Positions 1 to 64,000 of a stretch of DNA of 64,000 nucleotides are shown here, one piece after another; positions within the stretch are counted from its first letter, which is position 1, and each line of letters begins with the position of its first letter. The translations under genes were made by a program, and so were the position numbers. Below the pieces are notes generated by a model. It ran no database searches. It was not told where the DNA came from and was given only the letters and a program-made list of their open reading frames with translations. The stretch covers positions 3,658,001-3,722,000 of the forward strand of contig NZ_CP108464.1 of the NCBI RefSeq assembly GCF_036226405.1, written 5' to 3'. Source of the DNA: Streptomyces sp. NBC_01260 (GTDB taxonomy: Bacteria > Actinomycetota > Actinomycetes > Streptomycetales > Streptomycetaceae).

Positions 1-312
1 GAGCTGATCCGGCAACTGCGGTACAAGTGCGCCTGGTACGGGCGGACGCTGGTGATCGTGGACCGCTTCTTCCCGTCGACGCGTCGGTGTTCCGGCTGTC
101 ACGCGAAGGGGCCCTCACTCGATATGGCCGTGCGGGAGTGGACCTGTGCGGAGTGCGGTGCGGTGCACGACCGGGACGTGAACGCGGCACAAAACCTCCG
201 GGAGGAGGGCATGCGGCTGTACTGGCTGGTGGCTTCCGCGCTCCCGCCGGGGCGGACACCACCGTCGGCGATCAAGGCGTCGGAGCCGGCGGACGTACTG
301 CTGGCTGCGTGA
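1..312 (+). CDS. tnpB: TnpB (IS605/IS1341 OrfB) C-terminal part, cut by the window edge
   Basis: This is the last 103 codons of an RNA-guided nuclease of the TnpB family, the accessory protein of IS200/IS605 and IS1341-type elements. The reading frame is open from base 1. A zinc ribbon is visible: CSGC, then about 20 residues later CAEC. It is followed by the RuvC-III motif with the catalytic Asp in DRDVNAAQNL. The short Ala/Pro-rich tail is normal for actinobacterial members. The N-terminal domains, RuvC-I/II and any tnpA lie outside the window, so completeness cannot be judged. The family assignment is firm. Confidence 0.93.
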   Translation, partial: ELIRQLRYKCAWYGRTLVIVDRFFPSTRRCSGCHAKGPSLDMAVREWTCAECGAVHDRDVNAAQNLREEGMRLYWLVASALPPGRTPPSAIKASEPADVLLAA

Positions 313-436
313 GGAAGTGAAGGACTGCGGTGCGGACCGACGGGCCGTCGGCCGCCAAGCCTGTGGAGTCCGCATAAGACCGGTCGGCTGGGCCCTTCAG
401 GGGTACACCGGGTGGCAGGGGCGTTGAATCAGGAAG
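230..436 (+). ncRNA. Candidate omega RNA / right end of the tnpB element
   Basis: In TnpB elements the guide-bearing omega RNA is made from the 3' end of tnpB and the adjoining right end. Here GC-rich complementary segments (for example around 344-400) run up to a GTTGAATC-type end near 423-436. A guide would then be read from the unique DNA just beyond, about 437-456. The boundaries are inferred from element logic, not from a covariance model. Confidence 0.3.
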
Positions 437-538
437 TGTTGTCACCGACACGGGTCAAAAGTGCGTTGCTCTGCCCCGGCGGGCACAGGCCGGGCCGCTC
501 CCCACCCCGCCTGGGAGATATTCCTCCCCTTCGAACTA

Positions 539-567
539 CTGACAGATTCGACATGGCCAGGTAGCGT
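539..567 (+). promoter_or_regulatory. Promoter for msiK (-35 CTGACA, -10 TAGCGT)
   Basis: CTGACA at 539-544 matches the vegetative -35 hexamer at five of six positions. TAGCGT at 562-567 fits the Streptomyces TAnnnT -10 pattern. The spacer is exactly 17 nt. Transcription would begin near 574 and give an untranslated leader of about 80 nt before msiK. Confidence 0.6.
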
Positions 568-584
568 CGCGGAAGGTTCACTCA

Positions 585-600
585 AGTGGACCAGACCACT
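585..600 (+). promoter_or_regulatory. DasR-like operator (dre) at the msiK promoter
   Basis: The 16-mer AGTGGACCAGACCACT is an imperfect palindrome (AGTGG...CCACT). It resembles the DasR responsive element ACTGGTCTAGACCACT, differing at a few positions. It begins 17 nt after the -10 hexamer, where a GntR-family repressor would block early transcription. DasR responds to amino-sugar phosphates. The link to msiK is inferred from the sequence. Confidence 0.5.
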
Positions 601-652
601 CCCTTACTCGGATCGTCCGGCACGTTCCTGCCGGTGGAGGAGAAGATTCAGC

Positions 653-1789
653 ATGGCCAGTGTCACGTTCGACAAGGCGTCCCGCGTATACCCCGGCTCC
701 ACGAAGCCCGCGGTTGACCAGCTCGAGATCGACATCGAGGACGGCGAGTTCCTCGTCCTCGTCGGTCCCTCCGGTTGTGGCAAGTCGACCTCCCTGCGCA
801 TGCTCGCGGGTCTTGAGGACGTCAACGGCGGCGCGATCCGCATCGGTGACCGCGACGTCACGCACCTGCCGCCGAAGGACCGGGACATCGCGATGGTGTT
901 CCAGAACTACGCGCTCTACCCGCACATGTCCGTCGCGGACAACATGGGCTTCGCGCTGAAGATCGCCGGTATCAACAAGACCGAGATCCGGGCGAAGGTC
1001 GAAGAGGCCGCCAAGATGCTGGACCTCACCGACTACCTCGACCGCAAGCCGAAGGCGCTCTCCGGTGGTCAGCGTCAGCGTGTCGCGATGGGCCGCGCCA
1101 TCGTGCGTGAGCCGCAGGTCTTCCTCATGGACGAGCCGCTGTCGAACCTCGATGCCAAGCTCCGTGTCTCCACCCGTACGCAGATCGCCTCGCTCCAGCG
1201 CCGGCTGGGCATCACGACCGTCTACGTCACCCACGACCAGGTCGAGGCGCTGACCATGGGTGACCGCGTCGCGGTCCTCAAGGACGGTCTGCTCCAGCAG
1301 GTCGACTCGCCGCGCAACATGTACGACAAGCCGGCGAACCTCTTCGTGGCCGGCTTCATCGGCTCCCCGGCGATGAACCTCGTCGAGGTCCCGATCACCG
1401 ACGGTGGCGTGAAGTTCGGCAACAGCGTCGTCCCGGTCTCCCGTGCCGCGCTCACCGCCGCCGCGGACCGCGGCGACACGACCATCACGGTCGGCATCCG
1501 CCCCGAGCACTTCGACATCGTCGAGCACGGCGGCGCCGCCGCGAAGTCCCTCACCAAGGACTCCGCCGACGCCCCGGCCGGTCTGGCCGTCTCGGTCAAC
1601 GTCGTCGAGGAGCTCGGCGCCGACGGCTTCGTCTACGGCTCCGCCAAGGTCGGCGAGCAGGAGAAGGACCTCGTCGTCCGCGTCGGCGGCCGCGCCGTCC
1701 CGGAGAAGGGCACCAAGCTCCACGTCGTGCCGCGCCCGGACGAGCTGCACGTCTTCGCGACCTCGACGGGTGAGCGTCTCACCGACTGA
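653..1789 (+). CDS. msiK: MsiK-type sugar ABC transporter ATPase
   Basis: ATP-hydrolysing subunit that energises several carbohydrate ABC importers (cellobiose, maltose, chitobiose types) whose operons lack their own ATPase. The 378-residue protein has Walker A GPSGCGKST (38-46), the Q-loop Gln near 84, signature LSGGQ (136-140), Walker B VFLMDE (156-161) and the H-loop His near 194. A C-terminal regulatory OB/TOBE region completes the MalK/UgpC fold. The frame is open for 64 codons further upstream, but the ATG at 653 follows a strong GGAGGAG ribosome site at 636-642 and the known family starts there. The gene is monocistronic, with its own promoter and a DasR-like operator. Confidence 0.93.
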   Translation: MASVTFDKASRVYPGSTKPAVDQLEIDIEDGEFLVLVGPSGCGKSTSLRMLAGLEDVNGGAIRIGDRDVTHLPPKDRDIAMVFQNYALYPHMSVADNMGFALKIAGINKTEIRAKVEEAAKMLDLTDYLDRKPKALSGGQRQRVAMGRAIVREPQVFLMDEPLSNLDAKLRVSTRTQIASLQRRLGITTVYVTHDQVEALTMGDRVAVLKDGLLQQVDSPRNMYDKPANLFVAGFIGSPAMNLVEVPITDGGVKFGNSVVPVSRAALTAAADRGDTTITVGIRPEHFDIVEHGGAAAKSLTKDSADAPAGLAVSVNVVEELGADGFVYGSAKVGEQEKDLVVRVGGRAVPEKGTKLHVVPRPDELHVFATSTGERLTD

Positions 1790-2003
1790 TTTCGCACCGC
1801 CCGCTGTACGCCGTCGGCCCCGCACGGACTCCGTGCGGGGCCGACGCGCGTTCCGGGGGTTTGGGGGGCGGACGTCAAATTCCCCGGCACAACGGTCATT
1901 TCGCTCCGGTTCGTCAACACAGGATTCGAAAAACACTCTCGAACCATCCCTCGCGCGAGTGACGTAATGTCGCCGATTCATCACTGCCCGCTACGCTCAC
2001 TGC

Positions 2004-2417
2004 GTGACCCACACCGCGCGCCGTATCGGCCGAACTCTCGCTCTCGTACTGCCTGTCGTCATGGTCCTGTCCGGGACCCTCGCGGTCACCGCCGTGCCGT
2101 GGGCATCTCACAACTCCGACTCGCAGATGCTCACCGCCTCGGCCCAGACCGTCTCCAAGCGCGCCAAGCCGCGCACCTCGCAGGACATCCTGCGCGACAG
2201 GCTTCTCCTGGAGCTCCGGGAGAAGGACCCCGCCGCCGCTCTGACGGACCTCCAGCGTGCCGTCGAGGGGCGTCCGTCGCTCGCACGGCACTGCATGTCG
2301 ATCGCGAAGGCGCTGGGCAAGGCGGCGGTCGAGCAGTACGGTCCGACGCGGGCGCACCGGTTCTCGCGTCCCGTCTGCGACACGTCGTTCGCCTCGGGTG
2401 TCGCGCAGTTCAGCTGA
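2004..2417 (+). CDS. Small secreted protein of unknown function
   Basis: A 137-residue protein starting at GTG. A signal peptide covers about the first 30-35 residues: RR near the start, then the hydrophobic run LALVLPVVMVLSGTLAV. The mature part is Lys/Arg-rich and has two cysteines, one in RHCMSI and one in PVCDTSF, which could form a disulfide outside the cell. No catalytic motif is recognised. It lies between msiK and the nucleotidyltransferase gene on the same strand, 35 nt before the latter. Similar conserved actinomycete proteins remain uncharacterised. Confidence 0.75.
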   Translation: MTHTARRIGRTLALVLPVVMVLSGTLAVTAVPWASHNSDSQMLTASAQTVSKRAKPRTSQDILRDRLLLELREKDPAAALTDLQRAVEGRPSLARHCMSIAKALGKAAVEQYGPTRAHRFSRPVCDTSFASGVAQFS

Positions 2418-2452
2418 CCGGTCCCGGTCAGGCACGGCATATCGTGCCTGAC

Positions 2453-3163
2453 ATGCATACGTTTCCGACGCAGGCCGTGATCCTGGCGGGTGGCCAGGGA
2501 TCGCGGCTGCGCCCGTACACCGATGACCGCCCCAAGCCGATGGTCGAGATCCCGGGTACCGGGACTCCGATCATCGGCCATCAGCTTTCCTGGCTGGCCG
2601 CCGAAGGCGTGACCGATGCCGTGGTGTCGTGCGGGCATCTGGCCGAGGTGCTGCAGGAGTGGCTGGACGCGGCGGTGCTGCCGCTGCGGGTCACGACGGT
2701 GGTGGAGTCCGAACCGCTGGGGCGTGGCGGCGGGCTGAAGTACGCGGCGGCCCGGCTGCCCGATCCGGAGCAGCCCTGGTACGCGACCAATGGTGACATC
2801 TGGACGCGTTTCTCGTTGCGTGAGATGGCCGCGTTCCATGCGGAGCGCGATGCGACCGCGACGCTGGCGCTGGCCCGGCCCCGCATTCCCTGGGGCGCGG
2901 TGGAGACGGACGCCTTCGGACACATCACCGACTTCATCGAGTCGCCGCCGTCGCCGTATCTGATCAATGCGGGGGTGTACGTGTTCTCCCCGGCGTTCAC
3001 GGCGATGCTGCCGGACCTCGGTGATCATGAGCGGACGACGTTCCCCCGGCTGGCGCGGGAGCGCAGGCTGGCCGGGTACCCGTTGCCGCACGGGGCGTAC
3101 TGGCGGGCCATTGACACCGCCAAGGACCTGACGGAGGCGGCGAAGGAGCTGGACGGGCGCTAG
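2453..3163 (+). CDS. NDP-sugar nucleotidyltransferase
   Basis: A 236-residue enzyme of the glucose-1-phosphate thymidylyl/mannose-1-phosphate guanylyltransferase family, which makes NDP-sugars from an NTP and a sugar phosphate. The N-terminus carries the nucleotide-binding signature LAGGQGSRLRP followed by RPKPMVEI (about residues 10-32). A metal-binding NGDIW segment follows near 107-111. There is no C-terminal hexapeptide domain, so it is the short catalytic form. The open frame runs much further upstream but overlaps the preceding gene; the ATG at 2453 gives the canonical N-terminus. The sugar and nucleotide are not determined. Confidence 0.85.
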   Translation: MHTFPTQAVILAGGQGSRLRPYTDDRPKPMVEIPGTGTPIIGHQLSWLAAEGVTDAVVSCGHLAEVLQEWLDAAVLPLRVTTVVESEPLGRGGGLKYAAARLPDPEQPWYATNGDIWTRFSLREMAAFHAERDATATLALARPRIPWGAVETDAFGHITDFIESPPSPYLINAGVYVFSPAFTAMLPDLGDHERTTFPRLARERRLAGYPLPHGAYWRAIDTAKDLTEAAKELDGR

Positions 3164-3260
3164 GGTCTCTCGTTTGGATCATGCTGGCCTCGCGGCCGCA
3201 ACCCCATCGTCCGCCCGCCCCTCACCAGGGTCCGCCCTGTTCGCACACGCACACGCACAC

Positions 3261-3306
3261 CGAGAGGGGCGGGCGCCGGAGATGGATCCGGTGCCCGCCC
3301 CTCTCG
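3261..3306. terminator. Long hairpin terminator between convergent genes
   Basis: A 20-bp stem (3261-3280 with 3287-3306, one G:T pair) closes a 6-nt loop. It lies between the converging nucleotidyltransferase and DoxX genes and should act in both directions. A short CACACGCACAC run lies just before it. Confidence 0.8.
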
Positions 3307-3324
3307 GCGTGCGGTGGGCCCGGG

Positions 3325-5001
3325 TCAGCCGAGGAGGCCGCCGATGGGGTTGCGGCCGCTTCCCCCGGCGGAGCCGTCCGTGGAGCCGGTGGAGCCGTTG
3401 CCGGGGTCCGAGCCGCCTGCCGTGGAGCCTCCGGTGGGACCGGCGGAGCTGGGGCCGGAGCTGGTGGCCGGGGGTGGCTGCTGGGGGGTGGTCTGCTGCG
3501 GGGGCTGCTGGCCGGTGCCCTGGGTCTGGCTGGGCCGGCCCGTGCCCGCCGTTGCCTGGCCCGACTCCCGGACGGTGCCCGTGGCGGGTGTGGAGGGCTT
3601 GGCCGACGGGGTACGAGGGGCGGTGCTCCGGGACGGGGTGGGCTGCTGTCCGGCCGGGGACCGGGAGGCCTTGCCGCCGCTGCGGGATTTCTCGGGGAGC
3701 GGGGAGCCGGGGAGCTGGTTGGTCGGGACACCGTTGGGTCCGGGGACGGTGACGACTCCGGAGGAGCGGACGGCGCCGCCGAGCACGGAGCCGATGAGCA
3801 GGGTGAGGCCGACGACGACGGCGGCGACGACCGCGCCGCGGCGCAGCACGCGGCGGCGGAGGTCCCAGATCTCGGATCGGGGGCCGAGCTTGCGCCAGGC
3901 TTCCCCGGCGAGGCGTCCGTCGGCGGAGTAGACGGGGGCGCCCGCGATGACCAGGGGGCTCCAGGCGGCGAGGTAGATGATGTCCGGCGCGTCGTAGACG
4001 GGGACGGTGCGCCAGCTGACGGTGACCAGGAGTGCGGCGGAGAGGAGGGCGCCGACCGAGGCGGCGACGCGCTGCCAGAGGCCGAGGACGGTGAGGACCC
4101 CGACGACGACCTGGAGGAAGGCGATGCTGAGTCCGGCGCCGACGGGGTGGGAGAGGGCGAATTCGCGGAGGGGTTCGGCGAGGGCCCAGGGGTGCAGTGA
4201 GGTCAGCCACTTGACCATGGAGCCGCGGTCGCCGCCGTCGAAGTAGACGGGGTCGCAGAGTTTGCCCATGCCGGCGTAGATGGAGATGAAGCCGAGGAAG
4301 ACGCGCATGGGCAGGAGGACGACGCCGAGGTTCATGCGTCGGCCGGGGTAGTACGCGTGCCGGACCGAGTCGGCGCTCTGGCGGCGGTCGCGGGTGTCGG
4401 TGATGTCGAAGTCGTCGTCGTCCCGGTCGCGGTCCCGGTCGTAGTCGTCCGGGCCGTATCCGTCCGCGGCGTAGGGGCCGGGTCCGCTCTCGACGGGGTC
4501 GAAGGCGCCGACCGCCTGCCGCATGGGCGGCAGCAGCGGCCCGCCGGACCGGGGGCCGCCGATGACGGGGGTGGGCTGGGTCTCTTCGAGACGGGGGATG
4601 ACCTGGGTGCCGGCTCCGCCGCGTCCGCCTTCGAGCTCGTACGAGGCGTACGGGTCGTAGGGGTCGTACGCGGTGTCGGGGCGGCCCGTGACGCCGGGCC
4701 GGGCCGCGGTGGAGTTCCGTACGGCCTGGAGCAGTCCGGTGGCGCCGGGGTCGCCGGGGGCGGACCTGCCGCTCCACACGACGGGGGCGCGCCGGCCGCG
4801 CCCCATTCCGGGGCCGCTCATGGCGGGGATCCTGGGCGCACCGGCGGGGGTCACACCGCGCAGCCGTGCGCGCTGGCCGGGTGCGAGCTGCACCCGGAAG
4901 CTGGCGTGGTTGACGATGACCTGCGCAGGGTCGCAGTCCACCTTGGTCATGCTCAGGGCGGGTTGTTCGTCGAACCGAGGCGTTCTGGTGTCCACACTCA
5001 T
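3325..5001 (-). CDS. DoxX-family membrane protein with long low-complexity tails
   Basis: A 558-residue membrane protein. The N-terminal 230 or so residues are hydrophilic, with Asp/Arg/Tyr-rich runs near 140-215. A DoxX-like core of about four membrane helices follows: MRVFLGFISIYAGMGKL, then FLQVVVGVLTVLGLW, then further segments near 330-365. One more helix (VVAAVVVGLTLLIGSVLGG) precedes a Ser/Thr/Pro/Gly/Gln-rich tail of about 140 residues that is probably outside the cell. DoxX proteins are linked to quinone or thiol redox chemistry in the membrane, but no catalytic residue can be named here. It is the last gene of the rlmB side of the minus-strand cluster. Confidence 0.8.
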   Translation of the reverse strand: MSVDTRTPRFDEQPALSMTKVDCDPAQVIVNHASFRVQLAPGQRARLRGVTPAGAPRIPAMSGPGMGRGRRAPVVWSGRSAPGDPGATGLLQAVRNSTAARPGVTGRPDTAYDPYDPYASYELEGGRGGAGTQVIPRLEETQPTPVIGGPRSGGPLLPPMRQAVGAFDPVESGPGPYAADGYGPDDYDRDRDRDDDDFDITDTRDRRQSADSVRHAYYPGRRMNLGVVLLPMRVFLGFISIYAGMGKLCDPVYFDGGDRGSMVKWLTSLHPWALAEPLREFALSHPVGAGLSIAFLQVVVGVLTVLGLWQRVAASVGALLSAALLVTVSWRTVPVYDAPDIIYLAAWSPLVIAGAPVYSADGRLAGEAWRKLGPRSEIWDLRRRVLRRGAVVAAVVVGLTLLIGSVLGGAVRSSGVVTVPGPNGVPTNQLPGSPLPEKSRSGGKASRSPAGQQPTPSRSTAPRTPSAKPSTPATGTVRESGQATAGTGRPSQTQGTGQQPPQQTTPQQPPPATSSGPSSAGPTGGSTAGGSDPGNGSTGSTDGSAGGSGRNPIGGLLG

Positions 5002-5279
5002 CTAACCGAGTGATGTGTGTTTAGGACACTGCCTTGACGGTGTCGAAGTGTCCGAGGCCCGTCAACCGGTGGTAGCGGGGCGCGGTGGGGCGTACGCACG
5101 GTCGGATGCGCCCCCGGGGCAGGGCCGTCCGGGGCCGACGGGCGGCGGGGGTTTCCTCCGTCGGCCGCCGCCCGTGCGGGTGGTGCTGCCGGGCGGCTCG
5201 GAGGCTGCCGGGTGGCTCTGCCGGGCGGACGCGCCCCTGGCGGCGCACGCTTCCCGGTCCGAGGTCACCCGACGGCCTC
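5002..5279. other. Intergenic region upstream of the DoxX gene
   Basis: It separates the DoxX gene from rlmB, both on the minus strand. The part nearest DoxX (5002-5060) is less GC-rich and holds a GGACAC...GTGTCC inverted pair, a plausible promoter area. The rest, 5060-5279, shows no credible gene. Confidence 0.4.
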
Positions 5280-6236
5280 TCAGGCGCGGCGGCGGGCGAC
5301 CTCGTACATCACGATGCCGGCCGCGACACCGGCGTTCAGGGACTCGGCGCCACCGGGCATCGAGATGCGGACCCGGTAGTCGCAGGTCTCGCCGACGAGG
5401 CGGCCGAGGCCCTTGCCCTCGCTGCCGATGACGATGACGACGGGGCCGCCGAGGGCCTGCAGGTCCTCGACGGTGTGCTCGCCGTCGGCGGCCAGGCCGA
5501 CGACGGTGATGCCTTCCTTCTTGTACGCCTCCAGCGCGCGGGTCAGGTTGGTGACCCGGGAGACCGGGGTGCGGGCGGCGGTTCCGGCGGAGGACTTCCA
5601 GGCTCCGGCGGTCATTCCGGCGGCACGGCGCTCGGGCACGACCACGCCGTGGCCGCCGAACGCGGAGACGGAGCGGACGATGGCGCCGAGGTTGCGCGGG
5701 TCGGTGACGCCGTCGAGGGCCACGATCAGCGGGTCCTCGCCGTTGTCGTACGCGGCGGCGGTGAGGTCCTGCGGGTCCGCGTACTCGTACGGCGGGACCT
5801 GGAGGACGAGGCCCTGGTGGTTCAGGCCGTTCGTCATCCGGTCCAGCTCGGGGCGCGGGGCCTCCATCAGGTTGATGTTGCCGCGCTCGCCGGCGAGCTG
5901 GAGGGCCTCGCGGACGCGCTCGTCGTTGTCGATGTACTGCTGGACGTACAGAGTGGTGGCGGGGACGCCGTCGCGCAGCGCCTCGAAGACCGGGTTGCGG
6001 CCGACGACCATCTCGGAGGTGCCCTTGGCGCCGCCGCGCCGGGGCGCGGGGCGGCGGTTGGCGGCCTGCTTGGCCTTGGCGGTCGCGATGCGGTTCTTCT
6101 TGTGCTTCTTGCGGGCCTCGGCGGGCGGCGTCGGTCCCCTGCCTTCGAGAGAGCGGCGTCGGTTACCGCCGCTGCCGACCTGCATGCCCTTCTTGTTGGA
6201 CGTGCGGCGGTTCCTGCGCTGGCTGTTCCCGGCCAT
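5280..6236 (-). CDS. rlmB: 23S rRNA (guanosine-2'-O-)-methyltransferase, RlmB/TrmH type
   Basis: SpoU/TrmH (SPOUT) methyltransferase, 318 residues, expected to 2'-O-methylate G2251-equivalent 23S rRNA with S-adenosylmethionine. The first 75 residues or so are an Arg/Lys/Gly-rich tail typical of actinobacterial members. An RNA-binding substrate domain follows (from about VVGRNPVFEAL). The knotted catalytic domain carries motif 1 (DPRNLGAIVRS), motif 2 (VIGSEGKGLGRL) and motif 3 (ISMPGGAESLNAGVAAGI). It follows cysS by about 90 nt on the same strand, a pairing conserved in actinobacteria. Confidence 0.92.
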   Translation of the reverse strand: MAGNSQRRNRRTSNKKGMQVGSGGNRRRSLEGRGPTPPAEARKKHKKNRIATAKAKQAANRRPAPRRGGAKGTSEMVVGRNPVFEALRDGVPATTLYVQQYIDNDERVREALQLAGERGNINLMEAPRPELDRMTNGLNHQGLVLQVPPYEYADPQDLTAAAYDNGEDPLIVALDGVTDPRNLGAIVRSVSAFGGHGVVVPERRAAGMTAGAWKSSAGTAARTPVSRVTNLTRALEAYKKEGITVVGLAADGEHTVEDLQALGGPVVIVIGSEGKGLGRLVGETCDYRVRISMPGGAESLNAGVAAGIVMYEVARRRA

Positions 6237-6323
6237 GACCTACCTGTTTCGTTGCTTCAGACGTGCGTACGTGTACGTAAGTGAAAGTGTGCCGCCCGGC
6301 GGGCCGGGCGGCACTTGGGAGGA

Positions 6324-7727
6324 CTACTGGCGCGGGCCGAGTGTCCACCGTGGTCCGGTCGGGCTGTCCTCGATGACGAGCCCGGACTGGTTGAGCTGGT
6401 CGCGGATGGCGTCGGCCGCGGTCCAGTCCTTGCGCTCGCGTGCGGACTGGCGCTGGTCGAGGACGAGGCGTACGAGGGTGTCGACGACGCCGTGGAGGTC
6501 GTCGCCGCGGTCGCTCTCACCGGCCCAGTGGTCGTCGAGCGGGTCGAGGCCGAGTACCCCGAGCATCGCACGGACCTCGGCGAGGCGGGCGACGGCGGCT
6601 TCCTTGTCGTCGGCGGCGAGGGCGGAGTTGCCCTGGCGGACGGTGGTGTGGACGATCGCCAGGGCCTGCGGTACGCCCAGGTCGTCATCCATCGCCTCGG
6701 CGAAGGCGGGCGGCACCTCGGTGGCCGGGGCGACGGTCTCGCCGGCCTTCTCGGTGACGCGCTGGACGAAGCCCTCGATCCGGGCGAACGCGGACTCGGC
6801 CTCGCGCAGGGCCTCCTCGCTGTACTCGATCATGGACCGGTAGTGCGGGGTCCCGAGGTAGTAGCGCAGCACGATGGGGCGCCAGGCCTTGACCATCTCG
6901 CTGACGAGTACGGAGTTGCCGAGCGACTTCGACATCTTCTCGCCGGCCATGGTGACCCAGCCGTTGTGCACCCAGTAGTTCGCGAACGCGTCGCCGTAGG
7001 CCTTGGCCTGGGCGATCTCGTTCTCGTGGTGCGGGAAGATCAGGTCGATGCCGCCGCCGTGGATGTCGAAGGCGGAACCGAGGTACTTGTGCACCATGGC
7101 GGAGCACTCCAGGTGCCAGCCGGGGCGGCCGCGGCCCCAGGGGGTCTCCCAGCTGGGCTCGCCGGGCTTGGACGCCTTCCACATGGCGAAGTCGCGCTGG
7201 TCGCGCTTGCCGGTCTCGCCCTCGCCGGAGGGCTGGCGCAGATCGTCCAGCTCCTGGTTGGAGAGGGACAGGTAGCCGGGGAACGAGCGCACGTCGAAGT
7301 AGACGTTGCCCTCGGAGGCGTAGGCGTGGCCGCGCTCGATGAGGCCCCGCATCATCTCGATCATCTCGGTGATGTGGCCGGTGGCGCGCGGCTCGTACGT
7401 GGGCGGGAGGCAGCCCAGCGCGTCGTAGCCGGCGTTGAACGCGCGCTCGTTCTCGTAACCGATGGCCCACCACGGGCGGCCCTGCTCGGCCGACTTCGTG
7501 ATGATCTTGTCGTCGATGTCTGTGACGTTCCGGACGAACGTCACGTCGTAGCCGCGGTGCTCGAACCAGCGGCGCATGATGTCGAAGTTCAGTCCGGACC
7601 TGATGTGCCCGATGTGCGGGGCGGCCTGGACAGTGGCGCCACAGAGGTAGATCGAGACACAGCCCGCTGTGAGCGGGACGAAGTCACGGATCTGCCGGGC
7701 GCTGGTGTCGTACAGGCGAATAGTCAC
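6324..7727 (-). CDS. cysS: Cysteinyl-tRNA synthetase
   Basis: Class I aminoacyl-tRNA synthetase, 467 residues, charging tRNA-Cys. Zinc ligand Cys29 lies in YLCGATVQ, the HIGH motif is at 38-41, further zinc ligands lie in GWHLECSAM and [10 protein letters not shown], and the KMSKS loop is exact (KMSKSLGNS). A C-terminal anticodon-binding domain is present, so the gene is full length. In other streptomycetes it follows ispF directly (recalled order); here a transporter cassette has come between them, and the 120 nt before the ATG must carry its promoter. Confidence 0.96.
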
Positions 7728-7847
7728 GCCTCAAGGGTAGTGGGCGCGCACCAGTGCCCCGCGACCCCTTGGGGGATTGCGATGACAGTTGTTACGGCCC
7801 GGGTTCGCCCGGCCGGGGCGCCTTGGGTCCCGCGGAGAGTGCGGCCG

Positions 7848-9152
7848 TCACGGCGTCCGTACTCCCGAGGGGGTCCGCGGTGCCGCTGCCTCCGCGTCCT
7901 GTCCGGCCACCGGTCGCCGAGGCCGCTTTCCGTTCGCGCCCGCCGGAAGGGTCAGCGCGAGGGCGGCGCCCGCGAGCGGGACGGCGGCGAGCACCGCCCA
8001 CCGGACGGGTGCGGGGGCGCCGAGCAGCGCCCCGGTGGCGGCGCTGCCCGCGAGTACGGCCACGCCGGAGACCGATGACAGTGCTCCGGTGGCGAGTCCG
8101 AGGTGCCGGTCGGCGACGAGATCCGGTACGAGGCCGCGGGCGGCCGGCACCAGCAGCATCTGCCCGAGGGTGAGGAGGACGACGAGCGTGGCCGCGGGCA
8201 GCAGTCCGGCGGGCCCGCCGGGGGCCAGGGGCACGGCGGCGAATCCGGTGGCGACGGTGACGAGCCCGGCGACGAGTGCGGTCCGCGGTGCGAGGCGGTG
8301 GGCGGCCCAGCGGGTCACCGGCAGCTGGGCGCAGACGACCAGCAGCGAGGAGAGCGCGAACAGCGGGCCGAGGGCGGCCTGCGAGCCGGTGGCGTGCCGC
8401 ACCTCGGCCGGGAGCGAGAGGTAGAGCTGGTTGTACGCGACGAGGTAGCTGCTGTAGGTGAGGCAGAGCAGCAGGAACGGGCGGTTGCCGAAGACCTCGC
8501 GGGCGGAGCCCCGGGAGCGTTCCGTACGGGCCGCGGGGGCGCGGTGCGGCATCAGCCGGGCGTGTCCGGCGAGGACCGCGACGAAGACGAGGACCCCGGC
8601 GAGGGCGGCGGCCCGGAACCCGCCGCCCAGGAGCAGCAGGGCCGAGCCGAGGAGGGGGCCGAGGAACGCCCCGGCCTGTCCGGCGGCGGAGAACCGTGCG
8701 AGCACCTGGGCGCGCGGGGTGCCGGTCTCCTTCTCGTGGCGGACGGCCTCGCGGGCGGTTTCGGACTCGACGGCGGGTGAGAAGAGCGCGGCGGCGAGTC
8801 CGGTCAGCAGGACGGCGCCGATGACGGTCGCGGTGGATCCGGCGAAGGCGAGCCAGCCGAAACCGGCGATGCGCAGGACGCATCCGGCGAGGACGACGGG
8901 GCGCGGCCCGTACCGGTCGGTGAGTGCGCCGCCGATGACGAAGAGGCCCTGCTGGCTGAAGGTGCGCAGGCCGAGGACGAGGCCGACGAGCCAGCCGGCC
9001 ATGCCGAGGCCGGTGCCGAGGTGGGTGGCGAGGTAGGGCAGGACGGCGTAGAAGCCGATGTTGAACGCGAACTGGGTGGTGGTCAGGAGGCGGAGGTAGC
9101 GGTCCGGGGCCAGGCCCGGGGTGGCCGGCCGCGGGGTCGGGGCGGCGCTCAC
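7848..9152 (-). CDS. MFS transporter, last gene of the metal-box cassette
   Basis: A 434-residue major facilitator with about twelve membrane helices. The motif between helices 2 and 3 is GGALTDRYGPRPVV. The GTG start at 9152 overlaps the permease stop by 4 nt (GTGA), so translation is coupled. The frame is open far upstream, but only as a shadow of the permease gene. Being coupled to a peptide/nickel-type importer, it could export the compound the importer recovers, as CntE does beside CntABCDF in opine-metallophore systems. That role is inference; a drug efflux role is the alternative. Confidence 0.85.
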   Translation of the reverse strand: MSAAPTPRPATPGLAPDRYLRLLTTTQFAFNIGFYAVLPYLATHLGTGLGMAGWLVGLVLGLRTFSQQGLFVIGGALTDRYGPRPVVLAGCVLRIAGFGWLAFAGSTATVIGAVLLTGLAAALFSPAVESETAREAVRHEKETGTPRAQVLARFSAAGQAGAFLGPLLGSALLLLGGGFRAAALAGVLVFVAVLAGHARLMPHRAPAARTERSRGSAREVFGNRPFLLLCLTYSSYLVAYNQLYLSLPAEVRHATGSQAALGPLFALSSLLVVCAQLPVTRWAAHRLAPRTALVAGLVTVATGFAAVPLAPGGPAGLLPAATLVVLLTLGQMLLVPAARGLVPDLVADRHLGLATGALSSVSGVAVLAGSAATGALLGAPAPVRWAVLAAVPLAGAALALTLPAGANGKRPRRPVAGQDAEAAAPRTPSGVRTP

Positions 9153-10891
9153 GCGGCGCCCTTGCGGCCGCGTGCGCCCCGGTGGTGTCCCGCGCCCCGT
9201 ACGGCCGCGGCCGCGAGGACGGCCGTCGCGCCGAGGACGGCGAGGGCGGCGGCGGGGGCGAGTACGGCCCAGGGGGCGCGCTCCGCGTAGGGGAGGTTCT
9301 CGGAGAGCATCCGGCCCCATTCGGGTGACGGGGGCGCGGTGCCGAGGCCGAGGAAGCCGAGGGAGGCGAGGGCCAGCGCGATGGCGGGGACGCGCAGGAC
9401 GGCGTGGCGGACGACGGGGGGCAGTACGCCGGGCAGTACGTGGCGGCGCAGCAGGTGTGCGCGTCCGGCGCCCAGGGCGCGGGCGGCGGCGATGTGCGGG
9501 GCGGCGCGTTCCTGGGCGTACAGGGCGCTGGTGTGTGCGGCGATGGGGGCCCAGGCGACGGCGGTGACGGCGGCCGCGGCGCTCCAGGGGCCGGGTCCGG
9601 CGACACCGGCGACGACGAGGCCGGTGAGGATCGCGGGCAGTGCGTTGGCGGTCTCGGTGAGCGCTCCGGCGCGTACGGCTCCCAGCGCGAGGCCGAGCAG
9701 CAGGGTGGCCGCGGACACGGCGACGGCGGTGAGGACGGTGCGGGCGGCGCCGTGTCCGAGGCGGGCGAGGATGTCGCGGCCGAGGGAGTCGGTGCCGAAG
9801 GGGTGGGCGGTGGACGGTCCGGCGAGGCGGGCGGCGGCGTCGATCTGGAGGGGGTCGCGCAGGAGTCCGGCGACGGTGACGGCGGCGAAGAGCGCGGCCA
9901 GGACGACGGCGGCCGCGGTCAGCAGCCGGCGGGCCGGGAGGGCGGGCGGCAGGAGTGCGGGCAGGGCGCCGTCGCGCAGGGCGGGGCCGAGCAGGGTGCG
10001 GGAGGCGAGCCGGGCGGCCAGTCCGGCGGCGATGCCGAGGAGGAGCAGCAGCAGGACGCACGCCTGGAGGACCGGGAGGTCCTGGGCGAGTGCGGCGGCG
10101 AGCGCGGTGCCGCCGAGGCCGGGGATCGCGTAGAGGGTCTCGACGGCGACGGCTCCGCCGGTGAGTCCGACGACGATGAGGCCGAGCTGGGGCAGCAGGC
10201 CGGGCAGGGTGCGGCGCAGGGCGTGGCGGGCGATGCGGGTTGCGGGCAGTCCGCCGGCGGTGGCGGCGCGCGCCCAGGGTTCGGCGAACGCGGCGGGCAG
10301 TGCGTCGTCCAGCAGCCGGCCGAGCAGCGCGCCGGCGGGGATGCCCATGGCGAGGGCGGGCAGCACCGTCTGTCCGGGGGTGCCCCAGCCGAGCGCGGGG
10401 AGCCAGCCGAGCCGGACGGCGACGACGGCGGCGAGCACGGCGGCGATGAGGAATTCGGGGAAGGCGGCGAGGACGGCCGCGCCGACGCCCGCGCGGGTGG
10501 TGACGATGCGGCGTGCCGCCCCGCGTCGCAGGGTCCCGGCGGCGAGGGCCGCGGCGAGGAGCAGGGCGACGGCGAGGGAGGCGCCCATGAGGGTGAGCGA
10601 GACGCCCAGGGCGGCTATCGCGTCGGGGGCGACGGGCTGCCCGGAGACCCAAGAGGTGCCGAGGTCGCCGTGGAGGAGTCCGCCGAGCCAGCCGCCGAGG
10701 ATGTGGAGGGGGCCGCCGTCGAGGCCGGTGTCGGCGCGGATGGCGTCGAGGGTCTCGGGGGTGGGCGGCCGCTCGGCGTACCGGGCGCGCAGGATCGTGA
10801 GGGCGGGGTCGGTGCGGGTCAGCCGGGGCAGCAGGCCGATGACGGCGAGGACCGCGAGGAGCGCGGCGAGCCGTCCGGCGAGGTACTTCAC
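9149..10891 (-). CDS. Fused DppB-DppC type ABC permease
   Basis: One 580-residue polypeptide joins two permease domains that are usually separate proteins. The N-terminal half resembles DppB/NikB (N-terminal helix LLAVLAVIGLLPRL, periplasmic part with GLDGGPLHILGGWL, HGDLGTSW). The C-terminal half resembles DppC/NikC (HPFGTDSLGRDILARL, GLGTAPPSPEWGRML). The GTG at 10891 lies 4 nt after the stop of the binding-protein gene; an ATG further upstream would overlap that gene by 72 nt. No ATPase gene of the DppD/F type occurs in the operon, so it must borrow one or have lost it. Substrate class: peptide, nickel or metallophore. Confidence 0.85.
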   Translation of the reverse strand: MKYLAGRLAALLAVLAVIGLLPRLTRTDPALTILRARYAERPPTPETLDAIRADTGLDGGPLHILGGWLGGLLHGDLGTSWVSGQPVAPDAIAALGVSLTLMGASLAVALLLAAALAAGTLRRGAARRIVTTRAGVGAAVLAAFPEFLIAAVLAAVVAVRLGWLPALGWGTPGQTVLPALAMGIPAGALLGRLLDDALPAAFAEPWARAATAGGLPATRIARHALRRTLPGLLPQLGLIVVGLTGGAVAVETLYAIPGLGGTALAAALAQDLPVLQACVLLLLLLGIAAGLAARLASRTLLGPALRDGALPALLPPALPARRLLTAAAVVLAALFAAVTVAGLLRDPLQIDAAARLAGPSTAHPFGTDSLGRDILARLGHGAARTVLTAVAVSAATLLLGLALGAVRAGALTETANALPAILTGLVVAGVAGPGPWSAAAAVTAVAWAPIAAHTSALYAQERAAPHIAAARALGAGRAHLLRRHVLPGVLPPVVRHAVLRVPAIALALASLGFLGLGTAPPSPEWGRMLSENLPYAERAPWAVLAPAAALAVLGATAVLAAAAVRGAGHHRGARGRKGAA

Positions 10892-10895
10892 CCGG

Positions 10896-12416
10896 TCATC
10901 CGACGCGGGTGTCTGCGGTGATGAGGGTGCGTTCCATCGGGTCGAGCGCGACGCCGTGGACACGGCTGTCGTCGTACCCCTGGACGAAGCGCTCGTGGAG
11001 CAGCGGCACGAGGGCGTCGGTGCCGAGGATGTCGGCCTCGGCGGTCATCGCGGCGCGGTGGCGGGCGTCGTTTCCGGCGAGTGCGGCGGCCTTGTCCACG
11101 TCGGTGTCGACGCGCTTGTCGCAGAGCTGCGAGATGTTGAAGCTGCCGTCGCAGGTGAAGTCGGACGCGAGGTAGGAGACGGGGTCCGCGGTGTCCAGGA
11201 GGGTGTTGCGGGCCTGGATGAAGGCGTCGTACTTGCCCGCGAGGGCGTCGGCCTCCAGCTGGGCGTAGTCGCGGACGACCTGCTTGACGGTGAAGCCGCG
11301 CTTCTGGAGCTGCTGCTGGACGACGGTGGCGGCCTCGGGGAGTTCGGGCCGGTTGGTGTACGTGGCGAGGACGATCTGCTTCGTCCTCGCGACCTGCGCC
11401 CTGCCGGCGGCCCCCGCCCGGTCGGCCGGGGCCTTGCGGGCGGCGGCAGCCCACGGCACGCCGGGTCCGAGGAGGCCCTGCGCGCTGTCGGCGCGGCCTT
11501 CGTAGACGGCCTTGACGAGGGCCTCGGAGTCGATCGCCTCGCGGGCCGCGGCACGCATCGCGGGGTCGGCGAAGACCCCGTGTTCCGTGTTGAGGGAGAG
11601 GCCGTTGGTACGGGCGGAGGGGAACTCGTGGACGAGCCGGTCGCCGAGGAGGGAGGCCTGCGAGATCGGTACGTACTCGGCGACGTCGACGGCCCCGGTG
11701 CGCAGGGCGTTGGCGCGGGCGGTGCCGTCGGCCACGAAGGTCACGTCGGCACCGGGGGCCTTGGCCTTGCCGCCCCAGTAGTGGTCGTTTCGCTCCAGCG
11801 TGGCGCTGACGGCGCCCTTGACCGCGGCGAGGGTGAAGGGTCCGGTGGCGTGTCCGGCCGGGTTCACCTTGTCCCCCTGGTAGGCGGCGGCGGACAGGAT
11901 CGTGAGGGAGGGGTTGGCGAGGCGCTGGGGCAGCAGCGGGTCGGCCGCGGTGGTGGTGATCCGTACGGTGCCGGCGCCCTGGGCGGTGGCGGTGATGCCG
12001 GTGTCGGACAGGACGCGGGGCTTGGGCGAGGCCTTCTGAGCGGCGTTCAGGGACCGGACGACGGCGGCCGGGTCGACCTTCGTGCCGTCCTGGAAGGACG
12101 CCTTGCGCAGGGTGAAGGTCCACGCCTTCGGGCTCTCGCGCTTCCAGGAGGCGGCGAGTGCGGGCTTCGCGGCGCCGTCGCGGCCGAGGGAGGTGAGGCC
12201 CTCGATGACCGCGAGGCGGCTGAGGTTGACGGCGTCGTCGCCGTAGGGGGACATCGCCTGGGCGGGTGGGAAGGCCATGGCGACCCGGAGGCGTTGCCCG
12301 CCGTCCGACGCGCTTGCGGTGTCGTTCGCGCCGCCGGAGCAGGCGGTGGCGAGCGGGACGAGGAGGGCGGCCGCGGTCAGCGGCAGCGCGGCGCGACGGA
12401 GTCGGGACGGGGGCAT
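10896..12416 (-). CDS. Family-5 substrate-binding lipoprotein (NikA/CntA/DppA type)
   Basis: A 506-residue lipoprotein: signal peptide MPPSRLRRAALPLTAAALL, lipobox LATAC with the lipidated Cys near residue 26, then a SBP_bac_5 fold (AMSPYGDD..., FTLRKASFQDGTKVDPAAVV, ATGPFTL, NDHYWGGKAKAPG). It captures a solute at the outer membrane face and hands it to the permease 4 nt downstream. The ATG is 14 nt after an AT-rich palindrome resembling a Zur/Fur box, which suggests repression by metal. The ligand could be a metal chelate, nickel complex or peptide; sequence alone does not decide. Confidence 0.88.
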   Translation of the reverse strand: MPPSRLRRAALPLTAAALLVPLATACSGGANDTASASDGGQRLRVAMAFPPAQAMSPYGDDAVNLSRLAVIEGLTSLGRDGAAKPALAASWKRESPKAWTFTLRKASFQDGTKVDPAAVVRSLNAAQKASPKPRVLSDTGITATAQGAGTVRITTTAADPLLPQRLANPSLTILSAAAYQGDKVNPAGHATGPFTLAAVKGAVSATLERNDHYWGGKAKAPGADVTFVADGTARANALRTGAVDVAEYVPISQASLLGDRLVHEFPSARTNGLSLNTEHGVFADPAMRAAAREAIDSEALVKAVYEGRADSAQGLLGPGVPWAAAARKAPADRAGAAGRAQVARTKQIVLATYTNRPELPEAATVVQQQLQKRGFTVKQVVRDYAQLEADALAGKYDAFIQARNTLLDTADPVSYLASDFTCDGSFNISQLCDKRVDTDVDKAAALAGNDARHRAAMTAEADILGTDALVPLLHERFVQGYDDSRVHGVALDPMERTLITADTRVG

Positions 12417-12430
12417 GGCAACGACCTTAT

Positions 12431-12447
12431 ATGAAAACGATTGTCAT
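12431..12447 (-). promoter_or_regulatory. Zur/Fur-like metal box at the binding-protein promoter
   Basis: ATGAAAACGATTGTCAT is a near-palindrome (ATGA.AA...TT.TCAT) matching the general TGAAAATnATTTTCA pattern of actinobacterial Zur boxes. It stands in a conspicuously AT-rich patch of about 40 nt in an otherwise very GC-rich region. On the minus strand a TATAAG -10-like hexamer directly follows it, so a bound repressor would cover the promoter. Confidence 0.6.
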
Positions 12448-12470
12448 TTAAAAACAGTTCAGCGAGCGGC

Positions 12471-13043
12471 TCAACGGGCGGCGGGCACCGGCAGCTCGAA
12501 GTGGACGACGCTCTGACCGCGTCCGGGCAGAGTGCGTTCGTCGCACACCTCCCGCGCGAGCGACCGCCAGAACGGCTCGGCGCCCGGCACGGCCGGGTCG
12601 GTGTGCAGATAGACCGCCTCGTACCCGCCGGCCCGCGCGACGAAGTCGCAGAGCTCGCGCACCAGCCGCCGCGCCAGCCCGTGCCGGCGGTGCTCCGGCC
12701 GTACGTAGATCCGGCACAGCTGGGCGGTGGTACCGGACGGGAAGCGGTCCGCGACCCACCGCGGATTGGGCGGCGCCTGCGGCCCCCGGTCGCGCACGGC
12801 GCCCGTCGCGACGATCTCGCCGTCGCGCTCGACCACCAGCAGGGTGCAGCGCTCGGGCCGCAGATAGCTGGCCTCGGGGTCGATGATGTCGGCGTGCCAG
12901 CGGGGCACGTAGCCGGACCTCAGGTCGCGGTAGACGGTGTCGAGCATCACGGCCCGCGCGCCGCCGACGTCACGAGGAGTGGCGGTGCGCAGGACGTATC
13001 CGCCGGCATCGGCCCGTATCCCGGCCGTCGTCGTCGTACTCAT
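12471..13043 (-). CDS. GNAT-family N-acetyltransferase
   Basis: A 190-residue acetyltransferase with the GNAT beta-alpha core. The acetyl-CoA loop appears as CRIYVRPEHRRHGLARRL (Q/RxxGxG/A form, about 112-129), preceded by the LLVVERDGEIVATGAV strands. The final strand carries AVYLHTDPAVPGAEPFW. It stands at the head of the cassette, 54 nt upstream of the binding-protein gene, but the metal box lies between them, so it may be a separate transcript. The acceptor substrate is unknown. Confidence 0.82.
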   Translation of the reverse strand: MSTTTTAGIRADAGGYVLRTATPRDVGGARAVMLDTVYRDLRSGYVPRWHADIIDPEASYLRPERCTLLVVERDGEIVATGAVRDRGPQAPPNPRWVADRFPSGTTAQLCRIYVRPEHRRHGLARRLVRELCDFVARAGGYEAVYLHTDPAVPGAEPFWRSLAREVCDERTLPGRGQSVVHFELPVPAAR

Positions 13044-13162
13044 CCCGGAGCCTCTCCGTCCCTCGCGTCATCTCATTGCCGTACCAGGGTACGTGCAATT
13101 GATGTGCAACAAGGCTGCGGGCCCGACGGTCCGCCGGGCCCGCTGTCCGGCTCCGGGGCAGG

Positions 13163-13702
13163 TCAGACCGTGCGGTAGACCAGCGCGGTGGCGATCCCGG
13201 CGATGCCCTCCGCACGGCCGGTGAAGCCGAGCCCGTCCGAGGTCGCGGCGGAGAGCGAGACGGGCGCGCCCACGGCGGCGGACAGGACCTTCTGCGCCTC
13301 GTCGCGCCGCTTGCCGATCTTCGGCCGTACGCCGACGACCTGGACCGCGACGTTGCCGATCTCGAACCCCTCGGACCGCACGATCCGGGCCGCCTCGGTC
13401 AGCAGCGTGACCCCTGCGGCGCCGGACCACTCGGGGCGTCCGGTGCCGAAGTGCTGCCCGAGGTCACCGAGCCCGGCGGCCGAGAACAGCGCGTTGCACG
13501 CGGCGTGCGCGACGACGTCCGCGTCGGAGTGCCCGGCGAGCCCGGGGCCCTCGCCCTCCCACAGGAGACCCGCGCACCACAGCTCGCGGCCCTCCTCGAA
13601 GGCGTGGATGTCGGTTCCGATCCCGACGAGCGGGATCACCGGTGCGGCGCGTTCCCCGGAGGCCAGGTGCCCCTCGGGGGCCATGTGTTCCTCAGAAGCC
13701 AT
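13163..13702 (-). CDS. ispF: 2-C-methyl-D-erythritol 2,4-cyclodiphosphate synthase
   Basis: Enzyme of the MEP isoprenoid pathway that cyclises CDP-ME 2-phosphate to MEcPP with loss of CMP. Metal ligands lie in GIGTDIHAF and the conserved [11 protein letters not shown] segment is intact. GLGDLGQHF and the C-terminal [15 protein letters not shown] are also present. At 179 residues it has about 20 extra N-terminal residues compared with the usual 155-160; starts inside the first 25 codons remain possible. It overlaps the end of ispD by 11 nt, so the two are translated together. Confidence 0.95.
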
Positions 13703-14438
13703 CGTTCGCCCTCCTGCGTGCGAGTACCGCTTCGGCCAGGACCAGGTCCAGCGGCCGGGTCACCTTGAACGCCTCCTCGTGGCCGGGTACGACCACGACG
13801 GCCACTCCGAGCTGCTCGACCAGGCCCGCGTCGTCGGTCGCGCCCTCGCCGCTGACGGCGACCCGCTCATGGGCCCGCACCAGCGTGTCGCGGTCGAAGC
13901 CCTGCGGGGTCTGCACCGCCCGCAGCCTGGACCGCACCGGGGTGGAGAGCACCGGTTCGGGCTCCCCGGGCGCACCCGGCTCGACCTCCTTGACGGTGTC
14001 CGCCAGCGGCAGCGCCGGGACGACGGCGGGCGCCCCGTCCCGTACCGCCTCGACCACCGCGTCCACCGTGTCGACGGGCACCAGGGGGCGGGCCGCGTCA
14101 TGGACGAGGACGGCACGGATATCGGCGGGCAGGGCGTCCAGGCCGAGCTTCACCGACTCCTGGCGGGTGCCGCCACCGGGCACGACGAGGAATTCGGTGC
14201 GCTCGGGCAGCGCGTGCTCGTCGAGCAGATTCCTGACCTCGGGGGCGCCGTCCGGCGGTGCGACGATCACGACCAGGGACACCTGACGGGACGCCGCCAT
14301 GGCCCGTACCGCATGGACGAGCATGGGCGTTCCGCCCAGCGCACGCAGCGCCTTGGGGGCGCCGGGGCCGAGCCGTACGCCGCGGCCGGCCGCGGGAATC
14401 ACGGCGGCGGTGCGGCTGGGACGCGATTGATCAGACAT
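13692..14438 (-). CDS. ispD: 2-C-methyl-D-erythritol 4-phosphate cytidylyltransferase
   Basis: MEP-pathway enzyme joining CTP and MEP to CDP-ME. The 248-residue protein starts [18 protein letters not shown] with the nucleotide loop [17 protein letters not shown]. Catalytic-core motifs VHDAARPLV (about 107-115) and [12 protein letters not shown] (about 176-187) are intact. A longer frame reaches 14519, but its extra 27 residues are Arg/Pro-rich and unlike the family. It lies downstream of carD and upstream of ispF, the usual actinobacterial order. Confidence 0.95.
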
Positions 14439-14875
14439 CGGTTGCACTCCGAAGCATCGGCATGTTTGTCTCCACGGCCGACGTGGGTATGGCCTCAATC
14501 GAGCCGGGCGCCATGCCATGACTCGACCGGGACCCTTTCCGTGACCCCGGGCGAGACGAGGACGGACCCGGCCGCTCGGGATCGGCCTGACACGTCGACT
14601 TCACAAGATCGCGAGCAAAGTACCGGGGGATCGTCGACGAGGCCAACGCGTCGGCGCATCGAGAACAACGTCCGGGATGCTCGGACCTCACCGCCCGGCG
14701 GCGTCCCTGTGCCCGGAATCCGGAATGTGTCTGGAATCCATGGGTCCGAAATCCGCAGTCGGACCGCCGGAATCCAGATCCGGACGTGCCGCGGTGCCCG
14801 ACGACACGCCGTTCGGACGGCTGGTCAGCGGGCACCGCGGCACGTTATTCACGCCTTAGACCGGTGCGATCCGGT
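14439..14875. other. Spacer between carD and ispD
   Basis: No gene is supported. The ispD side probably carries its promoter. Near 14710-14785 the motif GGAATCC recurs four or five times at irregular spacing. A long inverted repeat just after carD is listed separately. Confidence 0.5.
14785..14844 (-). terminator. Structured terminator after carD
   Basis: A perfect 16-bp inverted repeat (14785-14800 with 14829-14844) encloses a 28-nt loop that itself folds into a GCCGT/ACGGC hairpin. It sits 31 nt beyond the carD stop. There is no U-tract, as is common in Streptomyces terminators. Confidence 0.65.
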
Positions 14876-15358
14876 TCAGGACGCGAGGACCTCGTCGAGC
14901 AGGGCCTCGGCCTTGTCCTCGTTGGTGTTCTCCGCGAGGGCGAGCTCGCTCACCAGGATCTGGCGAGCCTTGGCGAGCATGCGCTTCTCACCTGCGGAGA
15001 GTCCACGCTCACGCTCACGACGCCACAGGTCACGAACCACTTCCGCGACCTTGATGACATCGCCGGAGGCGAGCTTCTCGAGATTTGCCTTGTAGCGCCG
15101 GGACCAGTTCGTCGGCTCTTCGGCATACGGCGCGCGCAGCACCTCGAAGACCCGGTCCAGCCCTTCCTGCCCGACAACGTCGCGCACACCCACGAACTCC
15201 GCATTGTCCGCCGGTACACGCACCGTCAAGTCGCCCTGGGCGACCTTGAGCACCAAGTAGGTCTTGTCCACGCCTTTGATCTGGCGAGTTTCGATAGCCT
15301 CGATCAGCGCGGCCCCGTGATGGGGATAGACCACGGTGTCGCCAACCTTGAACGTCAT
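14876..15358 (-). CDS. carD: CarD-family RNA polymerase-binding regulator
   Basis: A 160-residue global regulator that binds the RNA polymerase beta subunit and stabilises open complexes, including at rRNA promoters. The N-terminal Tudor-like RNAP-interaction domain begins [20 protein letters not shown]. The C-terminal helical DNA-binding domain includes the conserved Trp in NWSRRYKAN and the basic [12 protein letters not shown] helix. Length and sequence are typical. It heads the carD-ispD-ispF block. The 5' side (15359-15450) is less GC-rich and should contain its promoter. Confidence 0.95.
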
Positions 15359-15980
15359 GTGACAGGTACCCCTTCCGTGGCTATCAAGAGTAACACGAGA
15401 ACAGCTTCTCCTGAATGGCGTTTTCGCAGGTCAGGGCATATCTCGGGGCTTGACAACTGCAACACGTACGTGCTGCGGAAGGTTCGCCGGGGACGGTATT
15501 CGCAGGTCGGAGCCGCTGCGCGTGCGAGGAGAAACGCGGACGTTACACGTGCCGGAACCCGCTCGGAAGAGACCTAACGTCCCGGTTTGCCGGGTTCAGG
15601 ATGGTGAACTTTCCCTACTCCGTTCGGGGATCGATCACCCGTACGGCGGTAAGTGCGGATGACCAATGAAATTGATCAACGTTCGGCCATCGCGTGGATT
15701 ATCCGCAATGAATACGCCGGGGCACGCCAAGGCCGGTGGAACATCCGCAGGAAGCGCGGGCCGAACGCCCGGAGGAATTGATCAAGCGTGTTATGTGGAC
15801 GGCTTGCGAATCATCGCCCCCGGGCCGGGCCGGGGGCGCCGGGGCGCCCGGGGGGCGGGTCGGGTGCGGGGCGGGGACGACGGCTCGGTAACCTGACCGC
15901 TGTCACACGCTTGGGGCGACTTCGACACCACTCGCCCGACCCCGTCCGTAAGTCCGCTCGTTCAAGGAGTTGCCACCGCC
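15359..15980. other. Divergent intergenic region, carD and lipoprotein genes
   Basis: About 620 nt without a convincing gene. It must hold the carD promoter (minus, near 15370-15450) and that of the lipoprotein gene (plus). TTGATCAA-type words occur at 15673-15682 and 15778-15786. A GCCCCCGG/CCGGGGGC hairpin at 15816-15837 could be a weak terminator or attenuator. Confidence 0.5.
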
Positions 15981-16643
15981 GTGAGCCGCAGCCTTCGACA
16001 CGGCGCTCTCGCCGCCACCGCCATCGCGTTCTCGATCGCCGCGCTCTCCGCATGTGGTGCGGGCAATAACGCGCAGACGCTCGAAGTCAGGCCTGACAAC
16101 GCCGCCGCCTCGGCCGGCGCCATCAAGATCCAGAACGCCAATGTCATCACCCAGCCGGACCACGGCGCCAAGGGCCCGGCCGTCGTGACCGCCACGCTGT
16201 TCAACAGCAGCTCCAAGCCGGAGACCCTCGACGCCATCGCCCTGGCCGGCACCAGCGCGTCCGTGCAGCTGCACGCCGCCAAGGGCTCGGGCCCGGTCAT
16301 CGTCCCGGCCGAGGGACGGGTGGTGCTCGGCGGCAAGGGCAACGCCGCCGCCGTGATCGAGAACGGCAGCGAGGCCGCGCAGAACGGCAACGTCCAGAAC
16401 CTGGTCTTCAAGTTCAGCGAGTCCGGCGACATCCCGCTGGGCGCCACCGTCGTCCCGGCCACCAGCTACTTCGCGGGCTTCGGCCCCAGCGCGCTCCCGA
16501 AGACGAAGCCGTCGGCCCCGGCGGGCGCCACGCCGTCCGGCTCCGCGTCCGAGACCCCGGGCACCCCGTCCGGGCCGGACTCGTCGAGCGACACGACCAC
16601 GCCGACCGACGCGGCGTCCGACTCGATGCAGCCGAACGGCTGA
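15981..16643 (+). CDS. Conserved lipoprotein, DUF461/PCu(A)C-like
   Basis: A 220-residue lipoprotein: signal peptide, then the lipobox LSAC with Cys near residue 25. A beta-sandwich-like domain (about 35-170) follows. The Ser/Thr/Pro-rich tail of about 45 residues is probably a flexible wall linker. The pattern of a lipoprotein carrying ATLFNSSSKPETL and an FKFSESG strand near the end is that of periplasmic copper-chaperone-like (PCuAC/DUF461) proteins, but the Met/His copper ligands are not evident, so copper binding is doubtful. GTG start preceded by AAGGAG at 15964-15969. It converges with phoP. Confidence 0.75.
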   Translation: MSRSLRHGALAATAIAFSIAALSACGAGNNAQTLEVRPDNAAASAGAIKIQNANVITQPDHGAKGPAVVTATLFNSSSKPETLDAIALAGTSASVQLHAAKGSGPVIVPAEGRVVLGGKGNAAAVIENGSEAAQNGNVQNLVFKFSESGDIPLGATVVPATSYFAGFGPSALPKTKPSAPAGATPSGSASETPGTPSGPDSSSDTTTPTDAASDSMQPNG

Positions 16644-16657
16644 CCGCGCTCACGCGC

Positions 16658-16706
16658 ACGTACGGCTGAGGCGCCTCCCGGACCGGGAGGCGCCTCAGCC
16701 GTACGT
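16658..16706. terminator. Perfect bidirectional hairpin terminator
   Basis: A 23-bp perfect stem (16658-16680 with 16684-16706) with a 3-nt loop lies between the converging lipoprotein and phoP genes. It should end both transcripts. Confidence 0.85.
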
Positions 16707-16734
16707 ATCGCCCCTCGGAGGGCGGCGGGCCGGT

Positions 16735-17415
16735 TTACGGCTCGAACTTGTACCCGAGACCCCGCACCGTCACCAGGAACCTCGGTGCGCCCGGGTCGGG
16801 CTCGATCTTGGCGCGCAGCCGCTTCACATGGACGTCGAGCGTCTTGGTGTCGCCCACGTAGTCGGCGCCCCAGACCCGGTCGATCAGCTGCATCCGGGTC
16901 AGCACCCGGCCGGCGTTGCGCAGCAGCATCTCCAGCAGGTCGAACTCCTTGAGCGGGAGGTCGACCTTGCCGCCCGAGACCGTGACGACGTGGCGGTCCA
17001 CGTCCATCCGGACCGGGCCCGCCTCCAGAGCGGCCGGGGCGACCTCCTCCGGCTCCCCGCGGCGGCGCAGCACCGCGCGGATGCGGGCGACGAGCTCGCG
17101 CGAGGAGAAGGGCTTGGTCACATAGTCGTCGGCTCCTATCTCCAGGCCGACGACCTTGTCGATCTCGCTGTCCTTGGCCGTGACCATGATCACGGGGACA
17201 TTGGACTTGCTGCGCAGCTGCCGGCAGACCTCGGTGCCGGGCAGTCCGGGCAGCATCAGGTCGAGGAGCACGAGGTCGGCGCCGTTGCGCTCGAACTCGT
17301 CCAGGCCGTCGGGACCCGTGGCCGCGATGGCGACCTCGAAGCCTTCCTTGCGGAGCATGTAGGACAGGGCGTCGCTGAAGGATTCCTCATCCTCGACGAC
17401 AAGCACTCGGGTCAC
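16735..17415 (-). CDS. phoP: Phosphate response regulator PhoP
   Basis: OmpR-class response regulator, 226 residues, master activator/repressor of the phosphate regulon and an influence on antibiotic production in Streptomyces. The receiver domain has the acidic pair in VVEDEE, phosphoacceptor Asp52 (LLDLMLPG), switch Thr79 and Lys101 (VTKPF). The winged-helix domain follows from about residue 130 with MQLIDRVWGADYVGDTKT and the C-terminal VRGLGYKFEP. Its start overlaps the phoR stop by 4 nt (ATGA), so the pair is translated together. Confidence 0.96.
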   Translation of the reverse strand: MTRVLVVEDEESFSDALSYMLRKEGFEVAIAATGPDGLDEFERNGADLVLLDLMLPGLPGTEVCRQLRSKSNVPVIMVTAKDSEIDKVVGLEIGADDYVTKPFSSRELVARIRAVLRRRGEPEEVAPAALEAGPVRMDVDRHVVTVSGGKVDLPLKEFDLLEMLLRNAGRVLTRMQLIDRVWGADYVGDTKTLDVHVKRLRAKIEPDPGAPRFLVTVRGLGYKFEP

Positions 17416-18686
17416 GGAAGAGCCTCCGGGGCAGGGAATGAATCAAGAGTGTCAGGGGTGGCGGCCGGGTAGGCCGCCTCGTCGCCGTTGACGATGAGCG
17501 GTCCGCCTGATGTGCGGTCCCGTTCCCGCACGGCGCCCGCTTCGGGCAGCCGCAGGGTGAAGGTGGAGCCCTGTCCCTCCGAGCTCCAGACGGTGACCTC
17601 CCCGCCGTGCGAGGCGGCCACGTGCTTGACGATGGCGAGGCCGAGGCCGGTGCCACCGGTGGCCCGTGAGCGGGCCGGGTCGACGCGGTAGAAGCGTTCG
17701 AAGACCCGCTCGCGGTCCTTCTCCGAGATGCCGATGCCCTGGTCGGTCACCGCTATCTCGATCTCGTCCCCGCCGGACACGGCCACCCGGCGGGCGGCGA
17801 TGCCGACGCGGGTGCGGGCGGGGCTGTAGTTGACGGCGTTCTCGACGAGGTTGCCGAGAGCGGCGGCGAGCTGGCCGCGGTTGCCCCAGATGCGGAGTTC
17901 GGCGGTGCCGCCCGCGGCCATGGTGATCTGTTTGGAGCCGGCCTGCTGCCGGCAGCGGTCGATGGCCTCGGCGACCAGTTCGTCCACCCGGACCGGTTCG
18001 GCGTCCTCCAGCGGGTCGTCGTTCTGCACCCGGGAGAGGTCGATGAGCTCCTGCACGAGGTTGGTGAGCCGGGTCGCCTCGATCTGCATCCGGCCCGCGA
18101 ACCGTTCCACCGCCTCCGGGTCGTCGGAGGCGTCCATGACGGCCTCCGAGAGCAGGGACAGCGCACCGGTCGGGGTCTTGAGCTCATGGCTGACGTTGGC
18201 GACGAAGTCGCGCCGTACCGCTTCGATGCGGCGGGCCTCGGTGAGGTCCTCGACGAGCAGCAGCACCAGCCGGGAGCCCAGCGGGGCGACCCGGGCGGAG
18301 ACCGCGAGGGCCTCGCCCCGGCCGGTGCCGCGCCGCGGGAGGTCCAGTTCGACCTGGCGTATCTCCCCGTCACGGCGGGTGTCCCTGGCCATGTTCAGCA
18401 TCGGTTCGACGGCGAGCCGCCCGCCCCTGACCAGTCCCAGCGCGTACGCGGCGGAGCTGGCCTTGACGACGCCGTCGCTCTCGTCGAGCACGACGGCGGA
18501 GGAGCTGAGCACGGACAGGACCGTGTCGACCCCGGGGGGCAGGGGGGCATTGCTGTCGGGCCGCAGGGAGGTACGCGTCGGCTTCTTCTGGTCGCGCTCG
18601 CTCCAGCGGAACGCCAGCATGGCGATCACACCGGTACACAGCCCGGCGATCGCTGCAGCTGCGGCGACCGCCGCGTTCACGTCCAT
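17412..18686 (-). CDS. phoR: Phosphate sensor histidine kinase PhoR
   Basis: Membrane sensor kinase, 424 residues, partner of PhoP. One N-terminal membrane segment is clear (AVAAAAAIAGLCTGVIAMLAF), followed by a PAS-like region (about 55-150). The HisKA domain has His167 in FVANVSHELKTP. The HATPase domain shows N-box NLVENAVNYSP, G1 DQGIGI and G2 GGTGLGLAIVKH. The short N-terminus with no large external domain is typical of actinobacterial PhoR. It is divergent from phoU across a PHO-box region. Confidence 0.95.
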   Translation of the reverse strand: MDVNAAVAAAAAIAGLCTGVIAMLAFRWSERDQKKPTRTSLRPDSNAPLPPGVDTVLSVLSSSAVVLDESDGVVKASSAAYALGLVRGGRLAVEPMLNMARDTRRDGEIRQVELDLPRRGTGRGEALAVSARVAPLGSRLVLLLVEDLTEARRIEAVRRDFVANVSHELKTPTGALSLLSEAVMDASDDPEAVERFAGRMQIEATRLTNLVQELIDLSRVQNDDPLEDAEPVRVDELVAEAIDRCRQQAGSKQITMAAGGTAELRIWGNRGQLAAALGNLVENAVNYSPARTRVGIAARRVAVSGGDEIEIAVTDQGIGISEKDRERVFERFYRVDPARSRATGGTGLGLAIVKHVAASHGGEVTVWSSEGQGSTFTLRLPEAGAVRERDRTSGGPLIVNGDEAAYPAATPDTLDSFPAPEALP

Positions 18687-18759
18687 GGCTCCAGGTTATG
18701 CGGCCCGGCGGACACTCTCCCAGCCATCCGGGTGCCTCCTCGAACACTCGTCGCCCAGA

Positions 18760-18792
18760 GTTCACCGAGGAGCAAGCACTGGTTCACTTGGC
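18760..18792 (+). promoter_or_regulatory. PHO box (PhoP-binding direct repeats) between phoR and phoU
   Basis: Three contiguous 11-nt units: GTTCACCGAGG (18760-18770), AGCAAGCACTG (18771-18781) and GTTCACTTGGC (18782-18792). The outer two match the Streptomyces PHO consensus G(G/T)TCAYYYR(G/C)G with one mismatch each. The middle unit is degenerate. Binding here would control both divergent genes. Confidence 0.8.
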
Positions 18793-18884
18793 CGGTCGGA
18801 TCCGGACGCGTACCCACGTCACGGTAGGAGCGTGGGGTTCAGAGCTGGCCCCGGCCTCGGTTAAGGACTGGAGAGGGACTTCCC

Positions 18885-19562
18885 ATGCGTGACGCGTACC
18901 ACGAGGAACTCGACTCGATCGGCGAGGGGCTGGTCGAGATGGCCCGGCTCGTCGGGTCGGCGATCGGCCGGGCGACCACGTCCATGCTCGACGCCGATCT
19001 CAAGCTCGCGGAGACCGTGATCGCCGCGGACCAGAAGGTCGACGACCTCCAGCACGACCTGGAGGCCAGGGCCATCGCCCTGCTGGCGCGCCAGCAGCCG
19101 GTGGCGACCGATCTGCGGATCGTGGTCACCTCGCTCCGGATGAGCGCCGACCTGGAGCGCTCGGGCGACCTCGCCCAGCACGTCGCCAAGCTGACCCGGC
19201 TGCGCTTCCCGCAGTCGGCGGTACCGCACGACCTGCACGCCACCATCCTGGAGATGGGGCAGCTGGCGCAGCGCCTGATGGCCAAGGCCGCCGAGGTGAT
19301 CATCACCAAGGACGTCGACCTGGCGCTGCAGCTGGAGCAGGACGACGACGAGATGGACCTGCTGCACCGCACGCTGTTCCAGCACCTGATGGACGACCGG
19401 TGGCAGCACGGCATCGAGACGGCCGTCGATGTGACGCTGCTCGGCCGCTACTACGAGCGGTTCGCCGACCACGCCGTGTCGGTGGCCAAGCGCGTCGTGT
19501 ACCTGGTGACGGGCGAGCACGCGGACGAGATCCAGCAGGCGTCGCCGGTGGAGGGCGCCTAA
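18885..19562 (+). CDS. phoU: PhoU phosphate-signalling regulator
   Basis: A 225-residue protein of two three-helix PhoU domains. It dampens PhoR/PhoP signalling when phosphate is plentiful. The repeated acidic helix signatures are visible (ATDLRIVVTSLRMSADLERSGDLAQH in the first half, LGRYYERFADHAVSVAKR in the second), which include the metal-binding ExxxD-like motifs. It is transcribed away from phoR-phoP with the PHO box in between. Confidence 0.95.
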   Translation: MRDAYHEELDSIGEGLVEMARLVGSAIGRATTSMLDADLKLAETVIAADQKVDDLQHDLEARAIALLARQQPVATDLRIVVTSLRMSADLERSGDLAQHVAKLTRLRFPQSAVPHDLHATILEMGQLAQRLMAKAAEVIITKDVDLALQLEQDDDEMDLLHRTLFQHLMDDRWQHGIETAVDVTLLGRYYERFADHAVSVAKRVVYLVTGEHADEIQQASPVEGA

Positions 19563-19757
19563 GGGCTGTCCCGCAGCCGGAAGCGACGGGCGTACGACGG
19601 CGCACTTCCTCGCAAATGCGTTCCTGCGCGTGTGCGCCGTTGATGCGCCTGCCCGGGTGGGCATGCAATGGGGTGGGGCGGCACGACTTGTCCGTACGCC
19701 CCGGGTCGTGGGCCCCGTGCGGGTGCGCGGCCCTGTCGTACGCCTTGAGGAGGAACC

Positions 19758-19907
19758 ATGGCCGATTCCCCCACGACCGAACCCCAGCAGGAGACACCCG
19801 CCGACGTGGCGCGCGGAGCCCTGCTCGGCGCCTGCGGCTGCGGCTCGGGCTGCGGGTGCGGATGCCAGTCCGGAGCACCGTGCCAGTGCGGCGGCTGCTC
19901 GGGCTGA
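19758..19907 (+). CDS. Cysteine-rich 49-residue protein, metallothionein-like
   Basis: A very short gene with a strong ribosome site (GGAGGAA ending 2 nt before the ATG). The first 25 residues are hydrophilic and acidic. The remaining 24 hold eight cysteines in CxC and CxxC spacings: ACGCGS, GCGCGCQ, PCQCGGC, with Gly and no aromatic residues. Such density is that of small metallothioneins or metal-cluster peptides, but no known bacterial family signature (for example SmtA or MymT) is exact. It is about 195 nt after phoU on the same strand, so control by phosphate or metal is possible. The reading frame and start are visible; the function is inferred. Confidence 0.7.
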   Translation: MADSPTTEPQQETPADVARGALLGACGCGSGCGCGCQSGAPCQCGGCSG

Positions 19908-20024
19908 CGGACGCGGAGCAGCGGGAGGCCCCGCGCGGAGAACGTTCCGCGCGGGAAGCCTGCCGCGTACGACCGTGCGGGGCAGACCGTCCGGGGCAAG
20001 GCCGTGCGGGTCAGGCTGTGCGGG

Positions 20025-21344
20025 TCAGACCGTGCGCTCCACGGTGGGCTCCTGGCCGGTACCGGGCTCGGTGACGGCGGCGGGGCCGCTCTCCACCGTC
20101 AGGCCCGCCCGCGGCAGGTTCCGCATCAGCAGCCAGTACCCGAACGCCGCGACGGTGCCCAGGACCGCGCACATCCCCCAGAGCCACCCGGCCCCGAAGT
20201 GGTCGATCACCACACCGGACATCAGAGGGGCGACGAGCGCGGCGGCGGCCCAGGAGAGCGTGTACATGCCCTGGTAGCGGCCCCGGCCGTGGGCCGGGGA
20301 GAGCTGGACGACCAGGCCGTTCTGCACGGGTGCGTTGACGATCTCGGCGACGGTCCACACGCAGATCGTCAGCGCGTACACGGCGACCGAGCCGGCGAAC
20401 GCGGTCAGCCCGAACCCGTACCCCGCCAGCAGCGACGACACGATGAGCAGCCGGCGCGGGTCGCGGTGCTGGATGAGCCGGGTGACCGGGATCTGGAGCA
20501 CCACGATCATCACGCCGTTGACGGCGATGGCGGTACCGAAGTCGGAGCTGCTGAACCCGTCCGTCCCCATGGCCACCGGCAGCCCCACATACCCCTGCTG
20601 GAAGATCAGGGCGATGACGAAGGACAGCCCGACGACGCCCATGAACCGCCCGTCGCGCAGCACCGTGCCGAGCCGCACATCATCGGCGCCCGAGGCGCCC
20701 GAGGCGCCCGAGGCGTCCGAGGCGCCGGCAACCGCGCGCGGGGCCTTCTCCGGGCGGGACTCCGGCACCTTCATGAAGACGACGACGGCGCAGAGCAGGG
20801 TCATCACCGCCTCGCCGACGAAGCCGGCGAGATAGCTGTACTCGGCGACGAACCCGGCACCGGCCGAGGAGACCGCGAAGCCCAGGTTGATCGCCCAGTA
20901 GTTGAGCGAGAAGGCCCGGACCCGGTCCTTCGCCGGGACGATGTCGGCGATCATCGCCTGGACGGCGGGGCGGGAGGCATTGCTCGACATGCCGACGAAG
21001 AAGGCGACCCCGGCGATGGCCACCGGATGGACCATGAAGCCGAGCACCGCCACCGATACGGCCGTCGAGACCTGCGCGACGAGCATCGTGGGCCGCCGCC
21101 CGAACCGGTCGGTCATCACCCCGGCCCCGAGCGAGGAGACGACCCCGCCGAGCCCGTGCAGGGCGGCGACCAGACCGGCGTACGAGGCGGAGTAGCCCCG
21201 GTCCAGGGTCAGGTACAGGGCCATGAACGTGGCGACGAACGCCCCGAGCCGGTTGACCAGGGTGCTGGTCCACAGCCACCAGAACTCCCTGGGGAGACCG
21301 GAGACGGTGTCACGGGTGGCCCGTCCGAGACCGGCGACAGACAT
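20025..21344 (-). CDS. MFS transporter
   Basis: A 439-residue major facilitator with about twelve membrane helices. The loop 2-3 motif is GVMTDRFGRRPTM, and a central hydrophilic loop contains repeated Ala-Ser-Gly units (ASDASGASGASGA). It resembles DHA1/DHA2-type multidrug exporters. The ATG at 21344 is preceded by GGGGGGA. A longer frame reaching 22163 is a shadow of gpmA. The substrate is unknown. Confidence 0.85.
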   Translation of the reverse strand: MSVAGLGRATRDTVSGLPREFWWLWTSTLVNRLGAFVATFMALYLTLDRGYSASYAGLVAALHGLGGVVSSLGAGVMTDRFGRRPTMLVAQVSTAVSVAVLGFMVHPVAIAGVAFFVGMSSNASRPAVQAMIADIVPAKDRVRAFSLNYWAINLGFAVSSAGAGFVAEYSYLAGFVGEAVMTLLCAVVVFMKVPESRPEKAPRAVAGASDASGASGASGADDVRLGTVLRDGRFMGVVGLSFVIALIFQQGYVGLPVAMGTDGFSSSDFGTAIAVNGVMIVVLQIPVTRLIQHRDPRRLLIVSSLLAGYGFGLTAFAGSVAVYALTICVWTVAEIVNAPVQNGLVVQLSPAHGRGRYQGMYTLSWAAAALVAPLMSGVVIDHFGAGWLWGMCAVLGTVAAFGYWLLMRNLPRAGLTVESGPAAVTEPGTGQEPTVERTV

Positions 21345-21575
21345 GCGGGTTCCCCCCGGGACGTAAGGAATCGGATCAAGGAATCGGATCGGCGACGGTA
21401 AGAGGCCCGCCGCCGATCCGAACATTACGAACCTCGGATTCCGCCCTGCCACTCGATTGACGGCTGCCGTCAATCGGAGCCGCTCCGGCTCCCCGGACCG
21501 GCCCGCTCCCCGCCCCGCTGTCCGCCCTGTGGCCGGGCGCGCGCGGCCCACACGGGTTCGATTACGCTCGGGCTC

Positions 21576-22337
21576 ATGGCCGACGCACCGTACAAGCTGA
21601 TCCTCCTCCGCCACGGCGAGAGCGAATGGAACGCGAAGAACCTGTTCACCGGATGGGTGGACGTCAACCTCACCGAGAAGGGCGAGAAGGAGGCGGTCCG
21701 CGGCGGTGAGCTGATCAAGGACGCCGGCCTGCTCCCCGATGTGCTGCACACCTCCCTCCAGAAGCGCGCCATCCGCACCGCCCAGCTCGCGCTGGAGTCC
21801 GCGGACCGCCACTGGATTCCCGTCCACCGCTCCTGGCGGCTGAACGAGCGCCACTACGGCGCCCTCCAGGGCAAGGACAAGGCGCAGACGCTCGCCGAGT
21901 TCGGCGAGGAGCAGTTCATGCTCTGGCGCCGCTCGTACGACACCCCGCCGCCGGAGCTCGCGGACGGCAGCGAGTTCTCGCAGAGCGACGACGCGCGCTA
22001 CGCGACGATCCCGCCGGAGCTGCGCCCGCGCACCGAGTGCCTCAAGGACGTCGTCGTCCGCATGCTGCCGTACTGGTACGACGGCATCGTCCCGGACCTG
22101 CTGGCCGGCCGCACGGTCCTGGTCGCCGCGCACGGCAACAGCCTCCGGGCCCTGGTCAAGCACCTCGACGGCGTCTCCGACGCCGACATCGCGGGCCTGA
22201 ACATCCCGACCGGCATCCCGCTCGCGTACGAACTGGACGCGGACTTCCGCCCGTTGAAGCCGGGCGGCACCTACCTCGACCCGGACGCGGCGAAGGCCGC
22301 CATCGAGGCCGTGAAGAACCAGGGCAAGAAGAAGTAG
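21576..22337 (+). CDS. gpmA: 2,3-bisphosphoglycerate-dependent phosphoglycerate mutase
   Basis: Glycolytic enzyme interconverting 3- and 2-phosphoglycerate through a phospho-His intermediate; 253 residues. The histidine phosphatase motif RHGESEWN places the catalytic His at 13. [10 protein letters not shown], the acid/base Glu region and the second catalytic His in [15 protein letters not shown] are present. The C-terminal tail ends in lysines as in the family. It is monocistronic and followed by a hairpin with T4. Confidence 0.96.
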
Positions 22338-22348
22338 CCTTCGTGATC

Positions 22349-22391
22349 ATGCCCCCTACCTGCGCTTACGGCGTGGGGCGGGGGCATTTTC
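22349..22391 (+). terminator. Rho-independent terminator of gpmA
   Basis: ATGCCCCC at 22349-22356 pairs with GGGGGCAT at 22380-22387, with a GC-rich inner loop and TTTT directly after. It lies 12 nt past the gpmA stop. Confidence 0.75.
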
Positions 22392-22725
22392 ATGGCCTGG
22401 GCCCACTGTGGGACCTCAGCGCGGCGAATCCTGCGGCGGTCGAAGTGCCTGCCCGAGTGCCTCAACTGCGCCTCCCGGGTCCGATGATGCCCATCGCTAC
22501 GATTTTCCTCCGCTTGAGCCACTGCTTGATCCACTGGGTGGGCCCGGGCGGGCGCGCCCCGGCCCTGACGCGGAGTCTCCCGCCCCATCGGTCACACGGC
22601 GCAAGCAGCGGGCCGCAGGCGGCGGGAGACCAGCGCGCCGAGCCGCTGGACGGGCGCCCCGCCCACCAGGACCCCCGGTACGGCACAGGGCGACGGGAAG
22701 CGGTCCTCCGCTAGGTTCTGCTCTC
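22392..22725. other. Gene-free spacer after gpmA
   Basis: About 330 nt with open frames on both strands but no ribosome site, signature or codon pattern that supports a gene. Promoter elements for the next gene are not obvious. Confidence 0.4.
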
Positions 22726-23577
22726 ATGTCCGAACAGACGGCCGATCACGGCTCCATCATCGATGCCATCGTCAGCAACAGCGGCCGCTGCACGCTGCCG
22801 TACCAACAGGCCCACCGCGGCGAGGCCTTCGGGACGGCGTTCTGGTTCAACGATCTCCTCTCCGAGGACGACGACGGGAACGCGACGTACCGCCAGTACC
22901 TCCTGACCGCGGGGGCGCTGACCCGCTACGACCTTGCCGAGATACGGCTGCGGCCCGGCCTGTCCGAGTCCGCCATGAGCGCCGGTGCCCTGATGATGCT
23001 GCGGTTCCAGGAGGGCTGGATCCCCCTCGGTGACTCCGGTGTCTCGGTGCTGCCCACCGACGTGCTGCACGCCCTCGCGCGCCGGAAGAAATGGGCCTGG
23101 GCGACCGACGAGATCACCGACGGGATGGCCGCGACGGCCGAGGACATCGCCCGGCTGGGTGACGCTCCGGTAGCGGCGTACGTGCTCGGCCACGACGTGG
23201 GGCCCGACCGTACGCAACGGGAACAGGCCGTGATCGTCGGGAAGGTCGTGCGGAGCGGCGACCATGGGGGCTTCGTATGGGACGGCCGTGTTCCCCAGGG
23301 CTGTGCCGGGGCGCCGGTCTTCGTCGGACTCCAGCTGGAGGGACGCCGGTTCAAACTGGTCTGCCTCGGTGTCCTGCTGCCGGGCGAGGGCGGGAGTGAG
23401 GGCGGAAGTGAGGGCGGGAATGAGGGCGGGAATGAGGGCGACGGCGACGGGCCCCGGCACCCCGTCGCCACCTTCGACCGTATCCGGACCGCTGTACGGG
23501 GACTGTCCGAGGCGTCCGCCTCCGGGGCCGGCACCGCGCCGGCCGCCAAGTCGCGCTGGTGGCACGGCCGGAGGTGA
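22726..23577 (+). CDS. Trypsin-fold-like protein lacking the catalytic Ser (unknown function)
   Basis: A 283-residue cytoplasmic protein. The segment QGCAGAPVFVG sits where trypsin-like peptidases have the G(D)SG(G)P active-site loop, but Ala replaces Ser. An earlier GEAFGTAFWF could be the strand before the catalytic His, which is also not evident. This suggests a pseudo-protease scaffold; the similarity is short and the call tentative. Near the end four 12-nt repeats encode GGSEGGSEGGNEGGNE. The ATG at 22726 is chosen because codons upstream have no family-like content. It precedes a small two-gene pair by 57 nt. Confidence 0.6.
   Translation: MSEQTADHGSIIDAIVSNSGRCTLPYQQAHRGEAFGTAFWFNDLLSEDDDGNATYRQYLLTAGALTRYDLAEIRLRPGLSESAMSAGALMMLRFQEGWIPLGDSGVSVLPTDVLHALARRKKWAWATDEITDGMAATAEDIARLGDAPVAAYVLGHDVGPDRTQREQAVIVGKVVRSGDHGGFVWDGRVPQGCAGAPVFVGLQLEGRRFKLVCLGVLLPGEGGSEGGSEGGNEGGNEGDGDGPRHPVATFDRIRTAVRGLSEASASGAGTAPAAKSRWWHGRR
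23389..23436 (+). repeat. Four tandem 12-nt repeats inside a coding region
   Basis: GGCGGGAGTGAG, GGCGGAAGTGAG, GGCGGGAATGAG and GGCGGGAATGAG stand head to tail and encode a Gly-Gly-Ser/Asn-Glu linker. In-frame copy-number change between strains is likely. Confidence 0.9.
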
Positions 23578-23634
23578 CGGCCCGTACCCGTCGTCGTACT
23601 CTGTGGCGCATGCGGGGAGATCGGGAGAGCGGCC

Positions 23635-23883
23635 ATGGGTGAGCCTCTGAAGACCTTTGTCGGCGGTGCCGAGGTCGAGGTGCCCAACAGCATCCCGGCC
23701 ATCCGCGTCGCCCTGCCCGAGGCGAGACGCGAGGAGTTCGACCGTGCCATCAACGAGGCCGGGGTGCAGGAGATCCAGGCCGTGATGCGGCACTGGATGC
23801 TGGAGGCCGTGCCCGATCCCGAGGCCGAACGGATTCTGGACCGGCTGGCGCGCGACGAGGCCGAGAGGCGGAGCGTCGCTTGA
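23635..23883 (+). CDS. Small antitoxin-like protein of a two-gene pair
   Basis: An 82-residue acidic protein (MGEPLKTFVGG...) with predicted helices rich in Glu and Arg, ending in AERILDRLARDEAERRS. It overlaps the next small gene by 3 nt (TTGA). The order of short acidic protein first, short ParE/RelE-size protein second, is that of type II toxin-antitoxin modules, though no named antitoxin DNA-binding fold is recognised. The call rests on size, overlap and the partner. Confidence 0.6.
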   Translation: MGEPLKTFVGGAEVEVPNSIPAIRVALPEARREEFDRAINEAGVQEIQAVMRHWMLEAVPDPEAERILDRLARDEAERRSVA

Positions 23884-24122
23884 GCTTCCGGATCTCCTAC
23901 GCACCGCCCGCCGATGACACCCTGGCCAAGATGCCGGACGGCGACGCCTTCCGCGACGAGATGGCGCGTTCCCTGGGGCGCGAGCCCTACGGTCACGGGT
24001 CGTCCGCCGTCAAGGAGGAGCACGATCGCCGCGAGGCCACCGTCGCCGGGGCGATCGTGCTCTATTACGTCTCCGGGTCGGTCCTGACCGTCACCGTGGT
24101 GCGGCTCGTCCCGCTGCCCTGA
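23880..24122 (+). CDS. RelE/ParE-like small protein (putative toxin)
   Basis: An 80-residue protein starting at TTG inside the stop of the preceding gene. The pattern MSFRISYAPPADDTLAKMP followed by VLYYVSGSVLTVTVVRLV fits the RelE/ParE beta-sheet outline (N-terminal strand and helix, C-terminal strands ending in a VRLV-like strand). The usual catalytic basic residues of RelE are not clearly placed, so the toxic activity (ribosome-dependent mRNA cleavage or gyrase poisoning) is only suggested. It is convergent with a lipoprotein gene, with 7 nt between the stops. Confidence 0.55.
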   Translation: MSFRISYAPPADDTLAKMPDGDAFRDEMARSLGREPYGHGSSAVKEEHDRREATVAGAIVLYYVSGSVLTVTVVRLVPLP

Positions 24123-24129
24123 CCGGGGC

Positions 24130-24909
24130 TCAGGCCAGCTTGGCGACCTGCGCGTCGATCACGGCGGTCGGCAGCTCGAAGTCGCCGCCGGAGGAGGCCG
24201 CGGCCAGGTTGAGCGCGGTGAACGAGGCGACCGTGGCGCCCTGGCGGACCTGCACGAGCTTCATCGTGCTCTTCTCGCCGTCCGATTCGATGGTCACCGT
24301 CCAACCGGCGGCGTCCTCACCGCCCTTGACCTGCTCCTCCGCGATCTTGACGATCTGCTGCTTGGTTCCGGCCGCCTTCATCGTGAAGCCGGACGCGCAC
24401 CCGGTCGCCGCGGTCCGCAGGGCGGCCACCGACTCCTCGGCGCCCTTGCCCTCGTAGGAGGAGAGCGTGGTGAGCGTCGTCGTGATGTCGAAGGCGGCCT
24501 TGAACGCCTCCTCGGGGTCGGCGCTGTCCTTGTCGGCGCCCTTCTTCGGCTCGCTGACCACCTTGCGCTGGGTGGACGCGACGGGCGTACCGGCCTTGGC
24601 GCCCATCAGGGCGTCGGAGAAGGCATCACAGGCGGCCTTGTCCGCGGTGACGTCGCCGGCCGAAACGGTGTCGGCGGGACCGGCCTTGGCGACCTTGTGG
24701 CCCTTGACGTCGCCCTGGGCGAGGGAGGCCTTCTCCAGCTCGGCGGCGGTCAGCGCCTTGGCGGCGGGCTTGGCCGAAGCGGTCGCGTCCGCCTTGCCCT
24801 TGTTGCCGCTGTCCTGGTCCGCCGAGTCCGAACCGCAGGCCGCGGCGAGCAGGGCCAGGGACATCACGGTGGCGGCAACAGCGGTACGGCGTATGGCAGT
24901 GGGTCGCAT
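24130..24909 (-). CDS. Putative lipoprotein (PknH extracellular-domain-like)
   Basis: A 259-residue lipoprotein: signal peptide MRPTAIRRTAVAATVMSLALL and lipobox LAAAC. A short Ser/Asp/Lys linker is followed by a mixed alpha/beta domain of about 190 residues (LTAAELEKASLAQGDVKG..., a Cys in KAACDAF and another in AATGCASGF, probably a disulfide). The pattern resembles the sensor domains of mycobacterial PknH and related lipoproteins. The ligand is unknown. The ATG at 24909 gives a proper signal peptide; the longer frame to 25320 does not. Confidence 0.75.
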   Translation of the reverse strand: MRPTAIRRTAVAATVMSLALLAAACGSDSADQDSGNKGKADATASAKPAAKALTAAELEKASLAQGDVKGHKVAKAGPADTVSAGDVTADKAACDAFSDALMGAKAGTPVASTQRKVVSEPKKGADKDSADPEEAFKAAFDITTTLTTLSSYEGKGAEESVAALRTAATGCASGFTMKAAGTKQQIVKIAEEQVKGGEDAAGWTVTIESDGEKSTMKLVQVRQGATVASFTALNLAAASSGGDFELPTAVIDAQVAKLA

Positions 24910-25052
24910 GGCCCATCCTTCTGTATCAGGTTGTTTCGCCCGCACGAAAGCAGCCGCCGCCGGGTTCGGCGCGGCCGGGGGAAGATCGTGGGGGTACGCC
25001 AACTCTATGAGCCGTCCGTGGTTTGGCAATCCGTCAGACCGGGCATCGCCCC

Positions 25053-25075
25053 TGATCGTGACTACGTCGTGATCA
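25053..25075. promoter_or_regulatory. Imperfect palindrome upstream of the phosphotransferase gene
   Basis: TGATCGTGAC-TAC-GTCGTGATCA is symmetrical apart from two central mismatched pairs. It lies about 80 nt before the plus-strand gene and 145 nt before the divergent lipoprotein gene. It could be an operator; no cognate regulator is adjacent. Confidence 0.35.
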
Positions 25076-25156
25076 CTCCGGGCCCGCTCTGAGCTGGCCG
25101 TTCGCACCGGCCGGCAGCGAGGCGTTCCGGGGTGGCCACCCGAAGGGGGTCCGCTG

Positions 25157-26173
25157 ATGCCGATCGATTCCGCCCTGTCCGCCGTACTCGGTTCCGTGAA
25201 TGTGCCACCGGAGCTGATCGCCTCGTACGACCCGCTCACCGGAGGCACGTACAACACCGTCACCCGGGTCGGGCTCACCGACGGCCGGGAGTGGGTGGTG
25301 AAGACCCCGCCACCCGCCACCGCCGGGACCCATCTCGGTTACGAGCGCGACCTGTTGGTCAACGAGGTCGCCTTCTACACCGCGGCGGCCGGCCTGGCCG
25401 AGGAGACCGCGGTCCCCCGCGTCGTGCACAGCGGGCTCGACCCGGCCGCCCCCGAGGGCGCGTACGTGATCATGACGGCGTGTCCCGGGCGGCCCTGGCA
25501 CGAGGTCACCGACACGATGGCCGACGGCGAGGAGCAGCGGTTGCGCGGTGATCTCGGCCGGGCCGTCGGCCGCCTGCACACCGCCCCGGCACCCGGCGGA
25601 TTCGGCTACCCGTCGGCGGCCCTGGCCCCGTTGGCGCCCACCTGGCGCCGCGCGTTCACCACGATGACGGACGCCGTGCTGGCCGACGCGCTGTCCTACG
25701 CGGCGCGGCTGCCGCGCGCGGCGCCGGACATCCGCGGAGTGCTCGGCGCCGCCTCGTACGTACTGGACGACGTCACGCGCCCCGCCCTGGTCCACTTCGA
25801 CCTGTGGCAGGGCAACATCCTGGTCACCGGGGAGCCGGGGGCGCGGCGGATCGGCGGGATCATCGACGGGGAGCGGATGTTCTGGGGCGACCCGGCCGCC
25901 GACTTCGTCTCGCTCGCCCTCTTCGGGGACATCGAGGAGGACAAGGACTTCCTGGCCGGTTACGCGTCGGCCGCGGGCGGTCCGGTGGAGTTCGACGACT
26001 CGCTGCGGCTGCGGCTCGCGCTGTACCGCTCGTACCTCTACCTGATCATGCTGGTGGAGACCATGCCCCGCAAGACGGCCGGGGCGGACCTGGAGTGGAC
26101 GTGGACCGAGGTGGCGCCGCGGCTCGAAGCGGCCCTCGGCGAGGTGGAGTCGGCGCTGCGGGCACGGGGGTGA
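25157..26173 (+). CDS. Aminoglycoside phosphotransferase-fold kinase
   Basis: A 338-residue APH/choline-kinase-like protein. The nucleotide Lys lies in REWVVKTPP, the catalytic loop is HFDLWQGNIL (HxDxxxxN), and the metal Asp is in GGIIDGERMFWGDPAADF. This fold covers antibiotic, homoserine, fructosamine and other small-molecule kinases. No specific match to a resistance enzyme is evident, so the substrate is open. AAGGGGGT at 25143-25150 serves as ribosome site. Confidence 0.85.
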   Translation: MPIDSALSAVLGSVNVPPELIASYDPLTGGTYNTVTRVGLTDGREWVVKTPPPATAGTHLGYERDLLVNEVAFYTAAAGLAEETAVPRVVHSGLDPAAPEGAYVIMTACPGRPWHEVTDTMADGEEQRLRGDLGRAVGRLHTAPAPGGFGYPSAALAPLAPTWRRAFTTMTDAVLADALSYAARLPRAAPDIRGVLGAASYVLDDVTRPALVHFDLWQGNILVTGEPGARRIGGIIDGERMFWGDPAADFVSLALFGDIEEDKDFLAGYASAAGGPVEFDDSLRLRLALYRSYLYLIMLVETMPRKTAGADLEWTWTEVAPRLEAALGEVESALRARG

Positions 26174-26206
26174 CCGCAGCGCCGACGGCTCGGGACGCCG
26201 GTGTCG

Positions 26207-27916
26207 TCAGCGCAGCAGGGCCCGTTGGGCGTCGTACAGGTTCTGCGGGCGGACGGCCTCCGGGGTGCCGTACGCCTCCAGGCGGGTGTGCAGGTCGCCG
26301 GTGAAGTCGGGGACGTCGATCTGGTCGAACTCCGTCACCTCGCTGATCCCGACACTCGCGCTGTACGGGGCGAGGCCGTCGATCCGCATCAGGCCGGCCC
26401 GGCCGTTGGTGACCCGGATGTTCCAGTGCGTGAAGCGGGCGCCGAACAGGGGGCCGGCGCTCGCGTCACCGCCGTGCCGGCCGTTGTTGTCGACGGTGAT
26501 GTCGGTGCGGACGTCTGCGAACGGCATCCCCCGGTGCGAGTCGAACGTGCCCATCTCCATCACGCCGCGCGACCAGACGTTGTAGCTGGACAGGCCCTCG
26601 ACGTTGATGCCGTGCAGCTGGGTCCCGGCGGGCGCCGGGACGGTGCGCCGCTCGATGGTGAAGTCCTCGATCAGGTTGTCGTGCGATCCCTCGCGGCAGT
26701 AGTACGGGTGGTGCGAGCCGCGGCCCGCGACTCTCGTGCGCCGCAGGGTGCAGGCGGACGCGCCGATGAGGCCGAAGCCGTTGTCGACGTGGCGCACGGT
26801 GATGTCGTCGGCCCAGCAGTCGTACGCGCACTGGAACGCGACGCCGTTGTACCCCTTGTCGAGCAGGTGCTGCGACTGCGGGGTCTCGACCGCTTCGAGG
26901 GTGAGCCCCTCGACGCCCGACCCGGTCAGCGGGGCGGCGAGGGTGGTGAGGCGGGGGTCCCACTCGGGGCGGATATCGAGCGGCAGGGGGCGTTCCAGGG
27001 TGACCCTGCGGCCGTGCACGGCGGTGATGCGGACCGGCCATTCGTAGGGGACGTACGAGGTCAGCTTCGTCTTGTCGTCCCAGTAGTACGCCTCGGGGCC
27101 CGGACCGCCGCCCGCCATGTGCTCCAGGAGGGTGTGCGCGGAGTCGTCGGCGAGGCGGAGCAGGACGAGTGCGCCGCGCCTGATCCCGCGGGTGTCGTCG
27201 ACGGTGATCGTAAGGTCGCCGAGGCGGGCGGGGGCGATGGTGGTCAGGGTCCGCCACGCGTCGCGCTTGTTGCCGGTCCAGCCCTCGAAGGGCCAGTCCT
27301 TCGCCTTGATGGCGTCGGTGAGGGAGGTCCAGCGGTCCTCGGGGCAGAGCCAGATGAGGCCGCCGGCCCAGGACCAGCTGGACTTGTCGCCGCCGTACCG
27401 GCTGCCGTAGACGCCGATCAGTTCGGTGAGGTTCCGGGTCGCGTACAGCGTGGTGCGGCCGCTGCCCGCGCCGCGCACGACGACGTCGCTGTGTCCGATG
27501 CGGATGATGTCGTCGATGCGGTAGGTGCCCTCGGGGATGAGCACCGTGCCACCGCCGCGCTCTCCGGCGGCGGCGATGGCCCGGTTGATCGCGGGGGCGG
27601 CGTCGGCGGAGTTGTCCGGTCTGGCGCCGTAGTGCAGGACGTTGGCGGTGAAGCCGTGACCGGTACGGCGGGGCAGGTCCGCTCCGCCCCGGTAGCCGGC
27701 CAGGCCGATGAACGGGATCTGCGGGTGGGTGAGGGGTGCTGCGGCGAACTCCCGCCAGAGCGGGGTGACCTGCCCGCTGCCGCCCGCACCGGCCGCGGTG
27801 TCGCTGCCCGCCGCGAACGCCGTTCCACCGCCGGCCCATCCGGTCGCCGCGGCTGCGGCGACGGCCACAGCGCTGCCGAGCAGTCCACGCCTGCTGAAGT
27901 TCTCCATGGTCGCCAT
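26207..27916 (-). CDS. Tat-secreted right-handed beta-helix enzyme
   Basis: A 569-residue exported protein. Twin-arginine signal SRRGLLGSAVAVAAAAATG is at the N-terminus. Then comes the Pectate_lyase_3/polygalacturonase-like entry domain (LHYGARPDNSADAAPAI, GGGTVLIPEGTYRI) and many short beta-helix rungs. A carbohydrate-active role (polysaccharide lyase or hydrolase) is likely, but the catalytic residues cannot be assigned. Start ATG at 27916 follows an AAAGGCGG site; another ATG is three codons in. It converges with the phosphotransferase gene. Confidence 0.82.
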   Translation of the reverse strand: MATMENFSRRGLLGSAVAVAAAAATGWAGGGTAFAAGSDTAAGAGGSGQVTPLWREFAAAPLTHPQIPFIGLAGYRGGADLPRRTGHGFTANVLHYGARPDNSADAAPAINRAIAAAGERGGGTVLIPEGTYRIDDIIRIGHSDVVVRGAGSGRTTLYATRNLTELIGVYGSRYGGDKSSWSWAGGLIWLCPEDRWTSLTDAIKAKDWPFEGWTGNKRDAWRTLTTIAPARLGDLTITVDDTRGIRRGALVLLRLADDSAHTLLEHMAGGGPGPEAYYWDDKTKLTSYVPYEWPVRITAVHGRRVTLERPLPLDIRPEWDPRLTTLAAPLTGSGVEGLTLEAVETPQSQHLLDKGYNGVAFQCAYDCWADDITVRHVDNGFGLIGASACTLRRTRVAGRGSHHPYYCREGSHDNLIEDFTIERRTVPAPAGTQLHGINVEGLSSYNVWSRGVMEMGTFDSHRGMPFADVRTDITVDNNGRHGGDASAGPLFGARFTHWNIRVTNGRAGLMRIDGLAPYSASVGISEVTEFDQIDVPDFTGDLHTRLEAYGTPEAVRPQNLYDAQRALLR

Positions 27917-28065
27917 GAGCCCGATCCGCCTTTCATGAATGTGAACCATGTTCATGCCTGCGTCGGCGGTGAGCATGCCACGGCACCCCGGCGCGGCGAA
28001 AGGGTCGTGCGCCGTGGAATCTCGGGACCAGGAATCGCCAGGTGGCGTGGGTCAGTTGACCGGCA

Positions 28066-28575
28066 TCAGCCGGCGGGGCGCTGGGTCAGATGCGTGAACG
28101 CGTCCAGGTTCCGCGTGGACTCGCCACGCGACACCCGCCACTCGTACTCCTTGCGGATCGCGCTCGCGAAACCGAGTTCCAGGAGGGGGTTGAAGGCGCC
28201 GTCGGCGGCCTCCAGGACCGTGCCGAGCAGCCGGTCCAGCTCCTCGGGCGTGACGACGGAGAGCGGCAGCTTGCCGACGAGGTAGACGTCCCCGAGCGAG
28301 TCGACGGCGTAACTCACGCCGAAGAGGCGGAGGTTGCGCTCCAGCAGCCAGCGGTGCACCGCCGCGTCGTTCTCGTCGGGGTGCCGGATGACGAACGCGT
28401 TGACGGAGAGCGAGTGCTCGCCGACGAGCAGCGAGCAGGTGGTGGAGAGCTTGCGGGTGCCGGGCAGCTGGACGACATAACTCCCGGGCTCGGGGCTCTC
28501 CCAGTCGAGCCCGGCGTCGCTGAGCGCCGCCTCGATGACCTGTGTCTTCGCCACTTCACTCGGTACGTCAGCCAT
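28066..28575 (-). CDS. YbjN-domain protein
   Basis: A 169-residue cytoplasmic protein of the YbjN family, related to type III secretion chaperone folds. It shows a beta-sheet core (YVVQLPGTRKLSTTCSLLVGE, LSVNAFVIRHPDEN) followed by LLERNLRLFGVSYAVD and VTPEELDRLLG. Function is poorly defined; in actinobacteria it is a conserved neighbour of the mycothiol glycosyltransferase gene, here 56 nt downstream of mshA on the same strand. The ATG at 28575 is the family start. Confidence 0.85.
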   Translation of the reverse strand: MADVPSEVAKTQVIEAALSDAGLDWESPEPGSYVVQLPGTRKLSTTCSLLVGEHSLSVNAFVIRHPDENDAAVHRWLLERNLRLFGVSYAVDSLGDVYLVGKLPLSVVTPEELDRLLGTVLEAADGAFNPLLELGFASAIRKEYEWRVSRGESTRNLDAFTHLTQRPAG

Positions 28576-28631
28576 GGTTCGAGCGTACGTCGCCACAGGC
28601 CTGACGCCACATCCGCCGCCCGGCCCGCGCC

Positions 28632-29996
28632 TCACACGTAGCGCGACCGCACCCGCCGCCGGTGTGCCTGCATCGCCTCCGTGTACACGTCAGCGGTCGC
28701 CGCGGCGGCCGTGTCCCAGCCGAACCGCTGGGCGTGCGCGGCGGCCGCGCCGCCCATCCGGGCGACCAGCTCCGGCGCCTGCGCGAAGCGCGCCAGCGCC
28801 TCCGCGTACGCCTCCGGATCGTGGCCGGGGATCAGGAAGCCGCTGACCCCGTCCCGCACCGCCACCGGCAGCCCGCCCACGGCCGCCGCGACGACCGGGG
28901 TGCCGGCCGCCTGGGCCTCTATGGCGACCAGGCCGAAGGACTCGCTGTACGAGGGCATGACCAGCACGGAAGCGGCCCGGAACCAGTCGGCGAGCTGGTC
29001 CTGCCCGACCGGCGGGTGGAACCGTACGACGTCCGCGATACCGAGCCGGGCGGCCAGCTTGTGCAACCCCTCCGGCTTGGCGAGCCCGCTGCCACTGGGG
29101 CCGCCGACGACCGGCACGACGATGCGCGACCGCAGCGCGGGATCGCGGTCCAGCAGGACGGCGACGGCGCGCAGCAGCACGTCCGGGGCCTTCAGCGGCT
29201 GGATGCGGCCCGCGAAGAGCGGGATCAGGGCGTCCTGCGGAAGCCCCAGCCGGTCCCGTGCCGCGGCCCGCCCGTCGGCCGGGCGGAAGCGGTCCAGGTT
29301 GACGCCGGGGTGGACGACGGCCACGGCCTGGGGATCGGCCTCGTAGAAGCGGACGAGCTCGTCCGCCTCCTCCGCGGTGTTCGCGATCAGCCGGTCGGCC
29401 GCACTGACGATCTGGGTCTCGCCGATGACCCGGGCGGCGGGTTCGGGGGTGTCGCCCTCGGCGAGCGACGCGTTCTTGACCTTCGCCATGGTGTGCATGG
29501 CGTGGACGAGCGGGACGCCCCAGCGCTGGGCGGCGAGCCAGCCGACATGGCCGGAGAGCCAGTAGTGGGAGTGCACCAGGTCGTAGTAGCCGGGGCGCTG
29601 GCCGGCCCACGCCTGCATCACACCGTGCGTGAAGGCGCAGAGCTGGGCGGGCAGCTCCTCCTTGGCCAGACCCTCGTACGGCCCCGCGTCGACATGGCGG
29701 ACCAGGACGCCGGGCGACAGCTCGACCGTCGGCGGCAGCGCGCCGGTGGTGGAGCGGGTGAAGATCTCGACCTCGATGTTGATCGCGGCGAGGCGTTTGG
29801 CCAGCTCCACGATGTAGACGTTCATGCCGCCCGCGTCGCCCGTACCCGGCTGGTGCAGCGGGGAGGTGTGCACGGAGAGCATCGCGATCCGGCGGGGCTT
29901 GCGGTGGCCGCCCGGGAAGGAGCCGGAGAAACCGGCGGGGAACCTGAGACGCGGTGCGACGCGGCTGCTGCCGAGCCGAGAGACGTACTGGCTCAC
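28632..29996 (-). CDS. mshA: D-inositol-3-phosphate glycosyltransferase
   Basis: First enzyme of mycothiol synthesis: transfers GlcNAc from UDP-GlcNAc to inositol-1-phosphate. GT-B fold, family GT4, 454 residues. The acceptor/donor region has [21 protein letters not shown] and HSHYWLSG. The C-terminal donor domain has [12 protein letters not shown] and the E-x7-E motif in [17 protein letters not shown]. The GTG at 29996 follows GAGGAGGAC; the extra 9 codons upstream are not needed. Mycothiol is the actinobacterial low-molecular-weight thiol, consistent with the Streptomyces assignment. Confidence 0.94.
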
Positions 29997-30199
29997 GTCG
30001 TCCGGTCCTCCTCGTTCAGGCACTGGTACCGACTTCGTTCAGGCATGGCACCGAGGGGACACACGGTCCCTCCGAAGGGCTGGAACAGCGAAACCCCTCC
30101 TTTCATTTCCGCTTTGCCAAATCATTGCAGTGCGTCTCCGGCGCGTCGCGGCGACGCCTCCGCGGCGTCCGCTCCACGCCGCTCGTTACGCTCTGTGTC

Positions 30200-30976
30200 A
30201 TGCGCCCCATCGGCACCGCGACCCGCGGGACCACCAACCCGAACCGGCTGCGCCGTATGGACCGCTGGATCGCCGCCACCCACGGCCCCGCCCTGCGCCG
30301 CGCCGACGCCCCCGTCGCGGTCGACCTCGGGTACGGCGCCGCGCCCTGGACCGCCGTCGAACTGCTGGAGCGGCTGCGCGGCGCCGAGCCGCGCACCGCG
30401 GTGGTCGGCATCGAGATCTCCCCGGAGCGGGTCGCCGCGGCGAAGCCGTACGAGCGCGAGGGCCTCACCTTCCGGCACGGCGGCTTCGAGATCCCGCTGC
30501 CCGAGCGGCCCGCACTGATCCGCGCGGCGAACGTGCTGCGCCAGTACGACGAGGGCGAGGTCACCGCGGTCTGGCAGCGGCTGTGCGAGCGGCTCGCGCC
30601 GGGCGGGCTGCTGGTGGAGGGCACCTGCGACGAGATCGGGCGCCGCCACGTCTGGGTGGCGCTGGGCCCGGAAGGTCCGCGCACGGTGACCTTCGCGACC
30701 CGGCTCGGCTCCCTCGACCGGCCCTCCGACCTCGCGGAGCGGCTGCCCAAGGCGCTCATCCACCGCAACGTGCCGGGTGAGCCCGTCCACGCGTTCCTGC
30801 GCGACTTCGACCGGGCGTGGGCCGCCGCGGCGCCGTACGCCTCGCTGGGCGCCCGGCAGCGCTGGATCACGGCGGTACGGGCGCTGTCCGGCGACTGGCC
30901 GCTGACGGACGGGGTGCGGCGGTGGCGCCAGGGCGAAGTGACGGTGAACTGGGCGGCACTGAGACCCGGCCTCTAG
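30200..30976 (+). CDS. Class I SAM-dependent methyltransferase
   Basis: A 258-residue protein with the Rossmann methyltransferase outline: motif I VAVDLGYGAAPWTAVEL, acidic strand-2 end VVGIEISPERV, and LAPGGLLVEGTCDE as the post-core strand. The C-terminal part is a short helical cap. Substrate unknown. It is divergent from mshA. Although the frame is open further upstream, the ATG at 30200 gives the conserved N-terminus. Confidence 0.82.
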   Translation: MRPIGTATRGTTNPNRLRRMDRWIAATHGPALRRADAPVAVDLGYGAAPWTAVELLERLRGAEPRTAVVGIEISPERVAAAKPYEREGLTFRHGGFEIPLPERPALIRAANVLRQYDEGEVTAVWQRLCERLAPGGLLVEGTCDEIGRRHVWVALGPEGPRTVTFATRLGSLDRPSDLAERLPKALIHRNVPGEPVHAFLRDFDRAWAAAAPYASLGARQRWITAVRALSGDWPLTDGVRRWRQGEVTVNWAALRPGL

Positions 30977-31218
30977 CCCAACACGCCGGGAACGGGGAGG
31001 AACTCCTCCTCCACCGGGAACACCGGCCGGGCGCCGTTCGTCCCAGACATGGGGAGCGGTACGGGGGGAGCACGTCTGCGGCACCGGCGACTGGCCGGAA
31101 TGTGCCGGAGATGTATGAGCCTCTGTTGCTTTTCGGTACGGCATGGCACGATCTCGTCGGTGCCATAAGTTACTGACGGTAAATCAGATCCGTTCGGGTC
31201 TGTCCGGAGGGGGAGCTC

Positions 31219-32280
31219 GTGAACCGACGCAACAGTGCCGCCGCGGCGATCACGCTGGTCTGCGCGCTGGCTGTACTGGCCGCACCGGTCCAGGCTTTCG
31301 CCGCACCGGCACCCCCCGCGCCGGAGCAGTCGGCGAAGTCCGGGAAGAAGAGCCTCGAAGAGGTGCGCGAGGAGATCGACGCCCTCTACCGCAAGGCGGG
31401 GGCCGCGACGGACGCGTACAACCTCGCCGAGGAACGGTCCAAGAAGCAGTCGGGCGAGATCGTCAAGCTGGCACAGGCCATAGTCGAGGGCCAGGCGAAG
31501 ATCGCCGACCTCAAGAGCAGAGCGGGCGCCCAGGCCCGCGAGCAGTACCGCAACGCCGGACTGCCGCCCGGCGCCCAGCTGATGCTCAGCGGCGACCCGC
31601 AGCTCTTCCTGGACGGAGTCAGCCGGGCCCACCAGGGCCAGCAGGCCGCCAAGGGGGTCCTGGGCGAGCTGAACAGGACCCAGGAAGACCTGGAGACGTA
31701 CACGCAGGACGCGAGCACCAACTGGACCAAGCTTGAGGCCAGTCGCATCAAGCAGGCCAAGGCCAAGAAGAAGATCAACGCACAGATCGCGGCGGCGAAG
31801 AAGCTGGAGTCCCGGCTCGAGAAGAAGGAGCGGGCCCGGCTCCTTGAGCTGGAACAGCAGGCGGAGTACAAGTCGCAGACGGCCTGGCTGAGTTCCGGCG
31901 CCCTGAAGGAGATCAACCGCGGGGCGAGCGCGAGCGGCAAGAAGGCGGTGGCCTTCGCGACCTCGCAGATCGGCAAGCCGTACGAATGGGGCGCCGTGGG
32001 CCCCTCGTCGTTCGACTGCTCGGGGCTGACCTCCAAGGCATGGGCGGCGGCCGGGCGGCCGATCCCGCGCACCTCGCAGGAGCAGTGGCGGCAGCTGCCG
32101 CACATCGCCGTCAAGGACATGCGCCCCGGCGACCTGATCATCTACTTCGGCGACGCCACGCACGTCGGGATGTACATCGGCGACGGCGCGATCGTGCACG
32201 CCCCGCGCCCCGGCCGCAACGTCACGCTCGCGGGAGCGGGCTCCATGGAGATCCTCGGAGTCGTGCGCCCGGACAAGTGA
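31219..32280 (+). CDS. NlpC/P60 (C40) cell-wall endopeptidase
   Basis: A secreted 353-residue hydrolase that cuts peptide stems of peptidoglycan. Signal peptide (ITLVCALAVLAAPVQAFAAPA), then about 180 residues of coiled coil (EEVREEIDALYRKAG ... KKLESRLEKKERARLLELEQQ), as in RipA/SwlC-type proteins. The catalytic domain has Cys in FDCSGLTSKAW, His in ATHVGMYIGDG and a third polar residue in VHAPRPG. The coiled coil probably regulates access or mediates partner binding. GTG start with GGAGGGGG just before. Confidence 0.93.
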   Translation: MNRRNSAAAAITLVCALAVLAAPVQAFAAPAPPAPEQSAKSGKKSLEEVREEIDALYRKAGAATDAYNLAEERSKKQSGEIVKLAQAIVEGQAKIADLKSRAGAQAREQYRNAGLPPGAQLMLSGDPQLFLDGVSRAHQGQQAAKGVLGELNRTQEDLETYTQDASTNWTKLEASRIKQAKAKKKINAQIAAAKKLESRLEKKERARLLELEQQAEYKSQTAWLSSGALKEINRGASASGKKAVAFATSQIGKPYEWGAVGPSSFDCSGLTSKAWAAAGRPIPRTSQEQWRQLPHIAVKDMRPGDLIIYFGDATHVGMYIGDGAIVHAPRPGRNVTLAGAGSMEILGVVRPDK

Positions 32281-32341
32281 CGGTGCCGGTTCCGGTGCTG
32301 GTGACGGTGCCAGTTCTGGTGCCGGTTCCGGTGCCGGTTCC
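32281..32341 (+). repeat. Degenerate hexamer repeats after the NlpC/P60 gene
   Basis: GGTGCC, GGTTCC and GGTGCT/GGTGAC words alternate for about 60 nt directly after the stop codon. The array looks like slippage-generated low complexity and does not form a clean hairpin. Confidence 0.7.
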
Positions 32342-32799
32342 CGGGGGACAGCCCCGGGCCGCCGGCGCCCGCCGGTCCGGCCTGATCAAGCCACCCCATC
32401 CGGGCAGCCCGGCCCGGACCGGCGCCGGCCAACCTTAAGAGAGCCTCAAGGGACCCTTAAGGCCGTCCGAGGGGCGGGCACGGAGCGGGCGGAGTCCTGA
32501 ATCGGGCGGATTGCGTCGCCACCGACGGGCGCGAATCCGCTCCCGCCCCCGCAGCCGTGACCCGCGCCACCCGGCGCCCGCCGCAGCACGTGACCTTTGT
32601 CATGCGCCGGAAAGGGCCGTACCCCCCGCGCATCCCGCCGGATCTGCGTCCTTCCGCGGCTTAAGGCCCTCCCCGCAACGGCGGACACGCATCGAGCGCC
32701 ATTCCGTTCCCGCATCCCGTACCGCTATCGTCCCCGTCTGGCGGGTCGTCGATCGTCGCTCCGCCGCGCCCTCGGGGGGAGGGAAGGAAACCCGATTCG
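32342..32799. other. Spacer before the response-regulator phosphatase gene
   Basis: Contains CCTTAAG (32433-32439) and CCCTTAAGG (32454-32462), which together can form a small hairpin, and a third GGCTTAAGGCC-like word near 32660. No gene is supported. The promoter of the downstream gene should lie within it. Confidence 0.45.
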
Positions 32800-34143
32800 A
32801 TGCCCGTACCCGTACCGCAGCAGCGTTCCGTTCCCGCTGCGGAGACCAGCTATGGCGCCGACCTCACCCTCCTGGTGATCGAGGACGACCCCGCGGGCAC
32901 CTTCACCGTCCCGGAGCTCCCGGCCGCGGCCGGGGCCCGGGTCCGCATCCGTACCGCCCGCAATCTGACCGAGGCGGGCCGGCTCCTCACCGACGACGTG
33001 GACTGCATCCTGCTGGACCTGGCCCTGCCGTCCGGCGCCGAGGCACGCACCGCCCGGGGCGAGGACCCGGACGGGCTGGCCACCCTCAAGCACGTCCTGC
33101 GGATCGCGCCCCGGCACGCCGTGCTCGCCCTCACGGCTCAGGAGGACGCCGAGCTGGCCGCCGAAGCGGTACGGGTGGGGGCGCAGGACTACCTCTTCCG
33201 CGACGAGCTCGACGGCAGGCTGCTCAGCCGCGCCATCCGCTACGCCGTCGAACGCAAGCGCGCCGACGTCGCGCAGCACCAGCTCACCGAGTCCCGGCTG
33301 CGGGCCCAGGAGAACGCCCGCCTGGAGCGCGGTCTGCTCCCCACCCCGCTGCTCGAGGGCTCCGATCTGCACTTCGCCGCCCGCTACCGCCCCGGCCGCA
33401 GCCGTGCGCTGCTCGGCGGGGACTTCTACGACACGGTCCGTACACCCGACGGCACGGTCCACGTGATGATCGGCGACGTCTGCGGGCACGGCCCGGACGA
33501 GGCGGCGCTCGGCGTGGAGCTGCGCATAGCGTGGCGGGCGCTGACGCTGGCGGGGCTCTGCGGCGACGAGCTGCTCTCCACGCTCCAGCAGGTCCTGGAG
33601 CACGAAAGGGAGAGCGAGGAGATCTTCGCGACCCTCTGCACGGTCGACATCGCCCCCGACGGCCGCCGAGCGGGCCTCTGCCTGGCGGGCCACCCCGCAC
33701 CACTGATCGCCCGCCAGGGCCGGGCGGCGCATCTGCTCCCGTACCAGGACGGTGGCCCGGCACTCGGCCTGCTGCCGCGCGCCCGGTGGCCGCGCCGGCA
33801 GGTGGAACTGGGCGGTTCCTGGAGCCTGATGATGTACACGGACGGGCTGATCGAGGGCCGGATCGGAGACGGTACGCAGCGCCTCGGACAGGACGGAATG
33901 GTCGCGATGATCAACCGCCAGCTGGCCGAGGGGCTGACCGGCGAGGACCTGCTGGAGGCGGCGGTCACCCACGTCCGCGAGCTGAACGGCGGCGAACTGA
34001 CCGACGATGTCGCGGTCCTGCTGCTCGACCGCGACCAGGACGTCGCGCGCCACCGGACGCACCACGGCGGCCGGGGCCGGAGCATTCCGCGCCCCCGCCC
34101 CGGACAGGTGTCACCCGCAGGTGCTCAACGCCCGCCGTTGTAG
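32800..34143 (+). CDS. Response-regulator-coupled PP2C phosphatase (RsbU/SpoIIE type)
   Basis: A 447-residue protein joining a receiver domain (acidic LVIEDD, phospho-Asp region CILLDLALPSG, GAQDYLFRDEL) to a short helical linker (AVERKRADVAQHQL) and a PP2C-type Ser/Thr phosphatase domain with metal-binding GGDFYD, IGDVCGHG and LTDDVAVLLLD. Such proteins dephosphorylate anti-anti-sigma factors in partner-switching cascades. The kinase that phosphorylates the receiver is not in the neighbourhood. Its 3' end overlaps the convergent DUF2516 gene by 19 nt. Confidence 0.9.
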   Translation: MPVPVPQQRSVPAAETSYGADLTLLVIEDDPAGTFTVPELPAAAGARVRIRTARNLTEAGRLLTDDVDCILLDLALPSGAEARTARGEDPDGLATLKHVLRIAPRHAVLALTAQEDAELAAEAVRVGAQDYLFRDELDGRLLSRAIRYAVERKRADVAQHQLTESRLRAQENARLERGLLPTPLLEGSDLHFAARYRPGRSRALLGGDFYDTVRTPDGTVHVMIGDVCGHGPDEAALGVELRIAWRALTLAGLCGDELLSTLQQVLEHERESEEIFATLCTVDIAPDGRRAGLCLAGHPAPLIARQGRAAHLLPYQDGGPALGLLPRARWPRRQVELGGSWSLMMYTDGLIEGRIGDGTQRLGQDGMVAMINRQLAEGLTGEDLLEAAVTHVRELNGGELTDDVAVLLLDRDQDVARHRTHHGGRGRSIPRPRPGQVSPAGAQRPPL

Positions 34144-34460
34144 GGCCCGTACGGCCCGTCACTGCTTGAGCCGCCGCGCCGCCCACCGCCGCCCGTGACG
34201 GCCTTGAGCGCGGGCCGCACGTCCACGAAGAACACGATGGACGCGACCAGCCCGGCGAGCTGCACGAAGAGCATGGGCACCCAGAGGTTCACCACCACCG
34301 TGATGCCGAGAATGATCAGCCAGAAGGGCTTGGTCTGCTTGCCGGCGGCCCGGAAGGCGTCCTCGCGGGCGACCGCGGCCATGACCAGGGCGACCACGGC
34401 GAGGACGAGCATGGCCGTGGAGATCAGCCAGAGGAATGAGTTGAAGCCTTCGAGCAACAT
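34125..34460 (-). CDS. DUF2516 membrane protein
   Basis: A 111-residue protein with three hydrophobic segments (FLWLISTAMLVLAVVALVMAA, FWLIILGITVVVNLW, LFVQLAGLVASIVFFV) and a Gly/Arg/Ser tail. Conserved in actinobacteria without known role. The ATG at 34460 is 8 nt after AGGCGG; a GTG three codons upstream (34469) is possible. It lies downstream of the HbhA-like and XRE genes on the same strand. Confidence 0.82.
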   Translation of the reverse strand: MLLEGFNSFLWLISTAMLVLAVVALVMAAVAREDAFRAAGKQTKPFWLIILGITVVVNLWVPMLFVQLAGLVASIVFFVDVRPALKAVTGGGGRRGGSSSDGPYGPYNGGR

Positions 34461-34575
34461 GATGTGCACCGCCTAGTACGTGGATGAGCGCCTCGCGGCC
34501 AAGGTACCGGGACAACGACCGGGGCACCCCGAAAGGTGCCCGCCCGTCCTCCCGGCACACCGGCCGGCCGTCACG

Positions 34576-35217
34576 CTACTTGGCGGTGGGCGGCGTGGTC
34601 TTCTTGGCGGCGGGCTTGCGCGCGGGCGCCTTCCTGGCCGGCGCGGGCGACGGCTTGGCCTCCGCCTTGATGTTCCTGGCGGCGGGCGCGGGCTTGGCGG
34701 CCGGCTTCGGCGCGGCCTTGGGCTCAGCCTTGGCCACCGGCTTGGAGTCCGGCTTGGACTCCTTGCGCGGCTCGACGACGACGGCGATCTCGACGATCTC
34801 CTCGGCGGTCTCGCCCCGCCACGTCCGCACGGTCTGCTCGCCGCGCTCGGCGACCTTCTCGTACGTCTCCCGGGCCCTGACCGCGTACTCGGCGGCCACA
34901 CCCACACCGCGCAGCGCCAGGTCCTGGGCGCTCTCGCCCAGCTTCTTCAGATCGGTGTCGAACGCCCCGATCACCTCGGTGACCTTGGCCTGGAAGGTGG
35001 CCTGCGCCTCCTTGGCCTGCCCGGTCACCTTCTCCTGCACGACCTTGGGGTCGGTGTTGCGCACGGCCTCGATACGCTCCGGCGCCTCGGCCCGCAACTG
35101 CTCGATCAGCGCCGGAACCTTGCGCGCCTGCTGCACGGCGAGATCGGCCGTACCCGCGGCGAAGTAGAGGGGGGTCGGGTCGGTGAGGGTCTTGCGCAGG
35201 TCATCGGTGATGGCCAT
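34576..35217 (-). CDS. HbhA-like protein with Lys/Ala/Pro-rich tail
   Basis: A 213-residue protein. The N-terminal 130 residues are a long amphipathic coiled coil (LAVQQARKVPALIEQLRAEA ... ATFQAKVTEVIGAFDTDLKKL), like mycobacterial heparin-binding haemagglutinin. The final 70 residues are Lys/Ala/Pro repeats similar to the HbhA sulfated-glycan-binding and histone-like tails. No signal peptide is present. In a soil actinomycete the role may be DNA, membrane or polysaccharide binding. It lies between the XRE regulator and DUF2516 genes. Confidence 0.8.
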   Translation of the reverse strand: MAITDDLRKTLTDPTPLYFAAGTADLAVQQARKVPALIEQLRAEAPERIEAVRNTDPKVVQEKVTGQAKEAQATFQAKVTEVIGAFDTDLKKLGESAQDLALRGVGVAAEYAVRARETYEKVAERGEQTVRTWRGETAEEIVEIAVVVEPRKESKPDSKPVAKAEPKAAPKPAAKPAPAARNIKAEAKPSPAPARKAPARKPAAKKTTPPTAK

Positions 35218-35244
35218 GACTGTGGTCCTCCCGGATCATCAGAC

Positions 35245-35700
35245 TCAGTGTGAGGGTTTTGAAGGCTTTGAAGCTGTATCGGCAGCACTGCCGTCGGCAT
35301 TGAAGGGCGCGTCCGCACCGGACGCATCCCCCTCCTCACCTCCGGGCTCGTCCTCGAACCCGTTCTCCTTGCGGAAGGAGGCGTAGATCTGCAGCAGCAC
35401 GCTCTTCTGCCGCTCGTTGATCGACGGATCGGCCAGAATCACCGCCCGCGTCTCCAGCTCGTCCCGCTCCCGCTCATCCAGGATCCCGGCCCGTACGTAA
35501 AGGGTCTCGGCGGAGATCCGCAGCGCCTTGGCGACCTGCTGCAGCACCTCGGCACTGGGCTTGCGCAGCCCGCGCTCGATCTGGCTGAGATAGGGATTGG
35601 ATACCCCGGCGGCGTCGGCGAGCTGCCGCAGCGACAGCTGCGCGGTACGCCGCTGCTCGCGCAGGTACTCGCCGAGGTTGCCGACGTTGAGTGATGCCAT
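35245..35700 (-). CDS. XRE-family transcriptional regulator
   Basis: A 151-residue protein with an N-terminal Cro/C1 helix-turn-helix (LREQRRTAQLSLRQLADAAG and VSNPYLSQIERGLRKPSAE, about residues 11-50), a linker with LYVRAGILDERERDELETRA, and an acidic, poorly structured tail. Start ATG at 35700. Immediately upstream lies a perfect 11-bp inverted repeat (35727-35754), a good candidate for its own operator. The gene leads the three-gene minus-strand run with the HbhA-like and DUF2516 genes. Confidence 0.88.
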   Translation of the reverse strand: MASLNVGNLGEYLREQRRTAQLSLRQLADAAGVSNPYLSQIERGLRKPSAEVLQQVAKALRISAETLYVRAGILDERERDELETRAVILADPSINERQKSVLLQIYASFRKENGFEDEPGGEEGDASGADAPFNADGSAADTASKPSKPSH

Positions 35701-35726
35701 GTCTCGATGGTGGACCCTCGGCGCTA

Positions 35727-35754
35727 ACTTTTGCAAGCAGGCGCTTGCAAAAGT
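35727..35754. promoter_or_regulatory. Perfect 11-bp inverted repeat upstream of the XRE gene
   Basis: ACTTTTGCAAG and CTTGCAAAAGT are exact reverse complements separated by 6 nt. The AT-rich palindrome begins 27 nt before the XRE start codon and is likely an autoregulatory operator. Confidence 0.65.
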
Positions 35755-35791
35755 GTTCCGAACCACTCGTACGGGCCTGTTGAGCCTGAGC

Positions 35792-35825
35792 ACGATAGGT
35801 GTCGTATTTGCGCGACACCTGTCGT
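35792..35825. promoter_or_regulatory. Second palindrome, ahead of the NUDIX gene
   Basis: ACGATAGGTGTCG and CGACACCTGTCGT (35792-35804 and 35813-35825) pair over 13 bp with one mismatch and an 8-nt spacer. It lies about 100 nt before the NUDIX gene and differs in sequence from the XRE-side palindrome, so a different protein should bind it. Confidence 0.5.
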
Positions 35826-35922
35826 CATCCACGTCCGACCTCCTGGCGCAGGTTCTCTTGGGTCGGCCTCCACGGGGCTCCGGGAAGCGACGTTGTCGGT
35901 GGGCTCTGCCAGGGTGTCCGTC

Positions 35923-36426
35923 ATGGACGAACTGGTGGAGCGTGTCGATGATCAAGATCGTGTGCTGGGGATAGTGGTCAGCCGCCGGCAGGCCATTCGG
36001 GAGAGTTGGCTGCACCGGGTCGCCGTGACGGTATGTCGTGATGAGCGAGGGCGGATCCTCGTCCACCGGCGGTCGGAGCAGCTGTCACGCTTCCCCGGGC
36101 TCCATGAGGTCGTGGTCGGTGGTGCCGTGGATGTCGGTGAGTCCTATGAACAGGCCGCCTCGCGGGAGCTGGCCGAAGAGCTGGGCATTCGGGTGCTGCC
36201 GCGCTTGCTGTTCACGTTCCTCAACCGCGGCGGTTTGAGCCCTCACTGGCTCGGCGTGCACGAAGCCTTGGTGCCGGACGCCGTGGCCGCCGATCCCGGT
36301 GAGGTCGCCTGGCATGGCTGGCTGACCGAGCCGGAGCTGCGGGCGGCCCTGCTGGAGTGGCGCTTCACCCCCGACAGCCACGAGGCCTTCAGCCGGTATC
36401 TCGTGTTCCGGACCGTGCAGTCCTGA
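35923..36426 (+). CDS. NUDIX hydrolase
   Basis: A 167-residue NUDIX protein. The NUDIX box is complete: GGAVDVGESYEQAASREL followed by AEELGI, matching GX5EX7REUXEEXGU. The N-terminal part (DELVERVDDQDRVLGIVVSR) and HRRSEQLSRFPGLHEVVVGG resemble the isopentenyl-diphosphate-isomerase/YfcD branch, which hydrolyses nucleoside-diphosphate-linked compounds. The substrate is not predictable. It marks the start of the accessory stretch. Confidence 0.88.
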   Translation: MDELVERVDDQDRVLGIVVSRRQAIRESWLHRVAVTVCRDERGRILVHRRSEQLSRFPGLHEVVVGGAVDVGESYEQAASRELAEELGIRVLPRLLFTFLNRGGLSPHWLGVHEALVPDAVAADPGEVAWHGWLTEPELRAALLEWRFTPDSHEAFSRYLVFRTVQS

Positions 36427-36680
36427 CCTTGCCCGCCTTTGCTTGCGATAAGTGCGGTACACGCCAAGAACGATGCGAATCCGACGACAGTTGTCGTGCT
36501 CAACGGCCCAGAAACCCCCCGGTCAGGGTGCCGGGTTGACGACAACTAGCTCGCTCCGTCTCACCTGTGCGGCTTCCAGCGGCAGATGTCCGTTCTCAGT
36601 AGATGTGGCGAGTCCCAGTGGTTCTGGCAAACGACCTGGCGGAGTCCCGGCGAAGCTGGCCGGCCTGTACGGTCCACCGC

Positions 36681-37442
36681 ATGGTTGACGAGTTCGATGT
36701 GGCTCAAGCTCTGCGCGGTGGGATACTCGACAGGGCGCGAGCCTGGGCCTTCGTTCGGGACTTTGCCGCAGCGTGGGCGGAGCCGCTCGCCGACGGCGCG
36801 GGTACGCGAACGGAGGAGCTGGAGCGAGCCGAGGAGATGCTGGGGCTCACGCTGCCGACCGCGTTGCGCGAGGCGTACTCGCTTCTCGGTACGCGTCACG
36901 ACCTCACCGGCAACCAGGACCCGCTGCTGCGCCCTTCCGAGCTGTTCGTGCACGACGAGTTCGGTGGAGTGCTCGTCTTCCGCAGCGAGAACCAGGGATG
37001 CGCTTTCTGGGGAGTGCGGCTGCGGGACCTCGGTCAGGACGATCCGCCGGTGTTCGTCCAGTCACGGGATGGTTGGGTCCGCTACCTGGAGCGGGTCTCC
37101 CTGGCCTGTGTCGAGCTCGTACTCAGCGAGACGCTGCTTGGCAGCGAAGGACGGCTCTACAACGCCTGCGAACTTCCCGCCAGCCTGATTCGAGAGCTGC
37201 CGAGTCGGTTCGCGCCGGTGGAGTTTCCCGAGTACCCGATGTGGACGGGGAAGGAAGAGTCACCCGTGTGCTGGTTTTCCGCGCCGGGGAAGCTCTTGCG
37301 GCTCGACGGACTGAGTGACCACAGCTGGCTGCACGTTCGGGGAAGTACGTTCGCCGACCTGGAGTCGCTCTGCGCCACCCTCCCCGGCCACTGGGTACGT
37401 GGGTACTCAGAGCCGTTGGAAGCCGACGAACTGCCTTTCTAA
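36681..37442 (+). CDS. SMI1/KNR4 (SUKH) domain protein
   Basis: A 253-residue protein with the SUKH core: EELERAEEMLGLTLPTALREAYSLLG (about 43-68), the LRPSELFVHD segment and FRSENQGCAFWGVRL. SUKH proteins are frequent immunity proteins of polymorphic toxin systems but also occur alone in streptomycetes. No toxin gene is adjacent. TACGGT 7 nt before the ATG looks like a -10 hexamer, so the mRNA may be leaderless. Confidence 0.75.
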   Translation: MVDEFDVAQALRGGILDRARAWAFVRDFAAAWAEPLADGAGTRTEELERAEEMLGLTLPTALREAYSLLGTRHDLTGNQDPLLRPSELFVHDEFGGVLVFRSENQGCAFWGVRLRDLGQDDPPVFVQSRDGWVRYLERVSLACVELVLSETLLGSEGRLYNACELPASLIRELPSRFAPVEFPEYPMWTGKEESPVCWFSAPGKLLRLDGLSDHSWLHVRGSTFADLESLCATLPGHWVRGYSEPLEADELPF

Positions 37443-37600
37443 GGGCGTGCCGGTAAACAACTTGCTGTCGAACACCCTGCTTGAGCAGCGGTGTCAAGGG
37501 CTACAACACGCAAGTTAATGCTCTGCACGCCCTTAGGCACCCGAGGGTCTGCTTGGATGACCGGGAAAATCTGTGAGTCGAGCGTAACGGGGGCGCGAGA

Positions 37601-38004
37601 ATGACTGATCCGTACATCATTCTCAACGAACTCGCCCAAGAGCTTCGACCGATGCCACAGGGAATCGAGTGGTTCGAGGGCCTCTCGACTGAGGAGCAGT
37701 CCAACACCCTGCGCCTCCTGTCACATTTCTGCATTCAGGCCCGCGCCACCACCGAGGACGGCCCGGAAAGTATCCGCCGCTCCGGACTTCGCGCCACGCA
37801 CACGCCGGCAGTCCTGATCGTACGAGGGCGGATCGACCAACAACTCGGGAAGATCGCCAGTCTCACCCCTCACGATGAGCGCCTCAAATCATTCCGGCTA
37901 TTGATCGCGGTGCTGGCAATCGCCGACGGGAGCGATTCTGCTCCGACAGTTGCGGCCACGAATGGCATTGCCTGTCCATTGACACCCCCGAAGCCTCGGC
38001 CTGA
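37601..38004 (+). pseudogene. DUF5958 gene with a single-base frameshift
   Basis: The first 109 codons match the DUF5958 pattern (NELAQELRPMPQGIEWFEGL ... CIQARATTEDGPESIRRSGL ... LLIAVLAIAD). After GCC GAC (37922-37927) the frame should continue with the family ending RERFCSDSCGHEWH, but that is encoded one base back, from CGG at 37927 to TGA at 38002. One base appears to be missing there, so the frame as it stands runs on into the next gene. It may be a pseudogene, a sequencing error or, less likely, a frameshift product. Confidence 0.7.
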
Positions 38005-38215
38005 TCCCTCGCGCTTTCGCGCCTACCGGGCCAGCGGCCGGAGGGGAAACATCGCGCTCAGCCTCGGCAGTTTGCGCATAGCCTCGACCAGCGGCCCAGC
38101 TCAGCACGGCGGTGTCATCCACCCCGAAGAGTCGCAGCACCGGCTGCGGCTGCCGCCCGGCTTCGGGGTTCGTCAGTCGCGAGCCGTGTCAGACCTGAGT
38201 GCGACACTGCGCCCC

Positions 38216-39013
38216 ATGTCTCTTGCTGATCTCGGTCTCGACCAGTGGCGGTCCTTCGAGCTGCCTACCGCACGTCGCGTCGCCCAAGAGGCGGCGCACC
38301 AGGTGGAGGGCCACGTGACCGTCGTGGAGACCATGGAGCATCTCGGCGCTCCGCTGCATCGGGTTCGGATCGAGCGGGACGGGCAGGAATTCGCCCTGAT
38401 ACCCGGCGGCGCGGTGACACTCGGATTCGATCTCAACGCCTGGCAGCCGTCACCTGCGCAGGCCGCCGACTATGCAGAGAGCCTGGATCAGGGCTTTGGC
38501 TGTGGCTCCGACCTGCGGGCCCACCTCGCGCACGTGCTCAGCCCCCGCCGGAGCGTCACCCTGGCCACGGTGCTCATGGCTGTGGAGGACGAGGATCTGA
38601 CCGAACCGCCTGCCGACATGCCGGCCGTCCTCGCGGCTCGCGGCCTGCGGATGCCGAGCTCCGACGAGTGGGAGCACGGCTGTGGAGCCGGCACGGACAC
38701 CCTGTTCCGGTGGGGCAATGACCGCCCCCTCGACCGCATCCCCCACGGGGACCGCACCGGCCCGCATCAGCAGCTGAGCGGCTTCGGCCTGCGAATCGCC
38801 CATGACACCTACCGCACGGAACTGACGAGCGACGTCACTGCGGCCCACGGCGGTGACGGCGGCGAGTCGGTGTGCGGGGGGTACGGCTACATGCTGGCGT
38901 GGCTGCCCCTGGCTACTGCCAACCGCAACCCCTCCATGGCTGAGTTCGCGTACGGGCCGGACGGTGAAGGCCTCTGCGAGGACTTCTCCACCCGTCCCGT
39001 GCTCACGCTCTGA
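38216..39013 (+). CDS. Unknown protein with a formylglycine-generating-enzyme-like segment
   Basis: A 265-residue protein. Its middle, LRMPSSDEWEHGCGAGTD followed by LFRWGND, resembles FGE-sulfatase/lectin-like proteins (LPTEAEWEYA...). The N-terminal part is not recognised. The active-site cysteines of true FGE are not evident, so catalytic function is unlikely. The ATG at 38216 is in the same frame as the frameshifted DUF5958 gene, which explains the artificial 470-codon open frame. There is no clear ribosome site, so the start is uncertain. Confidence 0.6.
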   Translation: MSLADLGLDQWRSFELPTARRVAQEAAHQVEGHVTVVETMEHLGAPLHRVRIERDGQEFALIPGGAVTLGFDLNAWQPSPAQAADYAESLDQGFGCGSDLRAHLAHVLSPRRSVTLATVLMAVEDEDLTEPPADMPAVLAARGLRMPSSDEWEHGCGAGTDTLFRWGNDRPLDRIPHGDRTGPHQQLSGFGLRIAHDTYRTELTSDVTAAHGGDGGESVCGGYGYMLAWLPLATANRNPSMAEFAYGPDGEGLCEDFSTRPVLTL

Positions 39014-39178
39014 TCCACTTGGGCTGTCAAACCTGTACGCCCCGGTTGGCGAAGCCCGCCGGTTGAGGCGCCCGGACCATGGTTGGCTCGGCGTTTCAGG
39101 CTCGGCGGATCGGTGCAGGCGGTGGAAGAGTGCCGCTTGCCGGGCCCGTTCTCCTGCCTCCCAAAGTGGGAATCCGGC

Positions 39179-39595
39179 TCAACTCCTGTGGTGGCGAACC
39201 CAGTCCCTGCTCGCCTCAGCGCGAGCCACTTCGGCGTCGTACTGACTCGCGTCGAAGTGGAGCTCCGGCAGCGGGTGGGGCATGGCGCTGTGTCCCTCTC
39301 GCGGCATCTCCCAGTCCGACCACTGCACGATCTCCCCGAGTCGCTGCACGACGACGGCCAGGAAGCCACAGCAGCCACCGGTGCAGCCCGGTTCTCCCAG
39401 CTCCAGGCGGCGCGCCTCGCGGGTCGCTCGGAGGGGACTGGGGTGGCCAGCCGGCAGCGCATCAGCGGCGTACGGTCCGCGCCCGCCTTCGCCGACCGCC
39501 TCTTCGAGCACATCCTCGCCGTTGACCCAGAACCGCACTTGGGCAGCGAACCGGGGTCCAGGAGGCAACACCCTGATCCCCAGGTAATCGAACAT
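39179..39595 (-). CDS. Conserved hypothetical protein
   Basis: A 138-residue protein with no recognised domain. Features: an N-terminal VRFWVNGEDVLEEAVGE stretch, a CTGGCCGFLAVVVQRLG segment with three cysteines, then EIVQWSDWEMPREG. The codon pattern is like that of a real gene and AAGGTGG lies 6 nt before the ATG. The frame runs convergently towards the FGE-like gene. Function unknown. Confidence 0.6.
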   Translation of the reverse strand: MFDYLGIRVLPPGPRFAAQVRFWVNGEDVLEEAVGEGGRGPYAADALPAGHPSPLRATREARRLELGEPGCTGGCCGFLAVVVQRLGEIVQWSDWEMPREGHSAMPHPLPELHFDASQYDAEVARAEASRDWVRHHRS

Positions 39596-40026
39596 TTGAC
39601 CACCTTATGGGGCGTGCAACAGGTTGACGGGCCGGTCCTGGTCTCGGCCTTGTCCTCATGAGGGGTGTCGCCCCGGATGATCCGGCGGGTCCCCTGCGTT
39701 TCTGGGCAGTTCTGCTCATGGGGTCGCGGGCGGAGGAATTCGACGTCGGCCGGCGTGATGCCGGAGGTGAGCACAGGTGGCTTCCGGCAGAGGCGGCGTC
39801 GGTGGAGCTGCTGTCGCAGCCACTACGGCTGCCGGCCCACCTACCGGCTGCTGAAGGCGTCGGGTTCGCTGGTCAGCAGGACGGGGCACCGCCGGTGGCG
39901 CCCTGCGCGCTGCTGGAAGCCGTTCCGCCGCAGGCAAGGCCTTCCTGAACCCTCCAGGACACACAACTGTGCCTGCCGGGGCTGACCTTCCAGTCCTGCG
40001 TTCATTCGCCATCTGGGCGACGGGGA
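39596..40026. other. Gene-poor stretch in the accessory region
   Basis: Short open frames exist on both strands, for example 39658-39948, but none has a ribosome site, recognisable domain or consistent codon use. It may be decayed coding sequence. Nothing functional can be named. Confidence 0.4.
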
Positions 40027-40518
40027 TCAGAAGTACGTCGCGATCCCGAAGACTCGACGGAGTTGAGTCATGTCATGCCGATCGCGGTCCGTGGGCTCGT
40101 AACCCTGGTGGAAGTAGACCTGCTGTTCGACGGATAGACACGGGACGGGCGTTCCCTCGATAGCGCCGGTCACAAAACATCGTGGGGGATAGAGGAACGG
40201 ACGCTCCGGTTCGGGCGACGCCTGCACCGCCGAGCCGTCGTCGGCGAAGACGAGAGGATGAAGATCGATTTCCCGGCCGTCCGGAGCCGTGACGACGAAT
40301 CGGATGGGCCTCCGGCTCAGGCTCTCGACGAACCCCACCTCGGAGAGAGCGGCCATCACAGCGGTCTCCTGGTCCTGCCGATGCATCAGGTCCACGTCGC
40401 GATGATCCCGGGTCTGTTCACCGATCAGAGCGTCGATCCCCCATCCTCCGCCGATCCAGACATCCGCTTCAGCCCGTCGCAGCAGAGCCAGGACGGACAA
40501 CACATCTTCAGCTGTCAT
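40027..40518 (-). CDS. Lincosamide nucleotidyltransferase-like protein
   Basis: A 163-residue protein of the small nucleotidyltransferase group containing LinA/LnuA enzymes. The catalytic motif IGGGWGIDALIGEQTRDH leads to RDVDLM (about residues 22-48), with GG..D..D geometry. ATAPDGREIDL-like and VPCLSVEQQVYFHQGYEP segments follow, and the length matches Lnu proteins. Such enzymes adenylylate lincosamides at a hydroxyl; related proteins have other substrates. Start ATG at 40518. Confidence 0.75.
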   Translation of the reverse strand: MTAEDVLSVLALLRRAEADVWIGGGWGIDALIGEQTRDHRDVDLMHRQDQETAVMAALSEVGFVESLSRRPIRFVVTAPDGREIDLHPLVFADDGSAVQASPEPERPFLYPPRCFVTGAIEGTPVPCLSVEQQVYFHQGYEPTDRDRHDMTQLRRVFGIATYF

Positions 40519-40723
40519 CACGCGACGCAGGCTAGAAGCGATCACCTCGGACAGCGAACGGATTCCTTCGGCCGGTCGCCGCAGATCACAGGAGTGGGTC
40601 AGGACCGATCGTTGCGGCGGGACATCCCATGCGCCGAACTGCCCACACCTGCACGGACGACCTCGGCCGGCACGTCCCGGACAGGACGAAGCACTGCGGG
40701 TCAGAGCCTCGCACTCCCCGCAC

Positions 40724-41914
40724 TCAGCTGGGACAGGACACCGGCAGGGCACCTGCCGCCCGCCGGGAGAGCGCCCACACCGCCAGCGCGGCCACGGCAT
40801 AGGCGGCGCCGAGCAGGCAGGACGCCCACCACCCCGAGGAGGCGTACGCCCACGCCGTGGTCACGGCACCGAGGGCGGAGCCGAGCGAGTAGAAGGCCAT
40901 ATAGGCGCCGATGACGCTGCTGGAGCGTTCGGGGTGCGCGGCGGTGAGGAGGTGCTGACTGCTCACATGCACGGCCTGGACGGCGAAGTCGAGCAGCACG
41001 ACGCCTGCGATGAGCGGCCACAGGGCCGGTACCGTCTGCGCGGTGAGCGTCCAGGACACGGCCAGTAGCGCCAGCGACCAGCCGGTGACGGCCTGGGCGC
41101 GCCCCGCGTCGGCCCAGATGCCCGCGCGCCCGGCCGCCACGGCGCCGATGAGGCCGGCCAGGCCGAACAGCCCGATGGCCGTCGTACCGAAGTGCCATGG
41201 CGCGGCCGCCAACGGCAGGGCCAGCCCGCTCCACAGGGTGCCGAAGGACGCGAACAGGAAGAACGTGATCAGCCCGCGGCCGAGGAAGAGCCGGTCGGTG
41301 GCGACGAGATGTCCCGCGGTGGCGAGGACGTCCCGGTAGCGGGCCCGCGCGGGCCGGGCGTCGGGGTCGAGGGTCCGGTGCGCGATCAGGGCGAGAGTGA
41401 GGCAGAGCGCGGCGAGAACGGCGTAGACGGCCCGCCACCCGAAGTGGTCCCCCAGTACACCCGCGAGCACGCGGACGCCGAGAATCCCGAGCACCACCCC
41501 GGAGGTGACCGTGCCGATGTTGCGGCCGCGCTCGCCGGGCGGCGAGGTGGCCGCGACATAGGCGACCGTGATCTGCACAACCACCGCGAACAGGCCCGCG
41601 ACCGCCAGGCCGACCCCGGCGATCACCCCTCCGGGCGCGAGGGACGTGATCGTCGCACCCGCGCCGGTGAGGATCAGATGCCCAACGATCAGCGTGCGCC
41701 GGTCGAGGACGTCCCCGAGCGGCACCAGCAGGACGAGTCCGGCGAAGTACCCGAGCTGGCCGACCGCGACCAGCCACCCCAGCGCCGAACCGGCCAGCCC
41801 GAGGTCGCTGCCCGCAGCCTCCAGCACCGGCTGGATCGCGTAGATCGTGGACACCGCCACCGCGCACACCGACGCCAGGACGAAACGCTGCCCGCTCGTG
41901 ATCGTCGACGGCAT
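40724..41914 (-). CDS. MFS transporter paired with an HxlR regulator
   Basis: A 396-residue major facilitator, about twelve helices, with PLGDVLDRRTLIVG as the loop 2-3 motif. It resembles drug-efflux permeases of the DHA1 type. The ATG at 41914 is preceded by GGGAGGTGGGCAGGG. It is divergent from an HxlR regulator with a palindromic operator between the two starts, so it is probably an inducible exporter. Confidence 0.86.
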   Translation of the reverse strand: MPSTITSGQRFVLASVCAVAVSTIYAIQPVLEAAGSDLGLAGSALGWLVAVGQLGYFAGLVLLVPLGDVLDRRTLIVGHLILTGAGATITSLAPGGVIAGVGLAVAGLFAVVVQITVAYVAATSPPGERGRNIGTVTSGVVLGILGVRVLAGVLGDHFGWRAVYAVLAALCLTLALIAHRTLDPDARPARARYRDVLATAGHLVATDRLFLGRGLITFFLFASFGTLWSGLALPLAAAPWHFGTTAIGLFGLAGLIGAVAAGRAGIWADAGRAQAVTGWSLALLAVSWTLTAQTVPALWPLIAGVVLLDFAVQAVHVSSQHLLTAAHPERSSSVIGAYMAFYSLGSALGAVTTAWAYASSGWWASCLLGAAYAVAALAVWALSRRAAGALPVSCPS

Positions 41915-41933
41915 CCCTGCCCACCTCCCGATT

Positions 41934-41950
41934 GGTTTCAATATGAAACC
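41934..41950. promoter_or_regulatory. Palindromic operator between MFS and HxlR genes
   Basis: GGTTTCA-ATA-TGAAACC is a perfect 7-bp inverted repeat with a 3-nt spacer. A partial second copy (ATGGTTTCGA) lies at about 41968-41977. It is placed to control both divergent promoters and probably binds the HxlR protein. Confidence 0.65.
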
Positions 41951-42004
41951 GTTTGAGATTAAGGCACAATGGTTTCGATCTGCAACTCATGCGGGAGGAG
42001 TCCA

Positions 42005-42460
42005 ATGACGGACGCGGTGCCGGCAGACCAGGAGTGGACCGATCCGACGTGCCCGGTTGCGCGCACGGTCGATCTCGTCGGCGACCGGTGGAGTCTGCTC
42101 ATCGTCCGTGACGCAATGGACGGCGCGGCGTCGTTCACCGATTTCCGAAACCGCCTCGGCGTCGCCCGCAACATCCTCAGCGACCGGCTCCGAAAGCTCA
42201 CCGCGCACGGCATCCTGGCCACGAGCACTCCCCCCGGGGCCAAGCGCCACACCTACCGGCTCACCGACGCCGGCCAGGAGTTGTTCACCACCGTCGTCGC
42301 GCTCAGGCAGTGGGGAGAACGCCATGCCTTCGCCCCCGGCGAGGACCGCTCCGTCCTGGTCGACCACGACGGACGGGACGTGCCCCGCCTCAGCGTTCTG
42401 GACCGGAGCGGCCGGCCCGTCACGGCATCGACCTCACACGTGCGCAAGGTCGGCGGGTAA
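42005..42460 (+). CDS. HxlR-family regulator
   Basis: A 151-residue winged-helix protein: CPVARTVDLVGDRWSLLIVRD, FTDFRNRLGVARNILSDRL recognition region and HTYRLTDAGQELFTTVV wing. Most members respond to electrophiles, aldehydes or drugs. Start ATG at 42005 with GGGAGGAG at 41993-42000. The divergent MFS gene and the shared palindrome suggest it controls that pump. Confidence 0.88.
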   Translation: MTDAVPADQEWTDPTCPVARTVDLVGDRWSLLIVRDAMDGAASFTDFRNRLGVARNILSDRLRKLTAHGILATSTPPGAKRHTYRLTDAGQELFTTVVALRQWGERHAFAPGEDRSVLVDHDGRDVPRLSVLDRSGRPVTASTSHVRKVGG

Positions 42461-42571
42461 CGCGGCCAGGAGATCGCCCGGCCGGCACGCGGGCGCCCAC
42501 CAAGTGCCGTTCGGCGTGGCAGCTGTCCAGCAGCCGCCCGTCGGCGTGCCGAGGGCCGGCCTTCCCGGAGT

Positions 42572-43543
42572 TCAGCGCCTCCCCGCCCGCGCCAGGGCCT
42601 CGACGGCCTGAGTCGCCAGCGCGGCGACGAGATCGGCCGCGGGCGGCATGTCCGTGACGAGGTCGACGGCCTCGCCCGCCCATACCGGCAGAGGCGGCAC
42701 AGCGCCTCTTGCCACATCGGCCCGATAGTCCTGCTGGGCCGCGGCGGACGCCGAGAGTTCCGCCTCCCGGCCCCGCCATCGGTCGAGGTAGGGGTGGCCG
42801 AGGGTGCGAGCCGTGTATTTCGCCGGCCACCGGGACCCGCGGGCGATGTCGAGAACGCTGTTGCGCTCCGTGTCCTGCCCGCGTCCCCGCACGATCGCCT
42901 CGGTGACCGAGGGGTCGGCGAGGGCCTCCGCCGTGGCCTGGAACCGGGTGCCGATGAGCGCCCCCGCAGCGCCCAGGGCCAGGGCGGCGGCCACGCCGCG
43001 GCCGTCGGCGATCCCGCCCGCCGCCAGCACCGGTACGGGCGCCGCCAGATCCACCACGACCGGCACGAACGGAAGCGTGGACCGCCCGCGCCGGGCGCCG
43101 TGCCCACCGCTCTCGGTGCCCTGCGCCACGATGATGTCGGCGCCCAGGTCCACGGCCTGCCGGGCCTCCTCCAGATCGGTGGCCTGAATGATCACCGCCG
43201 CGCCCGCCGCCCGGACGCGTTCGACGAACGGGCTCGGATCCCCGAAGGACAGCATCACCGCCCGGGGCCCGTACTCCAGCGCCTGCTCGACCGCACCGGC
43301 ACCGGTCGCCCAGCTCAGGAAACCGACGCCCCACGGCTCCTCGACACCAGCCATGACCGGCAGTTCGCGGGCCAGCCAGTCCCGGTCCCCCATTCCGGCA
43401 CCCAGCATCCCGAGTCCGCCGCCGCGGGAGACGGCCGACGCCAGCGCACCCCCGGCCGATCCGCCCATCGGCGCCAGCACGATCGGGTGCCGTACACCGA
43501 GCAATTCCGTGAACGCAGTGGACAGTTCCATGACCGTAAGCAT
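42572..43543 (-). CDS. Nitronate monooxygenase (NPD-type flavoprotein)
   Basis: A 323-residue FMN TIM-barrel of the nitronate monooxygenase / 2-nitropropane dioxygenase family, which oxidises alkyl nitronates such as propionate-3-nitronate. Visible: N-terminal HPIVLAPMGGSAGG, the catalytic His in AQGTESGGHGARRG, and phosphate-binding LAAGGIADGRGVAAAL. The C-terminal helix region is complete. It converges with the HxlR gene. Natural role here may be detoxification. Confidence 0.88.
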   Translation of the reverse strand: MLTVMELSTAFTELLGVRHPIVLAPMGGSAGGALASAVSRGGGLGMLGAGMGDRDWLARELPVMAGVEEPWGVGFLSWATGAGAVEQALEYGPRAVMLSFGDPSPFVERVRAAGAAVIIQATDLEEARQAVDLGADIIVAQGTESGGHGARRGRSTLPFVPVVVDLAAPVPVLAAGGIADGRGVAAALALGAAGALIGTRFQATAEALADPSVTEAIVRGRGQDTERNSVLDIARGSRWPAKYTARTLGHPYLDRWRGREAELSASAAAQQDYRADVARGAVPPLPVWAGEAVDLVTDMPPAADLVAALATQAVEALARAGRR

Positions 43544-43978
43544 CGCCCTCGCGGGCGTGCCACGTCATCCCGCGCGGCCGGACGGGAGCCGGCGCCTCGT
43601 CGGCCTACGTGGACTCGACCCGGCCGAACGGGCCTGAGCCGGACGCCAGTTCGTCCCGCGCCGCCTGCCAGGCGGAATCCCCGGGGTGGAGCTCCGTACG
43701 ACCGCCCATCTGTTCCGCTTTGTCAACGACCGCCGGACCGCCTCGGTACCCGCCCTCGCACGCACCTCGGCACCCACCCCGGTACCCACCTTTTTGTGGG
43801 TACTTGGCAGCCGGCGCCGCCCGGGCGAACCTGGTTACGGAAGACAGCGCGGCAACGCACCCGGCATCCGGCCGGAAGCCGGACGCCGGAGGGGAGGTCA
43901 TGGCGTCTCGCGTCGCCCGTGCCAGGAGAGTGGGCCCATGCCAGGAACTGCGCCCGGGTCAGAAGGTACGCACCCGGG
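43544..43978. other. Spacer between nitronate monooxygenase and second HxlR gene
   Basis: A minus-strand frame (43605-43901, 98 codons) could code for a Gly/Tyr-repeat protein ending in ELHPGDSAWQAARDEL, but it lacks a ribosome site and family; treat it as doubtful. Degenerate 12-nt repeats and a hairpin lie inside it. Confidence 0.4.
43743..43803. repeat. Degenerate GGTACC-type repeats and a hairpin
   Basis: Variants of CCTCGGTACCCG/CACCTCGGCACC recur about every 12 nt from 43743 to 43791. The last unit leads into a perfect hairpin, GTACCCAC (43782-43789), 6-nt loop, GTGGGTAC (43796-43803). It could be a terminator or a protein site. Confidence 0.55.
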
Positions 43979-44329
43979 TCAGGACGCCGAAGGGGACCCG
44001 GTCAGCCGCTCCAGGCGGCGGTGTCCCCAGTCGGACAGCGGCGCCAGCGCCTCGGAGAGCTCCCGGCCGAACGGGGTCAGGGAGTACTCGGTCCTGAGCG
44101 GCAGTTCGTCGTACACCTCCCGGTGCACCAGTCCGTCGTCCTCCATCTCGCGCAACCCCTGGGTCAGCACCTTCTCGCTGAGCCCCGGCAGCTGACGCCG
44201 CAGCTCTCCGGGGCGGCACGGCCCGGACTCCAGCAGCCAGAGCAGGGCGGTCTTCCACTTGCCGTCGATCACCGCGATCGCGGCCGTCACTCCGCAGACA
44301 TTCGGATCCTGTGCACGGCTGCGTGTCAT
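43979..44329 (-). CDS. HxlR-family regulator
   Basis: A 116-residue winged-helix protein with the conserved Cys region (NVCGVTAAIAVIDGKWKTAL), the recognition helix GLSEKVLTQGLREMEDDGLV and wing TEYSLTPFGRELSEAL. Start ATG at 44329; the longer frame adds 19 unlike residues. It is divergent from an imine-reductase-like gene, which it probably regulates. Confidence 0.88.
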   Translation of the reverse strand: MTRSRAQDPNVCGVTAAIAVIDGKWKTALLWLLESGPCRPGELRRQLPGLSEKVLTQGLREMEDDGLVHREVYDELPLRTEYSLTPFGRELSEALAPLSDWGHRRLERLTGSPSAS

Positions 44330-44376
44330 CTCGGTCTGTCCACCGCTTTCGTCAACGTTTTCAATGGAGTTGAAGC

Positions 44377-45264
44377 ATGTCCACACCCTCCGAACAGTCT
44401 GCCGTCACCGTGCTCGGTCTGGGACCGATGGGCCGTTGCCTGGCCCGGGCGTTCCTGGACGCGGGTCTGCGGACCACGGTCTGGAACCGGACCCCGGGAC
44501 GGGACCGGGAACTGGTCGAACGCGGCGCCACCGGCGCCCCGTCGGCCGGGGAGGCGGTCGCCGCGAGCCCGCTGACCGTGGTGTGCGTCGTGAACTACGA
44601 CGCGGCCGACGCCGTCCTGCGGAGCGACGCGGTCACGGACGCGGCCAAGGGGCGCACGGTCGTGAACCTGAGCGCCGACACCCCGGACCGGGCCCGGTCC
44701 ACCGCGGACTGGGCCGCCCGGCACGGCATCCGCTACCTGGACGGCGCGATCATGACGCCGACCACCACCATCGGGACACCGGCCGCCGTGTTCCTCCACA
44801 GCGGCCCGGCAGAGCTCTACCGGGAGCACCGGCCAGTCCTGCATGCGCTGGGCGGCACCCATACCCATCTGAGCGAGGAGATCGGCCGGGCGGCCGCGTA
44901 CGACATCGCGCTGCTGGACATCTTCTGGACCGCGATGACCGGCTTCGCGCACGCCCTCGCGGTGGCGCGGGCGGAAGGGGTCACCGCGCGCGAACTGGCC
45001 CCGTTCGCCCAGGGAATCAGCGCGATCCTGCCACCGATCTTCGGGCAGTACGCACAGGCGCTGGACGACGGGGACTTCTCCGGCGAGGACAATCCGCTCA
45101 CCTCGGCGGCATCCTCCATGGCCCATATCGTCCACACCTCCGAGGCCCACGGCATCGACGCGGGCGTGATGCGCGCGGCCGGGGAACTGGCGCGGCGGGC
45201 CGTCGCCGACGGGCATGGCACCGACGGCTTCGTCCGGGTCGCCGAACTGCTCGGCCGAGCCTGA
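44377..45264 (+). CDS. Imine-reductase-like NADPH dehydrogenase
   Basis: A 295-residue oxidoreductase of the beta-hydroxyacid dehydrogenase superfamily closest to imine reductases. NADP-binding VTVLGLGPMGRCLARAFL and VWNRTPGRDREL, then VVNLSADTPDRAR, YLDGAIMTPTTTIGTP and the inter-domain helix AAAYDIALLDIFW. The Asp in YDIALL stands where many R-selective IREDs carry Asp. The natural substrate is unknown. GGAG lies 8 nt before the ATG; the divergent HxlR gene starts 47 nt away. Confidence 0.82.
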   Translation: MSTPSEQSAVTVLGLGPMGRCLARAFLDAGLRTTVWNRTPGRDRELVERGATGAPSAGEAVAASPLTVVCVVNYDAADAVLRSDAVTDAAKGRTVVNLSADTPDRARSTADWAARHGIRYLDGAIMTPTTTIGTPAAVFLHSGPAELYREHRPVLHALGGTHTHLSEEIGRAAAYDIALLDIFWTAMTGFAHALAVARAEGVTARELAPFAQGISAILPPIFGQYAQALDDGDFSGEDNPLTSAASSMAHIVHTSEAHGIDAGVMRAAGELARRAVADGHGTDGFVRVAELLGRA

Positions 45265-45332
45265 GGGACCGGGCGAACCGGACCCGGCGAACCGGACTGG
45301 GCGGGGCCGGCCGACCGGCACCCGCGCCCGGA

Positions 45333-46160
45333 TCACCGCAGGAACGCCTCGACAGCCGCGGTGAACCGGCCGGCGTCGTCGAGCCACGGATAGTGCCCCG
45401 CCCCCGGCTGCACGACGAGCGCCGCTCCGGGGAACAGCGCGGCGAATCCGGCCGCCGCCCGAGGGGGGCTGTTCAGGTCGAACTCCCCGGCCAGCAGCAG
45501 GACCGGGGCCCCGAAGCCGGCGATCGCCGCGCGGGTGGCGGCCGGGCCGAAGGCGCCCTCCGCTCCGAAGCCGGCGACGGCCTCCGGGTTCTCCGGCCGG
45601 CTCGCCACGCAGTGCTCCCGTGCCGCGTCGTCCCACCGGCCGTAGAAGAACGGGGCCACGGCATCCCAGTCGCCGCCCGCCCCCCGGGTGATCGCCTCCA
45701 GCGCGGTGGACGCGGCCGGGTACCACGGCTCGTCCTTCCGGAGCGCCGCGAGCTCGCGGCGCTCCTCCCCGGTGATCTCGATACCGACGGCCCGGGTGCT
45801 GGGGGTGATCAGGGCGAGCCTGCCGACACGCTGCGGGAACCGGGCCGCGTACAGCGTCGCGATGTTCGTACCGGCCGAGTGGGCGAGCAGGTCCGTCCGG
45901 GGAAGGCCGAGGTGTTCGCGCAGGGCCTCGACGTCGTCGACGAGGCGGTCGCAGCGGTAGGACGAGACGTCCTCGGGGACCGCGGACCCTCCGGTGCCGC
46001 GCAGGTCCGGGACGATCAGGCGGCGGTGACCGGACAGGCCGCCGAGGTCGCCCAGGTAGCGGGAGTCCGCAGGGCCTCCCGGGACGCAGACGAGCGGGTC
46101 GCCGTCCCCGTACGCGCGGTAGGCGAGCCGGGTGCCGTCGGACGCGCAGAAGGTGGTCAT
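45333..46160 (-). CDS. Alpha/beta hydrolase
   Basis: A 275-residue hydrolase of the proline-iminopeptidase-like type. Oxyanion region LVCVPGGPADSRYLG, nucleophile Ser in LLAHSAGTN, acid Asp in GEFDLNSP, and His in PGAGHYPWLDD. Start ATG at 46160. It is divergent from a regulator gene across a 26-bp palindrome. Substrate unknown. Confidence 0.87.
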   Translation of the reverse strand: MTTFCASDGTRLAYRAYGDGDPLVCVPGGPADSRYLGDLGGLSGHRRLIVPDLRGTGGSAVPEDVSSYRCDRLVDDVEALREHLGLPRTDLLAHSAGTNIATLYAARFPQRVGRLALITPSTRAVGIEITGEERRELAALRKDEPWYPAASTALEAITRGAGGDWDAVAPFFYGRWDDAAREHCVASRPENPEAVAGFGAEGAFGPAATRAAIAGFGAPVLLLAGEFDLNSPPRAAAGFAALFPGAALVVQPGAGHYPWLDDAGRFTAAVEAFLR

Positions 46161-46179
46161 ACGAGCGATACTGCCAGCC

Positions 46180-46205
46180 ATAACCAGGTTGTACAACGTG
46201 GTTAT
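46180..46205. promoter_or_regulatory. 26-bp near-perfect palindrome (operator)
   Basis: Arms 46180-46192 and 46193-46205 are reverse complements except for one pair (ATAACCAGGTTGT against ACAACGTGGTTAT). It covers the start-proximal region of the hydrolase gene and the -35 region of the regulator gene. Confidence 0.75.
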
Positions 46206-46234
46206 GACGCGGTGGTCAGGTATATAACTTGGTT

Positions 46235-46897
46235 GTGGCAGGCGGAGAGAAGGACACGCGGCACAGCCCCGGGGCGCTGACCGAGGAACAGGCCGAGCGG
46301 ATGCTCGCCGGGATGAACGACGTCATCCGCGCGGGCGAGGAGATGCGGAAGCTCCGCGCCGAGATGATCAGGCTGTTCATCGGCTTCGGCTGGACCCAGG
46401 ACCGTATCGCGCGGCTCACCGACATGAGTCAGCCCGCCGTGTCCAAGCAGGTGACGAAGTACCGCTCCGCCGATCCGGCACCCTCGATGGACCTCTCCCT
46501 CGGCCAGCACGACGTTCCGTGGCTGGAGGGACGCCTGTGGGGGCTGGCCGAGGACATCTCCGAGACGTACGCGGACGCCGCCCGCTGCACGGGCTGCGTC
46601 AGCGCCCTCGCCCGGGGCAGGAAGCGCTTCACCCCGGAGAACGTCGACGAGCTGCGGCGGCTCGTCGAGGACGATCTGCGGCGGTACGGCGAGGGAGTGC
46701 CCGATGTCCACCGGGACGCGGACGCGCAGGCGTTGTCCCGTGCCCACCGGGACGCGTACGACGAGATCAGCCGCGGTCTCGACGTACCGTCCAGGCAGGC
46801 CACCGCCCCGGCCGGCGCCGCCCCGCTCGGCTCGGCCTCCGTACGCCGCACCCTCGCCCACCGGATTCAGCGCGACCGGCTCAGGGACGGCTCCTGA
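46235..46897 (+). CDS. Helix-turn-helix regulator, probably leaderless
   Basis: A 220-residue protein. The HTH is at about residues 45-72 (FGWTQDRIARLTDMSQPAVS leading to KQVTKYR). The rest is hydrophilic and unrecognised, with two cysteines (RCTGCVSAL). TATAAC at 46223-46228 followed six bases later by GTG suggests leaderless translation. An earlier TTG at 46229 is less likely. It may regulate itself and the divergent hydrolase through the 26-bp palindrome. Confidence 0.75.
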   Translation: MAGGEKDTRHSPGALTEEQAERMLAGMNDVIRAGEEMRKLRAEMIRLFIGFGWTQDRIARLTDMSQPAVSKQVTKYRSADPAPSMDLSLGQHDVPWLEGRLWGLAEDISETYADAARCTGCVSALARGRKRFTPENVDELRRLVEDDLRRYGEGVPDVHRDADAQALSRAHRDAYDEISRGLDVPSRQATAPAGAAPLGSASVRRTLAHRIQRDRLRDGS

Positions 46898-46912
46898 GCC
46901 CTCGGGCGGGTT

Positions 46913-48316
46913 TCAGCTGCTCCGGGCGCGGGCGGCGAGGGCGGCCGCCAGGACGCTCGGCACGAGCAGCAGGCCGAAGGCGGCGGCGTACCCGGCCAGG
47001 TCGGCGGAGCCGATGCCCAGGAAGAGGTTGAACACGGCCGAGGACACACCCATGACCGCCATCTGGCCCAGGTTCTGGCTGGTCTGCATCGCGCTGCTCG
47101 CATATCCCTGCCGGCCCGGCGGACTGTGCGTGAGCGAGAGCAGGGTGAGGGACGGGGCGACCATGCCCATGCCGATGGCCGCGAGCACCATGGCCCCGGC
47201 GGCGGTGAGCGCGGGTGTCCCGGGGAGCGTCCCGGCCGCGGCGATCACGACCGCCGCGCCCATCACCAGCGAACCGGCCGTGATCATCCGGTGGCGGGAG
47301 ACGCGTCCCTGGAGGCGGCCCTGCAGCCAGGAGGCGCCCGCCCAGGCGATGGCGGCGCCCGTGAAGGCCAGCCCCGTCTGCACGGGCGGCACCCGCCGGG
47401 CGGTGTCGAGCAGCAGAGGCACGAATGCCTCCAGCGTGAAGTACGCCCCCGATGTCAGACCGCGCAGCAGCACGGCGGCGGGCAGCCCGCGCGCGGCACG
47501 CCAGGTGCCGGGCGGCAGCAGCCGGGGCGCGAACACCACCAGCAGCGCCACTCCCGCCACCCCGCACAGCAGGTGGCGCACGTCCCAGCCCGAGACGGCG
47601 TACTGCCCCAGCGCCGCGCCCACGCTCACCGCGGCCGCGACCAGCAGCGCGGGGCGCGGCACCCGGTCCGCCGACGCCTCGGAGGCCAGGTCCGCGGGCG
47701 CCGCCTGCCAGGAGCGGCTGCGCAGCAGGAACACCACGGCCAGCGAAGGAATCACGGTCAGGGCGGCCAGGCCGTAGAACACCACGCGCCAGGACCACCA
47801 GTCGGCCACCAGCCCCGCCAGCGGCGGGCCGGTCAGCGACGGGATGATCCAGCAGGTACTCATCAACGCCAGTGCGCGCGCCCGCAGTCGGTCCGGGTAG
47901 GCATGGGCGATGGCGGTGTTGATGGCCACCGCGATCATCCCGGCCGCCACCCCGTCCAGGAAGCGCCCGACCGCCAGTTGCCAGATGGTGGTGCTGGTCG
48001 CCGACACCACCAGGGTGACCACCGCCAGCACCACACCGGCCGCCAGCGGACGCCCCGCCCCGGCACGGTCCGCCCAGTCGCCGCCCAGCACCCCGCCGAG
48101 CAGGCTCGCGGCGACGAAACAGCCCGCCACCAGCGGGTAGAGGTGGACCCCGTCCAGCTCCCGGGCGGCCGCCGGGAGGGTGGGCACGACGGCGAGCGCG
48201 GCGAACCCGGTCAGGAACATCACCGCGGCGAAGCTGATGGTCGCGGCCGCGTACGTCCGGGAGAACAGACGCTCCTCGACGGCGGTCTCCGGCTTCGCCG
48301 GAGCACGCTCGGTCAT
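46913..48316 (-). CDS. MFS transporter
   Basis: A 467-residue major facilitator with about twelve to fourteen helices; loop motif GGDWADRAGAGRPLAAG and TGPPLAGLVADWWSWRVVF (motif C type) suggest a drug/H+ antiporter. It converges with the HTH regulator gene, 15 nt between stops. The ATG at 48316 is preferred over one at 48358. No adjacent regulator is clearly paired. Confidence 0.85.
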   Translation of the reverse strand: MTERAPAKPETAVEERLFSRTYAAATISFAAVMFLTGFAALAVVPTLPAAARELDGVHLYPLVAGCFVAASLLGGVLGGDWADRAGAGRPLAAGVVLAVVTLVVSATSTTIWQLAVGRFLDGVAAGMIAVAINTAIAHAYPDRLRARALALMSTCWIIPSLTGPPLAGLVADWWSWRVVFYGLAALTVIPSLAVVFLLRSRSWQAAPADLASEASADRVPRPALLVAAAVSVGAALGQYAVSGWDVRHLLCGVAGVALLVVFAPRLLPPGTWRAARGLPAAVLLRGLTSGAYFTLEAFVPLLLDTARRVPPVQTGLAFTGAAIAWAGASWLQGRLQGRVSRHRMITAGSLVMGAAVVIAAAGTLPGTPALTAAGAMVLAAIGMGMVAPSLTLLSLTHSPPGRQGYASSAMQTSQNLGQMAVMGVSSAVFNLFLGIGSADLAGYAAAFGLLLVPSVLAAALAARARSS

Positions 48317-48490
48317 CGCCGTCCGCCCGTCGTCAGAAGGTTGGCCGCCGTGGCGCACAGGACATGTGCCAACCCGTCGGACAGCGCTTTCGGATCATGA
48401 GTCACGGGCGCCAAAGCTATGCGGGCGGCGCGACGGCCTGCCACTGGATTTCGGGCCGCCGCGGCTGAGCGGCGGACGTCCGGCGCCCCC

Positions 48491-49606
48491 TCACCGGCGG
48501 GCCATCGCCGCCCCCGCCGCCCGAAGCGCGTCCCCGTCCGCTCCCATCAACAGGTCCGTGCTGTCCGCCCATTGGTCCACGGCCCCGGTCAGCGGCCGGC
48601 CGCACAGCTCCGGGTCCGTGAGCGAGGCGGCCAGCGGGCGGGCGAAGCGCTCCGCGTGCAGGACCAGGAACGGCCTGCCGTGGTACGGGCGGGGGGACGG
48701 GTCCACCGGGCCGATCAGGCCGCTCTCGTTCTGACGGATCGCCACCGCCTCGTACGCGGCGCAGAGGTGCCGTTCCCGTTCCGGCTGATCCGTGGCCGCC
48801 AGCGCGCCGCGCAGGGAGGGCAACAGCCCTTCGGCCGCCTCCAGTTGAGCGAATGCACTGCCCAGCCATTTGCTGTACGGCGCGTACCGTCGCTCCAGGA
48901 GCAGGCTCAGGCGCATGAGGTCGCGCACCAGCCGGGCCGCGACCACGGCCGAGCCGAGTTCGTCGCCGACCTCGGCACAGCGCCCCACGAAGGCCTCCTC
49001 CTGGGAGATCCGCTGCCACTGGCAGGCCAGCAGGTACCGCCACACCTGTTCGGGATACCCGGCCAGCCGCCGCCGTGCGGCAGTGAGGAGGCCGGGGCCG
49101 TCGTGGAACACCGCACCGCCGGTGATCCCGGCGAGTCTCTGCTGCGGCATCGCGAGCCAGTCCCGGACGGCCGGTTCGGCGGTCGACGCGTCGAAGCCGG
49201 CTTCCCTGGTCAGCCAGTCGCCGATGCCGTACGCGAACACGCGGTGGCTGACCGGTCCGTCGGTCGTCTCCAGGTGCCCGACCGGGTCGAGCGGATCACC
49301 GGCGGGGTGGAAGTGGGTGGACCAGCCGCGGATCTCCTTCGGCAGCCGGTCCGCCAGGAGCCGCCGGATCGCGTCGCCGTGTGCCGCCACGTCGTCCGCC
49401 GCGAGGAAGAGGTCCAGCCGCGGGCCCCAGTCGTGGTCGGCCGACCGGGCCGTGTCGAAGCCGAGCACCTCCGAGCCCGGCCCGATCCGCGCGGCGGCGT
49501 ACGGCAGCCCGGGGAAGCCGGCCTCCAGGATCGGCCGCACGGCCTCCTCGTACAGGATGCGGGAGAGCTCCAGACCTGGCAGGAACGCGGCTTCGGTGTG
49601 GGTCAT
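48491..49606 (-). CDS. DUF4037 protein
   Basis: A 371-residue cytoplasmic protein with a nucleotidyltransferase-like start: FDTARSADHDWGPRLDLFL has the G..D.D-like spacing of such folds, and the C-terminal part is helical. DUF4037 proteins are common in streptomycetes and of unknown function. Start ATG at 49606. It is divergent from the MarR gene. Confidence 0.82.
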   Translation of the reverse strand: MTHTEAAFLPGLELSRILYEEAVRPILEAGFPGLPYAAARIGPGSEVLGFDTARSADHDWGPRLDLFLAADDVAAHGDAIRRLLADRLPKEIRGWSTHFHPAGDPLDPVGHLETTDGPVSHRVFAYGIGDWLTREAGFDASTAEPAVRDWLAMPQQRLAGITGGAVFHDGPGLLTAARRRLAGYPEQVWRYLLACQWQRISQEEAFVGRCAEVGDELGSAVVAARLVRDLMRLSLLLERRYAPYSKWLGSAFAQLEAAEGLLPSLRGALAATDQPERERHLCAAYEAVAIRQNESGLIGPVDPSPRPYHGRPFLVLHAERFARPLAASLTDPELCGRPLTGAVDQWADSTDLLMGADGDALRAAGAAMARR

Positions 49607-49729
49607 ACGGCCACTGTGCGGGGGTGGAAGCGGATCGGCCATCGATTAGTTCCGGGCCGGCGGGGCCACCTCCCAGGAAAGTCTGTTTGCGGACGATCCG
49701 CCACAGATCGAATGGCTACGCTGGCAGAC

Positions 49730-50218
49730 ATGACCGCCATGGCACCCACACGCACCGCGCCGGACCTCTCCTACCTCCTGGACCACACCAGCCACGTACT
49801 GCGGACCCAGATGTCGGCGGCGCTCGCCGAGATCGGGCTCACGGCGCGGATGCACTGCGTCCTGGTCCACGCCCTGGAGGAGGAGCGCACCCAGATCCAG
49901 CTCGCCGAGATCGGCGACATGGACAAGACCACGATGGTGGTGACGGTGGACGCACTGGAGAGCGCGGGCCTCGCCGAGCGCCGGCCCTCCGGCCGGGACC
50001 GGCGGGCGCGGATCATCGCCGTCACCGAGAAGGGCGCGGCGCTCGCCGGACGGAGCCAGGAGATCGTGGACCGGGTGCACCGGGACGCCCTGACCGGCCT
50101 GGACCGCGGCGACCGCGACACACTCCTGCGCGCCCTGGGTCAACTGGCCGGCGGCCACCTGTCCGCCCCGGCCGAGACCCCCGGGGCGACCCGCCGGGCC
50201 CGGCAGAGCCGGAAGTAG
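49730..50218 (+). CDS. MarR-family regulator
   Basis: A 162-residue winged-helix dimer-type repressor: LSYLLDHTSHVLRTQM dimer helix, QIQLAEIGDMDKTTMVVTVDAL recognition helix, and wing RRPSGRDRRARIIAVTEKG. TACGCT at 49716-49721 with ATG 8 nt later makes a leaderless start at 49730 plausible; an in-frame ATG at 49712 is the alternative. It is 114 nt upstream of a PPOX-type oxidoreductase gene that it may control. Confidence 0.87.
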   Translation: MTAMAPTRTAPDLSYLLDHTSHVLRTQMSAALAEIGLTARMHCVLVHALEEERTQIQLAEIGDMDKTTMVVTVDALESAGLAERRPSGRDRRARIIAVTEKGAALAGRSQEIVDRVHRDALTGLDRGDRDTLLRALGQLAGGHLSAPAETPGATRRARQSRK

Positions 50219-50332
50219 CCGGACGGTCGGAGCCCGAAGCGGCGCACCCCAAAGATGAGACCGAAAGAAATAGTCCTCAACAAAACCATCTGTTAGCGTC
50301 TCTCTTGTTGACCCGACCGACAGGAGAGTCCG

Positions 50333-50821
50333 ATGTCCGCCTCGCAGCCCTCCGGCCCCGGCACCGGCCCCGCCCCGCGCGTGCTCACCGACGCCGAACT
50401 GTCCCGGCTGCTCGGGGAGCGGCAGTTCGGAGTCCTGGCGAGCGTGCGGCGCACCGGGCACCCCCACCTGACGACCGTGCTCTACGCCTGGGACGCCGCG
50501 GAGCGCGTGGTGCGCGTCTCCAGCACCGCCGACCGCCTCAAGCCCCGCCGACTCCGCACCGATCCGCACGCCGCGCTGCACGTCAGCGGTCCGGACGTGT
50601 TCTCCTTCGCGGTCGCCGAGGGCGAGGCCGAGGTGTCGGAACCGGCCGCCGGGCCCGGTGACGCGGTGAGCCGCGAACTGCTCTCCATGACCCCCGGCTT
50701 CGAGGACCCCGCCGAGGAGGCGGCCTTCCTGTCCCAGGTGGTCGCCGACCGGCGCGTGGTGATCCGGCTCCGCGTCTCCCGGCTCTACGGAACCGCGCTG
50801 GACGTGCCTGCGGCGCAGTGA
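50333..50821 (+). CDS. Pyridoxamine-oxidase-fold (F420- or FMN-dependent) protein
   Basis: A 162-residue split-barrel protein of the PPOX/F420-dependent reductase group: QFGVLASVRRTGHPHLTTVLYAW at the N-terminus and DRLKPRRLRTDPHAALHV as the cofactor phosphate-binding stretch. Many such proteins reduce xenobiotics with F420H2. AGGAGAG lies 6 nt before the ATG. Just downstream of a MarR gene. Confidence 0.86.
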   Translation: MSASQPSGPGTGPAPRVLTDAELSRLLGERQFGVLASVRRTGHPHLTTVLYAWDAAERVVRVSSTADRLKPRRLRTDPHAALHVSGPDVFSFAVAEGEAEVSEPAAGPGDAVSRELLSMTPGFEDPAEEAAFLSQVVADRRVVIRLRVSRLYGTALDVPAAQ

Positions 50822-51013
50822 CCCGCGCGGTACGGGCGCCGTCGCCGCAGGACGCGGGACGGCACAGCGCCACCCCGCGTCCGGAGCCGGTTCCGGCACC
50901 GGCTCCGGCGGCAGGCCGTGACGGCCCGTGCAGGTCCGGGTGACGGGCCGCCGGGCACCGCGGGCGGCCCGTGGAGCACCGGCGCGCAGCGGAGAGGCTC
51001 TAGGATCCCGCCC

Positions 51014-51529
51014 ATGGCACCCGACCCCGGCTTCACCTGCTCCCGCTGCGGCGGACACCACACGGAACTCCCGATGGGGTACTCCACCATGGCACCCGAC
51101 GTCTGGGACGCGAGCCTGGAGAGCGACCCCGACAGCATGCTCTCGACGGACCAGTGCATCGTCAGGCACGAGCACTACTTCATCAAGGGCCTGATCGAGA
51201 TACCGGTGGCGGGCAGCCAGGAACCGTTCTCCTGGGGCGTCTGGGTGTCACTGAGCCGGGAGAACTTCGGCCGCGCCCTCGATGTGTGGGAGACCCCGGG
51301 CCGGGAGTCCGAGAAGCCGTACTTCGGTTGGCTGACCACCGAGTTGGGGCTCTACTCCCCCCGTACGACCAACCTCAGGACCAACGCGCACACCCGCCCG
51401 ATCGGCCGCCGCCCGCTCATCGAGCTGGAGCCCACCGACCATCCGCTGGCCGTGGAGCAGCGGAACGGGATCACGCTCGGCCGGGTGCGGGAGATAGCCG
51501 AAGCGGTGCAGCACGCCGAGGACAGTTAG
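51014..51529 (+). CDS. DUF2199 protein
   Basis: A 171-residue protein with an N-terminal zinc-ribbon-like CSRCGGHHTELPMGY, then the DUF2199 core (LSTDQCIVRHEHYFIKGLIE, FSWGVWVSLSRENF, WLTTELGLYSPRT, PTDHPLAVEQRNGI). Function unknown. Start ATG at 51014 chosen because the extra upstream frame has no family match. Confidence 0.85.
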   Translation: MAPDPGFTCSRCGGHHTELPMGYSTMAPDVWDASLESDPDSMLSTDQCIVRHEHYFIKGLIEIPVAGSQEPFSWGVWVSLSRENFGRALDVWETPGRESEKPYFGWLTTELGLYSPRTTNLRTNAHTRPIGRRPLIELEPTDHPLAVEQRNGITLGRVREIAEAVQHAEDS

Positions 51530-51593
51530 CCCGCGTCCGCGGAGTCCCGCCGGGCCCCGATCCGCCGCACGGGCCCTGGACCGCGGCCACCGC

Positions 51594-52265
51594 CTACCGC
51601 TCCCCCAGCCCCGACCGCAGCTGCGCGAACCCCAGCTCCGCCGCCTCGACCGCACCCCCGTACACCTGGTCCGCGCTCCGCCCCGCGCTGATCCGCTGCC
51701 AGTTGTCCAGGGCCAGGATGCGCAGGACCGCGACGATCTGGCCCGCCGCCAGCCGATCGGGCACCCGGTCACCCAGGGCGCGGGCGAGAGCGGCCTCGGA
51801 GCGGCCCTGGTACGCGTAGAGCCTGGCCACCAGGGACGGCGTCCCGTACAGCAGCCGGTGGAACGCCAGCACCTCGGGCACGTCGCAGAGGCCGGTGACC
51901 GGGTCGCGCCGCTCCAGGCCGTCCAGGAAGTGGCGCCGCAGCGCGTCGAGCGGGGATTCGCCGTCGGCGCGGGCGGCGACCACCCGGGCGGGCTCGTCCT
52001 CGTGGTCGGCGAACCGGTGCAGGGCCAGGTCCTCCTTGGACGGGAAGTACCGGAACAGCGTCGGCTTGGAGATGTCCGCGGCGGCCGCGACCTCCGCCAC
52101 CGAGACCTTGTCGAAGCCGCGCTCCAGGAACATCGCGATCGCGGCGTCGGAGACGGCCTGGTACGTCAGCTGCTTCTTCCGCTCGCGCAGACTCATCGGC
52201 GCGTTCGGCCCACGGGGCGCGTCCTCGTCCGCCGCCGCGCCGGACCTGGGCTTCTCTCCGCTCAT
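51594..52265 (-). CDS. TetR-family regulator
   Basis: A 223-residue regulator; the HTH (AAIAMFLERGFDKVSVAEVA and DISKPTLFRYFPSKEDL) begins near residue 40 after a flexible N-terminus, and the ligand domain fills the rest. Start ATG at 52265; GTG at 52271 is possible. It lies 25 nt downstream of a second TetR gene on the same strand. Confidence 0.87.
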   Translation of the reverse strand: MSGEKPRSGAAADEDAPRGPNAPMSLRERKKQLTYQAVSDAAIAMFLERGFDKVSVAEVAAAADISKPTLFRYFPSKEDLALHRFADHEDEPARVVAARADGESPLDALRRHFLDGLERRDPVTGLCDVPEVLAFHRLLYGTPSLVARLYAYQGRSEAALARALGDRVPDRLAAGQIVAVLRILALDNWQRISAGRSADQVYGGAVEAAELGFAQLRSGLGER

Positions 52266-52290
52266 GACCACGAAGCGTACGCCCTTGACC

Positions 52291-53109
52291 TCAACCGGAC
52301 TTGACGTCCACCGCCCGCGCCCTTCCCGGTGAGCCCTGATCCCGCCCGCGCTCCCGGACCAGCGCGTCGATCCCGTCCAGCACCCGTTCGAGGCCGAAGC
52401 GGAACTCGTGGTCGGGCTCCTCCGGGCCCCACATCACGCCGGACGCCATCAGCCGGGAGAGCGCGGGATGGCGCTCGGGGTCGACCAGCCGGTTCAGCGT
52501 GCGGGCATAGCTCTCCATCACCTCCTGCGCCGGTACGCCGCGCGCCTCGACGGCAGCGTCCAGATCGCCCATCAGCAGCGCCTCGTTCCGCACGAAACCG
52601 CCGACCAGGAGGATGACGGAGACCGCGTCACCCGGCCCGAGACCGCTGCCTTCGAGGGCCTGGAGGCCCTGTTCCCACCAGGCGACGGAGTGCGGGCTGG
52701 CGGGCGGTCCCGAGATGGGGATGCGGAGCATCCACAGGTTGCGGTGGAAGACCCGGCGCTGCGACCAGGCCCACTGCGAGAGCGCCTCCCGCCAGCCGGC
52801 CCCTTCCTCCAGGGCGGGCAGCGGGGGCGGCGGGCCCAGGGCCGCCTCCTGCATGAGCACGTAGAGCTCGTCCTTGGCGGCCACGTACCGGTAGAGCGAC
52901 ATCGTCGAGGCGCCGAGGTCCTTGGCGACCCGGCCCATGGAAACCCCGCCGAGCCCCTCGGACGCCGCCACCGCCACCGCGGCGTCCACGATGCGCTCCA
53001 GGCTGAGCCCCGGCTTGGGCCCCTTCACCGGGCGCGCCCGCAGCCCCCAGGCGGCCTCGATGCTGACCGGCAGGTCCGCGCCGCCCGGCGAACCGTTCTC
53101 TTCCGTCAC
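52291..53109 (-). CDS. TetR-family regulator (pump-linked)
   Basis: A 272-residue regulator with the HTH (IVDAAVAVAASEGLGGVSMG then DLGASTMSLYRYVAAKDEL) and a C-terminal domain with WSQRRVFHRNLWMLR, of the TetR_C type typical near drug ABC pumps. GTG at 53109 follows AAGGAGGG; the frame extends 9 codons further. It is divergent from the damaged DrrAB-like pump and was probably its repressor. Confidence 0.88.
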   Translation of the reverse strand: MTEENGSPGGADLPVSIEAAWGLRARPVKGPKPGLSLERIVDAAVAVAASEGLGGVSMGRVAKDLGASTMSLYRYVAAKDELYVLMQEAALGPPPPLPALEEGAGWREALSQWAWSQRRVFHRNLWMLRIPISGPPASPHSVAWWEQGLQALEGSGLGPGDAVSVILLVGGFVRNEALLMGDLDAAVEARGVPAQEVMESYARTLNRLVDPERHPALSRLMASGVMWGPEEPDHEFRFGLERVLDGIDALVRERGRDQGSPGRARAVDVKSG

Positions 53110-53230
53110 CTGAACCCTCCTTCCCTTGACGGTCATCCTAGTTATGCGTAACCCTTACACAATAACGCGTATTCAATACGCAGAAAGGGGCGCACCCATG
53201 CCGCCAGGCACACCCATGCCCCCGGCCGCC

Positions 53231-54045
53231 ATGATCGAGGCCCACGGACTGACCACACGCTCACCACCGCCGACAGCGGCACGGCCCGCGTCGCCGGGCA
53301 CAATGTCGTGGCCGACCGGAGCCGGGTGCGCCGCGCGATCAGCCTCACCGGGCAGTACGCCGCCGTCGACGAGACGCAGACCGGCGAGGAGAACCTGCGC
53401 ATGATGGGCCGGCTGGCCGACCGCTCCCGGGCGGACGCGCGCCTGCGGGCCGCCGAACTTCTCGAACGCTTCGGCCTCACCGAAGCCGCCCGCCGCACCG
53501 TCCGCACGTACTCCGGCGGGATGCGGCGCAGGCTCGACCCGGCGGCCGGTCTGGTCGGCAGCCCGCAGCCGGAGGCCTTCTTCCTCGACGAGCCGACGAC
53601 CGGTCTCGAACCGCGCAGCCGGCAGGAGCTCTGGCAGGTGGTCCGCGATCTCGCCACCGAGGGCGCCACGGTGCTGCTCACCACCCAGTTCCTGGAGGAG
53701 GCCGACCGGCTGGCCGACCGCATCGCCGTCCTCGACCGGGGCCGCAAGGTCGCCGAGGGCACCGCGGACGCGCTGAAGTCACGCGTCGGGGGACACCGCC
53801 TGGACCTGGTCATGGCCGACCGCGCGAGCTACCTCCGGCTCACCCACCGCGCCGTGCACCACGCGCCCGCGACCCTCACCCTCGGGCTGCCGACGGACGG
53901 CTCCACGGCCCAGGTGCGGGCGCTGCTCGACGAGATCGACCCGGCCGGCACCGAGATCGAGCGGTTCACCCTGCACAGCACCACGCTCGACGACGTCTTC
54001 CTGGCCCTGACCGCGACGAAGGAGACACCGGCCGCCCATGCCTGA
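53231..54045 (+). pseudogene. DrrA-like ABC ATPase lacking Walker A
   Basis: ATG at 53231 begins MIEAHGLTT, the usual start of drug-ABC ATPases, but the sequence then jumps to TLTTADSGTARVAGHNVV in another frame (from 53257). About 45 residues holding the Walker A loop are missing and the frame is broken. The rest is intact from GTG 53308: signature YSGGMRRRLD, Walker B FFLDEPTTGLE, H-loop TTQFLEEADRLADR, and C-terminal TTLDDVFLALT. It cannot bind ATP normally. It overlaps the permease stub by 8 nt. Confidence 0.88.
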
Positions 54046-54193
54046 AGCCCTCGCCACCACCGCCCCGGCCCGGCCCCCGTCCGCGGTCCGCGCCCCGCTC
54101 GTCCACGCGGGCACGATGACCGCCCGTTCGCTGCGCATCAGCAGGCGCAACACCGACGCCCTCGTCACCTCGCTGATGCTGCACTGCTGGTAG
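54038..54193 (+). pseudogene. ABC-2 permease (DrrB-like), N-terminal stub
   Basis: MPEALATTAP... runs through HAGTMTARSLRISRRNTD and ALVTSLML, typical for the start of drug ABC-2 permeases. It then turns into HCW and stops at 54191. The normal continuation into membrane helices is absent; the sequence past about 54180 is unrelated. The matching C-terminal end is at 55600-55791. Confidence 0.85.
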
Positions 54194-54374
54194 TCGGCCC
54201 AGATGCCGAACAGGCAAGTGAGGCACCTTCCGCACGCTGATGGGGGTCCTGTAGGCGAGGGACTGGGACTCGCGTGCTGCCGTGCAAGGGCGCAACCTGG
54301 AAGCAGTGTGATCGAGTGCGGACGGTGCCGGCGGCCCGCCGGGACTTGCGCACGAGGACGCTGGGGAGGCAACG

Positions 54375-55535
54375 ATGCCGGGTGACCCCTTCGGACTGGA
54401 CAAGGTGCTCGCCGCGGCGGAGGACGCGGCGCCCGGGGCGTCTCTCGGCGTGGTGGCGCGCAATCTGCGCGACCGGTTCGACGCGCGGGCGGTGTCGTTC
54501 CTGTTCGTCGACCTCGTCGGCCAGCAGATGGTGCGCATCGACGAGACGATCGCCTCGCAGGCCGCCCTCCAAGCCGGCCGGATCCGGCTGGCCGGCAGCG
54601 TCTACGACCGAGTGCTGCGCACCCAGGAACTGGTGCAGGCCCCCGACGCCGGGCACGGAAAACGGCTACTGGCCCCGGTGACCAACCGCGGCGACACCAT
54701 CGGCGTCCTGGAGCTGTCCCTGCCGCACGTCAGCCAGGAAATCCTGGAAGAGGTCCGCGAGGCCGCGCACGCACTGGCATACATCATCGTCACCGACCGC
54801 CGCTTCACCGACCTCTACCGGTGGGGCCAGCGCGCCACCCCGCTCACCCTGGCCGCCGAGATCCAGCGCCAGCTCCTGCCCAGCGCACCTTCCTGCGAAG
54901 CCGCGCAGTTCGTGCTCGCCGCGACCCTGGTCCCCGCCGACGACGCCGCCGGGGACACTTACGACTACACCCTCGACAACGACACCCTGCACCTGTCCAT
55001 CACCGACGCCATGGGCCACGACGTCAACGCCGCCCTCATGGCCACCCTCCTGGTCAACGCCTCGCGCGGCGCCCGCCGCGACGGCGCCGACCTCGCCGGC
55101 CAGGCCCACAAGATCCACCAGGCCCTCCTCGACCACGGCCACCACACCCTCGCCACCGGTCAGCTCCTGCGCATCGCCCTCGACGGAACCGGCGCACAGC
55201 TCGTCAACGCCGGACACCCCTGGCCACTGCTCCTGCGCGACGGCACGGTGCACGAGGTACGCCTGGACATCGACCTGCTCTTCGGCGCCCCCGGAAGCAC
55301 CGCTTACCACGTACAGGACCTCGACCTGCGCCCCGGCGACCGGCTCCTGTTCTACACCGACGGCATGCAGGAACAACATGCCGAGTCCGTCGACCTGCCC
55401 GGCCTCATACGCGACACCGCCTCCGAACATCCCCGAGAGGTCGTGCGTGTCCTGACAGCAGCGGTCACCGACGCCGGCAACGGCCACCTGGCCGACGACG
55501 CCACCGTGCTGTGCCTCGACTGGGGGTGCCGTTAA
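54375..55535 (+). CDS. GAF-PP2C (SpoIIE-type) phosphatase embedded in the permease
   Basis: A 386-residue protein: a GAF-like sensor domain (about residues 10-140: [37 protein letters not shown]) and a PP2C phosphatase domain ([47 protein letters not shown]). Such enzymes act in partner-switching stress signalling. GGGGAGGCAACG precedes the ATG. It sits inside the former permease gene, between the 54193 stub and the C-terminal remnant at 55600, with about 180 nt of its own upstream DNA. Confidence 0.92.
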
Positions 55536-55599
55536 CGAACAGTGAACCAAGTGCCAACTAGCGCAAAGCTTCAGGTCAGAAGCTCGTGATCTTGATCCG

Positions 55600-55791
55600 A
55601 TGAGAGGTCTGGTCCGAGCTGCCGAAACCGCCGACCACCAGCCGGTCACCCCGGCCATCGAGTCCCTGCGCGGCCTCCTGCTGGACCAGCCGGTGGGCAA
55701 CTCCCGCTGGATCGCGCTGACCTGGGCCGCCGGGATACTGCTGGCGGCGATGGCACTGCCGGGCGTGCTGTTCAGCGTGCGGACACGGTGA
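55600..55791 (+). pseudogene. ABC-2 permease (DrrB-like), C-terminal remnant
   Basis: The frame reads ADHQPVTPAIESLRGLLL, then QPVGNSRWIALTWAAGILLA and GVLFSVRTR with a stop at 55789. This is the usual end of DrrB-type permeases (last membrane helix and basic tail). Together with the stub at 54038-54193 only about 100 of some 260 residues remain. The ATG at 55600 probably initiates nothing. Confidence 0.78.
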
Positions 55792-56036
55792 CCACGGGGC
55801 CGTCCGTAGTTGCTCGTCGAGCGCCTACGAGCGGGAGTTAAGCGCTGACGTCGGCCGAGGTCGTGGCTGTCGTCGAGCTTCCGCCGGAACGCCAGCCGCT
55901 TCCGGGTGCGGGGCAGACACTCCGGGGTTCGCGGCGGATGGGCGTACGAGTCCTGTCGGGCCGCTGACATCGAGTCGCCGTACGCGACCACCACGTACGT
56001 GCCGGTGATCACCTGGTCGCAGTCAACGCATCTCAT
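55792..56036 (-). pseudogene. Cysteine-containing small protein lacking its 3' end
   Basis: From ATG 56036 the minus strand reads MRCVDCDQVITGTYVVVAYG and later SPECL-like PRTPECLPRTRKRLAFRRKL, a short zinc-ribbon-like pattern. No stop occurs until far inside the antisense of the phosphatase gene, so the natural 3' end is missing, probably lost at the junction with the permease remnant. A 16-codon frame (ATG 56083, AGGAGG before it) overlaps the DUF7848 stop (ATGA) and ends as ATGA at this start, so translation would be coupled. Confidence 0.5.
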
Positions 56037-56079
56037 GACCGCACGCGCTTCTCAGCGATGGTGGTCGTGGGCACATCTG

Positions 56080-56343
56080 TCATGGTGCCTCCTGGTGCAA
56101 CGGGTTGCCCGGGGCAGGGGTGACACGGAGGAACGACATGATGATCGCGCGGTATCCGCGATGGCCAGGGTTGTGGCCGGTATGACGCAGCGCCCAGTCC
56201 TCGGGCGGCCTCGGTCGCTCGTCGGCGTCGGACGCCTCCAGGCAGGTGGTGCACTCCACCTCGTACACAGGGCCCGAGGCGCCAGGGGTACGGTCCCCCT
56301 TGATCGTCCAGTCCGCCATACGGATCACTGATCGGATCGTCAC
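56080..56343 (-). CDS. DUF7848-type small protein
   Basis: An 87-residue protein from GTG 56343: VTIRSVIRMADWTIKGDRTP, then CTTCLEASDADERPRP, WALRHTGHNPGHRGYR, and a tail ending in GNPLHQEAP. The CxxC plus two His residues could bind zinc. GTGA overlap (4 nt) with the upstream gene and ATGA with the downstream frame show a tightly coupled operon. Many streptomycetes carry such genes next to XRE regulators; the function is unknown. Confidence 0.78.
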   Translation of the reverse strand: MTIRSVIRMADWTIKGDRTPGASGPVYEVECTTCLEASDADERPRPPEDWALRHTGHNPGHRGYRAIIMSFLRVTPAPGNPLHQEAP

Positions 56344-56927
56344 GCGAGTCGCCCCGCCCTCGGGCCGAGCATGAGCGCCGTCGACGCGGCCAGGGCTGCG
56401 CGCAGCGTTACGGGCTCGATGCCGACGCGGCCGGATGTCGGCGGCCGGAGCCAGTGCAGACGGGTGTCCGTGGCGCTCAGCGGCGGCACCGTGACGTAGG
56501 TAGTGACCCCGCAGGGGACGGTGCCCTGCACCTCCCAGCCCGCGGTCGCACCTGCCGTGGTCAGGAAGTGCAGGATGCGGGACCACGAGTCGCTGATCAC
56601 CGCACCGCAGTCGCCGCCCAGCGCCTCGACTGCCGGACGGCCGAGGCTGAACGGCACACGTACCGCGTCCCAGTGCTCACCGGCCCCGACCGTCCGCGCC
56701 ATGCCGTCCGGCGGGAGCCACGGCAGCACGGGCCCCGGCGTGGCACCGGCGCGGCAGCCGCAGGTGACGATCGGCCTGAGGCGCTCGCGACCGGGCAGCG
56801 TCACCGTTCCAGCGGCATGCAATGTCGCGGCCACCGATCGGCAGGAGAGACACGATTCACCGCACAACCGCGCGGGGCTGACCGACTCCCCGACGAGAGG
56901 GAAGGGACTGGCTGCTGACTCGCTCAT
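56340..56927 (-). CDS. Unknown protein of the XRE/DUF7848 mini-operon
   Basis: A 195-residue protein with CGESCLSCRSVAATL near the start and TCGCRAG later, then HWDAVRVPFSLGRPAVEALG, and WEVQGTVPCGVTTYVTVPPL with LHWLRPP. The second half resembles small proteins with a weak likeness to the bifunctional primase/polymerase N-terminal fold, but no catalytic DxD is seen. Function unknown. Its start is 87 nt downstream of the XRE regulator gene's stop. Confidence 0.65.
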   Translation of the reverse strand: MSESAASPFPLVGESVSPARLCGESCLSCRSVAATLHAAGTVTLPGRERLRPIVTCGCRAGATPGPVLPWLPPDGMARTVGAGEHWDAVRVPFSLGRPAVEALGGDCGAVISDSWSRILHFLTTAGATAGWEVQGTVPCGVTTYVTVPPLSATDTRLHWLRPPTSGRVGIEPVTLRAALAASTALMLGPRAGRLA

Positions 56928-57014
56928 GACTGGCCCCATCTGCCCGCTTGTCCGACAGGGCAGATCATGGGCCGCAGCACGTGGCCCAAGTACCCCGGCG
57001 AGGGGTACCTCCCG

Positions 57015-57848
57015 TCAGGCCGGGTGGCACCACTCCGCGAAGTTCGTCAGCGTCTCCGAGTCCGCGCGCTTCAACCGGCGCAGCGTAGCGGCATCCTCTC
57101 GCACCCACGGATGCTCGCGGGTGTGCTGCGGTGCGATCCGTCGGGCGGCCTTCAGCGACTCGAAGCTGTCGTCCATGAGCCCGCCCCACAGCTGCGCGCG
57201 GGCCAGCTCGATGTAGAAGCCGGAGCGCCGTTCGGCCGGCAGGCCGGGCGGCGGCTTCCACTCACGAGCCACGTCCAAGGCGTGCTGTACGTGGTCGTCT
57301 CCGAGGCTGACTGCGACGCTGACCTCATGGACGCGGACGCTGTCCGGCCCGGACGCGGTCCCTCGGTAGACGCCTTCAGGCACGCGGTCTCCCAGCGTGC
57401 GCGCTTCGGTCAGGTGCGCGTCGGCGGCATCGGTGCGTCCGGCCCGCCCTGCGATGACGGCCGCCCGCATGTGAAGTGCCCCACGGGCTGCGATCGCCTC
57501 CGTACTGACAGGCCCTGGGCAGGCGTCGATGGCCTGCTCCAGTGCACGAAGCCCTGAAATGTGGGCTCGGGGCGCTCCGGCGATGGCATCAAGGGTGCGG
57601 TCAGTGACGCCGCGCTCTCCACGCTCGATCTTGCGGATGGTGCCGAGTGCGACGCTCGCGCGGTCGGCGAGCTGCTGCTGGGTCAACTTCGGTCGGGCGA
57701 CACTGCGGTAGTACGCAATGCGGCGGCCTACCGAACCGGGCTGGGGGGCGGCATAGCGCTCCGTTCGGGGCGTCCGCTCGAACCGTACCGGGCAACTGCC
57801 ACCTGGGTACGCAAACGGCGCCACCTGAACGCCCGGTGAGACCGTCAC
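57015..57848 (-). CDS. XRE-family regulator with TPR-like sensor part
   Basis: A protein of up to 277 residues. The HTH lies in VGRRIAYYRSVARPKLTQQQ and LADRASVALGTIRKIERGE. After it comes a helical-repeat region (ALHMRAAVIAGRAGRTDAAD, DHVQHALDVAREWKPP, LARAQLWGGLMDDSFESL) like those of actinobacterial TPR-bearing regulators. The start is uncertain: GTG at 57848 or 57824, neither with a strong ribosome site. Upstream of the DUF7848 operon it probably controls. Confidence 0.75.
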   Translation of the reverse strand: MTVSPGVQVAPFAYPGGSCPVRFERTPRTERYAAPQPGSVGRRIAYYRSVARPKLTQQQLADRASVALGTIRKIERGERGVTDRTLDAIAGAPRAHISGLRALEQAIDACPGPVSTEAIAARGALHMRAAVIAGRAGRTDAADAHLTEARTLGDRVPEGVYRGTASGPDSVRVHEVSVAVSLGDDHVQHALDVAREWKPPPGLPAERRSGFYIELARAQLWGGLMDDSFESLKAARRIAPQHTREHPWVREDAATLRRLKRADSETLTNFAEWCHPA

Positions 57849-57855
57849 TTTGCGG

Positions 57856-58200
57856 TCACGGTTCGACGATCTCGACCAAATCCATGAGGGAGCCACGAGC
57901 CGTTGATGCCGTCCAGTAGGACACCCATCCCGTGCCGTGACGCCGATCCACCGGGCCGACGCACACCTGGCCGAGAACGAGGCCACCGCCATCGACGACG
58001 GCGAACGAGTGGGAGGAGCCCGCAGCCCACTGATCACCACGAGCCGCCACCCACCGTTCGGCAGACCGGACGGAATCAATCGGCTCGCTGGACTGGCTCC
58101 GCATGAGCGGATCCGCGAACGCGGTCATCACCGCCGGGGCGTCCTCGGCCTTCCATCTCCGCAGCACCAGGCCCGAGGAGGCATCTACACGATCGCGCAT
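57856..58200 (-). pseudogene. GNAT acetyltransferase gene cut at its 3' end
   Basis: From ATG 58200 the protein reads VLRRWKAEDAPAVMTAFADP, FAVVDGGGLVLGQVCVGPVD and GTGWVSYWTASTARG, as in RimJ/RimL-type GNATs, then ends after LMDLVEIVEP. The second half of the domain, including the acetyl-CoA loop helix and last strands (some 60 residues), is absent. The break lies about 30-45 nt before the XRE gene start and is likely a recombination junction. Confidence 0.72.
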
Positions 58201-58278
58201 GCCGCGAGTCTCCCCCGGCGGGCATGGCCGGTCACACCGGTTTCCCGGCAGCCGCCACGCCACACGCGGTCGCAGAGG

Positions 58279-59532
58279 CTAGAACACGTCCGGGCACCAG
58301 GCCCGCCGCCCCGCCCGGAACACCCCGTCCGCCAGCGCCGCCGCGCCCGGGGTCAGCTCCTCGATGCGGTCCAGGGCCGCCAGCCGCAGGGCCGACTCGT
58401 CGCCCAGGTAGAGCGTCCCCAATTCCCGTACGTCCAGCGCGAGATCCGCGCTGCGCGTCGTCGGGGCGCAGGTGGCGCCGGCCGGGGAGGCGTCCAGGTG
58501 GAAGCGGCCCGCGGTGAGGCCGGTGGCGTCGTGGATGTCCAGGACCAGGGAGCCGGGGACGGCGTAGGTGCGGGCCTCCAGTGCGCGTACGACGTCCAGG
58601 AGGCGCACCCACAGGAAGTCCGCCTGCGTCACCACGCGGGCCGCGCGCGGGTCCGGGAGGAGCAGCGGGAGCAGGTCGTCGGGGGCGCGGTTGCCGGTGC
58701 GGATCGTGGTGACCCAGTCGACCGAGCAGAGGAAGTGCCACAGCGCCCGCTCCGCCGCCGGGGTCGTCGCGATCATGCTGCGCACCGTCGCCCGGTTCAG
58801 CGGCTGCTTGGCATCGCCCCAGTGATCGTCGGCGCGGTAGACGAGGAGGCCGTCCACGGTGCCTTCGGCGTCACGGTGGACGGCGTGGAACGGCTCGGTC
58901 CAGTGGTCGTTCGGGAAGAGCGCGTTGCCGGTCGTCAGGTCCCACCAGCGGTCGCCGCGGCTCACCACCCCGTGCTGCCGGGCCCGCAGCCGGTCGTGGA
59001 GGGCCGGCCCCAGCTTGCGTACCTCCGCGCCGTCCACCAGGTCGATCCGGCCGCCGCCGCGCTCGGACGTACCGGACAGCCGGGGGTCGAGGCCCGCCCG
59101 CGGTATGTCGATCTCCCACTCGGTGGTCCAGGTCGCGGGCCCGAACCCGTACCGCCCGTAGATCGGGTACTCGGCGGCGATCAGGGTGGCGGCCACGTCG
59201 CCGCGCTCCTTGGCCGCCGCCAGGTCCGCGGCCATCAGCCGGGTGAGCAGTCCGCGGCGGCGGTGGGTGGGCGTCACGGTGACGTTGGTGACCGCGTCGG
59301 TCGGCACCGTCGCCCCGCCGACGACCGTCAGCTCCTGCGCGAACGAACGGAACGTCGCCACGCACCGCCCGGCGTCGAACACCCCCTGGATGCGGGCCAG
59401 ATCCATATGGGGCAGCCGTCCGGCCACCTCCTCGTCCGAGGGGGTCGGCGGGCGCAGGAATCCGGTGTTCAGGGCGCGCAGCCAGTCGGCGAACTCGGAC
59501 TCGGTGACGGTACGGGCCTCAAGGCTGTTCAT
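58279..59532 (-). CDS. Eis-like GNAT acetyltransferase
   Basis: A 417-residue protein of the Eis family (two GNAT domains plus an SCP2-like C-terminal domain). First [26 protein letters not shown] with the acetyl-CoA motif, then [16 protein letters not shown]. The C-terminal end RRAWCPDVF provides the terminal carboxylate used as general base in Eis proteins. In mycobacteria Eis acetylates aminoglycosides and lysines; here the substrate is unknown. ATG at 59532; GTG 59541 possible. This gene re-enters the conserved backbone. Confidence 0.88.
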
Positions 59533-59626
59533 GCGCTCCACGCTAGACACCGCTGTTCGGGTTGTCGCCCGTTTTTCCCGCTGTACGGGACCGGCAACGG
59601 CGCCCGGAACCGGGAGGTGCGCCGGG

Positions 59627-60613
59627 TCAGAACGCCGCCCGGATCTCCCCCACCTCCGCGGCGCCGCCCAGCAGCGGCGCCCGGCCGATCCGCGACACCA
59701 CCGGGGCGTCCACCCCGAGCAGTCCCAGCGCACGGGCCAGGACCGGGCCGAGCGCCCGGGCCGAGCCGTCGTCGATCTTGAAGGCCAGCGCCCTGCCGTC
59801 CGCGAGCGCCACCGCCTGGACCGCCTCCGCACCCATCTTGGACAGCGTGCCGGGCACCCCGCGCATCAGCCAGGTGTCCGGGCGGCGGGTCCCCGCCACG
59901 TACTCGGGGTGGGCGCGCATCGCGTCCGCCACCCGGCGCTCCGCCGTGCCCGGTGCCGCCGTGACGAACGTACGGAACGCCCGCGCGAGACCCACCAGGG
60001 AGATCGCCATCAGCGGCGCCCCGCAGCCGTCCGTGCCGACCGCGGCGACCGGTTCGCCCGCCGCCTCCTCGACCACCTGGTGGACGAGGCGCTGGAGCGG
60101 ATGCGCCGGGTCGAGATAGGTGGCCGGGTCCCAGCCGTTGTGCAAGCACACCGCGAGCATCGCCGCGTGCTTGCCCGAGCAGTTCATGGTGATCCGCTCC
60201 CGGACGTGGCCCGCGGCGAGATACGTCTCCGCCTCGGCCGGGTCCAGCGGAAGGTCGGGCGGGGTCTGCAGATCGTCGGGCGACAGCCCGTGCTCGGTGA
60301 GCATCTTGCGTACGAGATCGAGGTGGAAACCCTCGCCCGCATGGCTCGCGGCCGCCAGCGCCAGCCGCTCCCCCGACAGGTCCAGCCCGGCCCGCAGCAC
60401 GGCCGCGGCCTGCATCGGCTTGTTGGACGACCGGGGGAAGACCGGCGCCGACGGATCGCCCAGGGCCATCTCGACGCTGCCGTCGGCGGCCAGGACGACC
60501 AGTGATCCGCGATGGTGGCCCTCGACGAAACCGGACCGTACGACCTCGGCCAGCACCGGCGGAGCGGCTGTCGGGCCGGATATGGCGGACGGAGTTGTGG
60601 TGCTGGAGGTCAT
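59627..60613 (-). CDS. Asparaginase (AnsA, Rhizobium-type)
   Basis: A 328-residue asparaginase II of the family defined by R. etli AnsA (unrelated to E. coli type): [78 protein letters not shown]. These Ser-Lys and Cys-containing motifs form the metal-binding active site. It hydrolyses asparagine to aspartate and ammonia. ATG 60613. It is 46 nt downstream of the rsiG stop, same strand. Confidence 0.9.
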
Positions 60614-60659
60614 GGTGGCCTTCCGGGGACGGGCGGGACCCGCCCCCGGAGGGGTTGCC

Positions 60660-61283
60660 TCAGGCGAGCAGGTCGTCTACTTGTGCTTCCCCGTCACGGT
60701 ACCTGCGGGCGATCTCCGCACTGCAGTCGTCCGCGGTGCGCTGAAGCCGGTGACGGCGCCGGGAGACCTGCTGTTCGTAGCGGACCAGGCGTCCCATCGC
60801 GGTGTGCAGTTCCTCGTCCGTCCGGGCGTCGAGGTCGGAGAGTTCGACCTCGGCGAGCGTCTCGGCGGCCAGCTGCCGGTACTCGTCGCTGCGCGGGGTG
60901 CTCAGCGTGACGTGCCGGGCGGAGGAGCGGTGCAGCGACGGGGCGTCGGCGAGGATCTCCGAGAGCCGGTCCACCACCGGCGACTCGGGGTCCCGCCGCC
61001 GGGCCAGCTCGGCCCGCAGGATGTCGATGCGCCCCTGGACCAGCCGCCGCACATAGCTGAGGTCGGCCTCGTCGCGCTGCGAGTCGCGGCGCAGTGTACG
61101 CAGCTCCGGCAGCCGCAGCGCGCCCAGTTCGGGCGGGAGCGCGGCCGGACCGTCGTCGGAGCCCTGTCCGGTCCGCTGCACGGGTGGGCGCATGGTGCTC
61201 GTACTCGTACCTGCACTGCTGTTGACGCCGGCACGCGTGACCGGCACGGTGCCCGGGGACTGCCCGGTTCCATGGGTGCTCAT
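60660..61283 (-). CDS. rsiG: RsiG, c-di-GMP-binding anti-sigma factor of WhiG
   Basis: A 207-residue helical protein. Two copies of the motif E(X)3S(X)2R(X)3Q(X)3D are exact: [16 protein letters not shown] (72-87) and [16 protein letters not shown] (170-185). In Streptomyces RsiG these bind a c-di-GMP dimer and hold the sporulation sigma factor WhiG inactive. The N-terminal 50 residues are low-complexity. ATG at 61283 follows GGGATGG with good spacing; 61295 is possible. It is divergent from dtd. Confidence 0.92.
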
Positions 61284-61399
61284 GCTTGTGTCCATCCCCT
61301 CGACCGGTGCGTCGGCGCACCGCCTCCGAGCATCGTGCCACTCCGAGGGTGCCGGTGGAGATGCTCTGTACCCGTTCAGCCCAAGATAGGTTGGTCTGT

Positions 61400-61849
61400 A
61401 TGCGTGCAGTGGTACAGAGGGTGGACGGTGCGAGCGTCACGGTGGCCGACGCCGACGGCGAGGGCAGCGGCCCCGCGGTGGTCGGCGAAATCGTCGGCGA
61501 GGGCCTGTGTGTGCTGGTGGGAGTCACCCACGGGGACACCCCGGAAAAGGCGGCGCAGCTCGCCCGCAAGCTCTGGTCGGTCCGCATCCTGGAGGGCGAG
61601 AAGTCCTGCTCCGATGTGAATGCGCCACTTCTGGTGATTTCGCAGTTCACTCTCTACGGGGACGCCCGGAAGGGCCGCCGGCCCACCTGGAACTCCGCCG
61701 CGCCCGGCGAGATCGCCGAGCCGCTGGTCGACGAGGTGATCGCGCGGTTGCGGGCGCTGGGGGCGCAGGTGGAGACGGGCCGGTTCGGGGCGGACATGCG
61801 GGTCTCGCTCACGAACCACGGCCCGTTCACCGTCATCGTCGAGGTCTGA
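61400..61849 (+). CDS. dtd: D-aminoacyl-tRNA deacylase
   Basis: A 149-residue homochirality proofreader, freeing tRNA from D-amino acids. [15 protein letters not shown] start, SQFTLYGD catalytic motif, and the other chamber motif NHGPFTV (GP motif, here N-H-G-P). TAGGTT at 61387-61392 seven bases before the ATG suggests a leaderless mRNA. It lies divergent from rsiG. Confidence 0.94.
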
Positions 61850-61883
61850 TCCGGCGGCGGCAGGCGGGGACGCGGCCGGAGGG

Positions 61884-62852
61884 CTACGGCTCGACGACCG
61901 TCTCCTGGGCCGCCGCCGTGTTCTCCCCCGCCAGCAGCTCCGCGTCCACCGCCACGTTCCGCTTCACCAGGGCCAGGGCGATCGGCCCCAGCTCGTGGTG
62001 GCGGGCGGAGCTGGTGATGAAGCCGAGCTGACGGCCCTCGGCCCCGTCCGCGGCGAGCCGGATCGGGGTGCCGTGCCCGGGGAGCATGACCTCGCTGCCG
62101 TCCAGGTGCAGGAAGACCAGGCGCCGGGGCGGCTTGCCCAGGTTCTGCACCCGGGCCACGGTCTCCTGGCCCCGGTAGCAGCCCTTCTGGAGATGGACGG
62201 CGGTGCCGATCCAGCCCAGCTCGTGCGGGATGGTGCGGTGGTCGGTCTCGAAACCGAGGCGCGGGCGGTGGCCCTCGATGCGCAGCGCCTCGTAGGCCAG
62301 GACCCCGGCGACCGGGCCGTGCTCCGCCGCGTACGCCTCCAGGCCGGACCGCGGCAGGAACAGGTCACGGCCGTACGGCGTCTCCCGTACGGTGACTCCG
62401 TCCGGCACCACGGCGATGGAACCGGCCGGCAGATACACGACCGCGAAGTCCTCGGTGCGGTCGGCGACCTCGACCCGGTAGAAGAACTTCATCGACTCCA
62501 GATACGCGATCAGCTCGCCCTGCGTGCCCGGCTCGACGTGCATCCACACGGTCTCGCCGTCGTCGACGAGGTACATGGCGTGCTCGATGTGCCCGTTCGC
62601 CGTGAGGATCAGGGACTCGGTGGCCTGTCCCGGTGCGAGGTCGGTGACGTGCTGGGTGATCAGGAGGTGCAGCCACGCCAGCCGGTCGCTCCCGGTGACG
62701 GTGACGACGCCGCGGTGCGAGAGGTCGACGAGGCCGGAGCCGTCGGCGAGGGCACGCTGCTCGCGGAACAGGTCGCCGTAGTGCGCGGCGACGCCTTCGT
62801 CGCAGCCCTCGGCGGGGACGGCGCCGGGCAGGGACAGCAGGGGGCTCTTCAT
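61884..62852 (-). CDS. ygfZ: YgfZ/GcvT-like folate-binding protein
   Basis: A 322-residue protein of the YgfZ/IbaA57 branch used in Fe-S protein maturation. It has the hallmark KGCYRGQETVARV and the GcvT-like fold (LSHRGVVTVTGSDRLAWLHL, SLILTANGHIEHAMYLV). Transcribed towards dtd from the nur side. Confidence 0.92.
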   Translation of the reverse strand: MKSPLLSLPGAVPAEGCDEGVAAHYGDLFREQRALADGSGLVDLSHRGVVTVTGSDRLAWLHLLITQHVTDLAPGQATESLILTANGHIEHAMYLVDDGETVWMHVEPGTQGELIAYLESMKFFYRVEVADRTEDFAVVYLPAGSIAVVPDGVTVRETPYGRDLFLPRSGLEAYAAEHGPVAGVLAYEALRIEGHRPRLGFETDHRTIPHELGWIGTAVHLQKGCYRGQETVARVQNLGKPPRRLVFLHLDGSEVMLPGHGTPIRLAADGAEGRQLGFITSSARHHELGPIALALVKRNVAVDAELLAGENTAAAQETVVEP

Positions 62853-62876
62853 GCGACCAGCGTACGACTCGGCCCC

Positions 62877-63320
62877 TCAGGCCGGGTTCGCGGACTGCTC
62901 GGCCGCCTTCGCCGCGCAGTCCGCGCAGCGGCCGAAGATCGCGAAGTGCTTCATGTCCGTCTCGAACCCGAACGTGCCGCGCAGCTTCTCGGTGAACTCG
63001 GCGACGACGCCGACATCGGCCTCGATGACGTCTCCGCAGTCCCGGCAGACCAGATGGATGTGGTGATGTCGGTCGGCCAGGTGGTACGTCGGGGCTCCGT
63101 GGCCCAGATGGGCGTGACTGACCAGGCCGAGCTCCTCCAGAAGCTCCAGGGTCCGGTAGACGGTCGAGATGTTCACGCCGGACGCGGTCCGGCGCACCTC
63201 GGAGAGGATGTCGTCGGGCGTCGCGTGTTCCAGCGTGTCGACGGCTTCCAGGACAAGCTGCCGCTGCGGCGTCAGCCGGTAGCCGCGCTGCCGAAGATCG
63301 GTCTTCCAGTCGGTGCTCAC
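62877..63320 (-). CDS. nur: Nur, nickel-responsive Fur-family regulator
   Basis: A 147-residue Fur-family repressor; in Streptomyces Nur uses nickel to repress sodF and nickel-uptake genes. Winged helix RGYRLTPQRQLVLEAVDTLE, metal region DRHHHIHLVCRDCGDVIEAD (His-rich Ni site and a structural CxxC), and a C-terminal CADC. GTG 63320 (VSTDWKTDL) matches the family start. The identification as Nur rather than Fur/Zur rests on the HHHIH pattern and recalled gene order. Confidence 0.85.
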   Translation of the reverse strand: MSTDWKTDLRQRGYRLTPQRQLVLEAVDTLEHATPDDILSEVRRTASGVNISTVYRTLELLEELGLVSHAHLGHGAPTYHLADRHHHIHLVCRDCGDVIEADVGVVAEFTEKLRGTFGFETDMKHFAIFGRCADCAAKAAEQSANPA

Positions 63321-63397
63321 CACAGGCCCCAGTGTAGGTCCGGGCGGCCGCCGCACCCAGCGGAATGCCGGGACAACTCTCAGGCACCGCGCACCGG

Positions 63398-63970
63398 CTA
63401 CTTGAAGAACGCGATCCCGTCGTCCGGCAGGTCACCGAGGCTCTTCGCCATCGCGGCGACCTCTTCAGGGGTGACGACCTTCTTCAGGTGCGCCGACATG
63501 TACGGCCGCAGCTCCACCTCGGGCGTGGACTTCTCGCCGACCCACATCAGGTCGCTCTTCACGTAGCCGTAGAGCCGCTTGCCACCGTTGTACGGGCCGG
63601 AGGCCGCGGTTCGGGCCACCGCGTCGGTGACCAGGTCGATCTGCGGCTTCTGGTGGCCCAGCTCGCCGTACCAGATCTCGATGACGCCCTGGTCGCGGAC
63701 CATCACGACCTCGACCTTGCGGTCCTTGTCGATCCGCCAGTACCCGGACTCGGACTCCAGCGGCCGGACCTTCTCGCCCTCGGCGTCGAGCACCCAGGAG
63801 TGCGAGACGTACTCCAGGAAGTCCCGGCCGTCGTGGCTGAAGGAGACCTCCTGGCCGAAGTTGCACTTCTCGGCGCCGGGGAAGTCGGACACGCCCGCGC
63901 CCGCCCAGTTGCCCAGGAGGAAGGCCAGCGGGACGAGGTCCGGGTGGAGGTCGGACGGAATCTCGATCAT
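63398..63970 (-). CDS. Nitrobindin-like FABP-fold protein
   Basis: A 190-residue beta-barrel protein (formerly UPF0678/DUF1794). The signature GNWAGAG is the GxWxGxG motif of nitrobindins, and GYWRIDKDRKVEVVMV strands follow. A His near the C-terminus (SAHLKKV) may bind haem iron as in nitrobindin, which handles peroxynitrite and NO. It is followed by nur on the same strand, 77 nt apart. Confidence 0.88.
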   Translation of the reverse strand: MIEIPSDLHPDLVPLAFLLGNWAGAGVSDFPGAEKCNFGQEVSFSHDGRDFLEYVSHSWVLDAEGEKVRPLESESGYWRIDKDRKVEVVMVRDQGVIEIWYGELGHQKPQIDLVTDAVARTAASGPYNGGKRLYGYVKSDLMWVGEKSTPEVELRPYMSAHLKKVVTPEEVAAMAKSLGDLPDDGIAFFK

Positions 63971-64000
63971 GAGCGGCTCAGACGATCTGTGAGGCGGGAG

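Follow-up and report, generated by a model that had tools for sequence, protein, structure and literature searches.

The locus considered here raises two questions: what does an importer with an attached exporter carry, and how is its permease energised if no ATPase is encoded with it? The window, i.e. the whole stretch of 64,000 nucleotides from Streptomyces sp. NBC_01260 that was analysed, contains a cassette of three transport genes with a conserved zinc-repressor site and without an ATPase gene of its own. On balance, we favour its interpretation as a transport module for zinc starvation, dedicated to the import and export of a zinc chelate.

Organisation of the cassette

All elements lie on the minus strand in the order Zur box, lipoprotein, fused permease, and MFS exporter, and these three products are those named in the preliminary description. 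The first gene (10896-12416) encodes a NikA-type substrate-binding lipoprotein (SBP) of family 5 with 506 aa (PF00496, 207 bits). It is followed by a fused DppB-DppC permease of 580 aa (9149-10891), with two PF00528 (BPD_transp_1) stretches, an Opp2B and an Opp2C half, and conserved coupling segments. The permease stop codon overlaps the start codon of the MFS exporter gene (7848-9152; 434 aa; PF07690, 104 bits; MdtH-like, 124.8 bits at a cut-off of 469). A GNAT N-acetyltransferase gene directly upstream of the box (12471-13043, minus strand; PF00583, 63.6 bits) is part of the same unit. It was detected at 46 of 48 orthologous Streptomyces loci, the remaining two being without upstream DNA, and in every one of the 12 genomes whose cassette falls into the ATPase-less Streptomyces clade, compared to 7 of 382 others. 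Sequence searches returned no solved relative of this GNAT. In another genus (L234), a homologue has as neighbours an Opp-type ABC transporter, a COG0523 gene, and zinc-free-looking ribosomal protein genes, together with a box scoring 9/10. For the four genes, dN/dS values (NG86) of 0.17-0.48 against four orthologues denote purifying selection.

A predicted Zur-type operator

The box TGACAATCGTTTTCA (12432-12446, minus strand) is located 15 nt upstream of the SBP start. It is the sole 0-mismatch match to TGAMAAYNRTTKTCA across the 9.28 Mb genome and the sole 10/10 match to the core TGANAANNNTTNTCA in the window, where the runner-up reaches 8/10. From the motif tGaNNatSatNNtCa, given for S. coelicolor Zur on the basis of ChIP (PMC5472717), it deviates by one mismatch. 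The spacing is conserved: at 43 of the 48 orthologous loci, a box precedes an ATG or GTG by 14-15 nt. Among the other five, L073 and L085 have no upstream DNA to scan, L093 joins the majority once longer upstream DNA is scanned, L079 carries a 9/11 box at a distance of 16 nt from an ATG, and at L092 the scan found no box upstream. A looser Zur pattern, which served only for box grading, occurs at 115 mostly GC-rich sites, compared to 19 for a control. The palindrome had previously been described as Zur/Fur-like; the first half of this label stands, and iron (Fur/IdeR) control was rejected, since the box belongs to the Zur type.

A -10-like hexamer, TAAGGT (12424-12429, minus strand), has conserved columns, and a hexamer of the form TA[AG]G[GC][TC] begins at most 4 nt after the box at 37 of the 48 loci. 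Judged from the sequence, it may act as a promoter element; the Zur box would then occupy the spacer upstream of TAAGGT, and the transcript would begin at the ATG or a few nucleotides away, with a short leader or none. The same genome provides a positive control, in which tandem boxes precede znuA in the order znuA-znuC-znuB-zur, the last being an adjoining Fur-family gene (names assigned from sequence). With a predicted Zur-type operator in its promoter and a zur gene in the genome, the cassette is a predicted member of the Zur regulon, and Zur probably represses it in vivo.

The binding protein and its cargo

By profile and structure comparison, the SBP is closer to Gram-positive NikA than to CntA, and its nearest relatives are nickel-chelate binders. 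The earlier assignment as NikA/CntA-type thus holds on the NikA side and fails on the CntA side, where the SBP scores 53.6 bits at a cut-off of 800. The structure model used was built from 48 sequences, in place of a poor one (pLDDT 65.7) based on 15 close homologues. Membership in the NikABCDE nickel importers was considered and rejected, as the SBP stays below the curated nikA cut-off (174.8 bits, cut-off 600) and two co-encoded ATPases are missing.

Structures of Dpp/Opp proteins are also close to the SBP, and many family-5 SBPs bind peptides. In addition, D408 of the motif D-T-A-D-P, where the aligned Gram-positive NikA proteins have proline, presumably corresponds to the amine-binding Asp of peptide binders, and peptides are therefore to be counted among the candidate cargoes. 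The system would in that case import zinc-binding or plain peptides and not a dedicated zincophore, Zur control would serve to recover peptide-bound zinc or amino acids, and the MFS protein would perform an unrelated export. Despite these points, we regard a peptide importer as unlikely.

Probable loss of the ATPase genes

As described earlier, the cassette is devoid of an ATPase: the window locus encodes none, and profiles of the cassette ATPases gave no match below E 0.9 in the surveyed DNA of the 48 orthologous loci, 38 of which reach cysS. Relatives in the class carry a complete operon, box-SBP-permease-ATPase-ATPase-MFS, and the ATPase-less Streptomyces form constitutes a single clade (support 100/99). 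Two ATPase genes were probably lost from the ancestor of the cassette, and we propose this loss as the reason why its permease stands without an ATPase gene. A supposed ATPase remnant between permease and MFS, a single 27-aa match at L089 (E 0.001 against 25 gaps), was not confirmed by profile search and was discarded.

Boxes before the first gene were graded at 18 related loci, comprising 16 with ATPases and the ATPase-less L178 and L185; eight have a 10/10 box, four 9/10, three 8/10, and three 7/10 or less. No box of at least 8/10 was detected at L175, L201, and L178, and at L189 and L203 the one before the first gene reaches 7/10 at most. Some neighbours at L189, L190, L194, and L203 look, from their sequence, like metal P-type ATPase, ArsR, or CDF genes.

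In another reading, the importer would have been decaying ever since its ATPases were lost, and nothing but the exporter or the GNAT would still matter. This would agree with the missing ATPase at the surveyed loci, with the L068 permease, which is split across two frames, and with the MFS gene, which is absent or truncated at 7 of 38 orthologous Streptomyces loci, so that export is not essential. Such decay is improbable, however, as SBP and permease are under constraint and are retained at the loci without MFS, and both coupling helices of the permease are preserved. Moreover, at least 500 of the 580 permease residues are matched at 41 of the 48 loci, and five of the other seven have a contig end inside the gene.

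Where the ligand may come from

The combination of an Opp-type importer and an MFS exporter is known from Cnt clusters (PMC7438024), and the preliminary description had deduced opine-metallophore (Cnt-like) traffic, with a staphylopine-like ligand, from this layout. Beside the low CntA score, the distribution of the staphylopine dehydrogenase family PF10100 makes this very improbable. The search for a staphylopine-like synthase yielded no PF10100 match in any of 199 Streptomyces genomes, this one included, and in the class the family occurs in 1 of 394 genomes, G249, which is without the cassette; named control genomes gave no match, and the model does match in G249.

The suggestion that the metallophore is made elsewhere finds support in kind, with an operon different from the synthase envisaged. 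A second Zur-boxed operon of the same genome (7.741-7.746 Mb), 4.07 Mb from the cassette, encodes ATP-grasp, DUF364, SbnA-like, and DgcA-like proteins, and is not of the nicotianamine/opine type. It may make the scavenging molecule of the cassette. In seven other Streptomyces, the operon runs on into exporter and importer genes; here, just an MFS remnant is left and importer genes are missing. It occurs in 8 of 40 sampled Streptomyces genomes (SbnA identity at least 68%; all eight inspected). The SbnA equivalog cut-off of 350 is not reached by the G143 homologue (252 bits) or a partial G249 frame (190 bits); the copy of this genome was scored only through the G143 homologue, to which it is 76% identical. 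No paper on the operon was found in a literature search.

Two cassette genes have relatives at such operons: the cassette MFS shares 39% identity with the MFS of the biosynthetic operon, and the cassette GNAT is 57% identical to the GNAT adjoining such operons in other genomes. Their co-occurrence shows no statistical link among 40 Streptomyces (3/12 carriers vs 5/28, Fisher p 0.68). We tentatively consider, as a possibility we would not expect to hold, that one zincophore pathway is split over the two Zur-boxed loci. The distant operon would perform synthesis; with its exporter decayed and its importer gone, the cassette would have taken over both functions, with a housekeeping Opp/Dpp ATPase, and acetylation by the GNAT would release zinc. 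The 9 of 12 sampled cassette carriers from which the synthesis operon is absent would, under a split pathway, receive a foreign zincophore.

Candidate ATPases

With both coupling helices present and an own ATPase gene absent, the permease is probably energised in trans by an ATPase from elsewhere in the genome; a shared ATPase had already been surmised, and the existence of complete relatives and of one ATPase-less clade agrees with this view. Orphans of the DppDF type, proposed as an object of search, were not encountered: around 30 of the 31 oligo_HPY matches in this genome, the cluster includes its own SBP and one or more Opp-type permeases (at the cut-off used, a few clusters show just one), and the remaining match (7475778) is a fragment adjoining a weak permease match. 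A genome search with the nikD model gave no further Opp-type pair among the matches listed (at least 151). Among the oligo_HPY matches, none looks orthologous to the cassette ATPases, identities being 43-58% for the best among the matches listed. The smallest sampled carrier, G234, has the Dpp/Opp ATPases from 2.72-2.74 Mb in common (59-81%). A comparison of coupling helices, intended to single out the partner, gave similarities of 0.284 vs 0.247 for the B half and 0.300 vs 0.296 for the C half, an effect too small to be used. That a sugar ATPase 6 kb from the cassette (UgpC-like, probably MsiK; window positions 653-1789; 460 bits, UgpC subfamily cut-off 432) powers the permease, just as MsiK serves several Streptomyces sugar transporters without their own ATPase, is hardly credible, since it is MalK-type, whereas complete relatives pair the permease with two Opp-type ATPases.

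Proposed mechanism and implications

In the zinc-starvation module that we favour, Zur bound to the box within the promoter spacer would block transcription as long as zinc is ample. Once zinc becomes scarce, SBP, permease, and MFS protein would be produced together. The lipoprotein would capture a small zinc chelate, presumably an amino-acid-derived zincophore of own or foreign origin, and the fused permease, docking an Opp/Dpp-type ATPase pair encoded elsewhere in the genome, would bring it in. The linked cytosolic GNAT probably has the imported ligand as its substrate, and the MFS protein would send ligand out. If true, Streptomyces would possess a further uptake route of the zincophore type in addition to ZnuABC and coelibactin, and an Opp-type example of a metal importer with a borrowed ATPase would be at hand. 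Attention would also be drawn to a biosynthetic operon with a Zur box, the product of which could be isolated. Cassette carriers that lack the synthesis genes would offer a direct test of zincophore piracy.

Comparison with known systems

NikABCDE/Opp5 systems (S. aureus NikA, B. halodurans 3t66) are closest to the cassette in SBP fold and profile, and the permease halves score best with nickel permease models. In contrast to them, the cassette has fused permeases, no ATPases, an attached MFS gene, and a Zur box, and all of its scores are far below the curated equivalog cut-offs. The Cnt/Stp systems share the Opp-type importer plus MFS exporter (PMC7438024); here, however, the genome has no opine dehydrogenase family, the SBP is not CntA, and ATPases are missing. 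The complete operons of the class (L180-L184, L194), for whose arrangement of box, SBP, fused permease, two ATPases, and MFS no paper was found in a literature search, have homologous SBP, permease, and MFS genes, the same box type, and the MFS gene in last position; they differ in possessing both ATPases and in the absence of an adjoining GNAT of the cassette kind. With respect to energisation, the cassette would resemble S. aureus IsdF, a metal-uptake permease described to be powered by FhuC, the ATPase of another transporter (PMC10147376). That pair consists of a siderophore/heme-type permease and its ATPase, whereas an Opp-type permease and an ATPase pair would cooperate here.

Cassette layout and conservation

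The cassette most probably represents a Zur-controlled zinc-chelate transport module without ATPases of its own. The palindrome, binding protein, fused permease and coupled MFS gene of the preliminary description are all present, on the minus strand. In transcription order, the unit starts with a GNAT (N-acetyltransferase) gene (12471-13043), followed by the palindrome (Zur box, 12432-12446), the gene for the binding lipoprotein (SBP, 10896-12416), the fused permease gene (9149-10891) and the MFS gene (7848-9152), whose start overlaps the permease stop. It is flanked by ispD-ispF (assigned by Pfam) on one side and cysS-rlmB (named from sequence) on the other. The window also harbors a UgpC/MalK-type sugar ABC ATPase gene (653-1789, plus strand; 460 bits vs. 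a cut-off of 432) that lies 6 kb away from the cassette and probably encodes MsiK, and a Fur-family regulator gene (62877-63356, minus strand; PF01475, 88.5 bits), one of four in the genome and distinct from the znuACB neighbour.

Scanning a single genome per species identified 57 loci. Streptomyces orthologues, with 64-98% identity in the SBP, make up 48 of these, S. laculatispora being the closest. The order GNAT-SBP-permease is found in 45; L073 and L085 lack upstream DNA, and L092 ends inside the SBP gene. ispF lies upstream wherever the DNA extends that far; L093 carries about 5 kb of additional DNA there. When the window is compared with four orthologues, NG86 dN/dS ranges from 0.17 to 0.48 over the four genes of the unit and is highest for the SBP (0.37-0.48). 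The permease match covers at least 500 of 580 residues in 41 of the 48 loci, and the L068 permease is split into two frames. The MFS gene is missing in five and truncated in two of the 38 loci reaching cysS.

Zur box and putative promoter

The palindrome is the sole exact match to the Zur pattern used in the whole genome, and differs by one mismatch from the S. coelicolor ChIP-chip Zur motif (PMC5472717). As a positive control, the znuA promoter of the same genome (order znuA-znuC-znuB-zur, names from sequence) shows two boxes. In 43/48 orthologous loci the box lies 14-15 nt ahead of an ATG or GTG. The five exceptions are L073 and L085 (no upstream DNA), L079 (a 9/11 box at 16 nt), L093, which passes once longer upstream DNA is scanned, and L092, which shows no box. 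A -10-like TA[AG]G[GC][TC] hexamer follows within 4 nt in 37/48 loci. In the alignment, conservation extends over box and hexamer but is absent from most columns further upstream. The box would fill the promoter spacer, and Zur binding should therefore block the polymerase.

Complete relatives and probable loss of the ATPases

Of 394 genomes from the class, 34 contain homologues detected with a fused-permease profile. Seven of the weaker matches listed (E 1e-70 or weaker) each span one stop codon and could represent neighbouring pairs of unfused genes. Among 33 fetched stretches, the complete operon box-SBP-permease-ATPase-ATPase-MFS occurs in L180-L184 and L194, the same without an MFS of this family in L176 and L179, and an ATPases-first arrangement in L186-L192, L202 and L203. 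Eighteen loci (16 with ATPases plus the ATPase-less L178 and L185; L202 was left out) were scored for a box before the first gene, giving 10/10 in eight, 9/10 in four, 8/10 in three and 7/10 or less in three. In L186 (902-5506), a 10/10 Zur box separates the ATPase-first cassette from divergently transcribed importer genes that resemble the FecCD type.

In a maximum-likelihood permease tree (31 rows, midpoint root), the ATPase-less Streptomyces copies form one clade of 13 rows (support 100/99). The ATPase-less copy L185, from another family, branches elsewhere. On these sequences, the ATPase-less state would most simply be read as a loss of the ATPases. L178 (6344-9624), on a long branch, is a third cassette copy in genome G348 consisting of SBP and fused permease only; it has no 8/10 box, and neither ATPases nor an MFS or GNAT of the cassette type lie beside it.

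Linkage of the GNAT gene

The GNAT gene adjoins the cassette in 46 of the 48 ispF loci. It does so too in a second ATPase-less subclade, whose loci showed no match to ispF or cysS. There, a box-like site (8/10 or better) precedes GNAT or lies between GNAT and SBP in 9/11 loci; L175 and L201 show none of that score. Counting related genomes as independent, GNAT occurs in 12/12 genomes with the ATPase-less Streptomyces clade vs. 7/382 others (394 genomes; Fisher p 2e-18), and among 40 Streptomyces in 12/12 carriers vs. 1/28 others. No such GNAT was found in G180, host of the separately originated L185, or in G269 and G385, which carry complete operons only.

Six of the seven GNAT loci outside this clade were fetched (G048 was left out). 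In L230, L232 and L233, GNAT neighbours an SbnA-like PLP enzyme, a DgcA-like enolase-superfamily enzyme, an MFS related to the window MFS and an Opp-type importer; L232 adds DUF364 and an ATP-grasp ligase, and Pfam detects a methyltransferase in L230 and L232. NCBIfam scores for the enzymes of these sets stay below the curated cut-offs. GNAT follows an Opp-type ATPase in L234, near a 9/10 Zur-like box, zinc-free-looking ribosomal protein genes and a COG0523 gene; it accompanies other Opp-type ATPases in L235 and a FecCD-like importer plus MFS in L236. G249, which has a GNAT-linked SbnA/DgcA set, also contains an opine-type locus (L231, 7377-11642; staphylopine dehydrogenase model, 482.7 bits vs. 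a cut-off of 675) adjoining an MFS-like gene and two FecCD-type-looking importers.

A distant operon as a possible source of the ligand

An SbnA-like query matched the window's genome at 7742356-7743399 (76% identity). The locus (L245) encodes ATP-grasp (413 aa), DUF364, SbnA-like and DgcA-like proteins on one strand with all frames open, and a Zur box, CGATAATCATTTTCA (9/10), lies 117 nt ahead of the first start. In G057, G301, G182, G073, G252 and G356 a 9/10 box precedes the operon, which extends further into genes for an MFS, a methyltransferase, an SBP, two permeases and an ATPase. G143 shares this order, with no 9/10 box seen. In the window's genome, a 32-residue MFS match (75% identity, E 4e-11) is the sole remnant 3' of the DgcA-like gene, and stretches covering part of the genome, including all PF00496 matches, contain no close homologue of the SBP, permeases or ATPase of the longer operon (best 33-40%).

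In this genome, the cassette might provide the transport functions for the product of the operon. The window MFS shares 39% identity with the distant-operon MFS, and the window GNAT 57% with the operon-neighbouring GNAT of G143. A second SbnA-like gene (57-58%) directly followed by an MFS gene (46% to the distant-operon MFS) at 1.096-1.099 Mb makes other exporters for this product possible. This MFS, in L253 (4706-10577; 1.093-1.099 Mb of the genome), is related to both the window MFS and the distant-operon MFS; nearby genes resemble those for an ArsR-type repressor and a P-type metal ATPase. Across 40 Streptomyces, cassette and operon co-occur no more than expected (3/12 carriers vs. 5/28 others, p 0.68), and two of the three double carriers, G057 and G301, possess the operon's own transporters besides the cassette; in most carriers the ligand would therefore have to be foreign or of other origin.

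Candidate ATPases and comparison with known systems

The preliminary description had suggested a search for orphan DppDF-type ATPases. Of the 31 oligo_HPY matches in the window's genome, 30 belong to clusters that also include an SBP and one or more detected Opp-type permeases; the other is a fragment. None looks orthologous to the cassette ATPases (43-58% identity, best matches listed). The Dpp/Opp ATPases at 2.72-2.74 Mb are candidate partners because they are shared with G234, the carrier with the smallest genome in the sample (59-81% identity); the genome scan (up to two mismatches) placed no Zur-like site near them among the matches listed. Both coupling helices of the cassette permease are conserved; a comparison with housekeeping permeases gave a weak similarity signal for one half of the permease and none for the other.

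A search of mostly open-access journals retrieved no description of the cassette or the distant operon, including in the available portions of PMC5472717, PMC7438024, PMC4726154, PMC3123327, PMC6103462, PMC10147376, PMC12161575 and PMC10320115. Borrowing of an ATPase has a precedent in metal uptake, the IsdF-FhuC pair (PMC10147376).
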